A stretch of 64,000 nt of DNA. Source: an uncultured Formosa sp. (GTDB taxonomy: Bacteria; Bacteroidota; Bacteroidia; Flavobacteriales; Flavobacteriaceae). Shown here piece after piece: positions 1-64,000 of the stretch. The first letter of the stretch is position 1, and each line of letters begins with the position of its first letter. Location of the stretch: positions 1 through 64,000 of the forward strand of contig CAJXDP010000001.1 in NCBI GenBank assembly GCA_913052445.1, in the 5' to 3' direction. Below the pieces are notes generated by a model. It was given only the letters and a program-made list of their open reading frames with translations. It was not told the DNA's origin and made no database searches. The translations under genes were made by a program, and so were the position numbers.

Positions 1-886
1 ATTTATTAATTATATCTCTAATTTCTTTATTGCTTGAACTAACTTCTAAACCAAATAAATATTGGTACAGTCTTTTCCCATCAACTTTTTGTTTGAAATT
101 TAGCTTGTCATGCGTTGAATATATACGAGCCCACTCATTTCGAACTTTACTCCATTTTGTTTGGTTTTCTTCCCACCACTTTATAGCAGCAGTACATTTT
201 GTATTACTTGTTTTCGTGTATGTGTTATACCCTTTTTCTTGAGCAAGTACTATATCTTCTGACTCATCTGTTCTTATTACTTTTAGGTTGTCTTGTTCAT
301 GTAGCCATCCGTTTTTTGTAATTTGAATATTATTTCCTCTAACAGTAACATTATAATCACTTCTTTTGGAATATTCTCGTCTTGGTAGTGGAGCATCTGT
401 TGTGTTTTTCCAGTATTGATTACCGTCAACATGAACCCATGTAGCAGAGCCTGAGTAACGAGGACTGTCGTCTACTTGGTATACTGTTTGCGACCATTGC
501 CCTTTAGTGTCTTTTTTTGAAATATTTTTTATATTCCAAGTATTATTTGCCACGAAATTAAGAGTTTTTTCATTTTCATATTCCCAATCTTGTCTCCAAT
601 GTTTAATCACCATAGTATCATTTATGACTAGCAAATGTTGAATGCTAATTTCATTTTTTTCATCAAGAACTAGTGTAGCCCATTCTAAAGCTTTCGTACT
701 GTAATCCTTTGATCCAACATAATCTTCTTTTGGAGAAAATGTTTCTGAATATTTAAATTCAATTTCAAAACATCCACACATTTCTTTTATGGCTTGACGA
801 TCTAGCTTCTTTTTACTTTGAGCATTCAAACCTGTACAGATTAGTACAATTATACTTAATACTATCGTTTTTAACTTTTTTTTCAT
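1..886 (-). CDS. DUF6607-like exported protein, partial (3' end outside window)
   Basis: The frame is open from an ATG at 886 to the window edge (295 codons), so the C-terminus is missing. The N-terminus is a signal peptide (Lys-rich start, hydrophobic core, ending near LNAQS). After it comes MCGCFEIEFKYSETF, then a Trp/Tyr-rich beta-type sequence. The MCGCFEV/FKYAETF pattern is what I associate with DUF6607, an uncharacterised Bacteroidota family of about 300 residues, so nearly all of the gene is probably present. It is transcribed away from the haem-uptake genes that start at 959, and family members are, from memory, often found beside HmuY/TonB genes; a link with haem or iron is inference. 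A TAAATTTG box at 944-951 is a likely promoter. The + strand frame at 30-242 is a shadow of this gene. Confidence 0.7.
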   Translation of the reverse strand, partial: MKKKLKTIVLSIIVLICTGLNAQSKKKLDRQAIKEMCGCFEIEFKYSETFSPKEDYVGSKDYSTKALEWATLVLDEKNEISIQHLLVINDTMVIKHWRQDWEYENEKTLNFVANNTWNIKNISKKDTKGQWSQTVYQVDDSPRYSGSATWVHVDGNQYWKNTTDAPLPRREYSKRSDYNVTVRGNNIQITKNGWLHEQDNLKVIRTDESEDIVLAQEKGYNTYTKTSNTKCTAAIKWWEENQTKWSKVRNEWARIYSTHDKLNFKQKVDGKRLYQYLFGLEVSSSNKEIRDIINK

Positions 887-943
887 TTTTCATTTTTTAG
901 TATTCTTATTTAGATTAAATAAAAATAATATATATATTTACAG

Positions 944-951
944 CAAATTTA
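944..951 (-). promoter_or_regulatory. -7 box TAAATTTG for the DUF6607-like gene
   Basis: An exact match to the flavobacterial TAnnTTTG element on the - strand, 58 nt before the ATG at 886. It lies in the 72-bp gap shared with the divergent receptor gene. No TTG -33 element is seen at 17-23 nt. Confidence 0.4.
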
Positions 952-958
952 ATTAAGA

Positions 959-3037
959 ATGATTCTAAATAAAAGTTTTTTAACGTTTATTTTAATTTTT
1001 ATTTTAGTTATGCATTCCTTTTCTCAAGGAATACAAGTAGATTCTACTAATCTAGTAAAACTTGAGCAAGTGTTTGTAACAGCAACTCGAACGAATCGTT
1101 TTATATCCACTCTACCACTTCCGGTACACATAATATCTAAGCGTGATATAGAGCAAGCTAATTCCGTTAGACTAAATGACATCCTGAACGAGCAAACCGG
1201 TCTAATTACAGTAAGTGATTATGGAGGTGGCGAAGGAATTCAAATGCAAGGGCTTGATTCACAATACACTTTAATACTTGTAGATGGCATGCCTTTAGTA
1301 GGGCGTCTTGCTGGAACATTAGACATTATGCGGCTAACAACCGCTAATATTAAAAAGATTGAAGTCGTTAAAGGCGCTTCATCTAGTCTTTATGGTAGTG
1401 ACGCAATGGGAGGGGTTATTAATATTATTACCGAGAACCCAGAAAAGGGCTTTAATGTGAAGTTAAATTATAGGCTTGAAACCTTTAGTACTGAAGATAT
1501 GTCAGCGGTACTAAATTATAAAAAAGCAAAGTTTGGATTGCGTGCTTTTTTAAATAAATACAGTAGTAATGGTTTTGATTTAAACCCAAAAACTGAACTA
1601 AAAACAGTAGATCCTTTTGTTAATTACACATTTAACCTAAAGACGGAGTATTCCTTTTCTAAACAGTCTAATTTTTATCTATCACTTAAGTATTTTAATC
1701 AAAATCAAGACTATAATGCATCTGCAATTTTGAGAGGGGAAAGCAGCATAAAGGAATGGAGCTCAAATCTTAAATTTACACGTGAGTTTAGTGCTAAATT
1801 AAGGGCTTATTTTGAGTTTTATGCAACGGTATTTAAAACAGATAACTATTTAATAAACTCTGAAAATGGGACTTTTTTTGATAGTAATTATTTTGATCAA
1901 CAATTAATCCGACCAGAGCTCAGAGTTCAATATAAATTCAATGAGGTCAATGAATTAATTGGGGGAATTGGGTATAGTCACGAATCTTTGGACCGCACTA
2001 ATTTTAGTGTTCAGCCTAAATTTAACGCTCCCTATGTGTATTTGCAATATGACAGTAATCTAACAAATGATATTAATATGATTATTGGGGCTCGCTTTGA
2101 TAGTCATAATAAGTACAGGTCTCAATTCAGTCCAAAAGCAGCGGTCAGATATAGTTTAAATAAAAAATGGTCTCTTAAAGGGTCTGTTGGATATGGCTTC
2201 AAAGCTCCGGACTTTCGACAATTATTTTTTGATTTCACTAATTCTACTGTTGGGTATACTGTTTTAGGATTTAATGTTGCTAATTCTGCGCTAGCTCAAT
2301 TACAATCCCAAGGAGAAATAGCGAATCTAATCATCTCTCCTTCAGATCTTAAAAATACATTAAGTCCCGAAAATTCCATAAGCACTAATATTGGCGTTGA
2401 TTATAAACTCTCACCAAAATTGAATTTTAAAGTCAACTTTTTTAGAAATAATATCAATGACCTAATAGATACCCGAGTTATAGCAAATAAAACGAACGGA
2501 CAAAATGTGTTTAGTTACTATAATGTCAACAAGGTTTATACTAGCGGTTTTGAGATTGATGGGAAATGGAAGCCGTTTAATCAGCTTAAAATTACTGGGG
2601 GATATCAGTTATTGTTTGCAAAAGATAAAGAGGCTGAAGCGGCATTTGAAAAGGGAGATGTTTACGCAAGAAAAGATCCAGTATCACCAGCATTTCAACT
2701 AAAAAAAGAGGACTATTTTGGGTTGTTCAACAGGTCTAGACACATGGTGAATTTAAAACTGTTTTATATGCTACCTAAATGGAAGGCTTTTGCAAATGTT
2801 CGTCTTACTTACAGAAGTAAATATGGACTATTAGATAGTAATGGGAATAATTACCTAGATGTTTATGATGACTTCGTAGAGGCTTACTCAATTCTTGATT
2901 TTTCTATTAATAAAACCTTTTTTAAAAATTACTCATTAAATATTGGGATTGACAACCTCTTTAATTTCACAGACCCACAGAATATTAGCAATATTCCGGG
3001 TCGAATTATATATGCAAAACTTAATATTAGTCTTTAA
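959..3037 (+). CDS. TonB-dependent outer-membrane receptor, probable haem/hemophore receptor (HmuR-like)
   Basis: This 692-residue protein has a signal peptide (about residues 1-23) and a TonB plug domain (about 35-150). The plug shows LPLPVHIISKRDIEQ, a DGMPLVG segment and ASSSLYGSDAMGGVINIIT, the classic plug end. A 22-strand-type beta-barrel follows, ending in an aromatic/aliphatic strand (YAKLNISL). There is no N-terminal CarboxypepD_reg domain, so it is a transport receptor rather than a SusC type. The hmuY-like gene follows after 10 nt, which points to haem or haem-protein uptake across the outer membrane. Substrate is inferred from context. A weaker -7-like sequence (TATATTTA, 933-940) lies upstream. 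Confidence 0.85.
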   Translation: MILNKSFLTFILIFILVMHSFSQGIQVDSTNLVKLEQVFVTATRTNRFISTLPLPVHIISKRDIEQANSVRLNDILNEQTGLITVSDYGGGEGIQMQGLDSQYTLILVDGMPLVGRLAGTLDIMRLTTANIKKIEVVKGASSSLYGSDAMGGVINIITENPEKGFNVKLNYRLETFSTEDMSAVLNYKKAKFGLRAFLNKYSSNGFDLNPKTELKTVDPFVNYTFNLKTEYSFSKQSNFYLSLKYFNQNQDYNASAILRGESSIKEWSSNLKFTREFSAKLRAYFEFYATVFKTDNYLINSENGTFFDSNYFDQQLIRPELRVQYKFNEVNELIGGIGYSHESLDRTNFSVQPKFNAPYVYLQYDSNLTNDINMIIGARFDSHNKYRSQFSPKAAVRYSLNKKWSLKGSVGYGFKAPDFRQLFFDFTNSTVGYTVLGFNVANSALAQLQSQGEIANLIISPSDLKNTLSPENSISTNIGVDYKLSPKLNFKVNFFRNNINDLIDTRVIANKTNGQNVFSYYNVNKVYTSGFEIDGKWKPFNQLKITGGYQLLFAKDKEAEAAFEKGDVYARKDPVSPAFQLKKEDYFGLFNRSRHMVNLKLFYMLPKWKAFANVRLTYRSKYGLLDSNGNNYLDVYDDFVEAYSILDFSINKTFFKNYSLNIGIDNLFNFTDPQNISNIPGRIIYAKLNISL

Positions 3038-3047
3038 ATAAATAACA

Positions 3048-3110
3048 ATGAAAACAATGAAAACAATGAAAACAATGAAAACAATGAAAACAATGAAAAC
3101 AATGAAAACA
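3048..3110 (+). repeat. Seven tandem copies of ATGAAAACA over the hmuY start codon
   Basis: The 9-bp unit ATGAAAACA is repeated seven times without a mismatch, encoding (Met-Lys-Thr)x7. Each copy contains a potential start codon in the same frame, and three more bases of the unit (ACA, 3045-3047) precede the array. Copy-number change would keep the frame but alter the distance from the promoter and the number of alternative starts. Confidence 0.95.
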
Positions 3111-3725
3111 ATTCAATTCATAATCTTAATCTCATTATTTACAGGATTTAGTTCCTGTAGTAATGATGACGATGAACCTTTAGTGGCAGTGGAATCTCAA
3201 ACTATCACTAACCTACAAGCTCAGCAAGCTGGTGGTCAAGGACAGCCTATTTCAGGAGCGTTTGCTAAATTTGATTTCTCAACAGGCCAAACAACAGAAA
3301 GCGACTCTGATTGGGATATAGCCTTTAGAGGAACTTCTATCATTGTAAATGGAGGTATCTCTTTGGGAACTATTGACGAGCCCGAGAGAACTGGTGAAGG
3401 AGCTGCCTATATAGCATCGGGCACAATGGCGTCTGTGATGGAAGTAAGTCAGGACTTATTTGTGCAAGATTCTGATACTGGATATGCAATTACCACCGGA
3501 AGTGAAAACGGTTGGTACTCTTATTCTGGGGCTCCTACATACTTAATAACGCCTATTCCAGGTAAAATTTTAGTATTTAAAACTAGAGATGGACGTTATG
3601 CGAAGGTGGAGATCCTTAGCTATTATGAAAATGCTCCTTCAGAACCTAATGCGTTTACAGATACGTCTCGTGTTTATACTTTTAACTATGTTTATCAGCC
3701 TAATTCAGGCATAACAACCTTTTAA
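3048..3725 (+). CDS. HmuY-family haem-binding lipoprotein
   Basis: 225 residues from the first ATG. The reading frame opens with seven MKT repeats, then a hydrophobic stretch and a lipobox (FSSC), followed by an acidic DDDE linker typical of surface-exposed Bacteroidota lipoproteins. The mature part contains SDSDWDIAFRGTSIIVNGG, the signature of HmuY-like proteins, which take haem from host or environmental haemoproteins and hand it to the TonB receptor. It sits 10 nt after that receptor and 1 nt before the DoxX-like gene, so the three are surely one operon. Because every repeat supplies an in-frame ATG, the actual start is ambiguous. The last ATG (3102) gives an ordinary signal peptide. Confidence 0.85.
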   Translation: MKTMKTMKTMKTMKTMKTMKTIQFIILISLFTGFSSCSNDDDEPLVAVESQTITNLQAQQAGGQGQPISGAFAKFDFSTGQTTESDSDWDIAFRGTSIIVNGGISLGTIDEPERTGEGAAYIASGTMASVMEVSQDLFVQDSDTGYAITTGSENGWYSYSGAPTYLITPIPGKILVFKTRDGRYAKVEILSYYENAPSEPNAFTDTSRVYTFNYVYQPNSGITTF

Positions 3726-3726
3726 A

Positions 3727-4176
3727 ATGAAAAAATCAATTAGTATTATTTTTATTGTACTTCGACTATTGCTAGGGGGTGTAATGATTGCTGGCGGAAT
3801 TGGGAAGTTTCTAAAGCCTGTACCATCTCCTACAGAAGTCCTGCAGAAGGCAGAAAGCTATAAATCTCCAAATGACACGCAAACTTTACAGAAAATACTT
3901 TACATAAGTGGTTCTAAGCAAACCGGTTACTTTTGGGAACTGTTAGGGGTTTGTGAGTTATTATTTGGCTTACTTCTAGTAATTCAGGGAACAGGCTTTA
4001 TTGGGGCTTTACTATTGCTTCCGATTTCATTAAATATATTTTTATTTCATTTATTTTTGGAACCTGATGAGGTTGGAGAACTTATTCAATGGGCACTATT
4101 TTTAACTATTAATATAGTTTTAGTACTTCATGAAAGAAGTAAATGGAAACACTTGTTGTGGATTAAGCCTATTTAG
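3727..4176 (+). CDS. DoxX-family membrane protein
   Basis: 149 residues with about four membrane segments. The first (LRLLLGGVMIAGGIGKFLKP) carries the DoxX-type glycine-rich start. It begins 1 nt after the hmuY stop codon and ends before the terminator at 4241-4268, so it is the third gene of the haem operon. DoxX proteins are small inner-membrane proteins linked to quinone or thiol redox chemistry. Its role in haem uptake is not established; possible jobs are haem handling or redox support at the inner membrane. Family call is good, function is open. Confidence 0.75.
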   Translation: MKKSISIIFIVLRLLLGGVMIAGGIGKFLKPVPSPTEVLQKAESYKSPNDTQTLQKILYISGSKQTGYFWELLGVCELLFGLLLVIQGTGFIGALLLLPISLNIFLFHLFLEPDEVGELIQWALFLTINIVLVLHERSKWKHLLWIKPI

Positions 4177-4240
4177 AGAGGGTATAAAATAAAGATTAAT
4201 TAATTTATAAAATAATCTATAATTAATCTTTCAAATGTCA

Positions 4241-4268
4241 AAAACCTTACTATTTATAGTAAGGTTTT
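4241..4268 (+). terminator. Rho-independent-type hairpin after the haem operon
   Basis: A perfect 12-bp stem (AAAACCTTACTA / TAGTAAGGTTTT) with a TTTA loop, the right arm ending in a T run. It lies 64 nt after the DoxX-like stop and just before the trmL promoter. Confidence 0.85.
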
Positions 4269-4281
4269 ATTTCTTAGTTCT

Positions 4282-4289
4282 TACTTTTG
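4282..4289 (+). promoter_or_regulatory. -7 box TACTTTTG for trmL
   Basis: Exact TAnnTTTG match, 16 nt before the trmL ATG and 13 nt after the preceding terminator hairpin. This order (terminator, promoter, gene) separates trmL from the haem operon. Confidence 0.55.
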
Positions 4290-4305
4290 ATACAAACCCA
4301 ATTAA

Positions 4306-4773
4306 ATGTGCTTTAATATTGTACTGGTAGAGCCAGAAATCCCAAACAACACTGGAAATATAGGTAGACTGAGCTTGGCTTCTGGATCAGTTTTACATTT
4401 AGTAAAGCCGTTTGGGTTTGAGTTGACCAATTCACGTCTTAAAAGAGCTGGGCTAGATTATTGGAAACATGTTTCAGTAAAAATATATGATAGTCTGGAA
4501 GACTTTTTAGCTATTAATATAGATGAGAAGATGGTGTTTCTTTCTGCTGTTGCAGGTGAAAATTATACAGAGATTGCATATGAGGAAAATTTGTTTTTTG
4601 TTTTTGGAAAAGAGTCTGTTGGCTTACCGAAGAAGTTATTAGATAATAATCGTAGTAAATTATTTAAAATTCCTATTCGTAGTCCATATGTTAGAAGTTT
4701 AAATTTAGCTAATGCTGTAAGTGTAGTGATATTTGAAGGGTTAAGGTCTTTAGATGTATCAAATAATCTTTAA
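4306..4773 (+). CDS. trmL: tRNA (cytidine(34)-2'-O)-methyltransferase TrmL (YibK type)
   Basis: 155 residues, the normal size for minimal SPOUT methylases. The N-terminus NIVLVEPEIPNNTGNIGRL is the conserved substrate/knot entry of TrmL. RLKRAGLDYW follows, and the SAM-binding trefoil knot is seen as FVFGKESVGLP and IPIRSPYVRSLNLANAVSVV. The E. coli protein 2'-O-methylates the wobble base of tRNA-Leu isoacceptors. It is a single-gene unit with its own promoter at 4282, convergent with the RNA-modification operon on the other strand. Confidence 0.93.
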   Translation: MCFNIVLVEPEIPNNTGNIGRLSLASGSVLHLVKPFGFELTNSRLKRAGLDYWKHVSVKIYDSLEDFLAINIDEKMVFLSAVAGENYTEIAYEENLFFVFGKESVGLPKKLLDNNRSKLFKIPIRSPYVRSLNLANAVSVVIFEGLRSLDVSNNL

Positions 4774-4889
4774 CTTAATGGTCTAGTAGTTTTCTCAATT
4801 ATTTAATCATTATTTTTTTCAACTTTTATTTATTGTGCTAATATTTATCCAAAATCAAGCATGTTTTGTAGGTTAAAGTTGGTTTACTT

Positions 4890-6071
4890 TTAGACAATAT
4901 GACACTCAATTGAAATTTTATTTCCTAAGCTGCTAGTGAAAAAAAGGTAGTTTTCGCCTCCATCAGAGATCTTGAAATACTTTTTAATAGCATCTATTTT
5001 CTCAGGAAAATTCCGAGTTTTTAAATTTGCTTTCTGTCCGCCAATAATTCGCTTTAGTGTTTTTTTATGATAGGGGTGTGTTGAAGATATCTCGTATATT
5101 TTTCCAGGAAAACCTTCTATAATTGCGTTACTGGTATATAGATGTGTATTTATATCGAGTTTATCGATTTTAAACTGTTCTGAAATTAAACTGAAAGCCC
5201 CAGATTTCATAATAGCTGCATTTGGTTCGTAAAGGAAGCGTTGCGGGGTGCTGAATGTAATTTTAGCGGTTTTTTCCTGAAATGGTTTGAAAGAAAAGTT
5301 TTCAGTTCTGTTACTATATGCATTAATGGTTTTAATAATGACATCTGTATTACTGCTTTTTTCCTGGATAAATAAAAGCTCTTTAACTTCATTTTTTACT
5401 GCAATAATATAAATTTTGCTGACATGCTTTAATGTTTGTAAGGCACTACTAATATCCATCATTGGAGATATTTTGATAAGGATATTTTTACTATAATTAA
5501 AAATTACGTCCTGAAGTGTTGAAATATTTGGTCTACAATCTTCAATAAGAAACTTTTTATTTTTTTGTAGATCTCTGCGTGATGGGTCAATGTAAATCCA
5601 ATCAAATGTTTCTTCGCTAGTTTTTAGGAAATCTACACCATCTGTACATATGGTAGTAATATTGTTGGCTTTTAAAACTTTAAAGTTATGTGCTGCAATT
5701 TTAGCGAGTTTGGCATCAATTTCACATAGAACAACTGTTTTGAATCGCTTAGAAAAATAATAGCTATCTACTCCAAATCCGCCAGTGAGATCTAATATTG
5801 ATTTGCCGTCAATTAAATAGCTTTTAATAAGTGCTGTGGTTTCGGATGAGGTTTGCTCAATATTTAGTTTGTTAGGGTAATAGATATTTGGACTTTCATA
5901 CCATGTTTTTAATTTTAACTTACACTTATTTTTTGATTCAATTTGTTCAATAATTTCCATGAATTCAATCCCTTTAAAGGTGCTACTTTTAAGGATTAAG
6001 GAATGTATATTTGATAATAAATTATTTCCTATAAAATCTTGACAATCAGAGTTTAATATTTTTTTATTCAT
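4890..6071 (-). CDS. Class I SAM-dependent methyltransferase with THUMP-like C-terminal region
   Basis: 393 residues. A Rossmann SAM-binding motif ILDLTGGFGVDSYYFSK lies near residue 95. The catalytic-region motif YIDPSRRD is near 160, and the C-terminal third matches the THUMP-like extension I know from Bacteroidota proteins of this type. The DPSRRD motif and the extension suggest an RNA substrate, but the target is unknown. Its ATG overlaps the end of the TrmH-family gene by 8 nt, so it is the last gene of the operon tsaD-rsmE-DUF4159-trmH-like-this. An RNA methylation role fits those neighbours (inference). Confidence 0.75.
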   Translation of the reverse strand: MNKKILNSDCQDFIGNNLLSNIHSLILKSSTFKGIEFMEIIEQIESKNKCKLKLKTWYESPNIYYPNKLNIEQTSSETTALIKSYLIDGKSILDLTGGFGVDSYYFSKRFKTVVLCEIDAKLAKIAAHNFKVLKANNITTICTDGVDFLKTSEETFDWIYIDPSRRDLQKNKKFLIEDCRPNISTLQDVIFNYSKNILIKISPMMDISSALQTLKHVSKIYIIAVKNEVKELLFIQEKSSNTDVIIKTINAYSNRTENFSFKPFQEKTAKITFSTPQRFLYEPNAAIMKSGAFSLISEQFKIDKLDINTHLYTSNAIIEGFPGKIYEISSTHPYHKKTLKRIIGGQKANLKTRNFPEKIDAIKKYFKISDGGENYLFFTSSLGNKISIECHIV

Positions 6072-6591
6072 CTAAAGGTTTAGGGGTAATTTCATTTATT
6101 TTTTTTGTAAGTTCATAGAGTCCTATACTACATGCTTGAACCACATTCATACTACTATTATTCCCATACATTTCAATATGAATAATTTGGTCGCAAATTT
6201 CTAGAATTGATGCTGAAATACCATATTTTTCATCACCAACAATGAAAGCGATCTTACTATTTTTACTGAGCTTTAACTCAGACATCGGAATACTATTATC
6301 TGTGATTTCTAGCCCAATTATATTGTAGTTTTCAGACTTTAATTCTTTGATTTTATCTAGTGTATTTTCTGTTTTTTCAAAAGATATCGATTGCTCAGTC
6401 GCTCTTGATGTTTTAGTAAATTTTCTACCGAGCTCTGCAGTACTTCCGCCTAAAATTAAATAGACGATCCCAAATGCATCTGCAGCTCTAAACAAGCCAC
6501 CAATATTAGCAGCATGGGTTACGTTGTCACTCACTAAAATAATTGGAAATTTTTTTTTCGAAAATTTATTTGTGTAATGGTCTAATTGCAT
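6064..6591 (-). CDS. TrmH-family (SpoU) RNA 2'-O-methyltransferase
   Basis: 175 residues from the ATG at 6591; the frame is open to a TTG at 6609, but that would overlap the upstream gene. SPOUT motifs are clear: NVTHAANIGGLFRAADAFG (motif 1), IAFIVGDEKYGIS (motif 2) and IEMYGNNSSMNVVQACSIGLYE (motif 3). It therefore methylates a ribose in tRNA or rRNA; the site cannot be read from the sequence. It overlaps the methyltransferase gene downstream by 8 nt. It is the second SPOUT 2'-O-methylase within 2 kb, clearly a different subfamily from TrmL. Confidence 0.85.
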   Translation of the reverse strand: MQLDHYTNKFSKKKFPIILVSDNVTHAANIGGLFRAADAFGIVYLILGGSTAELGRKFTKTSRATEQSISFEKTENTLDKIKELKSENYNIIGLEITDNSIPMSELKLSKNSKIAFIVGDEKYGISASILEICDQIIHIEMYGNNSSMNVVQACSIGLYELTKKINEITPKPLDE

Positions 6592-6598
6592 GGTTGCT

Positions 6599-7243
6599 TT
6601 AGTTATCAAACGCGTATTTTATAATATTTGCTCCCATTTTTAAAGCTTTTAATCTAACTTCATCTGGGTCGTTATGGATGTTTTTATCCTCCCATCCATC
6701 TCCTAAATCACTTTCGTATGTGAATAGTAATATTAATTTGCTTTCATGAAAATAGCCCAATGCTTTAGGTGCTAAACCGTCGTGTTCGTGAATTTTAGGA
6801 ACTCCTTTTGGAAAGGGATACACATTATTATAAATAGGGTGAGATAAAGGGATTTCTGTCATTTGTTTTTCTGGAAACACTTTTTCTAGGGCTTTCATTA
6901 CATAAAGCTTCATGCCGTAGTTGTCATCAATATGTAAAAATCCACCTGATAATAAGTATACTCTTAAGTTTCTAGCGTCATTTTCATCAAATACAACATT
7001 TCCATGTCCTGTCATATGAATAAATGGATATTCAAAAATAGCTGTGCTTCCAGTCTCAACAGATTCTGGTTTTGTTTTAATAGTGGTTTGGATATTTGTA
7101 TTACAAAATTGAATTAAATTTTTTAGTGCACTTGGGTTGCTGTACCAGTCGCCTCCACCACCATATTTTAAAACAGCGATACTTTGGCTTGTACATAAGT
7201 TAATACCAAAGATTAAAAGTAAATATAATTCTCGTCTATTCAT
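6599..7243 (-). CDS. DUF4159 domain protein, exported
   Basis: 214 residues with a short N-terminal signal sequence (hydrophobic, ending near TSQS). The DUF4159 features are an early LKYGGGGDWYSNPS segment, then FPFIHMTGHGNV-type and GGFLHIDDNYG motifs that resemble a GATase-like/ThuA-like fold, and SHPIYNNVYPF. The function of the family is unknown; it is common in Bacteroidota. It overlaps rsmE by 8 nt at its start and lies 7 nt before the trmH-like ATG, so it is locked into an RNA-modification operon although it appears to be exported. That mismatch of compartments is unexplained. Confidence 0.8.
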   Translation of the reverse strand: MNRRELYLLLIFGINLCTSQSIAVLKYGGGGDWYSNPSALKNLIQFCNTNIQTTIKTKPESVETGSTAIFEYPFIHMTGHGNVVFDENDARNLRVYLLSGGFLHIDDNYGMKLYVMKALEKVFPEKQMTEIPLSHPIYNNVYPFPKGVPKIHEHDGLAPKALGYFHESKLILLFTYESDLGDGWEDKNIHNDPDEVRLKALKMGANIIKYAFDN

Positions 7244-7940
7244 TGCAAAGTCGGATAGTATGACAGGCTACTATAGCTGCGGTTTCTGTGCGGAGCCTTG
7301 ACTTGCCTAGTGATACAGGTGTATAATTGTTTTTAAGAGCACTTGCTATTTCTTTGCTACTGAAATCACCTTCTGGACCAATCAAGATCGTAATTGATAT
7401 TCCTGGTTTAACCTGGTCTTTAAATTTTAATTTTTCACCCTTATCACAATGTGCAATAAAAGTCATTCCTTTTTGGGGTTTTTTTATGAATTCGGAAAAG
7501 GTAACTGTTGGATTTAGAGTTGGTAGGTACGGCTGAATAGATTGTTTCATCGCGGATTGTATGATTTTCTCAAACCGCTCTGCTTTGACTATTTTTCTTT
7601 CGCTATTACTACTAATAACAGGTGTAATAACTGTAACTCCTATTTCTGTGGCTTTTTCTAAAAACCATTCATAGCGATCATTCATTTTTGTAGGAGATAC
7701 AACTAGATGAACTGAGTATTCTTTAGGTAGCTCATATTTAGAGTTCAATATATTGACAACGCACTTGTTGTGGTTGGGAATCACGATCTCGGCTTCAAAA
7801 GTCCATCCAATTCCATTGGTAATCATTAAAATATCTCCAGTAGATTTACGCAATACTTTTACAATATGACGACTTTCATCCTTTGAAAAATTAAAGGTAT
7901 TTCTAGTTTGATTGATCTCCGAATTGTAAAATAATTGCAT
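7236..7940 (-). CDS. rsmE: 16S rRNA (uracil(1498)-N(3))-methyltransferase RsmE
   Basis: 234 residues, normal length. It has an N-terminal PUA-like domain (SRHIVKVLRKSTGD, about residues 24-37). The C-terminal SPOUT domain shows KMNDRYEWFLEKATEIGV, SNSERK, ILIGPEGDFSSKEI and SLGKSRLRTETAAI, all diagnostic for RsmE. It methylates U1498 in the decoding region of 16S rRNA. The start is 5 nt after the tsaD stop codon. Confidence 0.95.
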   Translation of the reverse strand: MQLFYNSEINQTRNTFNFSKDESRHIVKVLRKSTGDILMITNGIGWTFEAEIVIPNHNKCVVNILNSKYELPKEYSVHLVVSPTKMNDRYEWFLEKATEIGVTVITPVISSNSERKIVKAERFEKIIQSAMKQSIQPYLPTLNPTVTFSEFIKKPQKGMTFIAHCDKGEKLKFKDQVKPGISITILIGPEGDFSSKEIASALKNNYTPVSLGKSRLRTETAAIVACHTIRLCNE

Positions 7941-7945
7941 TTTCT

Positions 7946-8968
7946 TTATATTTTTAGGCGAGCAGAGGCCATGATTGATTGGTCTGCATAATTTTTATTT
8001 TGAAATTTTAAATATCCAACAATAGCAATCATTGCAGCATTATCGGTTGTAAATTCAAAAGCCGGTAAATAAGTAGTCCATCCATATTGACTTTCAGCTA
8101 GTTTTAACGCTTTTCTGATTCCTGAGTTTGCAGAAACCCCTCCTCCAATCGCAATCTGATTGATTCCTGTTTCTGAAACTGCTAATTTTAATTTATCCAT
8201 TAAAATTTCAACAATGGTATACTGAATAGATGCGCAAATGTCATTGAGATTTTCTTTAATAAATTGAGGGTTTTCTTTGATTTGTTTCTTTATGAAGTAT
8301 AAAATAGCTGTTTTTAAACCTGAAAAACTAAAATTAAGCCCATCTACTTTAGGTTTTGTAAATTTAAATGCTTTAGAGTTTCCAAGCTTTGCAAGTTTAT
8401 CAATCTCAGGGCCTGCTGGATATCCTAGACCTAATATTTTACCGCTTTTGTCAAAAGCTTCACCAACTGCGTCATCAATGGTTTCTCCAATCACAGTCAT
8501 TTTAAAATAGTCATTAACACGTACTATTTGAGTATGCCCCCCAGAAATAGTCATCGCAATAAATGGAAACCTAGGTTTAATATAACCTTCTTCTTCAATA
8601 AAGTGAGTTAATATATGGGCTTGCATGTGGTTCACATCAATTAACGGAATGTCTAGTCCATAAGCTAGTGATTTTGCGAATGAAGTTCCCACCAATAAAG
8701 AGCCCATAAGACCAGGGCCTTGTGTAAATGCAACTGCATCTAAATCAGTTTGGGAAATACCGGCCTTTTGCAGGGCTTGATCTACTACTGGAACAATATT
8801 TTGTTGATGTGCTCTTGAAGCTAGTTCAGGAACTACTCCTCCGTAGGATTGATGAATTTCTTGCGTCGCAATGACATTGCTTAATATTTTTCCATTGTAT
8901 AAAACTGCCGCAGCCGTATCGTCACAAGAAGATTCAATTCCTAAAATGTACGTGTTTTTTAAGCTCAT
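7946..8968 (-). CDS. tsaD: tRNA N6-threonylcarbamoyladenosine synthase subunit TsaD
   Basis: 340 residues. ASKHA ATPase fold with the N-terminal ILGIESSCDDTAAAV motif and the metal-binding His pair in NHMQAHILTHF (about residue 110). SGGHTQIV and IAIGGGVSANSGIR also match. It transfers the threonylcarbamoyl group to A37 of ANN-decoding tRNAs, together with TsaB, TsaC and TsaE (not in this window). It is the first gene of the - strand operon and is divergent from tamB across about 200 bp. Confidence 0.97.
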   Translation of the reverse strand: MSLKNTYILGIESSCDDTAAAVLYNGKILSNVIATQEIHQSYGGVVPELASRAHQQNIVPVVDQALQKAGISQTDLDAVAFTQGPGLMGSLLVGTSFAKSLAYGLDIPLIDVNHMQAHILTHFIEEEGYIKPRFPFIAMTISGGHTQIVRVNDYFKMTVIGETIDDAVGEAFDKSGKILGLGYPAGPEIDKLAKLGNSKAFKFTKPKVDGLNFSFSGLKTAILYFIKKQIKENPQFIKENLNDICASIQYTIVEILMDKLKLAVSETGINQIAIGGGVSANSGIRKALKLAESQYGWTTYLPAFEFTTDNAAMIAIVGYLKFQNKNYADQSIMASARLKI

Positions 8969-9191
8969 TAAGACGATTTTATCAGAATATTCGTTTAATT
9001 TGTAAATAAAAATTAGCTTTAATTTAACCCATTAATTAGAATACTGCAAAGAAATAAAAAAAATAGCAGTTAAATAAATGCTTTACAGAGTTTAAATTTT
9101 AGTTTAAATAGTTAAATTGTCAATAAAATAACCTCTAAAGCATATCAATAAACATCTCAAAATAGTATTAAAATTTGTCTTAACCTTTGCG

Positions 9192-12100
9192 TTGTTCTTC
9201 ATTGTTTTGGTTGGTTTCTTGTCTGTTCCAGCTATCCAAACTAGCTTAGGAAGCTATGCTACTGGTAAAATTAACAAGGTATATGGCACCGATATAAAAA
9301 TTGAAAAAGTAGGTCTTCAATTTAATGGGGACGTAGAATTTAAAAATATATTGATAAGTGATCATTTTGAGGCTACTATGATTTCAGTCTCAAAACTCAA
9401 CACATCTGTTTTAAGTTTTGCTAAAATTGCTAACAATGAGCTTCAATTTGGAGACATAGACTTGTACGATTTGTTTTTTCATATAAAAACCTACAAAGGA
9501 GAAGGCGATAATAACTTGGATGTTTTCGTTGATAAGTTCGATGAGCAAAACTCAATTGAAAAAGCAAGTAAATTTTTCTTGTCATCTAGTAGTTTAAATA
9601 TTTATAACAGTAGTTTTCGTCTTACAGACCAAAATAAAGAATCTCCTGAAGTTTTGGATTTTAAAGATCTCAATATTTTAGCTTCAGATTTTTTGATTTA
9701 TGGATCTGATATAAATACAAAAATAAAGCGACTTTCTTTTAAAGACTCTAGAGGAGTTGTATTAAAAAATCTTCAAACAGACTTCTCTTATACACCTATT
9801 AAGATGGTGTTTTCTGACTTGCAAATACAGACATTGTCCTCGTTGGTCAAAGGTCAAATTCAGTTTGACTACCAACGGGAAGATCTTAAATCCTTTTCAG
9901 AAAAGGTTCAAGTTTCAGGTTCTTTAAAAAATAGCATCTTAGACTTGGAAGAATTTAACGTGTTATATGATGAGTTTGGAGCAAACCAAAGGGTTGAATT
10001 TAGTACTTTGTTTTCGGGAACATTAGAAAATCTACTATTTGACGAGTTTAATTTAAATTCCAGCCGCAATACATCAATTATAGGAAAGCTTCATTTTAGT
10101 AACTTATTTGCGTCAAAATCAAAAGATTTTAGTCTTGATGTTGATTTTAAAAAAATATCTTCAAACTATGAAGAACTTGTCACTTTATTACCTAGAGTTT
10201 TAGGTAACACAATTCCGTCTGCTTTTAGATCACTAGGGCGATTTAACATGAGTGGTCATTCAAATATTACTAGTGAATCTGCTAAGGTAGTAATGGATGT
10301 TTCTACAGAAATAGGTGACCTATTTCTTGATTTAAACTTAGATGGAATAGAGTATATTGATAATGCTTCTTATAGGGGACAAATTCGCCTCATGAATTTT
10401 AACTTAGGAGAGGTTATAGGAGAACCTACGATTGGCTTAGTTACATCTATTCTTAGTGTTTCTGGGAGTGGTTTTAACAAGGAGAATATTAGCTCTGATA
10501 TTAAAGGGGTTATTAGTTCTTTTGGATTTCAGGACTATGAATACTCCGATTTACAAATCTCTGGGGTTGTTATGAATAAAATATTTAATGGACAGTTAGA
10601 TTCTGGAGATGAGAATTTAAAATTAAACTTTTTGGGGCTTGTAGATTTTTCAGGCATTGAGAGTATTTATGATTTTTCAGCTATTATCGATTATGCTGAT
10701 CTAAATGCTTTACAATTAGTTAACCGGGATCAAACTTCAATACTAACAGGAGAAATGTTTGTAGATATGAAAGGCTCTAACATAGACGATATTCATGGTG
10801 TGATTAGTTTCAAGGATGCTTTGTATGAGAATCAAAATGACCGTTATGAGTTCAAAGATTTTGAAATTACCTCTACTTTCGATAATAACAGAATAAGAAC
10901 GATTAAGTTAAATTCACCAGAAATTGTCAATGGAAGTTTAAAAGGTAAATTTCTTATCAATGATTTACCAAATTTAATGACAAATTCACTAGAATATATT
11001 TACACTAAGCTTAGCCCTTTCGAGGGTTTAGATGGACAATATATAAATTTTAATTTTAAAATTTATAGTAAAATATTAGAACTACTTTACCCGGGTATTA
11101 AACTAGGAACAAATACTTCGGTTAAGGGAAGGCTTGAAAGTGAGCCAAAAAACTTTAAGCTTACTTTCAAATCGCCTGAAATTGAAACTGATGACTTTTT
11201 TGCAAATGAAATTAAGGTTGAACTAATAAATGATAACCCGTTATTTAATTCATATATTGAAGTAGATAGTATTTCAACTAAGTACTACAATGTCTCTGAA
11301 TTTAGTTTAATAAATATCTCTATCAACGATACATTATATTTAAAATCTAAATTTAAAGGTGGGGAGGAATTGAAAGATGAATTTGATTTAAATTTTAATT
11401 ACACTATAAATGAAGCTAATATGTCTGTGCTTGGAGTAAAGAAGTCAACAGCTATTTTTAATAAAACTCCGTGGCTCATCAACAGTTCTCAAGACACACT
11501 AAATACAATTACTTTTGACAGATCTTTTAAGCAGGTATTAGTCAGTAATATAAATATGTCCTATGCTAATGAAGAGATTCGTTTAAAAGCGCTTTTAGAA
11601 GAATCTGGTAACAGTAGTTTAGATTTAGATTTTATAAATGTAGACTTAGCAAAAGTTACCCCCTCAATTAAAAATTTAAAGCTTGCCGGAAATTTAAATG
11701 GAAGCCTAAATATTATTGAATTACAAAACGGATATCTTCCTAAATCCAGCCTAACCATTGATAATTTAGAATTAAATGATTTTAATTTAGGGTCTTTTAA
11801 AGCTGATATTGAAGGAAATCAATCACTCACTAACTATGATGTGAATATATCGTTGAAAGAAGATGCGAATGAAACATTATCGGTATTTGGAACCTTTGAT
11901 GTATCTGGTACTAATTCAAACCTTGATCTAGATATTTCATTTAGTGATTTTATCTTAAATCCCTTAAACCCATTTGGTGGCAATGTGATTACTAATATTC
12001 GCGGGGGTATTTCTGGTTTTGCTTCTGTTAGCGGTCGACTTGAAAAACCTCAAATAGAAGGAAGTTTGATTTTAGATAAAGGAGGCTTGGCTATTCCTTA

Positions 12101-13598
12101 CCTTAATGTAGGTTATGATTTTGCAGATAATACTGTTATCAACATGGAAAAGCAAAGTTTTATTTTTGATAAAGCGTTAATGAATGATGTTGACTACCAA
12201 TCAAAAGCTTATTTAAATGGAAAAATTAATCACAATAATTTCTCAAACTGGTCTTTAGATTTTAATATTGATTCAGATCGTTTGTTGGTACTTAATACTA
12301 TTGAGCAAGATGAATCTCTATACTACGGAACTGCTTTTTTTAATGGAGACATTGACATTTCCGGACCTACAGATCAATTATTTATTGAGGCTAATGTGGG
12401 GACCTCAAAGGGAACCATTTTTAAGATTCCTCTAAACGATAGTGAAATATTATCTGAAAGTTCCTATATAAATTTTATAAGTCCGTATCAAAAGTTAACT
12501 AAAACCATAAATCAGACTTTTGAGATTGACGATGTTAAAGGGCTTGAAATGGAATTTAATATGGATATTAATGACAATGCTGAAATTGAAATTGTCATTG
12601 ATAAGGAAACAGGAAGTTCAATAATTGGGCGTGGAAATGGAAGTATGTTGGCACAAATTAATACAAAAGGAAAATTTCAAATGTTTGGAGATTTTATAGT
12701 CCTTTCAGGGATTTACAACTTTTCTTTTGGTCGAATTATTCAAAAAAAATTTAAAGTAGTTAGGGATGGTACGATTGCTTGGGATGGAAGTCCATTAAGT
12801 GCGGATATAAATATTAAAGCACTTTACGAAGATATCAGTGTAAATCCTTCAACATTACTTGACAATCCAATTAATCAAAGTATTCCAACTGAAGTAGAGG
12901 TTCATTTGACAGGACAATTAGAAAAGCCAGATTTAAATTTTGATATACGTTTTCCAGGAATTAATTCGACTCTTAATAGTGAGTTAGCGGACAGATTAAG
13001 AGATAAGGATAGGAAAGAATTTCAAGCTCTTTCATTATTAGCTACTGGTGCATTTAGAAATGAACTAACACTTGACTCCCAAGACGCCTTTGGGTTAGTT
13101 TCAGATGGAGTTACAAGTATGCTGAATGAGCTTTTTGCGGATGATGATAATAAAGTCCAGTTAGGAATTGATTTAGACTTAGGAAAAACAACTCCTGAAT
13201 ATGAAACAAATAGCAGAGTTGGGGTGACCGTTTCTACCAAAATAAGTGATAATGTTCTGATTAATGGTAAAGTAGGGGTTCCGGTTGGCGGAGTTAGTGA
13301 GACAACAGTAGCTGGAGATTTCGAAGTTGAAATTTTATTAAATGAAGACCGGACTCTTTCACTTAAGTTTTTTAACAAAGAAAATAGTATCCAAAATTTC
13401 GGAGAACAAATTGGATATACTCAAGGGTTAGGACTCTTTTATAATATTGAATTTGATAATTTAAAAGAATTTTTAGATGCACTCTTTAAAAAACAAAATA
13501 AACAGATAAAAGATTCAGCTCAATCAGAAAATAAATCTAAAATGCCGGAGTTTATAAATTTTAAGACAAGCAACTCTAAAATTCCTAATAATAATTAA
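9192..13598 (+). CDS. tamB: Translocation/assembly module TamB-like protein (AsmA/DUF490 family)
   Basis: Very long (1468 residues from the TTG at 9192) with an N-terminal membrane anchor followed by repetitive beta-rich sequence. The C-terminal DUF490/TamB domain is recognisable from about residue 1180 (SGIYNFSFGRIIQKKFKV and ADINIKALYE). Proteins of this type span the periplasm and carry phospholipid or help outer-membrane protein assembly. The frame has no ATG or GTG at its start. Codons before 9192 back to a stop at 9129 still encode a homolog-like anchor (KHLKIVLKFVLTFALFF), so translation probably begins upstream, perhaps at ATC 9144. It is divergent from tsaD. Confidence 0.88.
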   Translation: MFFIVLVGFLSVPAIQTSLGSYATGKINKVYGTDIKIEKVGLQFNGDVEFKNILISDHFEATMISVSKLNTSVLSFAKIANNELQFGDIDLYDLFFHIKTYKGEGDNNLDVFVDKFDEQNSIEKASKFFLSSSSLNIYNSSFRLTDQNKESPEVLDFKDLNILASDFLIYGSDINTKIKRLSFKDSRGVVLKNLQTDFSYTPIKMVFSDLQIQTLSSLVKGQIQFDYQREDLKSFSEKVQVSGSLKNSILDLEEFNVLYDEFGANQRVEFSTLFSGTLENLLFDEFNLNSSRNTSIIGKLHFSNLFASKSKDFSLDVDFKKISSNYEELVTLLPRVLGNTIPSAFRSLGRFNMSGHSNITSESAKVVMDVSTEIGDLFLDLNLDGIEYIDNASYRGQIRLMNFNLGEVIGEPTIGLVTSILSVSGSGFNKENISSDIKGVISSFGFQDYEYSDLQISGVVMNKIFNGQLDSGDENLKLNFLGLVDFSGIESIYDFSAIIDYADLNALQLVNRDQTSILTGEMFVDMKGSNIDDIHGVISFKDALYENQNDRYEFKDFEITSTFDNNRIRTIKLNSPEIVNGSLKGKFLINDLPNLMTNSLEYIYTKLSPFEGLDGQYINFNFKIYSKILELLYPGIKLGTNTSVKGRLESEPKNFKLTFKSPEIETDDFFANEIKVELINDNPLFNSYIEVDSISTKYYNVSEFSLINISINDTLYLKSKFKGGEELKDEFDLNFNYTINEANMSVLGVKKSTAIFNKTPWLINSSQDTLNTITFDRSFKQVLVSNINMSYANEEIRLKALLEESGNSSLDLDFINVDLAKVTPSIKNLKLAGNLNGSLNIIELQNGYLPKSSLTIDNLELNDFNLGSFKADIEGNQSLTNYDVNISLKEDANETLSVFGTFDVSGTNSNLDLDISFSDFILNPLNPFGGNVITNIRGGISGFASVSGRLEKPQIEGSLILDKGGLAIPYLNVGYDFADNTVINMEKQSFIFDKALMNDVDYQSKAYLNGKINHNNFSNWSLDFNIDSDRLLVLNTIEQDESLYYGTAFFNGDIDISGPTDQLFIEANVGTSKGTIFKIPLNDSEILSESSYINFISPYQKLTKTINQTFEIDDVKGLEMEFNMDINDNAEIEIVIDKETGSSIIGRGNGSMLAQINTKGKFQMFGDFIVLSGIYNFSFGRIIQKKFKVVRDGTIAWDGSPLSADINIKALYEDISVNPSTLLDNPINQSIPTEVEVHLTGQLEKPDLNFDIRFPGINSTLNSELADRLRDKDRKEFQALSLLATGAFRNELTLDSQDAFGLVSDGVTSMLNELFADDDNKVQLGIDLDLGKTTPEYETNSRVGVTVSTKISDNVLINGKVGVPVGGVSETTVAGDFEVEILLNEDRTLSLKFFNKENSIQNFGEQIGYTQGLGLFYNIEFDNLKEFLDALFKKQNKQIKDSAQSENKSKMPEFINFKTSNSKIPNNN

Positions 13599-13728
13599 TT
13601 TTATAACTTTAAATTAAATACTTATCAACGAAAACGTTTGAATTTAAAGAACTTGATAAATTTGATGCCGTTTGAATATTTTTAAGTAGATAAGTTTTAT
13701 TAATTTTACGGGGTAAACAATTACAACT

Positions 13729-14715
13729 ATGGAAAACAAGATAAATAAAATTGCTGTATTGACATCTGGTGGCGATGCGCCTGGGATGAATGCAGCTATA
13801 CGTTCTGTCGTCCGTACATGTGCATATCACTTGATTGAATGTGTAGGGATCTACAGAGGATATGAAGGAATGATTGCAGGAGATTTTAAATTATTAGATG
13901 CAAGAAGTGTAAATAACATTATTAACAAAGGAGGCACTTTCTTAAAGTCTGCTCGATCCGAAGAATTTAGAACAAAAGAAGGGCGTAAGCAAGCTTACGA
14001 ACAATTAAAAAAAGAAAATATCGATGCTTTAATCTTAATTGGTGGGGATGGTACTTTCACTGGAGGTATGATATTTAATAAAGAACATAATTTCCCTATT
14101 ATAGGTATCCCTGGAACTATTGATAATGATATTGTTGGTACTAACTTCACCCTTGGTTATGATACTGCGTTAAACACAGCTGTTGAAGCAATAGATAAGA
14201 TCAGAGATACAGCCAGTTCACATAAGCGCTTATTTTTTGTTGAGGTAATGGGTCGTGATGTTGGACATATTGCTCTTAATGCTGGGGTTGGTTCTGGAGC
14301 AGAAGAAATATTAGTTCCAGAAGAAGATTTAGGATTAGATAGACTATTAGAGTCTTTAGAAAAGAGTAAGCTTACTGGTAAGTCGTCAAGTATTGTTGTA
14401 GTAGCCGAAGGCGATAAGACTGGTAAAAATGTATTTGAGTTAAGAGATTATGTAGAGGAAAACCTAGAAGGTTATGATGTTCGTGTTTCTGTTTTAGGAC
14501 ATATGCAACGCGGTGGAGCACCTTCTTGTTTTGACAGAGTTTTAGCGTCGAGAATGGGCGTGAAGGCTGTGGAGTCTCTATTGGAAGGAAAGAAGAATTT
14601 TATGGTTGGAACTATCAACAATAAAGTTGAGTTATATCCAATTGACAAGGCTGTTAAGGGACACTCAAAAATAGACGAAGAGTTATTAAGAGTTTCAGAT
14701 ATAATGAGTATTTAA
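13729..14715 (+). CDS. pfkA: ATP-dependent 6-phosphofructokinase
   Basis: 328 residues, the length of bacterial PfkA. It has the ATP-binding start IAVLTSGGDAPGMNAAIR, the IGGDGTFTGG motif (about residue 103), and the catalytic PGTIDNDIVGTNFTLGYDTA segment with the proton-abstracting Asp. Later come EVMGRDVGHIAL and HMQRGGAPSCFDR. The Gly-rich GGDGT pattern favours ATP over pyrophosphate as donor. It commits fructose 6-phosphate to glycolysis. gap follows after 34 nt, so the two are probably co-transcribed. The 130-bp gap behind tamB contains only a weak -7-like sequence (TAATTTTA at 13701). Confidence 0.97.
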   Translation: MENKINKIAVLTSGGDAPGMNAAIRSVVRTCAYHLIECVGIYRGYEGMIAGDFKLLDARSVNNIINKGGTFLKSARSEEFRTKEGRKQAYEQLKKENIDALILIGGDGTFTGGMIFNKEHNFPIIGIPGTIDNDIVGTNFTLGYDTALNTAVEAIDKIRDTASSHKRLFFVEVMGRDVGHIALNAGVGSGAEEILVPEEDLGLDRLLESLEKSKLTGKSSSIVVVAEGDKTGKNVFELRDYVEENLEGYDVRVSVLGHMQRGGAPSCFDRVLASRMGVKAVESLLEGKKNFMVGTINNKVELYPIDKAVKGHSKIDEELLRVSDIMSI

Positions 14716-14725
14716 AAAAAAATAG

Positions 14726-15751
<1,026 letters not shown>

Positions 15752-15806
15752 ATAATTTATAAAATACGTTATTTTCTTAGTAATGTGTTTTTTCTAATTT
15801 CTTCAT

Positions 15807-16679
15807 ATGATTTTTGTAATAGATAGCGGTTCAACAAAATGTGATTGGATAGCAATAGACCCTTCAACTGGTGATCAACTTTTTGAAAAGCAACGAACTA
15901 AGGGTTTAAACCCTGCAATCATTTCAGAAACTGATGCATTTGATATTATAAAGGCAAATGATGTTATTTATGAAAATAAGTTATCTATTTCTCATATTTA
16001 TTTTTACGGAGCTGGATGTGGAACTAAAAAACCTGTAAAAATGCTTGAAGGTGTTTTACAATCAATTTTTGTGAATGCTGAAGTTTTAGTAAAAGAAGAT
16101 ACTTATGCAGCAGTCTATGCCACAATTGGGGTTTCTCATCACCCAGCCGTTGTTTGTATTTTAGGAACTGGCTCTAACTGTTCCTACTTTAATGGGCAAT
16201 CAATAGATCAGAAAATAGTTTCTTTAGGGTATTCAATTATGGATGATGCTTCTGGTAATTATTATGGCAGACAATTATTAAGAGATTATTATTTTGACCA
16301 TATGCCTCACGATTTGAAACTAGTTTTCAAAACACGTTACAATGTAAATGACGATGTAGTTAAAAGTAATTTATACAAAAAAGCAAACCCTAATGCTTAC
16401 CTCGCCACTTTTGCAGAGTTTTTAATCCTTAATAAAGAATCAGAGTATACTCAAAAAGTAATTAAAAAAGGCATGCGCATATTTGTGGAAAACATGATTC
16501 TACAATATAAAGAAGAAATTAAAACTGTACCTGTTCACTTTGCAGGTTCTATTGCCTATTTCACCCAAGATGAAATTAAAGCAGTTGCACAAGAATATGG
16601 GTTTACTGTTGGTAATTTTGAGCGTCGCCCTATTGAAGGTCTAGTAAAATACCACTCTGAAATTGCTAAAAGATCCTAA
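15807..16679 (+). CDS. BadF/BadG-type ATPase, probable N-acetylglucosamine kinase
   Basis: 290 residues with the ASKHA sugar-kinase fold. The phosphate-1 motif is VIDSGSTKCDWIAID (residues 4-18). A second phosphate motif is CILGTGSNCSYF (about 115), and an AGSIAYF adenosine motif lies near residue 250. Bacteroidota members of this family are annotated as N-acetylglucosamine kinases, giving GlcNAc-6-phosphate for recycling of cell-wall sugars. Placement behind pfkA and gap supports a sugar-phosphate role. Specificity is by family, not by residues. Confidence 0.75.
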   Translation: MIFVIDSGSTKCDWIAIDPSTGDQLFEKQRTKGLNPAIISETDAFDIIKANDVIYENKLSISHIYFYGAGCGTKKPVKMLEGVLQSIFVNAEVLVKEDTYAAVYATIGVSHHPAVVCILGTGSNCSYFNGQSIDQKIVSLGYSIMDDASGNYYGRQLLRDYYFDHMPHDLKLVFKTRYNVNDDVVKSNLYKKANPNAYLATFAEFLILNKESEYTQKVIKKGMRIFVENMILQYKEEIKTVPVHFAGSIAYFTQDEIKAVAQEYGFTVGNFERRPIEGLVKYHSEIAKRS

Positions 16680-16687
16680 ATAAACTA

Positions 16688-17068
16688 TCATATTACGGCA
16701 ATCATACTAATTTCTATGTTTACAAACTTTGGTAAATTAGCGACCTCAACAGTCTCCCTTGCAGGTGCTGTCGCTTCCTTAAAATAGGTGCCATATACTC
16801 TGTTTATAGCTTCAAAAGAGTTCATGTCTGAAATAAATATTGAAGACTTAATAACGTTTTCAAATGTCATATCTGCAGCCTCAAGAATAGCCTTTAGATT
16901 TTCCATTACTTGAGTGGTCTCCTCATCTATTGAATTAATCACTAATTCACCTGTTTCTGGATGTAAAGCTATTTGTCCAGATGTATATAGTACATTATTC
17001 ACCAACACTGCCTGACTGTAAGGGCCTATTGGTTGTGAAGCTTTTAGAGTTCTGATAATCTTTTTCAT
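16688..17068 (-). CDS. ridA: RidA family deaminase (reactive enamine/imine deaminase)
   Basis: 126 residues from the ATG at 17068; the open frame runs further upstream, into lptD, but the RidA homology begins at MKKIIRTLKASQPIGPYSQA. Key features are GPYSQAV, SGQIALHPETGEL and the arginine-bearing PARETVEVANLPK, which holds the carboxylate-binding Arg, plus a C-terminal IEISMIAV. RidA hydrolyses 2-aminoacrylate-type intermediates made by PLP enzymes. It sits 4 nt beyond the lptD stop codon and is probably translated from the same transcript. Confidence 0.93.
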   Translation of the reverse strand: MKKIIRTLKASQPIGPYSQAVLVNNVLYTSGQIALHPETGELVINSIDEETTQVMENLKAILEAADMTFENVIKSSIFISDMNSFEAINRVYGTYFKEATAPARETVEVANLPKFVNIEISMIAVI

Positions 17069-17072
17069 AATT

Positions 17073-19772
17073 TTATAATCGTTTGTCCGGTTGTCTACGT
17101 TTTTCATATTTAAGGTCTTTAAACATGCTTGAGCGGATTCCAATAAAGAAATTCCAAGAACTTCGATTGCTAAAAGGAATCCAAGAGAAATTCATTCTCC
17201 AGCTTAATAAATCGCGTTCAAAACGTAATTGTGTGTACGTAAATCCATTGTTTTTAAGGTCATATCCAGATGAGGCGCCAACACTCCACCGAGGAGAGAG
17301 TTCAACATCTCCAGAGAACATTAATGAGTGAGAAGAAATCTCACTCTGTCGCCTAGTGTTGTTGTAATTTACAGCATATGCTAACCTTAAACTCCATGGA
17401 ATCTTATAGTTGTACAGAGCAGAGGGAACAACTTCTTTGTCACTATTATTATTGTTATTTAAGGATTGATTAGAATAATCTTGCGACTTTCCGAATAAAT
17501 CATCAGCACGCCCCCCACTTTTTCTAGACTCTTCTTTTGATTGGTCTTCTTCGGAATTATCTTCATCAAAAGTATCACTAGACAAATTATAGCTCATAGT
17601 CATATTTGCACTTGTTAAACGAAATAAGCTTCCTCCGTTATTTACATTAAATTCATTAATCTTTTTATTATTGTTGTCAAGAGCATAAGGATCTAAAGTA
17701 GCGCCAAAGTTTAGACTCATTTTACTGTCAAAGAGTTGGGTTCCACCTGACAATCTAACAGGGTTCCAGTTTAGTGAATCTCCAGCAACATTATAATTAG
17801 TAGAAAAATTTAGTGAATTTAACAGAAAAATTTTTTTTGCATCTGTTTCGGTGCTGTCTTTGTCACGAACTTTAGCTTCAATATTATTATTTAGTGATAA
17901 TCCTATTCCGCTAGAAAATGTTTTTCCTGGTGCCCCAAATAATGATTGTTCAAATCGACTATAATCAATTTCATTTGTAGTAGTACCATCAGCACTAATC
18001 ACTTCATAGCTTTCGTAATACTTATCAAAGGAAGGGTTGATGTTGTAAGAAATAGAAGGTCGCATCACGTGGCGTATAGCTTGAATCTTTTTATCTTCAC
18101 CAAATTCAAACATTCCATATACAGTTGTTCCAACGCTTGTGCTAAAGTTGTAAGTGCGGTACGAATCAAATCCTTTAACAGGAGTAGTAATTACTGATTG
18201 ACTTTCTAAGTCATATTCCTTTTTGATGGTATTAAAAGTCCAGTTTTCTTTGAAATTAGCACTTGTGCTCATGCTAAAGTGTTTAAAAATTTTAAAATTG
18301 GTGCTCAATGGAATAGTGTGTTGAAAACCTGCTTTTGCAGCTTCAAACATTTCAGGTTTAAAAAACAATGAATCTGTGGTTTGTATACGATTTTCAGCAC
18401 GAATATTATATTGTAAGTTAATATTTTGAAGCGCCCCTTTTTTACTACCTGTCTTTGGGGCAAACGGGAATACTCTATCGATACTTCCTTGAAATGTTGG
18501 TAAAGTCATGTTGATATTCTCTGTATTAGTGTTTTGGGAATGCGTAGCTGTTACACTTATATTTACCTGAGGCTCTCCTTGAAATGTTTTAGAATAAGAC
18601 ACAGATGAAGAGAGTGTATTGTTTAAGAAATTTGATGAATTAAGTTGATTTACAGATTCTTGAAAATAAGTACTAGATCCTAAATTGACAGATGCAGAAA
18701 ATCGAGAGCTTGGATTTGATTTAGAATCTTGACTTTGGTTCCATCTTAAATTATAAATAGAGCTCCTTGAGTAGTCAGGAAACCCACGTTCACTATTTAT
18801 TAAGTTTTCATAACGAAAACTTAAAGAACCTCTAAATTTATAACGAACAGCATAACTGCTTTCTATTCTTGCACCATAACTACCATTAGTGTAATAGTCG
18901 CCGAGAGTTGCCAAGTCAAAATAATCACTCAAAGCGAAATAATAACCACCATTTTGTAGAAAATACCCTCTGTTATTTTGTTCTCCAAAAGTTGGAAAAA
19001 TGACACCTGAAGTCCGTTTTTTTGACATAGGTAGAAAAGCAAAAGGGAGCCCAATTGGAGTTGGAACGTTTGCTATAAACATATTTGTTAGCCCTGTGAC
19101 TACTTTTTTCCCAGGGACAATTTTAGCCTTCCTCAGTAGAAAATAATATTCGGGGTTTTCTAAATTCTCTGAAGTAGTAAATTTAGCACGTTTAACAAAG
19201 TAAACTGAGTCGTTCTCTTTTTTTGTTAAATCAGAAATTATCTGTCCCCCTTGTTGTTCAGTTTTTGAATTCCAAATCAAGGCTTTCTTTGTTTTAATAT
19301 TGAATGCAATTGAATCAGGCTCTACTAGATCGTTTCCCTGTTTAAAAACGGGGTGTTGAGTATAAATATTTAGTGAATCTTTTATACGACCAGCGTAAAT
19401 AATATCGTTTCCGTAATCAAACATTATAACACCAGCCTTAATATCCATATCGCCGTACTGTATTTCAGCTTCATTGTAGAGGTAAATTTGTTGTTTTTTC
19501 ACATCTATTGAAGTAATGTCTTTGGCTTTGTAATCAATAATGCTTTCAAGATAGCTTTTAGGCTTTAGTATACTGTCATTATAAATAGAGTCTTTCTCAG
19601 CCTCTTTTTTTTCTGAATTAAAAATTGAATCATTTTTAGTTTTAGTACTAGAGATCTCTGAAACATCTCTAGTTATAGGGTTAGAGTTTAGAGTTGCCTG
19701 AGCTATACCAAAAGTGTTGGCAAACACTGTAAAACTTAGAATAAAAAGTAGTTGAAATAGTGTTGTTTTCAA
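17073..19772 (-). CDS. lptD: LPS-assembly protein LptD (OstA-like), outer membrane
   Basis: 899 residues with a signal peptide (hydrophobic core LLFILSFTVFANTFG). An N-terminal OstA/LptA-like beta-jellyroll domain includes AEIQYGDMDIKAGVIMFDYG and related repeats. A large C-terminal beta-barrel follows, with many alternating aromatic strands and a Ser/Asn-rich, charged insert near residue 750. It inserts lipopolysaccharide into the outer leaflet. The start is a TTG at 19772: no ATG exists nearby in frame, and the signal peptide begins right there. A TAACTTTG box at 19820-19827 is a plausible promoter. Confidence 0.88.
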   Translation of the reverse strand: MKTTLFQLLFILSFTVFANTFGIAQATLNSNPITRDVSEISSTKTKNDSIFNSEKKEAEKDSIYNDSILKPKSYLESIIDYKAKDITSIDVKKQQIYLYNEAEIQYGDMDIKAGVIMFDYGNDIIYAGRIKDSLNIYTQHPVFKQGNDLVEPDSIAFNIKTKKALIWNSKTEQQGGQIISDLTKKENDSVYFVKRAKFTTSENLENPEYYFLLRKAKIVPGKKVVTGLTNMFIANVPTPIGLPFAFLPMSKKRTSGVIFPTFGEQNNRGYFLQNGGYYFALSDYFDLATLGDYYTNGSYGARIESSYAVRYKFRGSLSFRYENLINSERGFPDYSRSSIYNLRWNQSQDSKSNPSSRFSASVNLGSSTYFQESVNQLNSSNFLNNTLSSSVSYSKTFQGEPQVNISVTATHSQNTNTENINMTLPTFQGSIDRVFPFAPKTGSKKGALQNINLQYNIRAENRIQTTDSLFFKPEMFEAAKAGFQHTIPLSTNFKIFKHFSMSTSANFKENWTFNTIKKEYDLESQSVITTPVKGFDSYRTYNFSTSVGTTVYGMFEFGEDKKIQAIRHVMRPSISYNINPSFDKYYESYEVISADGTTTNEIDYSRFEQSLFGAPGKTFSSGIGLSLNNNIEAKVRDKDSTETDAKKIFLLNSLNFSTNYNVAGDSLNWNPVRLSGGTQLFDSKMSLNFGATLDPYALDNNNKKINEFNVNNGGSLFRLTSANMTMSYNLSSDTFDEDNSEEDQSKEESRKSGGRADDLFGKSQDYSNQSLNNNNNSDKEVVPSALYNYKIPWSLRLAYAVNYNNTRRQSEISSHSLMFSGDVELSPRWSVGASSGYDLKNNGFTYTQLRFERDLLSWRMNFSWIPFSNRSSWNFFIGIRSSMFKDLKYEKRRQPDKRL

Positions 19773-19819
19773 TGCTTTTAAGTGTATTTTTGTAGTTATG
19801 TAACCCTATTATTAAAAAT

Positions 19820-19827
19820 CAAAGTTA
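19820..19827 (-). promoter_or_regulatory. -7 box TAACTTTG for lptD
   Basis: Exact TAnnTTTG match on the - strand, 47 nt before the TTG start of lptD, in the 104-bp divergent gap shared with the amidase gene. Confidence 0.4.
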
Positions 19828-19876
19828 CGTATATTTTTAGTGATTTTTTAATTTTTAGAATCGATTGATAGGTTAA

Positions 19877-20998
19877 ATGTTTAACATGCAAAAGCAAATT
19901 ATATTATTATTATTTCTAATTCTTGTTTTCTGTACAACATCAAATGCGCAAATTAATACTAATCACTTTGTTGTAGTATTGGATGCTGGACATGGCGGTA
20001 AAGATCCTGGTCGTCCCACTAATTTTGGTTATAAGGAAAAGGACATTGCTTTAGATATTGCTTTAAAAGTAGGTAATAACCTCGAAAAGTATAAGGACAT
20101 AGAGGTGATCTACACCAGAACTACAGATGTTTTTATTGAACTTAGGCAACGTGCAAAAATCGCTAATAAAGCTGATGCGGATTTATTTGTGTCGATTCAT
20201 TGTAACGCCCATAATTCCCAGGCTCATGGTACAGAAACATATGTATTAGGCCTTCATAGAAATGATTCAAATTTTAGAGTAGCTCAGAAAGAAAATGAAG
20301 TTATTTTTCTAGAAGATAATTTTGAATCAAACTATGAAGGTTTTGATCCAAACTCACCAGAATCCATGATTGGTCTAACACTCATGCAAGAAGATTATTT
20401 AGATCAAAGCATCTTACTGGCACGTTATGTACAGGACAATTTCACAAATAAGTTAAAGCGAAAAAATAGAGGAGTCAAGCAAGCTGGGTTTTGGGTCTTA
20501 CACAACACTTATATGCCTAGTATTTTAATAGAAACAGGGTTTATTACAAATAAATCAGAAGGCGATTATCTAAACTCTTCAAAAGGTAAGATTAATATAT
20601 CTAAAAGTATATCGGATGCCATTTTAGACTATAAATCGAAATTAAATTCTGACTCTACTTTATCATTAAATAATGCTTTTCCAAATAATGACATCGTAGT
20701 AGATTCAGTTTCCGATTCTTTAATTAATAAATCTTCGATTGTTTTTAAAGTACAAATAGCTGCAGGGTCTAAAAAGTTACCAACTAAGCCCTACAATTTT
20801 AATGGATTGAATCAAATATCGATACAAAAATCCAACTCCATTTACCGTTATTTTTATGGAAATACTTCAAGCTATTCCACTGCTACTGAATTATTGAATA
20901 TAGCAATTTTAAAAGGCTATACAACTGCCTACATTGTAGCATATAAAGATGGAGAAAAAACATCAATTGATGAAGCCTTGAAATCTACAGAGAATTAG
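19877..20998 (+). CDS. N-acetylmuramoyl-L-alanine amidase (Amidase_3) with SPOR-like tail
   Basis: 373 residues with a signal peptide (ILLLFLILVFCTTSNAQ). The Amidase_3 domain spans about residues 32-250. It has the zinc ligands in VVLDAGHGGKDPG and FVSIHCNAHNS, and ILIETGFITNKSEG near the domain end. A C-terminal region (about 290-365) looks like a peptidoglycan-binding SPOR-like repeat (FKVQIAAGSKKLP and TAYIVAYKDGEK). It cleaves the stem peptide from murein, typically during daughter-cell separation. ATG 19877 is used here; ATG 19886 is an equally possible start. The MCE gene follows after 51 nt. Confidence 0.9.
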   Translation: MFNMQKQIILLLFLILVFCTTSNAQINTNHFVVVLDAGHGGKDPGRPTNFGYKEKDIALDIALKVGNNLEKYKDIEVIYTRTTDVFIELRQRAKIANKADADLFVSIHCNAHNSQAHGTETYVLGLHRNDSNFRVAQKENEVIFLEDNFESNYEGFDPNSPESMIGLTLMQEDYLDQSILLARYVQDNFTNKLKRKNRGVKQAGFWVLHNTYMPSILIETGFITNKSEGDYLNSSKGKINISKSISDAILDYKSKLNSDSTLSLNNAFPNNDIVVDSVSDSLINKSSIVFKVQIAAGSKKLPTKPYNFNGLNQISIQKSNSIYRYFYGNTSSYSTATELLNIAILKGYTTAYIVAYKDGEKTSIDEALKSTEN

Positions 20999-21022
20999 CT
21001 TTAATTATTTCATTTTTATACT

Positions 21023-21030
21023 TAAATTTG
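21023..21030 (+). promoter_or_regulatory. -7 box TAAATTTG for the MCE gene
   Basis: Exact TAnnTTTG match 19 nt before the TTG start at 21050. A TAAAA sequence (the proposed flavobacterial translation element) lies between the box and the start. Confidence 0.4.
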
Positions 21031-21049
21031 TAATATAAAACATATTATA

Positions 21050-22015
21050 TTGAAACTCTCTAAAGAAATCAAAACTGCTATTCTAGTTATCTCTGGGATA
21101 TTGCTTTTCATCTTTATTTTTAACTATTTAAAGGGAGAGAATTTATTTGATTCTTCAAAAAAAATAAGTGCTTTTTACAATAACGTAGAGGGACTAGCTC
21201 CTTCGTCCGCTGTCACCATAAATGGACATAATATCGGTAAAGTTCAATCTATTGAATTTAAAGGAGATGGTTCCGGTTTATTAAGAGTAACCATGTCTAT
21301 AAGTGATGAGTTTTCGTTCTCAATTAATAGTGAAGCCCATCTCTATGAAGCAGGTCTAATAGGAGGTAAAGCAATAGCTATAGTCCCAGCTTTTGATGGT
21401 GCTGCTTTAGTTCAAAATGGAGATATATTAATATCTATGGTAAAGCCAGGCCTTACAGACTTAGTAAACCAGCGTTTAACTCCTCTACAAGAAAAAATTG
21501 AAACTGTTATGGCTAGTGCTGACCAGTTATTGATTAATCTTAATGATATATTTGATGTTCAAACTAAAAATAAAATTAAGCTAAGCATAGCGGAACTAAG
21601 TAGCACAATTGCTTCTTTCAAATCTACATCAGAGTCAATTAACGGTTTAGTTAATGATAATAAATCTGCAATAGGAGAAACCATATTAAATTTTAATCAA
21701 ATTTCTGAAGATTTAACGATTGTTAGTAAATCTCTTTCAGAATCTGATTTAGATTCAATTATGTTTGATTTAAAATCTACTATTTATAACTTTAACTCAT
21801 TGTTAGAGATAATAGAAAATGGGGAAGGGACTATTGGAAAACTTATGAAAGATGACCATGTATATGTCAACCTTCAAGGAGCAACTAAGCAGTTAGAAGA
21901 ACTTATGGAAGACATTAAATTAAATCCAAAACGATATCTGCATTTTTCATTATTTGGAAACAAAGCTAAACAATATGATTCTGAGGGTAATGAAATAAAA
22001 ATTAATCAAGACTGA
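21050..22015 (+). CDS. MlaD-like MCE-domain protein (phospholipid/lipid transport)
   Basis: 321 residues. One N-terminal membrane anchor (TAILVISGILLFIFIFNYL) is followed by a single MCE domain (about residues 38-120: FYNNVEGLAPSSAVTINGHNIGKV and LIGGKAIAIVP). After it comes a long predicted helical/coiled-coil tail. This is the layout of periplasmic MlaD-type proteins that ferry lipids between the membranes. No permease or ATPase (MlaE/MlaF) is adjacent. The start is TTG 21050, chosen because homologs begin at MKLS(R/K)EIKTA and no ATG lies upstream in frame. It ends 4 nt before the Fe-S gene. Confidence 0.88.
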   Translation: MKLSKEIKTAILVISGILLFIFIFNYLKGENLFDSSKKISAFYNNVEGLAPSSAVTINGHNIGKVQSIEFKGDGSGLLRVTMSISDEFSFSINSEAHLYEAGLIGGKAIAIVPAFDGAALVQNGDILISMVKPGLTDLVNQRLTPLQEKIETVMASADQLLINLNDIFDVQTKNKIKLSIAELSSTIASFKSTSESINGLVNDNKSAIGETILNFNQISEDLTIVSKSLSESDLDSIMFDLKSTIYNFNSLLEIIENGEGTIGKLMKDDHVYVNLQGATKQLEELMEDIKLNPKRYLHFSLFGNKAKQYDSEGNEIKINQD

Positions 22016-22019
22016 TTAA

Positions 22020-23312
22020 ATGAGTCTATTACCCAATTTAATTTTCGCAATCATACTTTTCTCAGGACTAGCTTTCTTCGTGCGTAATATAAGTAAGCTT
22101 AAACGGAATATTTACCTTGGAAAAGATGTAGACACTAGCGGAGATACTAATCTGCGCTGGATTAATATGGTGAAGATATCTCTAGGTCAAGGTAAAATGG
22201 TTCGGCGCCCAATAGCTGGAATTCTCCATATTATCGTGTATTTAGGTTTTGTGATTATAAACATTGAAGTGCTGGAGATTGTTATAGACGGCTTGTTTGG
22301 AACACACCGAATTTTCTCTAATATTGGACCTCTTTATGGTTTCTTGATTGGAACTTTTGAAGTCCTAGCTGCATTAGTATTTGTAGCCATTGTTATTTTC
22401 TGGTTTCGAAGAAATATAATAAAGATTCAGCGCTTTGTGAAGTCTGAGATGAAAGGTTGGCCTAAACTCGATGGAAACTTGATTCTTTATTTTGAAATTA
22501 TATTAATGGCCCTTTTTATAACAATGAATGCTACCGATACGGAATTTCAGTTAAATAATTCCGGTAATATTATAAGTCAGTTTTTTGCGCCTTTGTTCGA
22601 AGGGCTAAATTTGAACCTAATTGAACGTACAGCTTGGTGGATGCACATCATTGGTATAATTATCTTTTTAAACTATTTATACTATTCAAAGCATTTACAT
22701 ATTTTATTAGCCTTTCCAAACACCTATTATGGAAGTGTTAAACCTAAAGGCCAGCTAGATAATATAAAAGCTGTTACAAATGAAGTCAAGTTAATGATGG
22801 ATCCTGATGCGGATCCGTATGCAGCTGTAGATGAAGATACTGAAACTCAAGATAAATTTGGAGCAAGTGATGTTCAAGACCTTAACTGGGTACATCTTTT
22901 AAACGCATATACATGTACTGAATGCGGACGTTGTACTAGTGAATGCCCAGCAAACCAGACAGGAAAAAAATTGTCACCAAGAAAAATTATGATGGACACT
23001 CGTGATCGTTTGGTTGAAGTAGGAAACAACATAGACACTAATAATGGTGAATTTAAGGCTGATGGCAAACAACTCTTAGGAGATTATATCACTAATGAAG
23101 AGCTTTGGGCTTGTACTAGCTGTAATGCCTGTGTAGAAGCCTGTCCTATCAGTATCGACCCGCTTTCAATTATTCTTGAAATGCGTCGTTATTTAGTAAT
23201 GGAACAAAGCGCAGCACCTGTAGAGCTTAATAATATGATGTCCAATATTGAAAACAATGGAGCGCCCTGGCCTTATAATCAAATGGATAGGTTAAATTGG
23301 AAAAATGAATAA
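22020..23312 (+). CDS. Membrane-anchored Fe-S oxidoreductase subunit (two 4Fe-4S clusters)
   Basis: 430 residues. The N-terminal half has about five membrane segments with spaced histidines, resembling a nitrate reductase gamma/HdrE-type cytochrome b. The C-terminal part carries two ferredoxin-type motifs, CTECGRCTSECP (about residue 300) and CTSCNACVEACP (about 367). It probably passes electrons between quinones and the partner with CCG domains at 23793. Together they look like a heterodisulfide-reductase/glycolate-oxidase-like pair. The physiological substrate is unknown. Confidence 0.8.
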   Translation: MSLLPNLIFAIILFSGLAFFVRNISKLKRNIYLGKDVDTSGDTNLRWINMVKISLGQGKMVRRPIAGILHIIVYLGFVIINIEVLEIVIDGLFGTHRIFSNIGPLYGFLIGTFEVLAALVFVAIVIFWFRRNIIKIQRFVKSEMKGWPKLDGNLILYFEIILMALFITMNATDTEFQLNNSGNIISQFFAPLFEGLNLNLIERTAWWMHIIGIIIFLNYLYYSKHLHILLAFPNTYYGSVKPKGQLDNIKAVTNEVKLMMDPDADPYAAVDEDTETQDKFGASDVQDLNWVHLLNAYTCTECGRCTSECPANQTGKKLSPRKIMMDTRDRLVEVGNNIDTNNGEFKADGKQLLGDYITNEELWACTSCNACVEACPISIDPLSIILEMRRYLVMEQSAAPVELNNMMSNIENNGAPWPYNQMDRLNWKNE

Positions 23313-23336
23313 AAGTATATTTATAAAAAATCAAAA

Positions 23337-23783
23337 ATGAAAAGAGAACAAGCTGATAAGATATTACATGAAAAAGTAGAATCAGGTGAACTTGTAAGTC
23401 CTGTACTTCCAGGGGGTGTAAAAAACTATTTAATTGATATTGACGGTACAATTACCGAAGATGTTCCAAATGAAGAACCCGAGCGAATGGGTACCTGTTT
23501 ACCTTTTATCGACGCTTTAGAAACTTGTAACCGATGGTACGATGAAGGTCATATGATTTGTTTTTTTACATCGCGTACAGAAACACATAGAGCCGTTACA
23601 GAAGCTTGGCTAAAGCAACATGGGTTTAATTACCACAGTCTTCTAATGGGTAAACCAAGAGGTGGAAATTACCATTGGATTGATAATCATTTAGTTAAAG
23701 CAACTCGCTATAAAGGGAAATTCACTGATTTGGTTGAAAAAGAAGTAACAATTCAAGTTTTTAACGATGATCAACTTGATTAA
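23337..23783 (+). CDS. Small HAD-superfamily hydrolase-like protein
   Basis: 148 residues. The HAD nucleophile motif is YLIDIDGTITEDVP (about residue 31), motif II is CFFTSRTETHRAVTE, and a late GGNYHWIDNHLVKATRYKG segment may provide the motif III/IV residues. This fits a compact phosphatase without a clear cap domain. In related genomes it is sometimes labelled phosphoheptose isomerase, which the sequence does not support. It lies between the two Fe-S oxidoreductase genes with gaps of 24 and 9 nt, so it is co-transcribed. Substrate unknown. Confidence 0.65.
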   Translation: MKREQADKILHEKVESGELVSPVLPGGVKNYLIDIDGTITEDVPNEEPERMGTCLPFIDALETCNRWYDEGHMICFFTSRTETHRAVTEAWLKQHGFNYHSLLMGKPRGGNYHWIDNHLVKATRYKGKFTDLVEKEVTIQVFNDDQLD

Positions 23784-23792
23784 TATTAAACT

Positions 23793-24581
23793 ATGAGTGA
23801 CTCATTAAAAGTACCAACAATGGCCGAATTTTCGGTCACTGGAAAGCAACCTGAAGTTTTGTTTTGGGTAGGCTGTGCCGGTAGTTTTGACGATCGCGCA
23901 AGAAAAATAACGAAGGCTTTTGTAAGATTATTAAACAAAGCTGAAGTTGATTTTGCAGTCTTAGGTACTGAAGAAAGTTGTACTGGAGACCCTGCTAAAC
24001 GCTCTGGAAATGAGTTTTTATTCCAGATGCAAGCGGTCACCAACATAGACGTGCTAAATGCATATGATGTTAAGAAAATTGTAACTGCATGCCCTCATTG
24101 TTTTAATACACTTAAAAATGAATATCCTTCTTTAGGAGGTGATTATAAAGTAATGCACCACACTCAATTCCTTAAGAATTTATTAGATGAAGGACGTCTG
24201 ACTATTCAAGGTGGGAAATTTAAAGGAAAACGTATTACATTTCATGACCCATGTTATTTGGGACGTGCAAATGATGTGTATGAAGCGCCAAGAGATTTGA
24301 TTAAAAAGTTAGATGCTGAATTGGTTGAAATGAAAAATTGCCGCAAAAAAGGACTTTGTTGTGGGGCTGGAGGTGCTCAAATGTTTAAGGATGCTGAAAA
24401 AGGAGATAAAGAAATTAATATTGAACGCACAGAACAAGCCATGGCAGTCAAGCCTGAAATTATAGCGGCAGGATGCCCATTTTGTAATACTATGATGACA
24501 GACGGAGTAAAAAATAAAGCTGAGGGTCAAATTGAAGTCATGGACGTGGCTGAACTAATAGCTAATGCAAACGATTTATAA
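23793..24581 (+). CDS. (Fe-S)-binding protein with two CCG domains (LutA/GlcF/HdrB-like)
   Basis: 262 residues with two cysteine-rich CCG domains. The first is seen as LFWVGCAGSFDDRA, ESCTGDPAKRSG and TACPHCFNTLKNEYP, the second as TFHDPCYLGR, CCGAGGAQMF and AAGCPFCNTMM. Such domains bind a non-cubane or 4Fe-4S cluster at the substrate site of HdrB, GlpC and LutA proteins. With the membrane protein at 22020 it likely forms one oxidoreductase. It overlaps neither neighbour; the next gene starts 19 nt later. Confidence 0.85.
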   Translation: MSDSLKVPTMAEFSVTGKQPEVLFWVGCAGSFDDRARKITKAFVRLLNKAEVDFAVLGTEESCTGDPAKRSGNEFLFQMQAVTNIDVLNAYDVKKIVTACPHCFNTLKNEYPSLGGDYKVMHHTQFLKNLLDEGRLTIQGGKFKGKRITFHDPCYLGRANDVYEAPRDLIKKLDAELVEMKNCRKKGLCCGAGGAQMFKDAEKGDKEINIERTEQAMAVKPEIIAAGCPFCNTMMTDGVKNKAEGQIEVMDVAELIANANDL

Positions 24582-24600
24582 CACTAAATACTCTAAAAAA

Positions 24601-25083
24601 ATGTTAGTCAATTTTGATACCCTTCCAGAAAATTCCCGTGTTTGGATTTACCAATCTAACCGTTCTTTTTCCGAATTAGAGTTAGATGAAATTTCATCCA
24701 AATTAAATTTATTTTTACAGAGTTGGGCCGCACATGGAACTGACTTAAAAGCTGGTTTCGAAATTAAATATAATCGCTTCATAGTGATTGCTATAGATCA
24801 AGAAAAGCAATCAGCAACAGGGTGTTCTATAGATGCATCTGTACAGTTTATCCAAGATCTTGAAACAACTTATTCTGTCGATTTAATGGATAAAATGAAC
24901 GTCTCTTATAAGCAAGGTAAGTATGTGGCCTACAAAACACTATCGGATTTTAAAAAGATGGCCAAGGACAATGCCGTCTCTAAAAACACGATAGTATTTA
25001 ATAATCTGGTAAATTCAAAAGGTGAGTATCAAGAGTTTTGGGAAGTTCCAGCATCCGAAAGCTGGCACAGTAGTTTTATGTAA
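24601..25083 (+). CDS. Conserved small protein labelled 'ABC transporter ATPase' in Flavobacteriia
   Basis: 160 residues from the ATG at 24601; the frame is open to 24565, but that would overlap the upstream gene and precedes the conserved start LVNFDTLPENSRVWIYQSNR. Other recognisable parts are the WAAHGTDLKAGFEI segment and a C-terminal FWEVPASESWHSSF. There is no Walker A or B motif, so the common database name is misleading. It is a cytosolic protein of unknown function that follows the Fe-S genes in this class of bacteria. Confidence 0.75.
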   Translation: MLVNFDTLPENSRVWIYQSNRSFSELELDEISSKLNLFLQSWAAHGTDLKAGFEIKYNRFIVIAIDQEKQSATGCSIDASVQFIQDLETTYSVDLMDKMNVSYKQGKYVAYKTLSDFKKMAKDNAVSKNTIVFNNLVNSKGEYQEFWEVPASESWHSSFM

Positions 25084-25094
25084 TTCAATTTCTT

Positions 25095-25326
25095 TTATTT
25101 AGAGTCCAGCGAAGTTACTGTATCGAACTGCATAAATTTTCCGCCTCGAGACTGCTACAATCGTATTGCCATAGCGTTCCCCAGCCATGTTGAAGGGGTC
25201 AATACACCTGCTCGTTTCGATGATTTATTATGGTCATCTAGCGCTAGGCAGAAGGTAGGCGGCTACTAACTTTCCTGTAAATCCGGTCACTCCATAAACG
25301 ATTATTTCCAATGGTTCTGTTAACAT
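25095..25326 (-). pseudogene. Remnant of a saccharopine-dehydrogenase-like (trans-acting enoyl reductase) gene
   Basis: The 416-bp stretch between genes holds a wreck on the - strand. From an ATG at 25326 the frame gives MLTEPLEIIVYGVTGFTGKL and ends at a TGA soon after. GxTGFTG is the Rossmann start of this family. In another frame LALDDHNKSSKRAGVLTPST continues to MAIRL, hits an in-frame TAG (25155-25157), then goes on to a TAA at 25095-25097. That matches the family's C-terminus (LALALD..RGVLTPAAAMG). So about 28 N-terminal and 45 C-terminal codons remain of a gene of roughly 400 codons. The join lies near a CTAGCGCTAG palindrome (25238-25247). The stretch looks GC-richer than its surroundings. 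Confidence 0.75.
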
Positions 25327-25499
25327 AATAGTTTTCTCATAATAATATTAGTTTAAAGTATCGTGCTAATTCTAGTGCCTTTTCTTTGTTATTGGAATTT
25401 ATGAACATTACTTAACTTTCTATTAATAAATAGATCCTATATTTTAATATTTATCTATTTAAATCAGTATTTTAGTGTGAGATTTATTTTTTTCTACAC

Positions 25500-28415
25500 A
25501 TGCGTAAAATTCTCATCTTATTTTTTGTCATCTTTTCATCATCAATGATAGCTCAAGTTTCGAGTTCTCCATTAGATACTTTAGATAAAATACAGCAAAA
25601 ATCATGGGTAGATAGTATTTATAGTTCACTTAGTCTTAAAGAAAAAATTGGGCAGTTATACATGATTCAGGTATTTTCAAACCAAGATAAAGTCACTAAG
25701 AAATCGATCTTGAGTCAAATTAAAAATCACAATATAGGTGGTCTTATATATTCTAAAGGAGGACCAGTTCGCCAAGCGCATTTGAATAATGAATTACAGG
25801 CCGCTTCTAAAACCCCATTATTGGTAGGTATGGATGCGGAGTGGGGACTGAGTATGCGCTTAGATTCTACTTATGCATTTCCATGGAACATGACCTTAGG
25901 AGCAATCAATAATTTAGCTTTAATTCGTCAGACTGGCAAACATATTGGAGAACACTGCAAGCGGATTGGAGTTCATTTCAATTTTGCTCCAGTAGTTGAT
26001 ATTAATACAAACCCTAAAAACCCTATTATTGGTAATCGTTCTTTTGGAGAACAAAAAGAGTTGGTTTCCAATCATTCTTTAGCATTTATGGAAGGAATAC
26101 AAGGTACAGGGGTTATGGCCAATGCCAAACATTTTCCTGGACATGGAGACACAGATTATGATTCTCATAAAACCTTACCCACGATTAATTTTTCTAAAGA
26201 ACGGATTGATTCCTTGGAACTATACCCATATAAGAAATTGTTTTCGAAAGGACTTTCAAGTGTTATGGTTGCACACCTTAACGTTCCAAGTTTTGATACG
26301 CGTTCAAATTACCCGTCCTCATTATCTTATTCAATTGTTACTGAGTTGTTAAAAGAAAAGCTTGGTTTTAAAGGCTTAATTTTTACTGATGCTCTAGATA
26401 TGAAAGGCGTCTCTAATTTTAGTAATCCTGGCGAAGTTGATTTACAAGCTTTTATGGCAGGAAATGATGTTTTGCTAATGTCTATGGATGTGAGTCAAGG
26501 GATAAATACTTTGCTAAATGCAGTAAAATCTGGAGTTATTTCTGAAAAACGTTTAGCTCATTCTGTAAAAAAAATATTAAGTGCTAAATATAAGGTCGGA
26601 CTAGCTCAATATAAGCCAATAAACACCGTCAATTTAGTAGCTGATTTAAACCGTCACAAGGATAATGTTCTGAGCCAAAGTTTAGTTGAAAATGCCATCA
26701 CTCTAGTTCAAAATAAAAATGAACTATTACCTCTAAAAAACTTAGAACTTAGTAAGATTGCATATGTTAAAATGGGAAGTGCAGACGCATCACCATTTTT
26801 AAAGATGCTTAATAAATATACTCAGGTTGATCATGTAAGTGCTAATACTTTAAACGAATTAGCTTCTGAGTTAAATCAGTATAATACTGTGGTGGTAGGT
26901 TTACATTCATCAAACGCTAGCCCTTGGGATCCATACCGGTTTTCTGATAAAGAGCTCGTTTGGCTTAATGAAATCGCAAGAACTAATAAGCTTATTTTAA
27001 CTGTTTTTTCAAAGCCATACGCTTTAAATGATCTTACAGATGTTTCCAATATTCAAAGCATTGTTATGGCCTATCAAAATAGTCCCATGTTCCAAGAAAC
27101 GGCTGCACAAATTATATTTGGAGGTATTCCTTCAAAAGGAAATCTACCAGTCAGTATAGGTTCAGTATTTATGGCCGGACATGGAATACCAGTCCCAGCT
27201 ATAAAGCGTCTTTCTTATGGTTTACCAGAATCAGTTGGTATGGACTCGGACCTATTACACAAAATAGATTCTGTTGCTAATTATGCAGTTTTAGAACAAA
27301 TGACTCCTGGAATTCAACTTTTAGTAGCTCGAAAAGGAAAAGTAGTTTACGAAAAGTATTTTGGACATCATACTTATAAAAAAAATATCAAGGTTAAGTT
27401 CGACGATTTATATGATATCGCTTCTCTCACAAAAATAGTAGCGACGCTTCCCTTGCTTGTAGAGCTAGTTGATAAAGGAGTGATAAAATTAGAATCTACT
27501 TTAGGTGAATTATTACCTGCTTACATAAGTAGTAATAAAGAAGCCATTACCATCAAAGAAATGCTTTCTCACTTTGCACAGCTAAAACCTTGGATCCCTT
27601 TTTACGTATCCAGTCTTGATTCTGTAACTCAAAAACCAAATCCTAAGTTTTATCGTAATAAACAATCAAATAATTTTTCAATTCAAGTAAATGAAAATTT
27701 GTTCCTAAGAGACGATTTTAAAGATAGCATTCAATCCAATATTATAAATTCTGAATTACTAAAAGAAGTCGGATATCGCTACAGTGACTTGCCATATTAT
27801 ATTCTTAAATCAATCATAGAAAATCATTATAATCAACCACTCGATGATTTGGTTCAACAGCATTTTTATAAACCCTTAGGCGCTAATTTATCCACTTATA
27901 AACCACTAGAGAAATTCAATATCCTAAAACTTATTCCAACAGAAGTTGATGATTATTTTCGTTATGATAAAGTGCAAGGCTATGTACATGATATGGGAGC
28001 CGCTATGCAAGGAGGTGTAGGAGGACATGCTGGGTTGTTTAGTAATGCCAATGACGTTGCTAAGTTGATGCAATTATATCTTCAAAAGGGTGTGTACGGA
28101 GTAAAACGCTATTTCTCTTCAAGCATATTTGATTTGTTCAACACATGTCATTATTGTCATCAAAATAATCGACGTGGTATAGGATTTGATAAACCTCAGT
28201 TAGAAGAAGAGGGGCCGACATGTGGTTGTTTGTCAATGCAAAGTTTTGGACATTCAGGATTTACAGGGACTTATACTTGGGCAGACCCTGATAAAGAAAT
28301 AGTTTATGTATTTTTGGCCAATAGAACATTTCCAAAATCGAATGCGAATATGCTTTTAAAAAAAGATATTAGAACAGAAATACAACGTTTAATTTATGCA
28401 TCAATTATTGAATAA
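25500..28415 (+). CDS. GH3 beta-N-acetylhexosaminidase fused to a beta-lactamase-fold serine hydrolase
   Basis: 971 residues with a signal peptide ending near SSMIAQ. The GH3 domain is NagZ-like, with the catalytic His/Asp loop KHFPGHGDTDYDSH (about residue 209) and the nucleophile Asp in FTDALDMKGV (about 297). A GH3 C-terminal domain follows. From about 580 there is a class C beta-lactamase/DD-peptidase fold with the SxxK motif in YDIASLTKIV (about 641) and a YSD motif near 760. The first half removes GlcNAc from murein or chitin-like glycans. The second may act on peptides or esters. The fusion occurs in Bacteroidota homologs. Its end overlaps an upstream-extended bshA frame. Confidence 0.88.
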   Translation: MRKILILFFVIFSSSMIAQVSSSPLDTLDKIQQKSWVDSIYSSLSLKEKIGQLYMIQVFSNQDKVTKKSILSQIKNHNIGGLIYSKGGPVRQAHLNNELQAASKTPLLVGMDAEWGLSMRLDSTYAFPWNMTLGAINNLALIRQTGKHIGEHCKRIGVHFNFAPVVDINTNPKNPIIGNRSFGEQKELVSNHSLAFMEGIQGTGVMANAKHFPGHGDTDYDSHKTLPTINFSKERIDSLELYPYKKLFSKGLSSVMVAHLNVPSFDTRSNYPSSLSYSIVTELLKEKLGFKGLIFTDALDMKGVSNFSNPGEVDLQAFMAGNDVLLMSMDVSQGINTLLNAVKSGVISEKRLAHSVKKILSAKYKVGLAQYKPINTVNLVADLNRHKDNVLSQSLVENAITLVQNKNELLPLKNLELSKIAYVKMGSADASPFLKMLNKYTQVDHVSANTLNELASELNQYNTVVVGLHSSNASPWDPYRFSDKELVWLNEIARTNKLILTVFSKPYALNDLTDVSNIQSIVMAYQNSPMFQETAAQIIFGGIPSKGNLPVSIGSVFMAGHGIPVPAIKRLSYGLPESVGMDSDLLHKIDSVANYAVLEQMTPGIQLLVARKGKVVYEKYFGHHTYKKNIKVKFDDLYDIASLTKIVATLPLLVELVDKGVIKLESTLGELLPAYISSNKEAITIKEMLSHFAQLKPWIPFYVSSLDSVTQKPNPKFYRNKQSNNFSIQVNENLFLRDDFKDSIQSNIINSELLKEVGYRYSDLPYYILKSIIENHYNQPLDDLVQQHFYKPLGANLSTYKPLEKFNILKLIPTEVDDYFRYDKVQGYVHDMGAAMQGGVGGHAGLFSNANDVAKLMQLYLQKGVYGVKRYFSSSIFDLFNTCHYCHQNNRRGIGFDKPQLEEEGPTCGCLSMQSFGHSGFTGTYTWADPDKEIVYVFLANRTFPKSNANMLLKKDIRTEIQRLIYASIIE

Positions 28416-28416
28416 A

Positions 28417-29553
28417 ATGAATATAGGAATAGTATGTTATCCAACCTTTGGAGGGAGTGGTGTTCTTGCAACCGAATTAGGTTTAGAATTGTCTCGAAAG
28501 GGTCATCAAGTTCATTTTATTACCTACACACAGCCTGTACGATTAGAGTTGTTAAACTCCAACGTGCATTTTCATGAAGTAAATGTGCCGGATTATCCAC
28601 TGTTTCATTATCAGCCCTATGAATTAGCCTTATCTAGTAAATTGGTAGATATGGTAAAAGTGCATAAAATTAATGTTTTGCACGTTCATTATGCCATCCC
28701 ACATGCCTATGCAGCCTATATGGCCAAGAAGATGCTAAATGAAGAAGGGATTAAAATACCCATAGTAACGACCTTGCATGGAACTGATATAACATTAGTT
28801 GGAAGTCACCCTTTTTATAAAACAGCAGTTACATTTAGTATTAACAAATCTGATGCGGTAACCTCAGTTTCTCAAAGTCTTAAAGAGGATACTCAGAGAT
28901 TATTTAATACTCAAAAAGAGATAAAAGTAATTCCAAATTTTATTGATATAGATAGATATAAAACTAATTTTAATGCTTCTGATCGTGATTTACTAGCCCA
29001 GCCAAATGAAAGGGTAATAACTCATGTTAGTAATTTTAGACCAGTTAAGCGTATTTCAGATGTGATTGAAGTATTTTATAGAGTTCAAATTGAAGTGCCA
29101 TCGAAGTTAATGATGGTGGGCGAGGGACCCGAGCGTAAAAAAGCCGAAAGGTTATGTAAGAGCTATGGTATAGAAGATAAAGTCGTTTTCTTAGGAAACA
29201 GTAATGAAGTAGATAAAATCTTATGTTTTAGTGATTTATTTCTACTCCCTTCACAGACTGAAAGTTTTGGGTTGGCTGCACTAGAAGCTATGGCCTCTGG
29301 TGTACCGGTCATATCTAGTAATTCTGGTGGGATTCCAGAAGTTAATATTGAAGGACTTTCAGGGTTTTTAAGTGCCGTAGGTGATATAGATGAAATGGCA
29401 CAAAACGCTATAAAAATAGTTAAAAATGAGGGAGTTCTTAATAAATTTAAAAAAGCTGCTCAAGAGACATCAACTAAATTTGATATTCATAAAATAGTTC
29501 CTTTTTATGAAGCTATTTACGAAGAAGCACTTCAAAATTGTATATCTATTTAA
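28417..29553 (+). CDS. bshA: N-acetyl-alpha-D-glucosaminyl L-malate synthase BshA
   Basis: 378 residues. GT4 glycosyltransferase with the BshA start NIGIVCYPTFGGSGVLATEL, and VTTLHGTDITLVG, VSNFRPVKRI and PSQTESFGLAALEAMASGVP, including the donor-binding E-x7-E. It joins GlcNAc from UDP-GlcNAc to L-malate, the first step of bacillithiol synthesis. Bacteroidota carry this thiol pathway. The ATG at 28417 is preferred because family members begin there; the frame is open to 28396 inside the previous gene. It starts 1 nt after that gene's stop. Confidence 0.93.
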   Translation: MNIGIVCYPTFGGSGVLATELGLELSRKGHQVHFITYTQPVRLELLNSNVHFHEVNVPDYPLFHYQPYELALSSKLVDMVKVHKINVLHVHYAIPHAYAAYMAKKMLNEEGIKIPIVTTLHGTDITLVGSHPFYKTAVTFSINKSDAVTSVSQSLKEDTQRLFNTQKEIKVIPNFIDIDRYKTNFNASDRDLLAQPNERVITHVSNFRPVKRISDVIEVFYRVQIEVPSKLMMVGEGPERKKAERLCKSYGIEDKVVFLGNSNEVDKILCFSDLFLLPSQTESFGLAALEAMASGVPVISSNSGGIPEVNIEGLSGFLSAVGDIDEMAQNAIKIVKNEGVLNKFKKAAQETSTKFDIHKIVPFYEAIYEEALQNCISI

Positions 29554-29612
29554 TTTGTATTTATAATATGTACTTAGTTGGGTTCTAATTTTTGTTTTTA
29601 TAATAATACAAT

Positions 29613-29620
29613 TACTTTTA
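29613..29620 (+). promoter_or_regulatory. Probable aroC promoter: TTTG-N18-TACTTTTA
   Basis: A TTTG (29591-29594) and, 18 nt later, TACTTTTA, which matches TAnnTTTG in 7 of 8 positions. It lies 26 nt before the aroC ATG in a 93-bp gap. Confidence 0.35.
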
Positions 29621-29646
29621 CACTTTAATTAATTAAGGCAAGTTAT

Positions 29647-30711
29647 ATGGCAGGTAATACATTTGGCTCTATTTTTAAACTTACCACATTTGGAGAGTCC
29701 CACGGAATTGCTATTGGAGGAGTTATTGATGGATGTCCAGCAGGAATCAAAGTTGATTTTAAAGCTATCCAGTCAGAGATGGACCGCCGTAAACCTGGTC
29801 AGTCTACGATTGTAACACAACGTAAAGAGTCCGATACTGTCAAGTTTTTATCTGGAATTTTTGAAGGAACTACAACAGGTTCTCCTATTGGTTTTATAAT
29901 TGAAAATGCCAATCAAAAATCAAAAGACTACAATCATATAAAAAACATATTTCGTCCGAGCCATGCTGATTTTACCTATTCTGAAAAATACGGACAACGC
30001 GATTATCGTGGAGGTGGGCGTAGTTCAGCTCGTGAAACAGCCTGTCGCGTGGTAGCGGGAGCATTAGCTAAGCAATTCCTCACTTCAATAGAAATAACTG
30101 CTTACACCTCTTCAGTTGGAGAAGTTGCACTTAATAAATCATATAAAAACTTAGATCTAGCAAATGCTGAAACGAATGACGTTCGTTGTCCAGATTCTAA
30201 AGTGGCAGCAAAAATGATATCTAAAATTAAAATTATAAGAAAGGAAGGAGACACCATAGGAGGAGTTATTTCTTGTATTATTAAAAATGTCCCTGTAGGT
30301 TTAGGGGAGCCTGTTTTTGATCGTTTACATGCCCAGTTAGGAAAAGCTATGCTATCCATCAATGCTGTCAAGGGGTTTCAATACGGAAGTGGCTTCGACG
30401 GAACTCAATTAAAAGGAAGTCAGCACAACGATTCATTTAATGTTGATGGCTCTACTAAAACAAATTTATCTGGTGGTATTCAAGGAGGAATTAGTAATGG
30501 AATGGATATCTACTTTGATGTAGCCTTTAAGCCAGTTGCTACAATTATGCAAGTTCAAGATACGATTGACAAAGATGGAAATGAAGTAGAAATGCATGGC
30601 AAAGGACGTCACGACCCATGTGTAGTACCAAGAGCTGTACCTATAGTTGAGGCTATGGCTGCATTAGTTATTGCTGATTTCATGCTCTTAAATCGACTGA
30701 CTAAAGCTTAA
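29647..30711 (+). CDS. aroC: Chorismate synthase
   Basis: 354 residues, normal length. Signatures are [20 protein letters not shown] at the start, [20 protein letters not shown] (FMN/substrate site) and [18 protein letters not shown] near the end. It makes chorismate from EPSP with reduced FMN as cofactor, the last common step to aromatic amino acids. Single gene with its own probable promoter; no other aro genes are nearby. Confidence 0.98.
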
Positions 30712-30730
30712 AAAAATAAACATATATTTT

Positions 30731-32053
30731 ATGAAATCTCTCGCTTTACACTGGAAAATATTAATTGGTATGCTTTTAGGAGTAACCTTTGGTTTTATCA
30801 TGCTTGGATTCCAAGGAGGAGCTGATTTTATAGCGAGTTGGATTAAGCCGTTAGGAACTATCTTTGTCAAACTATTGAAGTTAATTGCTGTGCCTTTAAT
30901 TCTAGCTTCTTTGATTAAAGGAATTTCAGATTTAAAAGATATTTCAAAATTTGCTTCTATTGGACTTAAAACTATTATCATTTACGTACTTACCACGGTG
31001 ATTGCCATAAGTATAGGTTTAATATTAGTAAATACACTTAATCCTGGAGATGGTGTTTCCCAAGAAACCATTTCAAAATTAACTGAAACTTATGCGGAAA
31101 ATAGTGGAGTACAAGGAAAAATAGCGGAAGCCAGTCGCCAACAAGCTGGTCGTCCCTTAGATTTCCTAGTGGATATGGTTCCAGACAATGCTTTTTCGGC
31201 CTTAAGTAATAATAAACTCATGCTCCAAGTAATTTTTTTAGCTATTTTTTTAGGTATTTCACTTTTGCTAGTTGGAGAAAAAGTTGCCAAGCCACTAAAA
31301 GACTTCTTTGACTCTTTAAATGATGTAGTATTGAAGATGGTAGATCTAATTATGCTAACAGCTCCTTATGCAGTATTTGCGTTACTTTCTAATGTGGTAG
31401 CATCATCTGGGGATCCTGAATTACTATATGCTCTTTTATTTTACTCAGGAGTTGTGGTTAGTGGATTATTATTAATGATTTGTTTTTATCTTGTACTAGT
31501 GACCTTGATTACTAAAAGAAACCCATTATGGTTTTTAAAAAAAATTAGTCCAGCTCAGTTATTAGCATTTTCAACTAGTAGTAGTGCAGCCACATTGCCA
31601 GTCACTATGGAACGTGTGGAAGAACACTTAGGAGTTGATAAAGAAGTCTCTAGTTTTGTGTTGCCAGTAGGAGCAACTATTAATATGGACGGCACCAGTT
31701 TATATCAAGCTGTAGCTGCTGTTTTTATAGCACAGGCTTTAGATTTCGACTTGACATTTACCGATCAGTTAATGATAGTGCTCACGGCTCTTTTAGCTTC
31801 TATTGGAAGCGCTGCAGTTCCTGGGGCGGGGATGGTTATGTTAGTGATAGTTCTTGAATCTGTTGGTTTCCCAGCCGATAAACTAGCCATCGGATTGGCA
31901 CTTATTTTTGCAGTCGACCGTCCTTTAGACATGTGTCGTACTATGGTAAATGTCACTGGAGATGCTACCGTTTCCATGATTATTGCAAAGCTAGAAGGTA
32001 AGCTTCACACTCCAAAACCAAAAGATTGGAATGACCATTTAAACGAGGTCTAG
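30731..32053 (+). CDS. Dicarboxylate/amino acid:cation symporter (DAACS family)
   Basis: 440 residues with about eight membrane helices. It has the re-entrant serine-rich loop FSTSSSAATLPVTM (about residue 280), the helix 7 motif GATINMDGTSLYQAVAAVF, and helix 8 with FAVDRPLDMCRTMVNVTGDA. These bind substrate and sodium in GltPh-type carriers. Probable substrates are glutamate, aspartate or C4-dicarboxylates; the exact one cannot be read. It starts 19 nt after aroC, but the functions are unrelated. Confidence 0.9.
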   Translation: MKSLALHWKILIGMLLGVTFGFIMLGFQGGADFIASWIKPLGTIFVKLLKLIAVPLILASLIKGISDLKDISKFASIGLKTIIIYVLTTVIAISIGLILVNTLNPGDGVSQETISKLTETYAENSGVQGKIAEASRQQAGRPLDFLVDMVPDNAFSALSNNKLMLQVIFLAIFLGISLLLVGEKVAKPLKDFFDSLNDVVLKMVDLIMLTAPYAVFALLSNVVASSGDPELLYALLFYSGVVVSGLLLMICFYLVLVTLITKRNPLWFLKKISPAQLLAFSTSSSAATLPVTMERVEEHLGVDKEVSSFVLPVGATINMDGTSLYQAVAAVFIAQALDFDLTFTDQLMIVLTALLASIGSAAVPGAGMVMLVIVLESVGFPADKLAIGLALIFAVDRPLDMCRTMVNVTGDATVSMIIAKLEGKLHTPKPKDWNDHLNEV

Positions 32054-32093
32054 TTGATAATTATGAAACGATACTTAATCGTGGATATAGTAA

Positions 32094-32489
32094 TTAATCT
32101 AAAAACCGATCTTTTAAATCGTCGGTAGGAACCATGCATTGGTCTTTTTTGCCAAACCATTTATATCGATTATTTGCCACCAGACGATAAAATGCATCGC
32201 GTATAAAACGGGGTAAAAGATACCCAATTAGAAACAGGTTAAATATACCTCCTAAAGTCTTACATATTTGTAGAACTGCGTTGCTTCGATCGTAGAATTT
32301 TCCCGCTTTGTAAACTAAAATAGTATCAAAGTTATCATAGTCTAATAGACGTTTAGGGACAAAAGACGTTGTAAAATTGCTCTGTAATGAGGAAAATTTA
32401 AACACTTTTTTCTCGTCTTTTTTTATTAGTATATTGATACTACTGTTACAGAGCTTACAAACGCCGTCAAAGAATATGATATTATCCAT
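32094..32489 (-). CDS. DCC family (DUF393) thiol-disulfide oxidoreductase-like protein
   Basis: 131 residues. The defining motif is IIFFDGVCKLCNSSINILIK at the N-terminus (DxxCxxC), then FKFSSLQSN and a C-terminal RFIRDAFYRLVANNRYKWFG. The CxxC could be redox active in a thioredoxin-like fold; the family's reaction is not established. Its ATG overlaps the mutS2 stop codon in a TAATG junction, which implies translational coupling. Confidence 0.85.
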   Translation of the reverse strand: MDNIIFFDGVCKLCNSSINILIKKDEKKVFKFSSLQSNFTTSFVPKRLLDYDNFDTILVYKAGKFYDRSNAVLQICKTLGGIFNLFLIGYLLPRFIRDAFYRLVANNRYKWFGKKDQCMVPTDDLKDRFLD

Positions 32490-34657
32490 TACTTTTTAGT
32501 TTTTACATACTCAAGTCTATCCACACTAACAGTAGTTGTGAAAAGTCCATAATTTACAACCGCTTTGTTTTTTTCGAGTTTATCTAAGGTACCCACAGCG
32601 CGGCCGTCTTCTAAACGCACTGAGTCTCCGATGACAAGAACCCTTTTTGGTTTCAAGGGTACAAGCGCTGATATTTCTTTTTGCATCTTTTTTTGCCTAC
32701 GAATAACTTCTACCTTTTTATCTACTTCTTTTTTGAGTTCTATTTCTTTAGCTTTGAGGACTCTTTTTTGTTTCAGGCTAACTTTTTGGCGTTTCGAATT
32801 TTCAACTTGAACTAGTTTGAAGAGTTCATTCATTAATTCGCGTTTTCGATTATTTTCAAAATAGCTTTCTCCTAAGTCACTTATTTTTTGCCCAAGGTAT
32901 ACTAAACGTTGGTTACTATCAAAAAGTTCCTGATAGCTTTGTAGCTTTTTCTTAGCCTTGACATTAGTCGTTTCTAGTTTATCAGCCTCTAAACTCTTTT
33001 TAATTTCATTTTGCTTAAGTGCACGTTCTGTTTTTTCAAGTTTGGAACGTTCTTTTTGTAATTTTGCAATAGTTTTGTCAAACCTAATTTTACCACGCTC
33101 AATCTTCTTTTTTGATCGATTAATTAAACTAAAAGGAATACCATTTTTTTGAGCTACCTCAAATGTGAATGAGCTTCCTGCTTGTCCAATGACTAATTTA
33201 TATAACGGGAGCAAGGTTTTCTCGTCAAACAACATATTAGCATTCTGAATATGCGGCATTTCATTAGCGAGTAATTTTAAATTACTGTAATGCGTTGTGA
33301 TAATCCCAAAAGCTTTACGTTCATAAAAGATCTCAAGAAACGTTTCGGCCAAAGCGCCTCCCAATTCAGGATCACTTCCCGTTCCAAATTCATCAATCAA
33401 AAAGAGCGTATGTTTATTACATTTCTTTAAAAAATGATTCATTTGCTTTAGGCGGTAACTATAAGTGCTTAAGTGATTTTCAATAGATTGATTGTCTCCA
33501 ATATCACTCAGAATAGAATCAAACAAACAGAGTTTTGAATGTTCATGAACAGGGATAAGTATTCCTGATTGCACCATTAGTTGGAGCAGTCCCACAGTTT
33601 TAAGGGTAATGCTTTTTCCACCAGCATTGGGGCCTGATATTACTATGATCCGACTCTCAGTAGTCATCGTAATGGTTTGTGGAAAAGTAGTTATACCTTC
33701 ATTTTTATTAGCAACCATTAACAGAGGGTGATAAGCATTTATAAGGTCAATTTCTTGATGTTCTGTAATTTCCGGAGAGATAGCATCAATAGATTTTGCG
33801 TATTTTGCTTTCGCATAAATGACATCTATTTTTGTCAAAAATAATTGATAGGATTCCAAAAGCGGAGAGAAGCCTCTAATAAAGCTAGTGAGTTCAAGTA
33901 AAATTCGCTTAACCTCTTCAGTTTCTTCAAATTCTAAATTATTAAGATTACGTTGGTGTTGCTGTGTTGTGTCAGGTTCTATGTAAACGATACTTCCTGT
34001 TTTACTAGCACCCATGATACTGCCCTTTACTTTACGTCTGTACATGGCTTTAACAGCTAAAACACGACGATTTTCCATGACTGTCTCACGAATGTCGTCT
34101 AGGTAGTCTGCGCTGTTATACATACTTAGAGCAGAGTTAAAACTCGTATTGACTTTTGTTCGTACTGCTTGAATTGATTTTCGAATACTGTAGAGTGCAT
34201 CTGAAGCATCGTTTCTAATCTCACCATATTTATCAATAATACTATTGATAGAATCATAAATACTTGTATTGGTTTCTATTTGAGAAGAATGATCGTGTAG
34301 TAACGGATAGTATTCATGAAATTTATTAAAGAATTTTAATAGCGTATTACTTGTAATGCAGATACTTATAATTTTTCGAAATCCATCGATTTCTAAATAA
34401 TTGTTTTCTATTTTAATTAACTTCAATTCTTTAGTAATCGCATCGAATCCGTGGTTTGGAATCCGATTCTCATTTTCAAACGACGTTACAAATTCATTAG
34501 TAAGTTGTAGAGCTTCAATCACATCAGCTCTTTTCGAGAACGGAATTGTTTCGAGAATAGCCGTTTTTCCTAGTGATGTGACGTTGTTGTGTGCCACCTG
34601 TAAAATAACAGATTCAAATTCTAAATCTTGTAAAGTTTTCTTCGAAATATTAATCAT
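32489..34657 (-). CDS. mutS2: MutS2-type ATPase without a recognisable Smr nuclease domain
   Basis: 722 residues. It has an N-terminal MutS core and lever, Walker A in VISGPNAGGKSITLKTVG (about residue 345), Walker B in LFLIDEFGTGSDPELGGALA, and a long charged coiled coil (about 520-650). It then ends in a KOW-like segment (GDSVRLEDGRAVGTLDKLEK). Canonical MutS2 (about 780 residues) has a C-terminal Smr endonuclease domain with an LDLRG motif; no such motif is present. MutS2 proteins act on recombination intermediates and, in some bacteria, on collided ribosomes. The DCC gene overlaps its stop codon. Confidence 0.88.
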   Translation of the reverse strand: MINISKKTLQDLEFESVILQVAHNNVTSLGKTAILETIPFSKRADVIEALQLTNEFVTSFENENRIPNHGFDAITKELKLIKIENNYLEIDGFRKIISICITSNTLLKFFNKFHEYYPLLHDHSSQIETNTSIYDSINSIIDKYGEIRNDASDALYSIRKSIQAVRTKVNTSFNSALSMYNSADYLDDIRETVMENRRVLAVKAMYRRKVKGSIMGASKTGSIVYIEPDTTQQHQRNLNNLEFEETEEVKRILLELTSFIRGFSPLLESYQLFLTKIDVIYAKAKYAKSIDAISPEITEHQEIDLINAYHPLLMVANKNEGITTFPQTITMTTESRIIVISGPNAGGKSITLKTVGLLQLMVQSGILIPVHEHSKLCLFDSILSDIGDNQSIENHLSTYSYRLKQMNHFLKKCNKHTLFLIDEFGTGSDPELGGALAETFLEIFYERKAFGIITTHYSNLKLLANEMPHIQNANMLFDEKTLLPLYKLVIGQAGSSFTFEVAQKNGIPFSLINRSKKKIERGKIRFDKTIAKLQKERSKLEKTERALKQNEIKKSLEADKLETTNVKAKKKLQSYQELFDSNQRLVYLGQKISDLGESYFENNRKRELMNELFKLVQVENSKRQKVSLKQKRVLKAKEIELKKEVDKKVEVIRRQKKMQKEISALVPLKPKRVLVIGDSVRLEDGRAVGTLDKLEKNKAVVNYGLFTTTVSVDRLEYVKTKK

Positions 34658-34679
34658 TGTGTTGCTACATAAACCATCA

Positions 34680-34687
34680 CAAATGTA
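34680..34687 (-). promoter_or_regulatory. -7 box TACATTTG for mutS2
   Basis: Exact TAnnTTTG match on the - strand, 22 nt before the mutS2 ATG, in the divergent mutS2-ung gap. Confidence 0.45.
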
Positions 34688-34713
34688 AGTATTAATGTTT
34701 AAAATATATAGTT

Positions 34714-34721
34714 TAAATTTG
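34714..34721 (+). promoter_or_regulatory. -7 box TAAATTTG for ung
   Basis: Exact TAnnTTTG match 31 nt before the ung ATG at 34753. The two boxes in this gap face opposite ways, so two DNA-repair-type genes share a 95-bp divergent control region. Confidence 0.4.
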
Positions 34722-34752
34722 AGGTCTATGACTTAAATAAAAATTGATTTAT

Positions 34753-35427
34753 ATGTTACAGTTACAAGGAACTTGGCGTTCCCATCTTAAATCGGAATTT
34801 GATAAGCCCTATTTTAAAGCGCTCAGTACTTTTGTTCAGTCGGAGTATGCCGGGCAAAGCTGTTACCCTCCGATTCATCAACTTTTCAATGCTTTCAATA
34901 GCTGTTCATTTGAAGCTGTTAAAGTGGTGATTATAGGTCAAGATCCTTATCATGGAGAAGGGCAAGCCAATGGCTTATGTTTTTCTACAAATGAAGGTAT
35001 GGCTCATCCACCTTCTTTGAGAAATATTTTTAAGGAATTAGAAGTAGACATGAAGCTTTCCTACCCCGCAAGTGGAGATTTAACTGAATGGGCTCATCAA
35101 GGAGTTTTTCTTTTAAATACAACCTTAAGTGTCCGTTTAAAGGAGGCGGGCAGTCATCAAAAATACGGATGGGAAGACTTTACTGATAGCGTCATTAAAA
35201 CTTTATCAAAACAAAAAACAGACCTTGTTTTTATTTTATGGGGTAGCGCAGCTAAAAACAAAAAATCTCTGATAGATACAAGTAAACACTTTATTTTAGA
35301 AAGCGGGCATCCTTCTCCTATGAGTGCAAATAGAGGTTATTGGTTTGGAAATAAGCATTTTAGTAAAACAAATACGTTTCTGAGGCTTAAAGGAAAGTCT
35401 GAAATAAAGTGGGGTAACTTCATTTAA
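34753..35427 (+). CDS. ung: Uracil-DNA glycosylase (family 1)
   Basis: 224 residues from the ATG at 34753 (a TTG 9 nt earlier is also in frame). It carries the catalytic water-activating motif VVIIGQDPYHGEGQANGLCF (about residue 57) and HPSPMSANRGYWFGNKHF, which includes the HPSP DNA-intercalation loop. It removes uracil from DNA at the start of base-excision repair. Convergent with the nucleoside phosphorylase gene, with 19 bp between. Confidence 0.97.
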   Translation: MLQLQGTWRSHLKSEFDKPYFKALSTFVQSEYAGQSCYPPIHQLFNAFNSCSFEAVKVVIIGQDPYHGEGQANGLCFSTNEGMAHPPSLRNIFKELEVDMKLSYPASGDLTEWAHQGVFLLNTTLSVRLKEAGSHQKYGWEDFTDSVIKTLSKQKTDLVFILWGSAAKNKKSLIDTSKHFILESGHPSPMSANRGYWFGNKHFSKTNTFLRLKGKSEIKWGNFI

Positions 35428-35446
35428 TTGTTGAAATCAATAGATT

Positions 35447-36316
35447 TTAAGAGATAAGCTTGCTCAGACAATAGACTATTAATTTATCGATTGTTTTTTG
35501 AGGGTTTTTGCTAATGGTACCCAAACTTCTATTCGCTAAAATAGCATTCATAGAACACGCTTCGTGTCCTAATAATTTTGAAAGGCCATAAATGGCTGAT
35601 GTTTCCATTTCAAAATTTGTCACTCTTAATCCATTGAAATCAAAACTATTCATTTTATTGTTTAAACTGTCGTCTTGAATTTCTAAGCGTAAAATTCGGC
35701 CTTGAGGTCCATAAAACCCGCCACAGGTAGCAGTCATCCCTTTTAAAGTTTGATTACTGCTAAGAAGTCCTTCTAACCTTTTTGAATTATTAACGATTAC
35801 TGGGTAGGATTTTTTTGGACTCCAATTTGTGTGTTTTACAAAGGCTTGTTCAATCGATTCATTTTTTATATTTTCAATATTATAGGACTGAAGCATCCCA
35901 TTTATATCAATTCCATAACTGCTTAATACAAAGCTATCAACAGCTATATCAGGTTGCAGGGCTCCAGAAGTACCAATACGAACAATAGATAAACTAGTTT
36001 TATTCGTTTTAATTTCTCTGGTTTTAAAATCAATATTTACTAAAGCGTCTAATTCGTTGAGTACGATGTCAATATTGTCAGACCCAATTCCTGTTGAAAT
36101 TACAGAGATCCGTTTCCCTTTGAATATTCCTGTTTGTGTTTTGAATTCTCGGCTTTGAGTTTCAAATTCAATGGTTTCAAAATGCTTTGTAACTTCGATA
36201 ACTCGATCTTGATCACCTACAAAAATAATCGTGTCCGAAATATCTGAAGGTTTTAGATTAAGATGGTAAATACTACCATCTGAATTGAGTATAAGTTCAG
36301 AGTTTTTTATAGACAT
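35447..36316 (-). CDS. Nucleoside phosphorylase (uridine phosphorylase-like)
   Basis: 289 residues. PNP/UDP-type fold with IIFVGDQDRVIEVTKHF (nucleoside site), ISVISTGIGSDNIDIVLNEL (phosphate loop), IVRIGTSGALQPD and NFEMETSAIYGLSKLLGHEA, where the Glu-Met-Glu binds ribose. The family cleaves purine or pyrimidine nucleosides with phosphate. The ending suggests the uridine phosphorylase side, but this is not certain. It starts 15 nt after the SUI1/YciH gene, so it is third in the oxygenase-SUI1-phosphorylase operon. Confidence 0.85.
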   Translation of the reverse strand: MSIKNSELILNSDGSIYHLNLKPSDISDTIIFVGDQDRVIEVTKHFETIEFETQSREFKTQTGIFKGKRISVISTGIGSDNIDIVLNELDALVNIDFKTREIKTNKTSLSIVRIGTSGALQPDIAVDSFVLSSYGIDINGMLQSYNIENIKNESIEQAFVKHTNWSPKKSYPVIVNNSKRLEGLLSSNQTLKGMTATCGGFYGPQGRILRLEIQDDSLNNKMNSFDFNGLRVTNFEMETSAIYGLSKLLGHEACSMNAILANRSLGTISKNPQKTIDKLIVYCLSKLIS

Positions 36317-36331
36317 TTTATTCGCTTTATT

Positions 36332-36661
36332 TTAACCTCCAACACGTTTTACATTAAAGCCAAGTTCTTTAAGGAAGTTCATTATTTTATCACGGAAATC
36401 TCCTTGTATTATAATAGTATCATTTTTAAAACTACCTCCAACACTAAGTTTTTTTTTCAGGTCTTTGGCTATTGATTTAAAATCTTCATCAGCTCCCAAA
36501 TATCCCTCAATAATAGTGATTGGTTTTCCTTTTCGTTTTTCATATTTACAAATAATTGGAGCTTCTTGCGTCCAAATGGAAGTTTGTTTCTGTTCTAAAG
36601 TTGGTGCAGTACTTTCAATGTGATCAGGAAATAGATTTTTTAATTGATCTTTTAAATCCAT
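36332..36661 (-). CDS. SUI1/eIF1-like translation factor (YciH type)
   Basis: 109 residues. The C-terminal two thirds match the SUI1 domain: CKYEKRKGKPITIIEGYLG, then LKKKLSVGGSFKNDTIIIQG and FLKELGFNVKRVGG. Bacterial YciH resembles eukaryotic eIF1 and affects start-site fidelity in vitro; its role in Bacteroidota is not known. Its ATG shares a base with the stop of the oxygenase gene upstream (TAATG type junction at 36661). Confidence 0.9.
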   Translation of the reverse strand: MDLKDQLKNLFPDHIESTAPTLEQKQTSIWTQEAPIICKYEKRKGKPITIIEGYLGADEDFKSIAKDLKKKLSVGGSFKNDTIIIQGDFRDKIMNFLKELGFNVKRVGG

Positions 36662-37611
36662 TATTTTTTGCTTAGTCCAAGTTCTTTGATTCGTTGGTTT
36701 AAATATTCGCCAGCTGTAATGTCTTTAAATTGTTTTGGATTTTCAGCATCCACGCAGTTGTCCAAAACGTTTAAATCCATAGCGCTAATAGGGTGCATGA
36801 AAAATGGTATTGAATAACGAGAAGTTCCCCATTTTTCTGGTGGGGGATTGACAACACGATGTATAGTCGATTTTAATTTATTGTTAGTGTGTCGGGAAAG
36901 CATGTCACCCACATTAATCATAAGTTCATCAGGTTTTGCAATGGCATCAATCCATTCTCCTTGATGGTTTTGTACTTGTAAGCCTTTACCTTGGGCCCCC
37001 ATGAGTAAGGTTATTAGATTAATATCTCCATGAGCCGCAGCTCGTTCGGCATCTTTTGGCGCTTCTTTTATTGGTGGGTAATGAATGGGCCTAAGTATAC
37101 TATTTCCATTGTGAATGTAGTTGTCAAAATAATACTCATTCATATTAAGATAAATAGCTAAGGCTCTTAAAACATATTTAGCTGTTTTTTCAAGCATTCG
37201 ATACGTTTCTTTTCCTACCTTATTAAATTCAGATAATTCTTGAACTTCAATATTTTTATGATACTCTTTCTTCAATTCTGGATTGTTTTGAACAAACTGT
37301 CCAAAATGCCAATACTCTTTTAAATCTCCTTCTTTTTTTCCTTTAGCACTTTCTTTTCCAAATGACACATAACCCCGTTGCCCTCCGATTCCAGGAACTT
37401 CATAGTTTTGTTTCTGCTCTGTAGTTAAGTCAAAAAATTTTTTCACTTCAGAATAAAGAGATTTAACTAAAGAATCTTCTAAAAAATGACCTTTTAAAGC
37501 TACAAAACCTATAGTTTCATAAGCCTGACCAATATGATCCACAAATTTTTGTTTATCCACGGGACTATTTGATAAAAAATCTAAAAGATTAACACTTGGA
37601 ATTTTATTCAT
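36661..37611 (-). CDS. Isopenicillin N synthase-family 2-oxoglutarate/Fe(II) oxygenase
   Basis: 316 residues. A DIOX_N-type start (IPSVNLLDFLS), then the 2OG-Fe(II) core with HGDINLITLLMGAQGKGLQV (the first His and Asp of the facial triad). The LKSTIHRVVNPP segment has the second His, and the RYSIPFFMHP segment has the RxS 2OG-binding pair. It hydroxylates or desaturates an unknown small molecule; bacterial relatives are usually annotated only to family. First gene of the operon, with a good promoter at 37637 (TTG-N17-TATCTTTG). Confidence 0.85.
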   Translation of the reverse strand: MNKIPSVNLLDFLSNSPVDKQKFVDHIGQAYETIGFVALKGHFLEDSLVKSLYSEVKKFFDLTTEQKQNYEVPGIGGQRGYVSFGKESAKGKKEGDLKEYWHFGQFVQNNPELKKEYHKNIEVQELSEFNKVGKETYRMLEKTAKYVLRALAIYLNMNEYYFDNYIHNGNSILRPIHYPPIKEAPKDAERAAAHGDINLITLLMGAQGKGLQVQNHQGEWIDAIAKPDELMINVGDMLSRHTNNKLKSTIHRVVNPPPEKWGTSRYSIPFFMHPISAMDLNVLDNCVDAENPKQFKDITAGEYLNQRIKELGLSKK

Positions 37612-37636
37612 AGCTTTTCATTAATCATGTTATGTA

Positions 37637-37644
37637 CAAAGATA
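37637..37644 (-). promoter_or_regulatory. -7 box TATCTTTG (with TTG 17 nt upstream) for the oxygenase operon
   Basis: Exact TAnnTTTG match on the - strand, 25 nt before the ATG at 37611. A TTG precedes it with 17 nt between, inside the 17-23 nt range reported for Flavobacterium promoters. Confidence 0.55.
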
Positions 37645-37705
37645 GCAAATCAAAAGATTTACAAAAGACATTTTTAAAGATAAACTTTTCTAACTATTAT
37701 TTTCC

Positions 37706-37713
37706 TATTTTTG
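37706..37713 (+). promoter_or_regulatory. -7 box TATTTTTG for the E1 dehydrogenase gene
   Basis: Exact TAnnTTTG match 19 nt before the TTG start at 37733. If used, transcription would begin close to that start, which supports TTG 37733 over the later ATG at 37802. Confidence 0.45.
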
Positions 37714-37732
37714 AAATACAAATTAAATTCAT

Positions 37733-39727
37733 TTGATACCAATTTTTCAATACGACTACAAACAAGTTAATCGAGATACCAGAAAATCATTATATTTTAA
37801 TATGCTTAAATCTAGGCTTATTGAACAAAAAATGTTGATTTTGCTTCGTCAAGGTAAAATTTCTAAATGGTTTTCAGGCATTGGTCAAGAAGCTATTTCT
37901 GTAGGAGTTACTATGGCTTTACAATCGGATGAATATATATTACCAATGCACCGAAATTTAGGTGTTTTTACCACTCGAAACATACCACTAAGTCGTTTGT
38001 TTTCTCAGTGGCAAGGAAAGTCTAATGGCTTTACCAAGGGACGAGATCGCTCCTTTCATTTTGGAACTCAAGACTACAAGATCATAGGAATGATATCTCA
38101 TTTGGGTCCTCAGTTAGGAGTCGCTGACGGAATTGCACTTTCACATATTTTAAAAAAAGAATCTAAACTCACGGCAGTATTTTCTGGAGATGGAGGTACG
38201 AGTGAGGGGGATTTTCATGAAGCACTTAATGTGGCCTCTGTTTGGAATTTACCTGTCTTGTTTTGCATAGAAAATAATGGTTATGGGCTTTCAACTCCAA
38301 CTAATGAACAATATAACTGCGAATCACTTGCAGATCGTGGAGTTGGGTATGGCATGGAGTCTTTAGTGGTAGAGGGTAATAATATTTTAGAGGTTTTTAC
38401 AAAAGTTGATGCAATTGCAAAAAGTGTTCGTCTAAACCCTCGTCCAATACTAATTGAGTTTAAGACCTTTAGAATGCGTGGGCATGAAGAGGCTAGTGGT
38501 ACTAAATATGTTTCTCAAGACTTATTAGATAGTTGGGAGAAAAAAGATCCAATATTTAATTTTGAAAACCATCTTCTGGACAATAATGATATTTCTTCAG
38601 ATGATATAGCAGCTTTTAAAACCTCATTTACCAACGAAATCAATGAAGGTTTACAACTAGTCTTTAATGAGCCTGAGATTGTCCCAGATTTAGAAAATGA
38701 ATTGTCAGATGTTTTTAAATATTTTGACTATTCAGTTCTAGCCACTAAACCTTCAAACAATAAAGAGTATGTACGTCTTATTGATGCGGTTTCTGAAGGA
38801 TTGAGGCAGTCTATGGAAATACATTCAGATTTAGTCATCATGGGTCAGGATATTGCAGAATATGGAGGAGTTTTTAAAATTACTGAAAATTTTGTAGAAC
38901 AGTTCGGAAAAGATCGTGTTAGAAATACCCCTATTTGCGAGTCTGCAATTATTGAAGCTGCTATGGGCTTGTCTATAGCGGGTGTCAAATCTGTTGTAGA
39001 AATGCAATTTGCTGACTTTGTGTCCTCAGGATTTAATCCAGTTGTTAATTATCTCGCAAAATCTCACTACCGATGGGGACAAGCGGCAGATGTAGTTATT
39101 CGAATGCCTTGTGGTGCAGGGGTTGCAGCAGGTCCCTTTCATTCACAAACAAATGAAGCTTGGTTTACAAAAACTCCAGGCTTAAAAGTGGTATATCCTG
39201 CATTTCCATACGATGCAAAAGGCTTATTAGCGACGGCAATAAACGACCCAAACCCAGTATTATTTTTCGAGCACAAAGCTTTGTATAGACGTATTAGGCA
39301 GGAGGTTCCTATTGATTATTATACTTTACCACTAGGGATTGCTTCTCTAATCAAACATGGCACAGATGTGACTATAATTTCCTATGGAGCGGCGGTTCAT
39401 TGGGCACTTGAAACCTTAGAAAAAAATCCACATGTTTCAGCAGATTTAATTGATTTGAGATGCTTACAGCCTCTAGATTTTAAACTTGTGTTACAATCTG
39501 TTAAAAAAACTGGCAAAGCTATTATTTTACAGGAGGATTCTTTGTTTGGCAGTATTGCTTCAGATATTTCGTCTCAATTAATGGAACAGGCCTTTGAATT
39601 TTTAGATGCTCCCGTGAAAAGAGTGGCTAGTATAGAAACTCCGATTCCATTTGCAAGTGCTCTAGAACAGCAGTATCTTGCAAAGCGAACTTTTGAACAA
39701 GATTTAAAGCAACTTTTAGATTATTAA
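37733..39727 (+). CDS. 2-oxoacid dehydrogenase E1, fused alpha and beta subunits
   Basis: 664 residues. The alpha half (about 1-330) has KISKWFSGIGQEAISVGVTM, the thiamine-diphosphate motif GDGGTSEGDFHEALN (about 152) and the ENN end of that motif. The beta half (about 345-664) has VIMGQDIAEYGGVFKIT, TPICESAIIEAAMGLS and FFEHKALYRR. It resembles the branched-chain (2-oxoisovalerate) E1 of Bacteroidota, where the two subunits are fused; E2 and E3 are not in the window. A TTG start is used since the sequence before LKSRLIEQKM is conserved in type and no ATG is upstream. It ends 1 nt before the next gene. Confidence 0.9.
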   Translation: MIPIFQYDYKQVNRDTRKSLYFNMLKSRLIEQKMLILLRQGKISKWFSGIGQEAISVGVTMALQSDEYILPMHRNLGVFTTRNIPLSRLFSQWQGKSNGFTKGRDRSFHFGTQDYKIIGMISHLGPQLGVADGIALSHILKKESKLTAVFSGDGGTSEGDFHEALNVASVWNLPVLFCIENNGYGLSTPTNEQYNCESLADRGVGYGMESLVVEGNNILEVFTKVDAIAKSVRLNPRPILIEFKTFRMRGHEEASGTKYVSQDLLDSWEKKDPIFNFENHLLDNNDISSDDIAAFKTSFTNEINEGLQLVFNEPEIVPDLENELSDVFKYFDYSVLATKPSNNKEYVRLIDAVSEGLRQSMEIHSDLVIMGQDIAEYGGVFKITENFVEQFGKDRVRNTPICESAIIEAAMGLSIAGVKSVVEMQFADFVSSGFNPVVNYLAKSHYRWGQAADVVIRMPCGAGVAAGPFHSQTNEAWFTKTPGLKVVYPAFPYDAKGLLATAINDPNPVLFFEHKALYRRIRQEVPIDYYTLPLGIASLIKHGTDVTIISYGAAVHWALETLEKNPHVSADLIDLRCLQPLDFKLVLQSVKKTGKAIILQEDSLFGSIASDISSQLMEQAFEFLDAPVKRVASIETPIPFASALEQQYLAKRTFEQDLKQLLDY

Positions 39728-40603
39728 ATGGAATATCTGGACCTGTTTTTTACTGCTTTGTTGGGTACACTAGATTGGACCTGGAGGTCAATCTGCTTTG
39801 ATGTTCCTTGGACCCGAAATTATTTTTGGGGTCTTATAGCTATTTCACTAATTGTTTGGAGTCTTGAACTACTATTCCCATGGCGTAAACAACAAGCTAT
39901 TTTTAGGAAAGACTTTTTTCTAGATGGTTTTTATATGTTTTTTAATTTTTTCATTTTTAGCATATTCATAAGTGGCTTGTATAAAATTTTCACTAAGCTA
40001 GCTGTTGATAAATTTGAAATCTCAGCGAATTCAATCGCTGTTATAAATTTATCAAGTTTCCCGCCTTTAGTTCAGCTATTAGTATTTTTTATTCTACTAG
40101 ATTTTGTTCAATGGCTTACTCACATACTAATGCATCGTATTTCGTTTTTATGGAAGTTTCATAAAGTTCATCACTCAGTAAAAGAAATGGGTTTTGCAGC
40201 CCATCTTCGCTACCATTGGATGGAAAATATTGTTTACAAACCCTTTAAAGTAATTGTATTGATGCTAATTGGAGGGTTTCAGCCTGATCAGGCATTTATA
40301 GTTCACTTTATCGCTATTTCAATTGGACATCTTAATCATTCAAATATTAAACTTGATTACGGACCTTTTAAATATGTTTTTAATAACCCTATCATGCATT
40401 TGTATCACCATGCTAAGGAACTACCAGATGGTTTCAAATTAGGAGCTAATTTTGCAATAAGTTTAAGTTTATGGGACTATATTTTTAAGACTAATTACGT
40501 ACCTACACCCAATAAAGATATTATGTTAGGCTATAAAGATGACCGGCAAATGCCTTCAGGTTTTCTTGCTCAGTTATTTTATGGATTTAAAAAAGAAGAC
40601 TAA
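39728..40603 (+). CDS. Sterol desaturase / fatty acid hydroxylase family membrane protein
   Basis: 291 residues with about four membrane segments. It carries the di-iron histidine clusters expected of the family: HILMH (about residue 134), HKVHH (about 147), HLNH and LYHHAKE (about 225). Such enzymes add a hydroxyl group to fatty acids, carotenoids or sterol-like lipids at the inner membrane. The substrate is unknown. It follows the E1 gene with no gap (stop then ATG), so it is co-transcribed. A branched-chain lipid link is conceivable but speculative. Confidence 0.85.
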   Translation: MEYLDLFFTALLGTLDWTWRSICFDVPWTRNYFWGLIAISLIVWSLELLFPWRKQQAIFRKDFFLDGFYMFFNFFIFSIFISGLYKIFTKLAVDKFEISANSIAVINLSSFPPLVQLLVFFILLDFVQWLTHILMHRISFLWKFHKVHHSVKEMGFAAHLRYHWMENIVYKPFKVIVLMLIGGFQPDQAFIVHFIAISIGHLNHSNIKLDYGPFKYVFNNPIMHLYHHAKELPDGFKLGANFAISLSLWDYIFKTNYVPTPNKDIMLGYKDDRQMPSGFLAQLFYGFKKED

Positions 40604-40604
40604 C

Positions 40605-41630
40605 TTAATTATTGCTTATAGCACTTATAAAATCGGTAATTAGATAACTAATCAGTTTACCTGTTTGGTCATTTAAGTTCTCATTGTCGACTCTAGAAGC
40701 TTCAGAAATGTGTAGATATATAGCCTTTTTATGGCTTCCAAAAAAGTGTACAAATTGTCGTGTTTGACTTACCGAAAACCCACTTGGTGTTTGAGCGCTG
40801 CTTGGAATATTTTCAATTGCATCACAATCAATTTCAATTCCAAAGTTTGATTCTGATATAAATTTAATTGCATTTTTTTCACTCTTTTTTATACTATCTT
40901 TTTTTCGTATAATTAAGTCTTCAAATGAGCTAAACTTTATTTTTGATTTGCTAGCATTAATGTATTTTAAAATTTTCTTTGAAATATAATTTTCATGCAA
41001 ACCAAAAATAAAATATCGATCTAAAAATCCTTCTTCAAGAGCATAGCTAAAACCATTTCCACTGTGTCGGCCTTCAGGAGCTCTTAAATCTGTGTGGGCA
41101 TCGAAATTGATAGCATTAATTTTAGTCTTCATTGCCAATGCACACCCTTTAATTATTCCATAAGCATTATTGTGCCCACCCCCAACTACTATAGGAGTTT
41201 TGCCAGCTTTTACAATAGTGTAAACCAATTGATTTACATTTTGGTCTATTGTTTCTACTTGCTTACGATAGGTCATTAATGTCTTTTCTGTGTTTATTGA
41301 TGTGTGACTTGCATACAAGTCAGAAAAATCTAAGTGTCCTAATACTAATATATTTGATGCATTTGTATATTTATTACTCTGTATATTGAATAAAGCTTTT
41401 AAGACATAATCCCATATTTCTCTTGCGCCTGGGCGTCCATTATTGGCTAGAACACCAATATCCTCTTTAATTCCAAAAATTACAAATTTTATTTGAGGGT
41501 CATTGATTCTGTCAAGTAAATCACCTGGTTTGTTAAGATACTGTACGACTTGAGATAACTTTTTTTCTCCGATTCTTAATTTTGCTATTTTCTCTATAGT
41601 TTTAGAGCTAATAATTTGAAGACATTTCAT
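40605..41630 (-). CDS. hutG: Formimidoylglutamase-like arginase-family enzyme (HutG)
   Basis: 341 residues. Ureohydrolase metal motifs are IVVGGGHNNAYG (about residue 155), INFDAHTDLRAP (about 182) and GIEIDCDAIENIPSSAQTPS (about 265), giving the Mn-binding His/Asp set. A basic N-terminal extension precedes the catalytic core. Gene context with hutI suggests N-formimidoyl-L-glutamate hydrolysis to glutamate and formamide, the last step of histidine breakdown, rather than arginine hydrolysis. The 127-bp gap to hutI contains -7-like boxes, so it may have its own promoter. Confidence 0.8.
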   Translation of the reverse strand: MKCLQIISSKTIEKIAKLRIGEKKLSQVVQYLNKPGDLLDRINDPQIKFVIFGIKEDIGVLANNGRPGAREIWDYVLKALFNIQSNKYTNASNILVLGHLDFSDLYASHTSINTEKTLMTYRKQVETIDQNVNQLVYTIVKAGKTPIVVGGGHNNAYGIIKGCALAMKTKINAINFDAHTDLRAPEGRHSGNGFSYALEEGFLDRYFIFGLHENYISKKILKYINASKSKIKFSSFEDLIIRKKDSIKKSEKNAIKFISESNFGIEIDCDAIENIPSSAQTPSGFSVSQTRQFVHFFGSHKKAIYLHISEASRVDNENLNDQTGKLISYLITDFISAISNN

Positions 41631-41719
41631 TTATGACACATTTTACTGTATGTAAATTTACAATTAAAAAAAAACTTTAATATAAAATACCAAATCCGTT
41701 TAATGAAAAACCTGTATTG

Positions 41720-41727
41720 CAAATTTA
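41720..41727 (-). promoter_or_regulatory. -7 box TAAATTTG upstream of hutG
   Basis: Exact TAnnTTTG on the - strand, 90 nt before the hutG ATG. A second near match (TAAATTTA) lies in the 12-bp palindrome TGTAAATTTACA at 41651-41662, 22 nt before the ATG. Confidence 0.35.
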
Positions 41728-41757
41728 CATCTTAAATTTAGTTTGAAATAGAGTTTA

Positions 41758-42996
41758 TTATTCAATGAACTCACCATTAATCATTACTTTATATATAGGA
41801 TTGCTTCCAAAATGATAAGGTATTTGACGGTAAGAGGTTAAGTCTTTTGTTATTATCAAACTTGCTTTTTTTCCAATGCAAATACTGCCGTAATCCTCAG
41901 AAATATTCATTGCAAATGCGCCATTAATTGTCGCGGCATTAATAGCTTCTTCCGGTGACATATTCATTTTGATACAAGCAAGGCTGACAATGAAATTCAT
42001 ATTTCCACTTGGAGCAGACCCTGGATTAAAGTCAGTAGCCAGCGCAAGAGCTAGTCCTGAATTTATAAGCCACCTTGCAGGTGTATAGGGAATTCCTAGG
42101 AAAAAGGAACATCCTGGTAAAGCAACAGGCATCGTTTCGGCATTTTTTAAAACGGAGACATCTTCTTTACTTAGAACCTCTAAATGATCAACAGAAAGGG
42201 CTTTATGTTTTACCCCTAAAGCCACACCGCCAAATGAATTAAATTGATTGACATGAATTTTTGGAACGAGTCCATACTTAGTTGCTGCTTGTAAAACTTG
42301 TGAGGTTTCTTCTAAAGAAAAATATCCTTTTTCACAAAATACATCTATAAAATCTGCTAATTGCTCTTGGTGTATTTTAGGTAACATTTGATTGATTATT
42401 AAATCAATATATCCCACTTTATTGTCTTTGTATTTTTTGGGTATTGCATGTGCTCCCAAAAATGTAGCTTTGATTTTTACAGCAGAGTCTTTTTTTATTT
42501 TTTTAATAACTCTAAGCATCTTTAGTTCTGCTTTCGTGCTCAGCCCATATCCTGATTTGATTTCTAGAGCGCCAGTACCAAGCTTTATTAAGCCGTTTAC
42601 GCGTTCAATGGATTGTTTATAAAGATCACATTCACTAGCGTCTTGCAGGGTTTGAGCAGAGTTTAGTATTCCCCCACCCTTAGCAGCAATATCTTCGTAG
42701 GATAGACCATTAATTCGGTCTACAAATTCTTGAGACCGATCTCCAGCATACACGACATGAGAATGGCTATCACACCAGGTTGGTAGTATTATTTTACCTG
42801 TGACATCAATAACTTTGTCAGTCGCTTCAATAACTAAAGAACTCATAGTGCCATAACTATGTATGGCATCGTCTTTAACTCTTAAGAAGGCATTCTTAAT
42901 ATGCGGCAACTCAGACATCGATTTACCCATCACTTTTACTTCTGAAATTTCCCGTGTTTGAAGTAATTCTTTGATATGGATAAACAGTGTATTCAT
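41758..42996 (-). CDS. hutI: Imidazolonepropionase
   Basis: 412 residues from the ATG at 42996; the frame stays open to 43059, but that would lie inside fumC. Amidohydrolase fold with the metal pair in LPTWCDSHSHVVYAGDR, KIKSGYG-type substrate residues (LEIKSGYGLS), FLGAHAIP, and IHVNQF and DHLEVL histidine motifs. LATDFNPGSAPSGN carries the catalytic Asp. It opens the imidazolone ring to N-formimidoyl-glutamate. It starts 1 nt after the fumC stop, so fumC and hutI are one transcript. Confidence 0.96.
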   Translation of the reverse strand: MNTLFIHIKELLQTREISEVKVMGKSMSELPHIKNAFLRVKDDAIHSYGTMSSLVIEATDKVIDVTGKIILPTWCDSHSHVVYAGDRSQEFVDRINGLSYEDIAAKGGGILNSAQTLQDASECDLYKQSIERVNGLIKLGTGALEIKSGYGLSTKAELKMLRVIKKIKKDSAVKIKATFLGAHAIPKKYKDNKVGYIDLIINQMLPKIHQEQLADFIDVFCEKGYFSLEETSQVLQAATKYGLVPKIHVNQFNSFGGVALGVKHKALSVDHLEVLSKEDVSVLKNAETMPVALPGCSFFLGIPYTPARWLINSGLALALATDFNPGSAPSGNMNFIVSLACIKMNMSPEEAINAATINGAFAMNISEDYGSICIGKKASLIITKDLTSYRQIPYHFGSNPIYKVMINGEFIE

Positions 42997-42997
42997 A

Positions 42998-44398
42998 TTA
43001 CTTTTTAAATTTTCCAACCATGTTTTCTGGTTTGACCCATTTATCATAATTTTCAGCACTCACATATCCAAGATTAACGGCTTCTTCTTTTAAAGTAGTT
43101 CCGTTTTTATGAGCGGTATTGGCAATTTCTGCAGCTTTATAATATCCTATTTTGGTATTTAATGCCGTAATTAACATAAGGGAATTATTTAGTAATTTTT
43201 CAATAACATCCTGATTGGGTTCAATTCCAGAAGCACAGTGTGCTTCAAAACTAACAGCTGCATCTCCTAGGAGCTGTGCTGATTGTAAAAAATTAGCTGC
43301 CATCATTGGCTTAAATACATTTAATTCATAATGGCCTTGAGTTCCACCAATAGTAATAGCAACATCGTTACCCATTACTTGTGCACACACCATAGTCAAT
43401 GCTTCACATTGGGTAGGATTTACTTTCCCAGGCATAATTGAACTTCCAGGTTCGTTAGCTGGTATGGTGATTTCTCCAATTCCTGAACGAGGTCCTGAAG
43501 CCATCATACGAATGTCATTTGCAATCTTATTTAACGATACAGCAAGTTGTTTTAATGCGCCATGACTTTCTACAATCGCATCATGAGCAGCCAAAGCTTC
43601 AAATTTATTAGGAGCTGTTATAAATGGTAATTCAGTAAATTTTGCAATATAATTTGCGACGAGTTCTGAGTAGCCGTCGGGAGTATTTAACCCAGTTCCA
43701 ACGGCTGTTCCTCCTAAAGCTACTTCGCTTAAGTGTTCTAATGTATTATTGAGCGCTTTTAAACCATGATCTAACTGGGAGACATAGCCTGAAAATTCTT
43801 GCCCCAGCGTTAAAGGAGTGGCGTCCATAAGATGGGTCCGTCCAATTTTTACAACTGTTTCAAATGCTTCTGATTTTTCATGTAGTGTATCCCTTAGTTT
43901 TTGAATTCCTGGAATGGTCGATTCAATAATCAATTTGTAAGCCGCGATGTGCATTCCTGTTGGAAAAGTGTCGTTTGAAGACTGTGATTTATTTACGTCA
44001 TCATTGGGTTGAATTGTTTTTTCACCTTCTCCAACTGTTTTACCAGCAAGCTGATGGGCTCGGTTGGCAATAACTTCGTTCACATTCATGTTACTTTGGG
44101 TTCCAGAACCTGTTTGCCAAATTACTAAAGGGAATTGGCCGTCGTGTTTTCCGCTTAGAATTTCATCACATACTTGTGTGATCAAGTCTCTTTTTTCTGT
44201 AGAAAGAACTCCAAGTTCACAATTTGTAAATGCAGCTGCCTTTTTTAGGTATGCAAATCCGTAAATAATATCTATGGGCATTGAAGCTACGTTTCCTATT
44301 TTAAAATTATTTCGAGATCGTTCTGTTTGAGCCCCCCATAATTTATCTGCAGGCACTTTGACATCACCCATTGTGTCTTTTTCTATTCTAAACTTCAT
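42998..44398 (-). CDS. fumC: Class II fumarate hydratase
   Basis: 466 residues. It starts with [20 protein letters not shown]. Signatures are [51 protein letters not shown] and [16 protein letters not shown], all fixed in the FumC/aspartase family; the first two with the overall length favour fumarase. It hydrates fumarate to malate in the TCA cycle without an Fe-S cluster. A -7 box at 44417-44424 sits 19 nt upstream. Confidence 0.95.
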
Positions 44399-44416
44399 AA
44401 CATCAGATTTTGATTA

Positions 44417-44424
44417 CAAATTTA
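44417..44424 (-). promoter_or_regulatory. -7 box TAAATTTG for fumC
   Basis: Exact TAnnTTTG on the - strand, 18 nt before the fumC ATG. It sits in a 12-mer (AAATTTACAATT, + strand 44418-44429) that recurs before hutG at 41654-41665. Confidence 0.45.
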
Positions 44425-44507
44425 CAATTTTTTCACTTTAAATCCATACGGTTACTAAGCTGTTGATAAATGTGAATTTTTATGTTGTAAAACTATTATT
44501 CTTATAG

Positions 44508-44515
44508 TATATTTG
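44508..44515 (+). promoter_or_regulatory. Promoter TTG-N20-TATATTTG for the small membrane protein
   Basis: A TTG at 44485-44487 and TATATTTG 20 nt later match the Flavobacterium consensus in both elements and spacing. The ATG is 23 nt downstream, preceded by a TAAAATAAA sequence. This is the best promoter in the window. Confidence 0.7.
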
Positions 44516-44538
44516 CAGTGTAAAATAAAGTATACAAT

Positions 44539-44709
44539 ATGTTTGATTTTGATCAGTATTTAGGATTTTTAGCTTTTTTATCAATTTTAACTTTAGGGTT
44601 TTGGTTAATGATTTTCTTATTAACTTTTGCAATCCCTTATTGGATCTTTGGATCTGCTATCGAACATTTTAAAGAAAAATTAGCGGCTCGCAAAGCCAAT
44701 TCAGAGTAA
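44539..44709 (+). CDS. Small membrane protein, 56 residues
   Basis: ATG at 44539 to TAA at 44707-44709. The protein starts MFDFDQYLGFLAF, has one or two hydrophobic segments (to about residue 39, including FWLMIFLLTFAIPYW), then a charged tail (HFKEKLAARKANSE). It has a consensus promoter before it and a hairpin terminator right after it, so it is a self-contained transcription unit between two - strand genes. I do not recognise the family. Anchored small proteins of this shape may modulate a membrane complex, but nothing here says which. Confidence 0.75.
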   Translation: MFDFDQYLGFLAFLSILTLGFWLMIFLLTFAIPYWIFGSAIEHFKEKLAARKANSE

Positions 44710-44739
44710 ATTAACCAATCATTATTTATATATTTTATA

Positions 44740-44769
44740 AAAAACCAAAACATAATTGTTTTGGTTTTT
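44740..44769. terminator. Bidirectional hairpin terminator
   Basis: A perfect 13-bp stem (AAAAACCAAAACA / TGTTTTGGTTTTT) with a TAAT loop. A-run and T-run at the two ends allow it to act on both strands. It lies between the small membrane protein and the convergent receptor gene, whose stop codon is at 44771-44773. Confidence 0.85.
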
Positions 44770-44770
44770 T

Positions 44771-47218
44771 TTAGCCAGTAATGTCACTGCCATATTGACC
44801 TTGTTTAGGTCGTTTTTTTACTTGATTAAAACGATAGGTAAACGACAAGCTGTAGGAGCGTACTCGCCAGCGATAATACCCATCGCTATAAAATGTAGGA
44901 GTGTTAGACTCTAAGTTTCTTCGCTGTGTATTGAATAAGTCATTTATGTTTAATGTAATGGATGCTTTTTCTTTAAATAGGTCTTTACTAAATGCCATAT
45001 TTGAAGAAAATATTCCCTCTCTTCTGTTTATAGCATCTACTGTTGGACCTGAATAGCTTAAGCGTGTTTGCCATTCAATGTTTCTAGGGAGGGTATACTT
45101 ATTATTGAGTCTTACAAACCAACCTAAGTTTTCAGAATCGTAACTTAATCCTTTATAGTTTCCTTTAATTGCAGAACGGTATAAGTTAAAATTAGCATTC
45201 ATATTCCATTTTTTTGAAGGGCGATAGGTTAGGGTAAACTCAAACCCAAGTCGGTCATCTTCAGCTAAGTTAATTGGCCCTCTTCTAATTACCGGGACAC
45301 TTTCGCCATTTATGACTACTTCGTCTCCAGTATCTTCGCTAATGTAAGTAAATACATCTGTTGCATGGTTGTAATATAATGAGTTGTTAAGGGTTATTTT
45401 TTCAAGTGTATTTAAGTACCCTATGTCAACTCCGTTTGAGTAGCTTGGGCTAATGTTTGGATTTCCTTGAAATAAATTTGTTGCGCTATTTCTTGATGGA
45501 AAAGGATTTAGGAACCGGGATCTTGGCCGACTGATACGACGGTTATAACCAACTGTTAAGTTTTGGTTTTCTGAAAACTCATATCCTAAATTAATAGTAG
45601 GGAACAGCCCAATGTAATTAGAGTTGGAGTATTCGTTCGAACTCAGCTGACTGATTGTGATGTTTGTTGCCTCCATTCGAAGCCCAAGTAAAAATGAAAA
45701 TTTATTTTTTACTTTACTGCCGTATTGGGTGTATACAGCATTTACGTTTTCTTTATAAACCAAAACATTGCTAACATTAGTGTCTAAGATAAACGAGTCG
45801 TCTTCTGCAAACTCTAAGCTGTAATCTGTAGTGTTAGTGCTAAAACGGCTATTGTAGCCAACCTCAAGTCGGGTTTTGTCGTTAATTGGGAGCGTAAAGT
45901 CTGATTGTATTAAAACTCGTTTTTGGTCTTCTATGGTTCGCACACGCTCCGCCGCTATTCCGTCATTATAAATGATAGACCCCTCATCTTCAGAACTATT
46001 TTCAAGCTGAAAGTCAAATGTTAGCCGATGCTCGCTATTCCCGTGAAACTGTTTATCAAAATTAACTGAAAATTGGGTGGTTTGATCCGTTTCTGTTTCT
46101 GGATCATAACGTACAGATTCACTAATTACAGCCCCTGTTAGATCAAGTGTTTCTGCTCGGTTAAAGCTTTCGTTGCTATTATTACTTTTACTTGCTAAAA
46201 ATGCAGTAGTTAAAGAAGTGGTAGGGGTGATATACCACTCAACTCCGGTATTGCTATTAAATCCTTTTCGAATGCGTTCAAATGTCCGGTATTCATTACG
46301 AAAGGTATTTGGTGAATCTTGGATAAGAATTCCATCTTCGTCATATTCTGTATTAAAAAACTCAGTTTCAACTCCAGAACTTCCAGGACTTTTTCTATAA
46401 GAATATCCGGAGTTGTTAAAAACATTAATATCTCCTGTTCGGTAGTTAATATTTCCTGACGCTCCTAATTGATTTGGGTAACCGGAATTTATGATGATAG
46501 CTCCATTTAGCCCCAGAATTTTACTTCGCCTTAAAATAATATTTAAAATACCTGCAGTTCCTTCCGCATCATAGCGAGCCGATGGCGAGGTGATAATTTC
46601 AACTTTCTCAATGGCATCTGCAGGCAGTTGTCGCAAAGCATCTGTGGAATTTAAGCCTACCAACCCTGATGGTTTTCCATTTATTAAAATTCGCACATTT
46701 CCATTGCCTCTGAGCGCCACATTCCCTTCAATATCTACAGAAACAGATGGGACATTGTCTAAAACATCACTCACACTTCCACCTCTTACGGTTAAGTCTC
46801 TTCCGACGTTGTATATCTTTTTATCTAATTTAATTTCAACCGTTGTTTTTTCTGCAATAATATCTACAACATCTAATGCTTGTAAATTAGAGTTCATTTT
46901 CAGCGTCCCAAGGTTGGTGTCTTGATTAAAATTAACGTTTAATCTTGTGATATTCTCAAATGAAAAATATTCTACAGAAACATCATATGTTCCTTGGGGT
47001 ATGGAAATACTAAAATTACCATCAGGATCGGTAATACCACCACCTTTCATTTTATTTTCAACTTTACTAAAAAAAGTAATGGTTGCATACTCAAGTGGTA
47101 GATTCGTTTCGATCTCAATTATTTTTCCTGAGACAAGAACTAAATTCACATTTTTTTGCCCCATTATATAACTGTGAGATAAAATAAAAAGCACTACAAT
47201 TAACAGATTTTTGGTCAT
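44771..47218 (-). CDS. Outer-membrane beta-barrel receptor-like protein (CarboxypepD_reg + plug + OMP_b-brl_3 type)
   Basis: 815 residues with a signal peptide (VVLFILSHSYIMGQ). Order of parts: a carboxypeptidase-regulatory-like domain (about 28-110), a plug-like domain (DVLDNVPSVSVDIEGNVALRG and SARYDAEGTAGILNIIL, about 150-230), and a long barrel with many alternating-aromatic strands ending in YSLSFTYRF. This matches the Bacteroidota 'outer membrane beta-barrel family' related to TonB receptors. There is no SusD partner and no clue to a ligand. It stands alone, with a -7 box at 47242-47249. Confidence 0.85.
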   Translation of the reverse strand: MTKNLLIVVLFILSHSYIMGQKNVNLVLVSGKIIEIETNLPLEYATITFFSKVENKMKGGGITDPDGNFSISIPQGTYDVSVEYFSFENITRLNVNFNQDTNLGTLKMNSNLQALDVVDIIAEKTTVEIKLDKKIYNVGRDLTVRGGSVSDVLDNVPSVSVDIEGNVALRGNGNVRILINGKPSGLVGLNSTDALRQLPADAIEKVEIITSPSARYDAEGTAGILNIILRRSKILGLNGAIIINSGYPNQLGASGNINYRTGDINVFNNSGYSYRKSPGSSGVETEFFNTEYDEDGILIQDSPNTFRNEYRTFERIRKGFNSNTGVEWYITPTTSLTTAFLASKSNNSNESFNRAETLDLTGAVISESVRYDPETETDQTTQFSVNFDKQFHGNSEHRLTFDFQLENSSEDEGSIIYNDGIAAERVRTIEDQKRVLIQSDFTLPINDKTRLEVGYNSRFSTNTTDYSLEFAEDDSFILDTNVSNVLVYKENVNAVYTQYGSKVKNKFSFLLGLRMEATNITISQLSSNEYSNSNYIGLFPTINLGYEFSENQNLTVGYNRRISRPRSRFLNPFPSRNSATNLFQGNPNISPSYSNGVDIGYLNTLEKITLNNSLYYNHATDVFTYISEDTGDEVVINGESVPVIRRGPINLAEDDRLGFEFTLTYRPSKKWNMNANFNLYRSAIKGNYKGLSYDSENLGWFVRLNNKYTLPRNIEWQTRLSYSGPTVDAINRREGIFSSNMAFSKDLFKEKASITLNINDLFNTQRRNLESNTPTFYSDGYYRWRVRSYSLSFTYRFNQVKKRPKQGQYGSDITG

Positions 47219-47241
47219 AAGTATTTACTGAAATAAGAAAC

Positions 47242-47249
47242 CAAAAGTA
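47242..47249 (-). promoter_or_regulatory. -7 box TACTTTTG for the beta-barrel receptor gene
   Basis: Exact TAnnTTTG on the - strand, 23 nt before the ATG at 47218. No TTG at the expected -33 distance. Confidence 0.4.
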
Positions 47250-47283
47250 CTACGTATAGGAACTTAATGCGGTTAAAGTTGTG

Positions 47284-47628
47284 TTAAATAAACAAATTCA
47301 AAATGCGCTCATTTGGGCGTCCAATAACTCCTTTTTTTCCTCGAATCACAATTGGTCTCTCAATTAATTTTGGATGTTTCACCATGGCTTGTATAAGGTC
47401 TTTATCAGATAACTCTTTCCCTTTGTAATCAGATATCCAAATTGTTTCACTTTTACGTATTAAGCTTTCAGGAGCAATATTTAGAATGGCAATTAATTCT
47501 GTGAGTTTTTCTACGCCCAAAGGATTTGATATGTAATCGATAATCTCAAATTCCTGTCCCAGTTCTTTTAATGTCTGCAATCCTTCACGAGATTTTCGGC
47601 AGCGATTGTGATGGTAAATTTTAATCAT
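47284..47628 (-). CDS. ArsC/YfgD-family glutaredoxin-fold protein
   Basis: 114 residues. The active-site cysteine is in [18 protein letters not shown], in the place of the ArsC cysteine, and a late [18 protein letters not shown] segment matches the family. Members are called arsenate reductases, but many (YfgD type) have no proven arsenate activity, and there is no ars gene nearby. Its ATG overlaps the prfB stop in an ATGA junction, so it is translationally coupled to release factor 2. Confidence 0.85.
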
Positions 47629-48735
47629 AATGAATTATTAGATTTTTCTTTTTGACCAGTCGCCATTAAGTATGCTTTCAGAAAAGGTGTAATCTCTCCG
47701 TTCATTACATTGTCTACATTTCCAGTTTCTTCAGCAGTTCGGACATCTTTGACTAGTTTATAAGGGTGCATGACATAGTTTCTAATTTGACTACCCCATT
47801 CAATCTTCATTTTTCCAGCTTCAATATCTTCTCGTTGAGCCAGTTGTTTTTTGAGCTCAATTTCATAAAGTTGGGATTTTAGCATTTGCATTGCTCTCGA
47901 GCGATTGTCGTGTTGTGAACGTGTTTCAGAGCAAGAAATTTGGATGCCTGAGGGCTTATGGTTTAGCTGTACTTTAGTCTCTACCTTATTTACATTTTGA
48001 CCACCAGCTCCACTTGAACGCGCCGTTGTAATTTCGATATCAGCAGGATTGATTTCAATTTCTATTGTATCGTCAACTAGTGGGTATACATAGACAGAAG
48101 CAAAACTAGTGTGCCGCTTCGCATTGCTGTCAAAAGGAGAAATTCGTACCAATCTGTGAACACCATTCTCACCTTTTAACCATCCGAAAGCAAAGTCACC
48201 TTCAATTTGTAGTGTGACTGTTTTGATGCCTGCTACATCTCCGTTTTGGAGATTCAATTCTTTGATTTTAAAGTTGTTTTTTTCGGCATACATGACATAC
48301 ATACGCATGAGCATATTGGCCCAGTCACAGCTTTCAGTACCTCCCGCGCCAGCCGTAATTTGAAGAACCGCACTGAGAGAATCCCCTTCTTCAGAAAGCA
48401 TGTTCCTAAATTCAATATCTTCTAAAAAAGTAGAGGCGAGTTCAAATTGTTTTTCAACTTCTTCAACTGTAGATTCTCCTTCTTTAAAAAAATCAAATAA
48501 AATCTCAAGGTCTTCTGTATAGGTTTGTGCTTTTTCAAAATCACGAACCCATTTTTTATTAACTCGTAAAGATTTCATGAGCAGCTCGGCTGCTTTGGAG
48601 TCGTTCCAAAAGTCCGGAGAAAAAGTTTTTTCTTCTTCATTTTGAATTTCGATGCGTTTGGCATCTAAGTCAAAGATACCTCCTTAACGCACCAAGGCGC
48701 TCAAAAAGATCTTTTATGTGATCTTGTGTTATCAT
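47625..48735 (-). CDS. prfB: Peptide chain release factor 2, expressed by programmed +1 frameshift
   Basis: Translation starts at an ATG at 48735 ([14 protein letters not shown]) and meets an in-frame TGA as codon 22 (48672-48670). The site reads AGG AGG TAT CTT TGA C, with the internal Shine-Dalgarno-like AGGAGG and the slippery CTT-TGA-C that define the RF2 frameshift. After a +1 slip the frame runs to 47625, giving about 369 residues, the normal RF2 size. The catalytic GGQ is in [19 protein letters not shown]2 reads TGA and TAA, so low RF2 promotes the shift and its own synthesis. A -7 box lies at 48753-48760. Annotating only the part from 48578 would lose the N-terminal domain start. Confidence 0.96.
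48669..48690 (-). promoter_or_regulatory. RF2 programmed frameshift site
   Basis: On the - strand: an AGGAGG hexamer, 3 nt, then CTT followed by TGA and C. All three known stimulators (upstream SD-like sequence, slippery CTT, weak TGA-C stop context) are present. Confidence 0.95.
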
Positions 48736-48752
48736 TTTATTATTTAGAATTA

Positions 48753-48760
48753 CAAAAATA
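48753..48760 (-). promoter_or_regulatory. -7 box TATTTTTG for prfB
   Basis: Exact TAnnTTTG on the - strand, 17 nt before the prfB ATG at 48735. The position supports that ATG as the true start. Confidence 0.5.
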
Positions 48761-48815
48761 GAATTTATAGCATAGAATTAAAATAATATGTAGTTTTATA
48801 TCCAAAATAAAATTC

Positions 48816-49835
48816 ATGCAAATAGATTTAAGAAGCGATACGGTTACAAAACCCTCAAAGGGGATGATCGAAGCGATGATGTCCGCCAAGCTGGGTGATG
48901 ATGTTTATGCAGAAGACCCTTCAGTTAATGCTTTGGAAGCGCGTATCGCAACTATGTTTGGAAAACCAAAAGCCCTTTTTTTTCCCTCCGGAACCATGGC
49001 TAATCAAACCGCTATTAAGCTTCACACACAGCCAGGAGAGCAATTAATATGCGATGCGTATTCTCATGTTTATAATTATGAAGGGGGTGGTGTTTCTTTT
49101 AACAGTGGCGTTTCCTGCAAACTTGTGGACGGACATCGTGGAATGATGACTGCTGATCAAGTAAGAGCTGCGATTAATCCACCTGATTTTTACCACAGTC
49201 CACTCACCTCATTGGTGTCCTTAGAAAATACCACAAACAAAGGAGGAGGTGCTTGCTGGGATTATCAAGAAATTTTAAAAGTGAGATCTGTTTGTGATTC
49301 CCATAAACTAGGACTTCATTTGGATGGTGCGCGTTTATGGAATGCCCTGATTTCAAAATCGGAAACGCCTCAACAATACGGAGATGTTTTTGATACGATC
49401 TCTGTTTGTTTTAGCAAAGGTTTAGGCGCTCCTGTGGGCTCCGTTTTAGTAGGCAATGAAAATCTAATGAATAAGGCTTTAAGAATTCGAAAAATGCTTG
49501 GAGGGGGCATGCGACAGATTGGGTTGCTTGCAGCAGCAGCATCCTACGCCCTGGATCACCAATATGATCGCCTTAAAGAGGACCATCAAAAAGCAAAAGA
49601 GATTGCAGAAGTTCTTAATCAATTGGAGGCAGTTTCTAGCGTAGAGCCAGTAGAAACAAACATTGTGATATTTAAATTGATTTCGAATAACTCTCAAGAT
49701 TTGTTTTTAAATAATTTAAAGTCTCATAATGTTCTTCTGAGCGATATGGGTGGAGGTAAACTTAGAATGGTCACGCACTTAGACTATACAGATGCCATGC
49801 ATACAAACCTTTTAGAAATTTTAAGTAAAGCATAA
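48816..49835 (+). CDS. ltaE: Low-specificity L-threonine aldolase
   Basis: 339 residues. Fold type I PLP enzyme with the start IDLRSDTVTKPSKGMIEAM, ALFFPSGTMANQTAIKLH, HLDGARLWNA and the PLP lysine in VCFSKGLGAPVGSV (about residue 200). It splits threonine or allo-threonine to glycine and acetaldehyde. Divergent from prfB across 80 bp; a TAGTTTTA near-match to the -7 box lies in between. Confidence 0.93.
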   Translation: MQIDLRSDTVTKPSKGMIEAMMSAKLGDDVYAEDPSVNALEARIATMFGKPKALFFPSGTMANQTAIKLHTQPGEQLICDAYSHVYNYEGGGVSFNSGVSCKLVDGHRGMMTADQVRAAINPPDFYHSPLTSLVSLENTTNKGGGACWDYQEILKVRSVCDSHKLGLHLDGARLWNALISKSETPQQYGDVFDTISVCFSKGLGAPVGSVLVGNENLMNKALRIRKMLGGGMRQIGLLAAAASYALDHQYDRLKEDHQKAKEIAEVLNQLEAVSSVEPVETNIVIFKLISNNSQDLFLNNLKSHNVLLSDMGGGKLRMVTHLDYTDAMHTNLLEILSKA

Positions 49836-49882
49836 TTGTTTTTTGTAAGTTTAAACTGTGAAATCCCATAACTTACAACCTT

Positions 49883-52015
49883 ATGAAATTCAAATTCCTA
49901 TCTCTAATTTTAATAAGTTCACTTTTTTCTTGTGATACTAAGACTCAAAAACTAATGCCTGAATTACCAAAAGCGCCATTTGCAAAACAAATACCCAAAA
50001 AATTAACTATCCATGATGATGTGAGGGTTGATGAATTTTATTGGTTAAAAGATAGAGAAAACCCCGAAGTGATTGACTATCTTAATAAAGAAAACGACTA
50101 TTATAACGCACACACAGCCCATACAAAAGATTTTCAAGTGTCTTTATTTGACGAAATGAAGTCTAGAATTAAAGAAGACGATAGTTCGGTGCCTTACAAA
50201 TACAACGGTTACTGGTATATCACTAGATTCAAAAAGGGTAAAGATTACCCAATTTACATTCGAAAAAAAGAAACCTTAGAGGCGGTAGAAGAATTGTTGT
50301 TCGATTGCAATGAAATGTCTAAAGGCCATTCTTATTTTAGGTTGGTTGGTCTAAATATTAGCCCTAACAATAATATGATTTCTTACGCTGTTGATACGAC
50401 TGGAAGACGTCAATATAAACTTCATATTAAAGACCTCAAAACAAATCAGGTTTTTAAAGAGGAAATTAGCAATACAACTGGGGGTAGCACTTGGGCAAAT
50501 GATAATAAGACCCTGTTTTATACTTTAAAAGACGAAACAACTCTAAGATCAGAAGCGATATATAAGCACCTTTTAAATACAGACCCAAAGTTAGATGAGT
50601 TAATTTATGAAGAGTTGGATGACACCTTCGGGGTCAGTGTCTATAAAACGAAGTCTAAAAAATATCTTGTGATAGCGAGTTACAGCACATTAACCTCGGA
50701 ATATCAAATTCTAAATGCAAACACTCCTAACGGAGATTTTCAAGTATTTCAGCCTAGAACTCGAGGTTTAGAATACGGAATTTCTCATTTTGAAGATTCC
50801 TTTTATGTAGTATCCAATGCTGATGGGGCTCAGAATTTCAAGCTTTCAAAAACTTCGGAACTACAAACCGAAAAAAAATATTGGAAAGATGTAATTCCAC
50901 ACCGAGAAGCGGTATTGTTAGAGGACGTTGAAATATTTAAAGATTTTTTAGTGGTCTCAGAACGTGAAAATGGGTTGAATAAGATTCATATTAAACGTTG
51001 GGATGGCTCCGATAGTTATTATCTTCCTTTTGAGAGCGAAACTTATACAGCATACACAACTACTAACATTGATTTTGATACAACTATCTTAAGGTATGGT
51101 TTTCAATCACTCACAACTCCTTCCTCAGTCATTGACTTTGATATGATTACAAAATCTAAAACCGTCAAAAAAGAGCAGAAAGTTTTAGGAGGTAAGTTTA
51201 AAAAAGAAAATTATACTTCAGAGCGTGTATGGGCTACTGCATCTGATGGTACTCAAGTTCCAATATCTATAGTTCGCCACATTGATACCAAAAAGTCAGC
51301 TAACACGCCGTTGCTATTATATGCATACGGTTCATATGGTTCAACAATAGACCCCTATTTTTCTACAGTTAGAATGAGTCTATTAGATCGCGGATTTATT
51401 TTTGCAATAGCACATATTAGAGGTGGAGAGTATTTAGGTCGTCAATGGTATGAAGACGGGAAGTTATTGAATAAGAAAAATACGTTTTCGGATTTTGTAG
51501 ATTGCTCAAAATACTTGATTCAAAATAATTACACATCTTCCGAGCACCATTATGCTATGGGAGGTAGCGCGGGGGGTCTTTTAATGGGGGCTATTATAAA
51601 TCTAGCCCCTGAACTATATAACGGAGTGGTTGCTCAGGTTCCCTTTGTAGATGTTGTGACGACTATGCTAGATGACAGTATACCACTGACTACTGGAGAA
51701 TACGATGAATGGGGAAATCCAAACGATAAAAACTATTACAATTATATGAAGTTGTATTCGCCCTATGATAATGTTACAAATAAACGATACCCCAATATGC
51801 TAGTGACAACTGGATTGCATGATTCTCAAGTTCAGTATTGGGAACCAGCAAAGTGGGTTGCACGCCTAAGACTACAAAATAAAAACACAACTCAATTATA
51901 CCTTAAAACGAATATGGAAGCTGGTCACGGAGGTGCTTCGGGACGATTTGAAGCCTTAAAAGAAGTATCCGCTGAATACGCATTTATATTAAGTTTGGAA
52001 TCAATATTAGATTAA
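49883..52015 (+). CDS. ptrB: S9-family oligopeptidase (oligopeptidase B-like), lipoprotein
   Basis: 710 residues. A lipoprotein signal ends in SLFSC, so the enzyme is anchored in the periplasm or outer membrane. An N-terminal seven-blade propeller (about 40-440) begins DDVRVDEFYWLKDRENPEV, the prolyl-oligopeptidase start. The alpha/beta-hydrolase domain has the serine in YAMGGSAGGLLMG, the Asp region MLVTTGLHDSQV and the His in MEAGHGGASGRF. It cuts short peptides, probably after basic residues by similarity to protease II. Single gene. Confidence 0.9.
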   Translation: MKFKFLSLILISSLFSCDTKTQKLMPELPKAPFAKQIPKKLTIHDDVRVDEFYWLKDRENPEVIDYLNKENDYYNAHTAHTKDFQVSLFDEMKSRIKEDDSSVPYKYNGYWYITRFKKGKDYPIYIRKKETLEAVEELLFDCNEMSKGHSYFRLVGLNISPNNNMISYAVDTTGRRQYKLHIKDLKTNQVFKEEISNTTGGSTWANDNKTLFYTLKDETTLRSEAIYKHLLNTDPKLDELIYEELDDTFGVSVYKTKSKKYLVIASYSTLTSEYQILNANTPNGDFQVFQPRTRGLEYGISHFEDSFYVVSNADGAQNFKLSKTSELQTEKKYWKDVIPHREAVLLEDVEIFKDFLVVSERENGLNKIHIKRWDGSDSYYLPFESETYTAYTTTNIDFDTTILRYGFQSLTTPSSVIDFDMITKSKTVKKEQKVLGGKFKKENYTSERVWATASDGTQVPISIVRHIDTKKSANTPLLLYAYGSYGSTIDPYFSTVRMSLLDRGFIFAIAHIRGGEYLGRQWYEDGKLLNKKNTFSDFVDCSKYLIQNNYTSSEHHYAMGGSAGGLLMGAIINLAPELYNGVVAQVPFVDVVTTMLDDSIPLTTGEYDEWGNPNDKNYYNYMKLYSPYDNVTNKRYPNMLVTTGLHDSQVQYWEPAKWVARLRLQNKNTTQLYLKTNMEAGHGGASGRFEALKEVSAEYAFILSLESILD

Positions 52016-52051
52016 ATTTTTAATTTATATTATTATTACTCGTCCTATATA

Positions 52052-52930
52052 TTAATTTGAAGTATCGTGTCTGTCGATTCTATATGATGCTCCAAAATTT
52101 ATATTTACAACTGAAGGTGTGTCTTTTGTGTTTAGAGATATAGCAGTGTCTAGCTGTAAATTATTAGTTAATAAATATCCTGCTCCAAAACGAAATAAAT
52201 TATCCGCATAATAATCACTTTTAATTCCTTGAGTTTCTCCAAATACAACCCATTTTGGATTAAATGAATGGGTTAGAGTAAGTATATAATTAAAGTCGGT
52301 TTGGTCACTTCCAATTCGGTCAAGCATAAAGTTTGTGACAAACACCCAGCCGCCGTTAAAATTATTCTGAGTAATTAAAACTCCGCGATAACTTAAACCC
52401 TCTACAGTAGCGGCAGTATAAGGATTATCTTTAGTATCAAAATTAACCCCCCCAGCAAGCGAAACAGCTGGAATTAAGTTTGTCCATTTAAATCCTCTGT
52501 TGGCATGATAACTGTAAAAATTAGGCTTGTTTTCTTTGTTTTTGTTAGGATCATAAACTAAGTATTTAGCACCTATGTTAAAATTCTTAAAATTTGCACG
52601 TTTAATATCTACCACAGTATTTGAATTAAAGGATTGAATGTCATTTTGATATGCTCCTTGTATATTTAGCTCTAAAGTTTCTTTCCAAATACCATAATGA
52701 ACTGCAAAGTCAATACCATAACCTGATATATTATAATTTGGATATATATTTCTTTTTTCTTTAACTAGAGAGGAACCTAACTCAAATTGTAAAACTTTTG
52801 TACCAACAGAGAAGGCACTCTGGGATTCTCCTGGTCTATTAGAGTTTATAACATCTGTATATTGTGCTTGTATTGTTGTAAAATTACAGTAGATGGCAAT
52901 AGAAAATACCAACTTAATTATATATTTCAT
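52052..52930 (-). CDS. Outer-membrane channel-like protein (MetA-pathway of phenol degradation family)
   Basis: 292 residues with a signal peptide (FSIAIYCNFTTIQAQ). INSNRPGESQSAFSVGTKVLQFE is the typical start of the family that Pfam calls Phenol_MetA_deg, a predicted beta-barrel related to FadL-like channels. Later strands are alternating aromatic (GFKWTNLIPAVSLAGGVNF). Despite the name, no phenol-degradation gene is nearby. Role unknown. A -7 box is at 52945-52952. Confidence 0.75.
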   Translation of the reverse strand: MKYIIKLVFSIAIYCNFTTIQAQYTDVINSNRPGESQSAFSVGTKVLQFELGSSLVKEKRNIYPNYNISGYGIDFAVHYGIWKETLELNIQGAYQNDIQSFNSNTVVDIKRANFKNFNIGAKYLVYDPNKNKENKPNFYSYHANRGFKWTNLIPAVSLAGGVNFDTKDNPYTAATVEGLSYRGVLITQNNFNGGWVFVTNFMLDRIGSDQTDFNYILTLTHSFNPKWVVFGETQGIKSDYYADNLFRFGAGYLLTNNLQLDTAISLNTKDTPSVVNINFGASYRIDRHDTSN

Positions 52931-52944
52931 TTTAAATCTTTTAT

Positions 52945-52952
52945 CAAAACTA
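52945..52952 (-). promoter_or_regulatory. -7 box TAGTTTTG for the channel-like gene
   Basis: Exact TAnnTTTG on the - strand, 14 nt before the ATG at 52930. Confidence 0.45.
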
Positions 52953-53059
52953 CATTTTTTTATTTATAAATACCATTTTTAAAATTTTAAGCTCGTTTGA
53001 TCTTTTTATAACATAGAAATCATTTTATATATTTATTTAACTAATAAAAATAAGAATTG

Positions 53060-53067
53060 TATTTTTG
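53060..53067 (+). promoter_or_regulatory. -7 box TATTTTTG for the DUF4834-yfhO-glycosyltransferase operon
   Basis: Exact TAnnTTTG match 17 nt before the ATG at 53085, at the head of three closely packed genes. Confidence 0.5.
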
Positions 53068-53084
53068 AGAAAAATTATTTATCG

Positions 53085-53351
53085 ATGTTGCAAAATGCGT
53101 CTATTATTGGATTCTTAAGGACGATTCTAATTTTTATATTAGTCTATACAATCTTAAAGTATGTGATGCGGTTGCTTGCTCCCTACATTCTGCGATCAGT
53201 AGCCAAGAAAGCGGAATCCCATTTTAGAAACCAATCTACCACAAAAGAACCAACCCAAAAGGAAGGAGAAATTAGTATTGATAAAATACCAAAATCAAAA
53301 GCTTCAAAGCATGATGTTGGTGAATATGTTGATTATGAAGAGGTTGATTAA
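53085..53351 (+). CDS. DUF4834 family small membrane protein
   Basis: 88 residues. One N-terminal membrane helix (GFLRTILIFILVYTILKYVM), then a basic/amphipathic part, and an acidic tail (DVGEYVDYEEVD). This is the shape and ending I know for DUF4834, a Bacteroidota family found just upstream of yfhO-like genes. Function unknown; the constant pairing suggests help for the large membrane protein 12 nt downstream. Confidence 0.8.
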   Translation: MLQNASIIGFLRTILIFILVYTILKYVMRLLAPYILRSVAKKAESHFRNQSTTKEPTQKEGEISIDKIPKSKASKHDVGEYVDYEEVD

Positions 53352-53363
53352 AGAAAACAAAAA

Positions 53364-55772
53364 ATGAACGCTAACTTAAAATTTTTTGGAACACATATTT
53401 TAGTTGTTTTAGGTTTTGTGCTAGCGTCCTTATTTTACTTCAGTCCGGTTTTAAAAGGCGATAAGATCTATCAAAGTGATATTGTACAGTATACCGGGAT
53501 GGCAAAGCAACACATAGATTTTCGTGAAGCTTATAATTCTGAATCCTATTGGACTAATAGTGGTTTTGGAGGAATGCCAACCTACCAATTAGGTGCAAAA
53601 TACCCCAACAATTACATAAAAAAATTAGATTTAGCTCTTCGTTTTTTACCACGTCCAGCAGATTATCTTTTTTTATATCTGATTGGTTTTTATGTACTAC
53701 TAATTGTGTTAAAAATTGAGTATCGAATTGCTGCTTTTGGAGCTTTAGCTTTTGGTTTCTCTACCTATCTAATCATTATTCTAGGGGTTGGTCACAACGC
53801 TAAAGCTCATGCAATAGCTTATATGCCCTTGGTATTATCAGGCATTATCTTGACTTTTCAAAAACGATATGCTTTAGGGTTCTTTGTAACAGCTATTGCC
53901 TCTGGTCTAGAGCTTGTGACTAATCACCCACAAATGACCTATTATCTTTTGATTTTAATTTTAATACTAGGGACATCCTATTTAGTTCAATATGTTAGAT
54001 CAAAAGAGCTGCCTGCTTTCTTCAGGGCCTCATCTGTTCTTTTACTAGCGGCTTTTTTTGCCCTTTCGATGAACGCAACTACCTTGTTAGCAACAAGTTC
54101 TTATGCCAAAGAAAGCACTCGTAGTAAAAGTGAGTTATCAATTAATTCAGACGGTAGTGTTAGAGAACAAAGCTCTGGTTTAGATAAGGCTTATATCACT
54201 CAATTTAGTTATGGAATATTAGAGACTTTCAACCTTTTTATTCCTCGTTTTATGGGAGGTGGAAATCGTGAGGATCTTGGGAAAGATTCTGAAACGTATA
54301 AAGCTTACAGAGCGCTTGGAGCTACTCCTTTACAATCTCTTCAAGAGTCCAAACGAGCACCTATGTACTGGGGGGATCAACCGATTGTAGAAGCACCGGC
54401 TTATATTGGAGCTGTGGTTATATTTCTATTTGTATTGGCCTTATTCTTATATCAAGGCCGTTTTAAATGGTGGTTAATAATAGGTATTTTGGTGTCGCTA
54501 CTTTTATCCTATGGTAAAAACATATCGTTTTTAACTGACTTATTTATTGATTATGTTCCATTATATAATAAGTTTAGAGCAGTTAGCTCTATTCAGGTTA
54601 TCTTAGAATTATGTATTCCATTACTAGCCACCTTAGGGCTGGCTCAAGTGTTTAACAAAGATGTGTCTTCTAAAGCTAAGTTGGATGCTCTTAAAAAAGC
54701 TTCCGCTATTTTGGTAGGAACTTCGACAGTATTTCTTGTATTTAAAAATTCATTATTTGACTTTGTTGGGTCAACAGACGGGCAGTTTTTGCAGTATTAC
54801 GGCGCTTCCTTTGTAGAAGCTATACGATTGGATCGTAGTGCTATTTTCTCTGATGACACGCTGAGAACTTTATTGTTTGTGCTGGCATCAGGCACTCTAA
54901 TATTCGCCTATTTAAAGCAGAAAATAACTCAAACTATAACAATTAATTTTCTAGCGTTACTCCTTGTTTTAGATTTAGTAGGCGTGGATCGTCGTTATGT
55001 AAATAGTGATGATTTTGTTGCGGCCTTACAAGTAGATAAACCTTACCAATTAAGTTCAATTAATAAAGAGATATTAAAGGATTCCACAGTTTACAGAGTT
55101 CTAGATCGTTCTGACAACTCTACTCAAACATCATATTTTCATAATTCAATAGGGGGGTACCATGCGGCTAAATTAAGGCGGTTCAAAGAGTTGCAAGAAT
55201 TTCACATTGACAAGAATAATTTTGAAATTCTGAACATGCTAAACACTAAATATATCATATATAAAGACAGTGAGGAAGTGTTGCGTTATTTTGAAAATGA
55301 AGAAAGTAATGGAAACGCTTGGTTTGTAGACTCTGTTGAGGCTGTTCAGACTGCAGATCAGGAGATTATGGCCTTAGATTCGTTAAACACAAAATTAAAA
55401 GCGATATCTAAGTCGTCTGAGTTTGACTCTAAACGTTATATCAATGATTCAATCGCTGCTATTAAATTAGTAGATTATAAGCTTAATAAACTGGTTTATG
55501 AGTCCAATAATTCAGCCGATGGCTTTGCCGTATTTTCTGAGATTTATTACAAGGATGGTTGGAATGCAACCATTGACGGTGTGGCCGTCGATCATTTAAA
55601 TGTTAACTATGTTTTAAGAGGTTTGGAAATTCCGAAGGGAACACACCAAATCGTATTTGAGTTCAGTCCATCAGTTGTCAAAACAGGTTCAAGTATTGCC
55701 TTAATAAGCTCTGTTGTTTTACTCTTTTTAATTCTTGGACAAGTTGTTTTAATTTATAAAATACGATCGTGA
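53364..55772 (+). CDS. YfhO-family multispanning membrane protein
   Basis: 802 residues with about 12-14 membrane helices. The first extracytoplasmic loop contains KGDKIYQSDIVQYTGMAKQ and FGGMPTYQL, typical of Bacteroidota YfhO proteins. A soluble domain (about residues 540-770) precedes a final helix. The fold is GT-C-like; in Gram-positives YfhO is needed for glycosylation of lipoteichoic acid. A role in modifying surface glycans or lipids is plausible here, with the glycosyltransferase encoded right behind. The stop codon overlaps the next gene's GTG (GTGA). Confidence 0.85.
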   Translation: MNANLKFFGTHILVVLGFVLASLFYFSPVLKGDKIYQSDIVQYTGMAKQHIDFREAYNSESYWTNSGFGGMPTYQLGAKYPNNYIKKLDLALRFLPRPADYLFLYLIGFYVLLIVLKIEYRIAAFGALAFGFSTYLIIILGVGHNAKAHAIAYMPLVLSGIILTFQKRYALGFFVTAIASGLELVTNHPQMTYYLLILILILGTSYLVQYVRSKELPAFFRASSVLLLAAFFALSMNATTLLATSSYAKESTRSKSELSINSDGSVREQSSGLDKAYITQFSYGILETFNLFIPRFMGGGNREDLGKDSETYKAYRALGATPLQSLQESKRAPMYWGDQPIVEAPAYIGAVVIFLFVLALFLYQGRFKWWLIIGILVSLLLSYGKNISFLTDLFIDYVPLYNKFRAVSSIQVILELCIPLLATLGLAQVFNKDVSSKAKLDALKKASAILVGTSTVFLVFKNSLFDFVGSTDGQFLQYYGASFVEAIRLDRSAIFSDDTLRTLLFVLASGTLIFAYLKQKITQTITINFLALLLVLDLVGVDRRYVNSDDFVAALQVDKPYQLSSINKEILKDSTVYRVLDRSDNSTQTSYFHNSIGGYHAAKLRRFKELQEFHIDKNNFEILNMLNTKYIIYKDSEEVLRYFENEESNGNAWFVDSVEAVQTADQEIMALDSLNTKLKAISKSSEFDSKRYINDSIAAIKLVDYKLNKLVYESNNSADGFAVFSEIYYKDGWNATIDGVAVDHLNVNYVLRGLEIPKGTHQIVFEFSPSVVKTGSSIALISSVVLLFLILGQVVLIYKIRS

Positions 55773-57052
55773 AAAAGGTTATCATCATCACATATTATTG
55801 GCCTCCTGCAGGCGGTCCTGGTGTTCAAAGATGGCTAAAGTTTGTGAAGTATTTACCTGAGTTTGGAATTGAACCCGTTGTTTATTGTCCTGAAAACCCA
55901 AATTATCCAATTAAGGATGTATCCATGGTTTCTGAAGTGAATTCTGTATTAGAAGTTTTACAAACCCCAATAAATGAGCCTTATAAATGGGCTAAATTAT
56001 TTTCGAGGTTAAAAACAAGTGAACTGTCTAAGGGGATAATTAATGGGCAGGAAAAACAAACAATTTTAGAAAAACTACTTTTATTTATTCGTGGAAATTT
56101 CTTCATCCCTGATGCTAGAGTCTCCTGGGTGAAGCCCTCGGTATCTTTTTTATCTGAATATATTAAAACTCATAAAATTGATACAATTATCACTACAGGA
56201 CCTCCGCATAGTCTGCACTTAATTGGATTAAAGTTAAAGCAATTACACGCGCTGCACTGGATTACAGATTTTAGAGATCCTTGGACCCAGATAGGTTATC
56301 ATAAAAAACTTAAACTAACGAGGTTTTCTGAAAGAAAACACGAGCAGCTAGAGTTGTCAGTTCTAAGACATTCAGACGAAATTATTGTAACAAGTCCAAA
56401 AACAAAAGCACTTTTCTCAAAACGTACTACGAATCCAATAACGGTTATTACTAATGGTTACGACTTTGAAATTAATCATTCTTGTACGTTAGATTCAATG
56501 TTTACTTTGTCGCATGTTGGCTCCTTACTTGAAGGAAGAAATCCCCAAGTTTTGTGGAAAGTTCTTTCTGATTTGGTGCAAACATCTGCGGAGTTTTCTA
56601 AAGTATTTCGTCTAAATTTAATTGGATATGTTAGTGAAAGAGTTTTAGACTCTATTAAAGCATATAGTCTTGAGGCACACACATATTGTAGTGGATATGT
56701 TTCTCATAATGAAGCTTTAGCCTATCTAAACAAAACTCAGTTGTTATTACTTATCGAAGAAGATTCTAAAGAAACCCAGTATATAATTCCCGGCAAACTA
56801 TTTGAATATATTGCGTCTAAGCGTCCTATTATTTGTATTGGCCCAGATGAGTCAGATATAGAAGATATTCTAGCTAGATCCTGTGCTGGTACTTATTTTA
56901 GGTATTCAGATGCTGAGTTGCTTCGTCTTAGTATTTTGAATCACTTTGATGCTTTTAAAACTAATGAATTACAAGTTGATTCAAAAGGACTTGAGCTTTT
57001 TAGTCGTAAGAGATTGACTTTTGAATTATCTAAGATTATTAATTTAACATAA
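55769..57052 (+). CDS. GT4-type glycosyltransferase
   Basis: 427 residues, starting at a GTG inside the yfhO stop (GTGA overlap). An N-terminal Rossmann half has YYWPPAGGPGVQRWLKFVKY, the nucleotide/acceptor loop common to GT4 enzymes that act on surface polysaccharides. The C-terminal half has VITNGYDFE and a donor-site IPGKLFEYIASKRPI motif. It probably adds a sugar to a cell-surface glycan. Coupling to yfhO suggests one pathway. The gene is followed by a hairpin at 57056-57088. Confidence 0.85.
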   Translation: MKKVIIITYYWPPAGGPGVQRWLKFVKYLPEFGIEPVVYCPENPNYPIKDVSMVSEVNSVLEVLQTPINEPYKWAKLFSRLKTSELSKGIINGQEKQTILEKLLLFIRGNFFIPDARVSWVKPSVSFLSEYIKTHKIDTIITTGPPHSLHLIGLKLKQLHALHWITDFRDPWTQIGYHKKLKLTRFSERKHEQLELSVLRHSDEIIVTSPKTKALFSKRTTNPITVITNGYDFEINHSCTLDSMFTLSHVGSLLEGRNPQVLWKVLSDLVQTSAEFSKVFRLNLIGYVSERVLDSIKAYSLEAHTYCSGYVSHNEALAYLNKTQLLLLIEEDSKETQYIIPGKLFEYIASKRPIICIGPDESDIEDILARSCAGTYFRYSDAELLRLSILNHFDAFKTNELQVDSKGLELFSRKRLTFELSKIINLT

Positions 57053-57055
57053 AAA

Positions 57056-57088
57056 CTCCGTAGTGATTTGGGATATTCAACTACGGAG
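57056..57088 (+). terminator. Hairpin after the glycosyltransferase gene
   Basis: CTCCGTAGT and ACTACGGAG form a 9-bp GC-rich stem around a 15-nt loop, starting 4 nt after the stop codon. There is no T run directly after it; instead AACTAACTA occurs twice (57094-57113). It may stabilise the 3' end or terminate with help. Confidence 0.5.
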
Positions 57089-57220
57089 CTTTCAACTAAC
57101 TAACCAACTAACTATTTTTAAAATTTAATCTTTAAATAAATAACTTATCAAAGTGGAATCAAACAGCATGCCAAAAATGGATATTTAAAATAAATATTTT
57201 ATTATTTAACTTAAATGTAG

Positions 57221-60010
57221 TTATATTAATTTATCTTTTAAAAAATGTCCTGTTGATGAGTTTGAATTTTTTGCTACAGTTTCGGGCGTACCTTCTGCCA
57301 AAACAAATCCCCCGTTAGCGCCCCCTTCAGGACCCAGGTCGATTATATGATCAGCACATTTAATAAGTTCTAAATTGTGCTCAACTACCACTATAGAATG
57401 TCCAATTTCAATTAGTGCATTAAACGACTTCAGAAGTTTCTTAATATCGTGAAAATGAAGACCAGTTGTTGGTTCATCAAATATAAATAAGCCTGATTCT
57501 CCTTTGGATCCTTTTCCTAGAAATGAGGCTAATTTTATTCGTTGTGCTTCTCCTCCAGACAGAGTTGAAGAACTTTGTCCTAAAGTTACATATCCAAGCC
57601 CTACGTCTTGAAGTGGTTGAAGTTTAGTTTTTATTTTAGATATTTTATGAATATTAAAGAATGAAATTGCATCATCAATAGTCATATTTAAAATATCATC
57701 AATTGTTTTAGTGTTAAACTTAACTTCTAGTATTTGTTTTTTGAAGCGTTTCCCACTACAGTCATCGCACTTAAGCTGTACATCAGCCATAAATTGCATT
57801 TCAATTGTGACAGCACCTTCACCTTTACATGTCTCACATCGTCCTCCGTCTACATTAAAAGAAAAATGTTTAGGTTGGTAATTTCTTAAGATACTTAGCT
57901 TCTGTTTAGAAAATAGCGCACGAATATCATCGTAGGCTTTAATATATGTTACGGGATTTGATCTAGAAGAACGACCAATAGGGTTTTGATCAATGAATTC
58001 TATAAATTTAACAGTGCTATAATTTCCTTCAACTAATGTGAATTCACCTGCTTTTTCTCCATATCCATCGATTAACTTAAGGAGTGCTGGGTAAACAATC
58101 TTTTTTACTAGCGTACTCTTACCACTTCCGGAAACCCCTGTGACAACCGTTAACATGTTTAGCGGTATTTTTACATCAATATTTTTTAAATTGTGCTCTC
58201 TAGCGCCTTTTATTGTTATATGATATTTACAACTTCTTCGTTTTTTAGGAACTTCAATTTTTAAAGTTCCGTTGAGATACTGAGCGGTTAATGTATTGCT
58301 TTTTAAAAGAGACTTATAACTCCCATTAGCCATCACTTCACCACCAAACGTCCCTGCTTCGGGCCCTATATCTATTATGTAATCAGCTGACTCCATAATG
58401 GCTTCATCGTGTTCTACCACAATAACGGTGTTTCCTAAATCTCGTAAGGCATTGAGAACATCAACAAGACGCTCAGTGTCTTTTGAATGTAAACCAATAC
58501 TTGGTTCATCTAAAATATACATAGATCCTACCAAGCTGCTTCCAAGTGAGGTTGCAAGATTTATTCGTTGGCTTTCGCCTCCTGAAAGTGTGTTTGATTT
58601 TCTATTGAGAGTTAAATAGTCGAGTCCAACATTTGTTAAAAACTCTAGTCGATTTTGAATTTCTTTTAAGAGTCTTTTTGAGATTTCTTTATCTTTTGTA
58701 TTTAATTTTAAATTATCAAAAAATAATTTTAGGTCCTTAAGAGGCATTTCAACAAGATCTGAAATAGAAGCATCTCCTACTTTCACGTAATTAGCCTCCT
58801 TTCTTAATCTTTTTCCTTTGCAGGCACTACACTTTGTTTTCCCACGATATCTAGACAGCATCACCCTATTTTGCACCTTATATGCCTTAGACTCTAATTC
58901 TTCAAAAAAGGCGTCTAGTCCTGTGAAATGACTATTCCCAGTCCATATTAATTTTTGATGTTTTGGTTCTAGCTCAAAATAGGGTTTGTGTATTGGAAAG
59001 TCAAACTTATGACAGTTGTTTACTAGAAGATCTCTGTAGTATTTCATCGTTTCACCTCGCCATGGAAAAAGAGCATTTTCATAGACTGAAAGTGAAGTAT
59101 TGGGAATAACGAGACTTTTATCAATACCAATGACATCTCCATAGCCCTCGCACTTTGGACAAGCGCCATATGGATTATTAAAACTAAATAGGTGTGTATT
59201 TGGTTCCAGGAATTTTTGACCATCTAATTCAAACGAATTACTAAATTCTCGTGATTTAGACTCCTTAAGTCGTTCCACAACACAACGTCCTTTTCCTTCA
59301 AAAAAAGCCATCTCTATAGCGTCAGCTAAGCGATTATAAAAGTCTGTGTCATCTTTCACTATAATTCGATCAACAACTAAGCTGATTGTTTTGGATAGCT
59401 TTTTGAAGTCTTCAATTTGTTCAATACGTTCAACGGAATCACCCACTTTTATTCGTGCAAATCCTTGATGAACAAGTGCTTGTAGTTTGTTCTCTAGACT
59501 TCGTCCTTCTTCCAAGTGAATAGGAGTAAGGAGGAGAAGTTTTTCTCCTACATTTAGTGTTTTAATATAACTGATAACATCGCTAGTCGTGTCTTTTTTC
59601 ACAACATTATTTGAGCTAGGAGAAATGGTTTTTCCGATGCGTGCAAATACCAATTTAAAATAATCGTAAATTTCTGTTGTGGTACCAACGGTTGATCTTG
59701 GGTTGGTAGAATTTACTTTTTGTTCAATAGCAATAGCTGGTGCGATCCCTTTGATATAATCTACATTGGGTTTATGTAATCGTCCTAAAAACTGCCGAGC
59801 ATAACTAGATAAGCTTTCGACATATCGTCGTTGTCCTTCAGCATATAGGGTGTCAAATGCTAAACTAGATTTACCAGACCCTGATAGCCCTGTAATTACT
59901 ACTAATTTATTACGAGGTATCGCCACATCTATATTCTTTAGATTATGAAGTTTTGCTCCTTTAATTAGAATGTGTTCCTTTGGACTTAACTTTGAAAGGT
60001 CTTGTGGCAT
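57221..60010 (-). CDS. uvrA: Excinuclease ABC subunit A (UvrA)
   Basis: 929 residues. Two ABC ATPase halves: Walker A motifs ITGLSGSGKSSLAFDT (about residue 40) and VTGVSGSGKSTLVKK (about 625), and two signatures (TLSGGESQRINLA and TLSGGEAQRIKLA). The zinc modules include CPKCEGYGDV and CETCKGEGAV. It finds bulky lesions and loads UvrB in nucleotide-excision repair. Normal length, single gene, with a -7 box at 60033-60040. Confidence 0.98.
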   Translation of the reverse strand: MPQDLSKLSPKEHILIKGAKLHNLKNIDVAIPRNKLVVITGLSGSGKSSLAFDTLYAEGQRRYVESLSSYARQFLGRLHKPNVDYIKGIAPAIAIEQKVNSTNPRSTVGTTTEIYDYFKLVFARIGKTISPSSNNVVKKDTTSDVISYIKTLNVGEKLLLLTPIHLEEGRSLENKLQALVHQGFARIKVGDSVERIEQIEDFKKLSKTISLVVDRIIVKDDTDFYNRLADAIEMAFFEGKGRCVVERLKESKSREFSNSFELDGQKFLEPNTHLFSFNNPYGACPKCEGYGDVIGIDKSLVIPNTSLSVYENALFPWRGETMKYYRDLLVNNCHKFDFPIHKPYFELEPKHQKLIWTGNSHFTGLDAFFEELESKAYKVQNRVMLSRYRGKTKCSACKGKRLRKEANYVKVGDASISDLVEMPLKDLKLFFDNLKLNTKDKEISKRLLKEIQNRLEFLTNVGLDYLTLNRKSNTLSGGESQRINLATSLGSSLVGSMYILDEPSIGLHSKDTERLVDVLNALRDLGNTVIVVEHDEAIMESADYIIDIGPEAGTFGGEVMANGSYKSLLKSNTLTAQYLNGTLKIEVPKKRRSCKYHITIKGAREHNLKNIDVKIPLNMLTVVTGVSGSGKSTLVKKIVYPALLKLIDGYGEKAGEFTLVEGNYSTVKFIEFIDQNPIGRSSRSNPVTYIKAYDDIRALFSKQKLSILRNYQPKHFSFNVDGGRCETCKGEGAVTIEMQFMADVQLKCDDCSGKRFKKQILEVKFNTKTIDDILNMTIDDAISFFNIHKISKIKTKLQPLQDVGLGYVTLGQSSSTLSGGEAQRIKLASFLGKGSKGESGLFIFDEPTTGLHFHDIKKLLKSFNALIEIGHSIVVVEHNLELIKCADHIIDLGPEGGANGGFVLAEGTPETVAKNSNSSTGHFLKDKLI

Positions 60011-60032
60011 TAATTGGTTTGAAATTATATTA

Positions 60033-60040
60033 CAAATATA
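60033..60040 (-). promoter_or_regulatory. -7 box TATATTTG for uvrA
   Basis: Exact TAnnTTTG on the - strand, 22 nt before the uvrA ATG. A TTTA lies about 19-20 nt upstream as a possible -33 element. Confidence 0.5.
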
Positions 60041-60194
60041 CCATTATTATAAAAATTATTAAAGTCTTCTAGGCCTTCTTCATGTTAAAAAAACCACAAT
60101 AAATTTGCAAACGAACAGAGAATGTTGTTATATTTGATTTATAGATTTAAATATTCGCCTATAGCATAATATTACTTTTTTTATTTTTTAACCC

Positions 60195-60214
60195 TGTACA
60201 CCGTGTTGTGTACA
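60195..60214. promoter_or_regulatory. Inverted repeat upstream of the sigma factor gene
   Basis: TGTACAC-N6-GTGTACA, a perfect 7-bp dyad, 15 nt before the ATG at 60230 and followed by an A run. It may be an operator or a 5' UTR hairpin. Confidence 0.45.
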
Positions 60215-60229
60215 AAAAAAAGTTATGTT

Positions 60230-60814
60230 ATGAATCCTAAATCTTTAAGCGATGCCACGCTCGTTAGTAAATACATAAACGGAGATGAGCCTTCCCTAAC
60301 AATTCTTATTAACAGACATCAACAACGTCTTTACAGTTTCATCTATTCAAAAGTTTATGATAGAGTTGTTACAGATGATGTGTTCCAAGACACTTTTATA
60401 AAAGTAATTAAAACGTTAAAACTCGGTAAATACAACGAAGAAGGTAAATTTTTGCCTTGGGTTATGCGAATAGCTCATAACTTAGTGATTGATTATTTTA
60501 GAAAAAATAACCGTATGCCTAAATTCAATAACAGTGGAGATTTTGATATTTTCTCAGTACTAAGCGACGGCGCACTAAATGCGGAAGCTGAACTAATTCG
60601 CTCTCAAATCTTTAGTGACGTTCGAAACTTAGTAGAAGAGCTTCCTGACGATCAGCGAACTGTATTAAAAATGCGAATGTATAACGAGATGAGTTTTAAA
60701 GAGATTTCTGAAAACACTTCAGTTTCAATAAATACGGCCTTAGGCCGTATGCGTTATGCTCTGATTAATCTTCGAAAATTAATAGAAGAGAATAATATTA
60801 TTTTAACTAACTAA
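60230..60814 (+). CDS. ECF-type RNA polymerase sigma factor (sigma-70 family)
   Basis: 194 residues from the ATG at 60230; a GTG start at 60203 would place the inverted repeat inside the gene and adds unrelated residues. Region 2 has LINRHQQRLYSFIYSKVYDR and the DVFQDTFIKV helix, with LPWVMRIAHNLVIDYFRK. Region 4 has LPDDQRTVLKMRMYNEMSFK and a helix-turn-helix (EISENTSVSINTALGRMRYA). No anti-sigma gene follows, so its regulation is not the usual sigma/anti-sigma pair. The target regulon is unknown. Confidence 0.92.
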   Translation: MNPKSLSDATLVSKYINGDEPSLTILINRHQQRLYSFIYSKVYDRVVTDDVFQDTFIKVIKTLKLGKYNEEGKFLPWVMRIAHNLVIDYFRKNNRMPKFNNSGDFDIFSVLSDGALNAEAELIRSQIFSDVRNLVEELPDDQRTVLKMRMYNEMSFKEISENTSVSINTALGRMRYALINLRKLIEENNIILTN

Positions 60815-60878
60815 ACTTTTATGAAATAAATTAATTTTTCTGTCGTTATAATTTTAAATAATTAAAAATGACAGGCTA

Positions 60879-61022
60879 ATGGCAAAAATTTACTCTAAAA
60901 AAAAATCTAATTTTAATAAACTTAATCCAAAAATTGAAACCATAAATTTTATTTTGAGTTACTCAAAAGCTTTCAAGGTTTCTGTTTACAAAGGGTTGAG
61001 ATTTGAAACTATTATCAATTAG
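60879..61022 (+). CDS. Small basic protein, 47 residues, downstream of the sigma factor
   Basis: ATG at 60879 to TAG at 61020-61022. It starts MAKIYSKKKSNFNKLNP and ends LRFETIIN, is rich in Lys/Asn, has no signal peptide and looks soluble. I have the impression that a similar MxKIxSKxxSNFNKxxPKxETI protein sits behind this sigma factor in other Flavobacteriaceae, but I cannot verify that here. It begins 64 nt after the sigma gene and could be co-transcribed. A regulatory partner role is only a guess. Confidence 0.65.
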   Translation: MAKIYSKKKSNFNKLNPKIETINFILSYSKAFKVSVYKGLRFETIIN

Positions 61023-61067
61023 ACTACGCATCTAATAATCCTGGCGAAAGTCGAAAGTCAGTGTTAT

Positions 61068-61715
61068 TTATTTGTAATAAGCATCAATAACTTTTTTCCG
61101 CCCAATAGTTTTGGTAATCAAGTCAGCTTCTAGGTTCCATCCACGAGCAGGTGAGTATTCACGACCATACCAAATTATTTGCAGATGAAGTTCATTCCAT
61201 AATTCTTGTGGAAACAAACGTTTAGCATCTTTTTCAGTCTGTTTTACATTTTTACCATTGCTAAGGTTCCATCGGTACATTAAGCGGTGAATGTGCGTAT
61301 CTACAGGAAATGCAGGCACATCAAATGCTTGTGCCATTACTACACTAGCTGTTTTATGTCCTACAGCTGGCAAGGCTTCCAAAGCGGCAAAGCTTTGTGG
61401 AACTTCTCCGTTATGAGACTCAATTATAATTTTTGATAAGCCATAGATCCCTTTACTTTTCATTGGAGATAAGCCACAAGGTCGTATTATTTCTTTGATG
61501 TCTTCAATAGTTAATTTTACCATTTCATATGGATTATCTGCTTTTTCAAATAATAGTGGTGTAATTTTATTGACACGAACATCTGTGCATTGAGCAGAGA
61601 GTAATACAGCAATTAAAAGTGTGTATGGATCTTTATGGTCAAGGGGGATTGGGATTTCAGGATAAAAATCTTTTAAGGTTTTTATAACAAAATTTACCTT
61701 CTCAGTTTTTGTCAT
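61068..61715 (-). CDS. nth: Endonuclease III-type DNA glycosylase/AP lyase, without the Fe-S cluster loop
   Basis: 215 residues from the ATG at 61715; the frame is open to 61793, but that would enter bcp. Helix-hairpin-helix with the catalytic Lys in LPAVGHKTASVVMAQAFDVP, and the catalytic Asp in FPVDTHIHRLMYRWNLS. The C-terminus ends GRKKVIDAYYK and has none of the four cysteines (C-x6-C-x2-C-x5-C) of E. coli Nth, so no 4Fe-4S cluster is expected. It removes oxidised pyrimidines and nicks the strand. Divergent from bcp over 37 bp. Confidence 0.93.
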   Translation of the reverse strand: MTKTEKVNFVIKTLKDFYPEIPIPLDHKDPYTLLIAVLLSAQCTDVRVNKITPLLFEKADNPYEMVKLTIEDIKEIIRPCGLSPMKSKGIYGLSKIIIESHNGEVPQSFAALEALPAVGHKTASVVMAQAFDVPAFPVDTHIHRLMYRWNLSNGKNVKQTEKDAKRLFPQELWNELHLQIIWYGREYSPARGWNLEADLITKTIGRKKVIDAYYK

Positions 61716-61720
61716 TATTC

Positions 61721-61728
61721 TATCTTTG
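61721..61728 (+). promoter_or_regulatory. -7 box TATCTTTG for bcp
   Basis: Exact TAnnTTTG on the + strand, 24 nt before the bcp ATG at 61753. It forms one arm of the inverted repeat ATCTTTG-N10-CAAAGAT with the nth box. Confidence 0.5.
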
Positions 61729-61738
61729 TGTTGTAAAT

Positions 61739-61746
61739 CAAAGATA
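61739..61746 (-). promoter_or_regulatory. Promoter TTG-N18-TATCTTTG for nth
   Basis: Exact TAnnTTTG on the - strand, 23 nt before the nth ATG. On the same strand a TTTG lies 18 nt upstream, inside the bcp coding sequence, so both consensus elements are present. Confidence 0.6.
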
Positions 61747-61752
61747 CTAATT

Positions 61753-62205
61753 ATGAATACATTACAAATAGGGGACACTGCTCCAAATTTCAAATCCGTA
61801 GATCAAGCTGGAAATAGCATTTCATTAGCGGACTATAAAGGTAAAAAACTCGTTTTATTTTTCTATCCGAAGGCAAGTACACCAGGCTGTACCGTAGAAG
61901 CGTGTAATTTAAGCGATAACTATAGCCGTTTTACGGCCTTAGGTTATGATGTGTTAGGCGTAAGCGCGGACAGTGCTAAAAGACAGAGTAACTTTAAGGA
62001 AAAACATGGATTTCCTTATCCATTGTTAGCTGATGAGGACAAATCAGTTATCAATGCTTTTGGTGTTTGGGGGCCAAAAAAGTTTATGGGTAAAGAATAT
62101 AATGGAATCCACAGAACTACATTTGTAATTGATGCCGATGGGCTTATAGAGGACATTATTTTCAAAGTGAAAACAAAACAACATACATCTCAAATATTAA
62201 AATAA
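61753..62205 (+). CDS. bcp: Thioredoxin-dependent thiol peroxidase (Bcp/PrxQ peroxiredoxin)
   Basis: 150 residues from the ATG at 61753 (upstream codons lie in the promoter). It has the atypical two-Cys motif FYPKASTPGCTVEACNLSD, with the peroxidatic and resolving cysteines five apart as in E. coli Bcp. SADSAKRQSNFKEKHGFPYP also matches. It reduces hydrogen peroxide and lipid hydroperoxides with thioredoxin. Paired divergently with nth, a repair enzyme for oxidised DNA bases. Confidence 0.95.
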   Translation: MNTLQIGDTAPNFKSVDQAGNSISLADYKGKKLVLFFYPKASTPGCTVEACNLSDNYSRFTALGYDVLGVSADSAKRQSNFKEKHGFPYPLLADEDKSVINAFGVWGPKKFMGKEYNGIHRTTFVIDADGLIEDIIFKVKTKQHTSQILK

Positions 62206-62221
62206 AAAAAGCACACCATAA

Positions 62222-63304
62222 CTATATTTTAATAAAAATATTTCTCTTATACATTTCATTTACTACAAGATATATTAAAAAAGTATAAAATAATGCCCAT
62301 ATTAAAGAGAAAATTTGAGGTTCTAAGTTAGTAGAAAGACCAAACTCCATCCAAGTTTTTTGAATCCCATTTCCGTTGAAAAGAGGAATTCTAAATAATC
62401 CTCTAAGCATTGAATGCAATACATATGCAAAAATAGCATTGGATCCAAATACGATTCCAAATTTGGTGTAGGAACGATTTTTTTTATGATCTATAATCCA
62501 CATGCAGCTTGCGAGAAATAGCATAGCAAGTCCTGAGGATAAAAGAACATAAGAACTGGTCCAAATATGCTTATTAATTGGAAAGCTAAAGTCCCAGACC
62601 ATACCTAAGGATAAACAAATACTACCAACCAAGTACATTGATATAATTTTATCTTTTAAAGACTTTGTTTTATTCAATATAAGGTGTCCGCAAAACATTC
62701 CAGAAATTCCAGTAGCAATAGAGGGAATTGTGCTGAAAAATCCCTCCGGATCCCAAGTCTCTTGGTATAGTCTGCCAGGAGTAATAAACCGATCAATCCA
62801 AGCGGCAAAATTGTTTCCAGGTTCTAAAACACCAGCTATAGAATCTCCAAAAGGAACATGCTTCATAAACCCCCAATAGATTATTAAACAAAAAATTCCA
62901 ATCCATATTTGCTGAGATTTATTGGAATTTAAATAAATGAGAGAGCAGAAGAAATAAACAAGAGCAATTCTTTGAAGCACTCCTGCAATTCTCACATTAC
63001 TAAAATCAAAACTAGGAAAAACTGCAAGAAAAATTCCAATTCCAAAAAGGATTAATGTCCTTTTTAGAATTTTCAAATAGGTGGATGTATTAGAGTTTTT
63101 AATTTTTGAAAGCGAAAGGACTATAGAAACTCCTACAACAAACAAAAAAAATGGGAAAACTAAATCTGTTGGTGTAGCTCCGTTCCACTGAGAGTGCCTT
63201 AAAGGATCTAATACGTAAGTCCAGCTACCAGGATCATTTACTATAATCATAGCGGCTATGGTAAAGCCTCTAAAAAAATCAAGTGAAATTAGTCTTTGAG
63301 TCAT
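62222..63304 (-). CDS. HGSNAT/NagX-like membrane acyltransferase (DUF5009 type)
   Basis: 360 residues with about 10 membrane helices. The N-terminus RLISLDFFRGFTIAAMIIVN is the HGSNAT/YeiB-type start, followed by GATPTDLVFPFFLFVVGVSI. FGSNAIFAYVLHSMLRGL lies near the end. Relatives acetylate glucosamine-type sugars across the membrane (heparan acetyltransferase, NagX). In Bacteroidota they occur in polysaccharide or amino-sugar use. Substrate not readable here. Convergent with bcp. Confidence 0.8.
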   Translation of the reverse strand: MTQRLISLDFFRGFTIAAMIIVNDPGSWTYVLDPLRHSQWNGATPTDLVFPFFLFVVGVSIVLSLSKIKNSNTSTYLKILKRTLILFGIGIFLAVFPSFDFSNVRIAGVLQRIALVYFFCSLIYLNSNKSQQIWIGIFCLIIYWGFMKHVPFGDSIAGVLEPGNNFAAWIDRFITPGRLYQETWDPEGFFSTIPSIATGISGMFCGHLILNKTKSLKDKIISMYLVGSICLSLGMVWDFSFPINKHIWTSSYVLLSSGLAMLFLASCMWIIDHKKNRSYTKFGIVFGSNAIFAYVLHSMLRGLFRIPLFNGNGIQKTWMEFGLSTNLEPQIFSLIWALFYTFLIYLVVNEMYKRNIFIKI

Positions 63305-63372
63305 AAAATTAAGTTGTAAAAATAATTTATAATCCTAAGCCACTAATTGGTTTTTTTTATTTTAGGTACTAT

Positions 63373-64000
63373 TTAGGATTCGTAACCAAATAGTTTTTGC
63401 TCTTTAATAATATCTGCAACACCTTCAGGGAGCATTTCTTCCCAACCGTGCTCATCTTTAGAAATCATTTTGAGGACTGTTCTCGAAAATATATTAAGTA
63501 TTTCTGGATCATAATTTCTAATATCTACCAATTTTCCATTAAACTTAAAGAACTTGTACAGCTCTTTCATTCTTGGATGTACTTTAAGATCTTCACTAGT
63601 GGTCATAGTGTTATTTTCATTTAGCATTGGATATAAATAAACTTTTAAATCTTTATAAAAAAGTTTACCAAAAGCTTCTAAAATACCTCCACTTAAATGT
63701 CGGTAGTATTTTTCATCAAAAATATCAATCAAGTTATTTATACCCATGGCAAGAGCAATGCGTTTTTTTGAGTAAAGGTTAAAGTACTCTACAAGTTTAT
63801 AATATTCTTGAAAGTTTGAGATTAAAACCGTTTGCCCTAGAGAGCAAAGTAACCTGGCTCGATCCATGAAGTCTTGTTCATCAATCTCACCTCCAGATGC
63901 TCTTAGGTTTGATAATGTAATTTCAAAAACCACCTGAGTTTTTTCTTTCTGAACTTTATTTTCATTGATAAACATTTCATATGATTTCTCATACATGTCC
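63373..64000 (-). CDS. Conserved Bacteroidota protein of unknown function, partial (5' end outside window)
   Basis: The frame is open through the window edge; the first in-frame ATG (63996) is preceded by a GAC codon, so the 207 visible residues are the C-terminal part of a longer protein. Recognisable stretches are EIDEQDFMDRARLLCSLGQT, AMGINNLIDIFDEKYYRHLS, LKVHPRMKELYKFFKFNGK and GWEEMLPEGVADIIKEQKLF. I recall such proteins of about 490 residues in Flavobacteriia with misleading labels (adenylyltransferase or TonB receptor). No membrane segment or catalytic motif is clear. Soluble, function unknown. Confidence 0.6.
   Translation of the reverse strand, partial: DMYEKSYEMFINENKVQKEKTQVVFEITLSNLRASGGEIDEQDFMDRARLLCSLGQTVLISNFQEYYKLVEYFNLYSKKRIALAMGINNLIDIFDEKYYRHLSGGILEAFGKLFYKDLKVYLYPMLNENNTMTTSEDLKVHPRMKELYKFFKFNGKLVDIRNYDPEILNIFSRTVLKMISKDEHGWEEMLPEGVADIIKEQKLFGYES

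Follow-up and report, generated by a model that had tools for sequence, protein, structure and literature searches.

A nine-base-pair start-codon repeat of variable length at the 5' end of a putative hmuY gene in an uncultured Formosa sp.

In the 64,000-nt stretch of DNA analysed here (hereafter the window; contig CAJXDP010000001.1, positions 1 to 64,000, assembly GCA_913052445.1 of an uncultured Formosa sp.), the hmuY open reading frame begins with ATGAAAACA repeated exactly seven times head-to-tail (3048-3110), each copy carrying an in-frame ATG, as a preliminary description of this DNA had stated. This array is probably a length-variable start-codon minisatellite, born by slippage and tolerated since the added Met-Lys-Thr (MKT) units fall in a cleaved signal peptide, with a modest effect at most. 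The array is real, and it is unusual in degree and ordinary in kind, an in-frame repeat of the slippage-born type; its distinctive twist is that what is repeated amounts to a complete start module, and this in a phylum that lacks Shine-Dalgarno selection. The features referred to below are as follows.

959..3037, + strand: TonB-dependent receptor gene, directly 5' of hmuY (ORF and Pfam).
1054..3722, + strand: region in which the DNA is about 98% identical to the sister genome G011 (locus L009), with the array inside it; identity on both sides is mostly about 84-93%.
3044..3112, + strand: complete perfect period-9 tract, 7.7 copies of AACAATGAA (Tandem Repeats Finder).
3048..3110, + strand: seven perfect copies of ATGAAAACA (Met-Lys-Thr), all seven ATGs in the hmuY frame.
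3048..3725, + strand: hmuY ORF from the first ATG, 225 aa, PF14064 HmuY (ORF and Pfam).
3102..3158, + strand: last unit plus conserved signal peptide MKTIQFIILISLFTGFSSC, where most homologs start with a single ATG (homolog comparison).
3727..4176, + strand: DoxX-family gene, a weak Pfam match, 3' of hmuY.

The period-9 tract (69 bp, 100% matching) scored 138 in Tandem Repeats Finder, against 62 for the runner-up array in the window, and 100 dinucleotide-shuffled versions of the window contained no run of three units, even when 3 mismatches were permitted. Perfect repeats of this kind are scarce in the source genome and in three sampled relatives: in 464 kb of the source genome, perfect tracts of three or more copies of a 6-30 bp unit number just two, the hmuY array and a 7-mer present 3.0 times, and nowhere else in the 1.73-Mb assembly do copies of ATGAAAACA follow one another, even as a pair. 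The seven units are uniform at silent sites as well, which indicates that the array is young.

The product matches PF14064 with 41.1 bits (gathering cutoff 27; E=2.6e-10, Pfam profile), which bears out its earlier assignment to the HmuY family, and it is a putative haem-binding lipoprotein; a single-sequence search for relatives of solved structure returned none. Read from the translation, the precursor has the layout MKT(x7)-IQFIILISLFTGFSSC-SNDDDE. It thus combines the two marks of a surface lipoprotein, a lipobox cysteine and, directly after it (FSSC-SNDDDE), a polar and acidic segment similar to the export signals SDDDD and SDDFE described for surface lipoproteins of Bacteroidota (PMC5080379). 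The homologous hydrophobic core of the signal peptide starts at the last MKT unit, so that additional units extend only the n-region of the cleaved signal peptide and the surplus ones would be removed with it. The earlier suggestion that the repeat can alter signal-peptide length therefore holds for the n-region only.

Between the stop codon of the receptor gene, which ends at 3037, and the first ATG of the array there are 10 nt, so that the receptor expected beside a HmuY-family gene is in place. Flavobacterium psychrophilum has an iron-regulated haem operon, hfp, in which genes for a receptor and a DoxX-family protein accompany that of the HmuY-like hemophore HfpY; HfpY binds haem, hfpY transcripts exceed those of hfpR, and the right amount of hfpY mRNA is reported to be important for full activity (PMC9331221).

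The start region was compared across 81 HmuY loci, i.e. the window and 80 homologs. A long upstream ORF (at least 200 codons) ends just 5' of the gene in 77 of them, and the first in-frame ATG after the upstream stop lies at a median distance of 18 nt (within 4-30 nt in 92%), the corresponding distance in the window being 10 nt. Most relatives have a single ATG at the start. The preliminary reading of the repeat as an array of in-frame starts was accordingly retained with a refinement: one ATG is the rule among relatives, and the first ATG is the likely main start, as its distance from the receptor stop is the conserved one. Six homologs (L010, L011, L014, L021, L027 and L028) start near the receptor stop and carry, ahead of the signal-peptide core, a long N-terminal extension that is not a repeat, and doubled ATGATG starts were seen in L018, L041, L045, L056, L077 and L028. 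HmuY relatives were not found on viral contigs.

Pairs of ATGs exactly 9 nt apart are more frequent at HmuY starts (11/81) than at generic starts (16/1222; Fisher p=1.6e-7), and also when compared with exported proteins alone (9/336; p=3e-4, or p=0.006 when 8 independent events are counted). On the HmuY tree these pairs need 8 changes, at least 6 of which are forced by supported branches, suggesting that they have been gained repeatedly, although some may be chance upstream ATGs and not duplications. Degenerate unit copies, e.g. MKTIKTI, occur in homologs L012 and L019. At generic starts a second ATG 9 nt further on is not over-represented, the 16 of 1222 lying under the interior rate, and the enrichment is therefore specific to HmuY starts; for the same reason a self-similar seed does not by itself commonly set off expansion.

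The gene is patchily distributed in the genus, being present in 2 of 18 genomes. The second carrier, G011 (contig CAJIZJ010000056.1), is the closest relative with a sequenced genome and belongs to a different species, its HmuY is 97% identical, and like the window genome it is apparently a metagenome-assembled genome (MAG). Its array has three copies, with flanks and junctions identical to those of the seven-copy array, and this difference of 4 whole units (36 bp) is the sole indel across the receptor and hmuY genes. The comparison of sister strains proposed in the preliminary description thus contradicts a fixed copy number for these two genomes, and the whole-unit difference favours the slippage origin proposed there. 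Synonymous divergence (dS) between the two is 0.034 for the receptor and 0.040 for hmuY, as against 0.56 for the DoxX gene; with so little divergence around the array (about 0.035, against 0.56 in the next gene), copy number must change fast. The breakpoints of the stretch of high identity lie near the signal-peptide region of the receptor and at the hmuY stop codon. Because the boundaries of identity are sharp, the receptor-hmuY pair was probably exchanged recently between the two lineages as a cassette, and the repeat number was probably altered after this exchange. The nearest HmuY homologs outside the pair have one clear copy, which places the expansion of the array on the lineage of the window genome and G011.

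Slippage is the mechanism that we infer. The ancestral start, ...AACA-ATG-AAA-ACA-AT(T/C)..., would have been self-similar at 9 nt: the AACAAT ahead of the ATG recurs at codons 2-4 and may have acted as the seed, with Ile4 one base away from ATG. Once two units were present, slippage would gain or lose whole units with the frame always intact, and recombination between units could be an alternative way of changing their number. Additional units would be tolerated because they add length only to the positively charged n-region, part of a signal peptide that is cleaved. As only this removed part varies, the same mature lipoprotein is expected from every allele, and as each unit brings its own start context, every allele should be translatable. 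Most initiation would be expected at the first one or two ATGs, because the ancestral distance to the receptor stop is retained there, with some further down, and copy number would alter hemophore dose or export only modestly. With a 9-bp unit and all seven ATGs in one frame, on/off switching through a change of frame is excluded, while the graded expression proposed in the preliminary description is conceivable; copy number, if it acts at all, probably shifts hemophore dose modestly and does not produce on/off phase variation, and it is a small dose effect that we infer.

In Flavobacterium johnsoniae, A at positions -3, -6, -12 and -13 stimulates initiation in place of Shine-Dalgarno pairing, and extra AUGs close to starts are under-represented in Bacteroidota (PMC6847099). 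The first ATG of the array has A at three of these four positions and ATGs 2 to 7 have it at all four, a condition found at 5.4% of starts in the source genome. The predicted folding energy around the first ATG is 0 kcal/mol, compared with a median of -6.4. Initiation at several of the seven ATGs is plausible, since each has a strong Bacteroidota context and the mRNA is predicted to be unstructured.

Arrays of three copies of ATGAAAANN (searched as two ATGAAAANN units followed by ATGAAA) were found in 10 of 397 Flavobacteriaceae genomes, and the reversed-pattern control gave no match in the same 397. Eight of the ten loci, hmuY included, lie clearly at a start codon, and all eight are signal-peptide or lipoprotein genes. 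By a simple rule, 61% of generic ORFs beginning ATGAAAA encode signal-peptide proteins, and this baseline makes eight exported products out of eight only mildly surprising (p about 0.02). With its seven copies, the hmuY array is the longest of the Flavobacteriaceae start arrays found. The other seven genes for exported proteins with three-copy start arrays are L148, L149, L150, L153, L155, L156 and L157; judged by eye from the translations, L157 is a SusD-like lipoprotein and L150 a PorV-like outer-membrane protein. Two matches were rejected as start arrays, that in G036 being a DEK repeat read in a different frame and that in G030 having no clear gene in the frame concerned. An exact array of three ATGAAAACA units was present in none of 395 genomes of the class besides the window genome; in the family sample, an amidohydrolase of G083 starts with two exact units and a truncated third. 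For comparison with congeners, G075 and G083 are the sole sampled members of their genera, and for the G037 protein a search for copy-number variation yielded no close SusD relative. The literature searched, with incomplete coverage, contained no description of start codons multiplied in the manner of hmuY.

An alternative to mere tolerance is that the array is a selected rheostat, in which unit number sets hemophore output: equivalent AUGs 9 nt apart would raise 30S capture past the receptor stop, giving more HmuY than receptor, and slippage would supply heritable dose variation. The strong context at each ATG and the open mRNA predicted there agree with this, as do the repeated gains of 9-nt ATG pairs at HmuY starts; the excess of hfpY over hfpR mRNA in F. 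psychrophilum and the reported importance of a correct hfpY mRNA amount (PMC9331221) point the same way, and the retention of seven AUGs is notable in a phylum that avoids AUGs near starts (PMC6847099). However, ribosomes cannot fill copies 9 nt apart simultaneously, so that gains should saturate early, and one ATG suffices in most HmuY genes. We hold selection for output to be unlikely. A broader form of the idea, which we put forward as speculative and consider unlikely, is that a start codon with its A-rich context forms a self-contained module in bacteria without Shine-Dalgarno selection, which slippage multiplies into a heritable, frame-safe translation rheostat for exported proteins, hmuY being the most expanded known example.

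Selection might instead act on secretion and not on initiation: with seven lysines in place of one, the n-region would be more highly charged, which would change how fast or by which route the protein is exported. That all eight clear Flavobacteriaceae start arrays are in signal-peptide or lipoprotein genes is in keeping with this, and so are the N-termini of L010, L014, L021 and L028, which are extended ahead of the core by sequence of another kind. The export baseline of generic ATGAAAA ORFs makes the first observation only mildly surprising, however, and the same data fit tolerance equally with benefit. In our judgement an export benefit is quite unlikely. That the copy number is simply wrong, through short-read assembly of a MAG, appears highly improbable: both genomes are apparently MAGs and 3 kb separate the array from a contig end, but assemblers usually collapse tandem repeats and do not expand them, the tract is shorter than a common read length, and in the independent G011 assembly, too, the ATGAAAACA unit forms a perfect array.

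If, beyond the slippage-born and tolerated minisatellite favoured here, copy number does alter output, the array would allow expression to be adjusted with the reading frame always intact, in a phylum whose ribosomes dispense with Shine-Dalgarno pairing, and it would serve as a natural experiment in start selection by such ribosomes where identical AUGs lie side by side. Should copy number have no effect, the n-regions of signal peptides would be a refuge in which start codons can multiply, which bears on the annotation of start sites.

In-frame coding minisatellites, or variable-number tandem repeats, occur in bacterial surface-protein genes. The hmuY array shares with them a perfect unit that is a multiple of 3, a number that changes without breaking the frame, a probable origin by slippage and a location in a surface-protein gene. 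Unlike them, it repeats the translation start itself, and with the repeat peptide in the cleaved signal peptide the mature protein should stay unchanged. Contingency loci of the Haemophilus type, e.g. licA with its CAAT repeats, have several alternative start codons, units that are not multiples of 3 and on/off frame switching. What licA-type loci and hmuY have in common is a short 5'-terminal tandem repeat and several possible ATGs, but the 9-bp unit cannot switch frames.

As in the hfp operon of F. psychrophilum, receptor, HmuY-family and DoxX-family genes adjoin in the window, although the order differs (receptor-hmuY-DoxX as opposed to hfpR-DoxX-hfpY), and the start-codon repeat of hmuY has no counterpart mentioned for hfp in the accessible part of its description (PMC9331221). 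The array resembles the A-rich, Kozak-like and Shine-Dalgarno-independent initiation of F. johnsoniae (PMC6847099), in that each unit provides the A at positions -3 and -6, while those at -12 and -13 come from the unit jointly with the one upstream of it. It departs from the phylum's pattern in offering six extra AUGs where these are normally under-represented near starts (PMC6847099).
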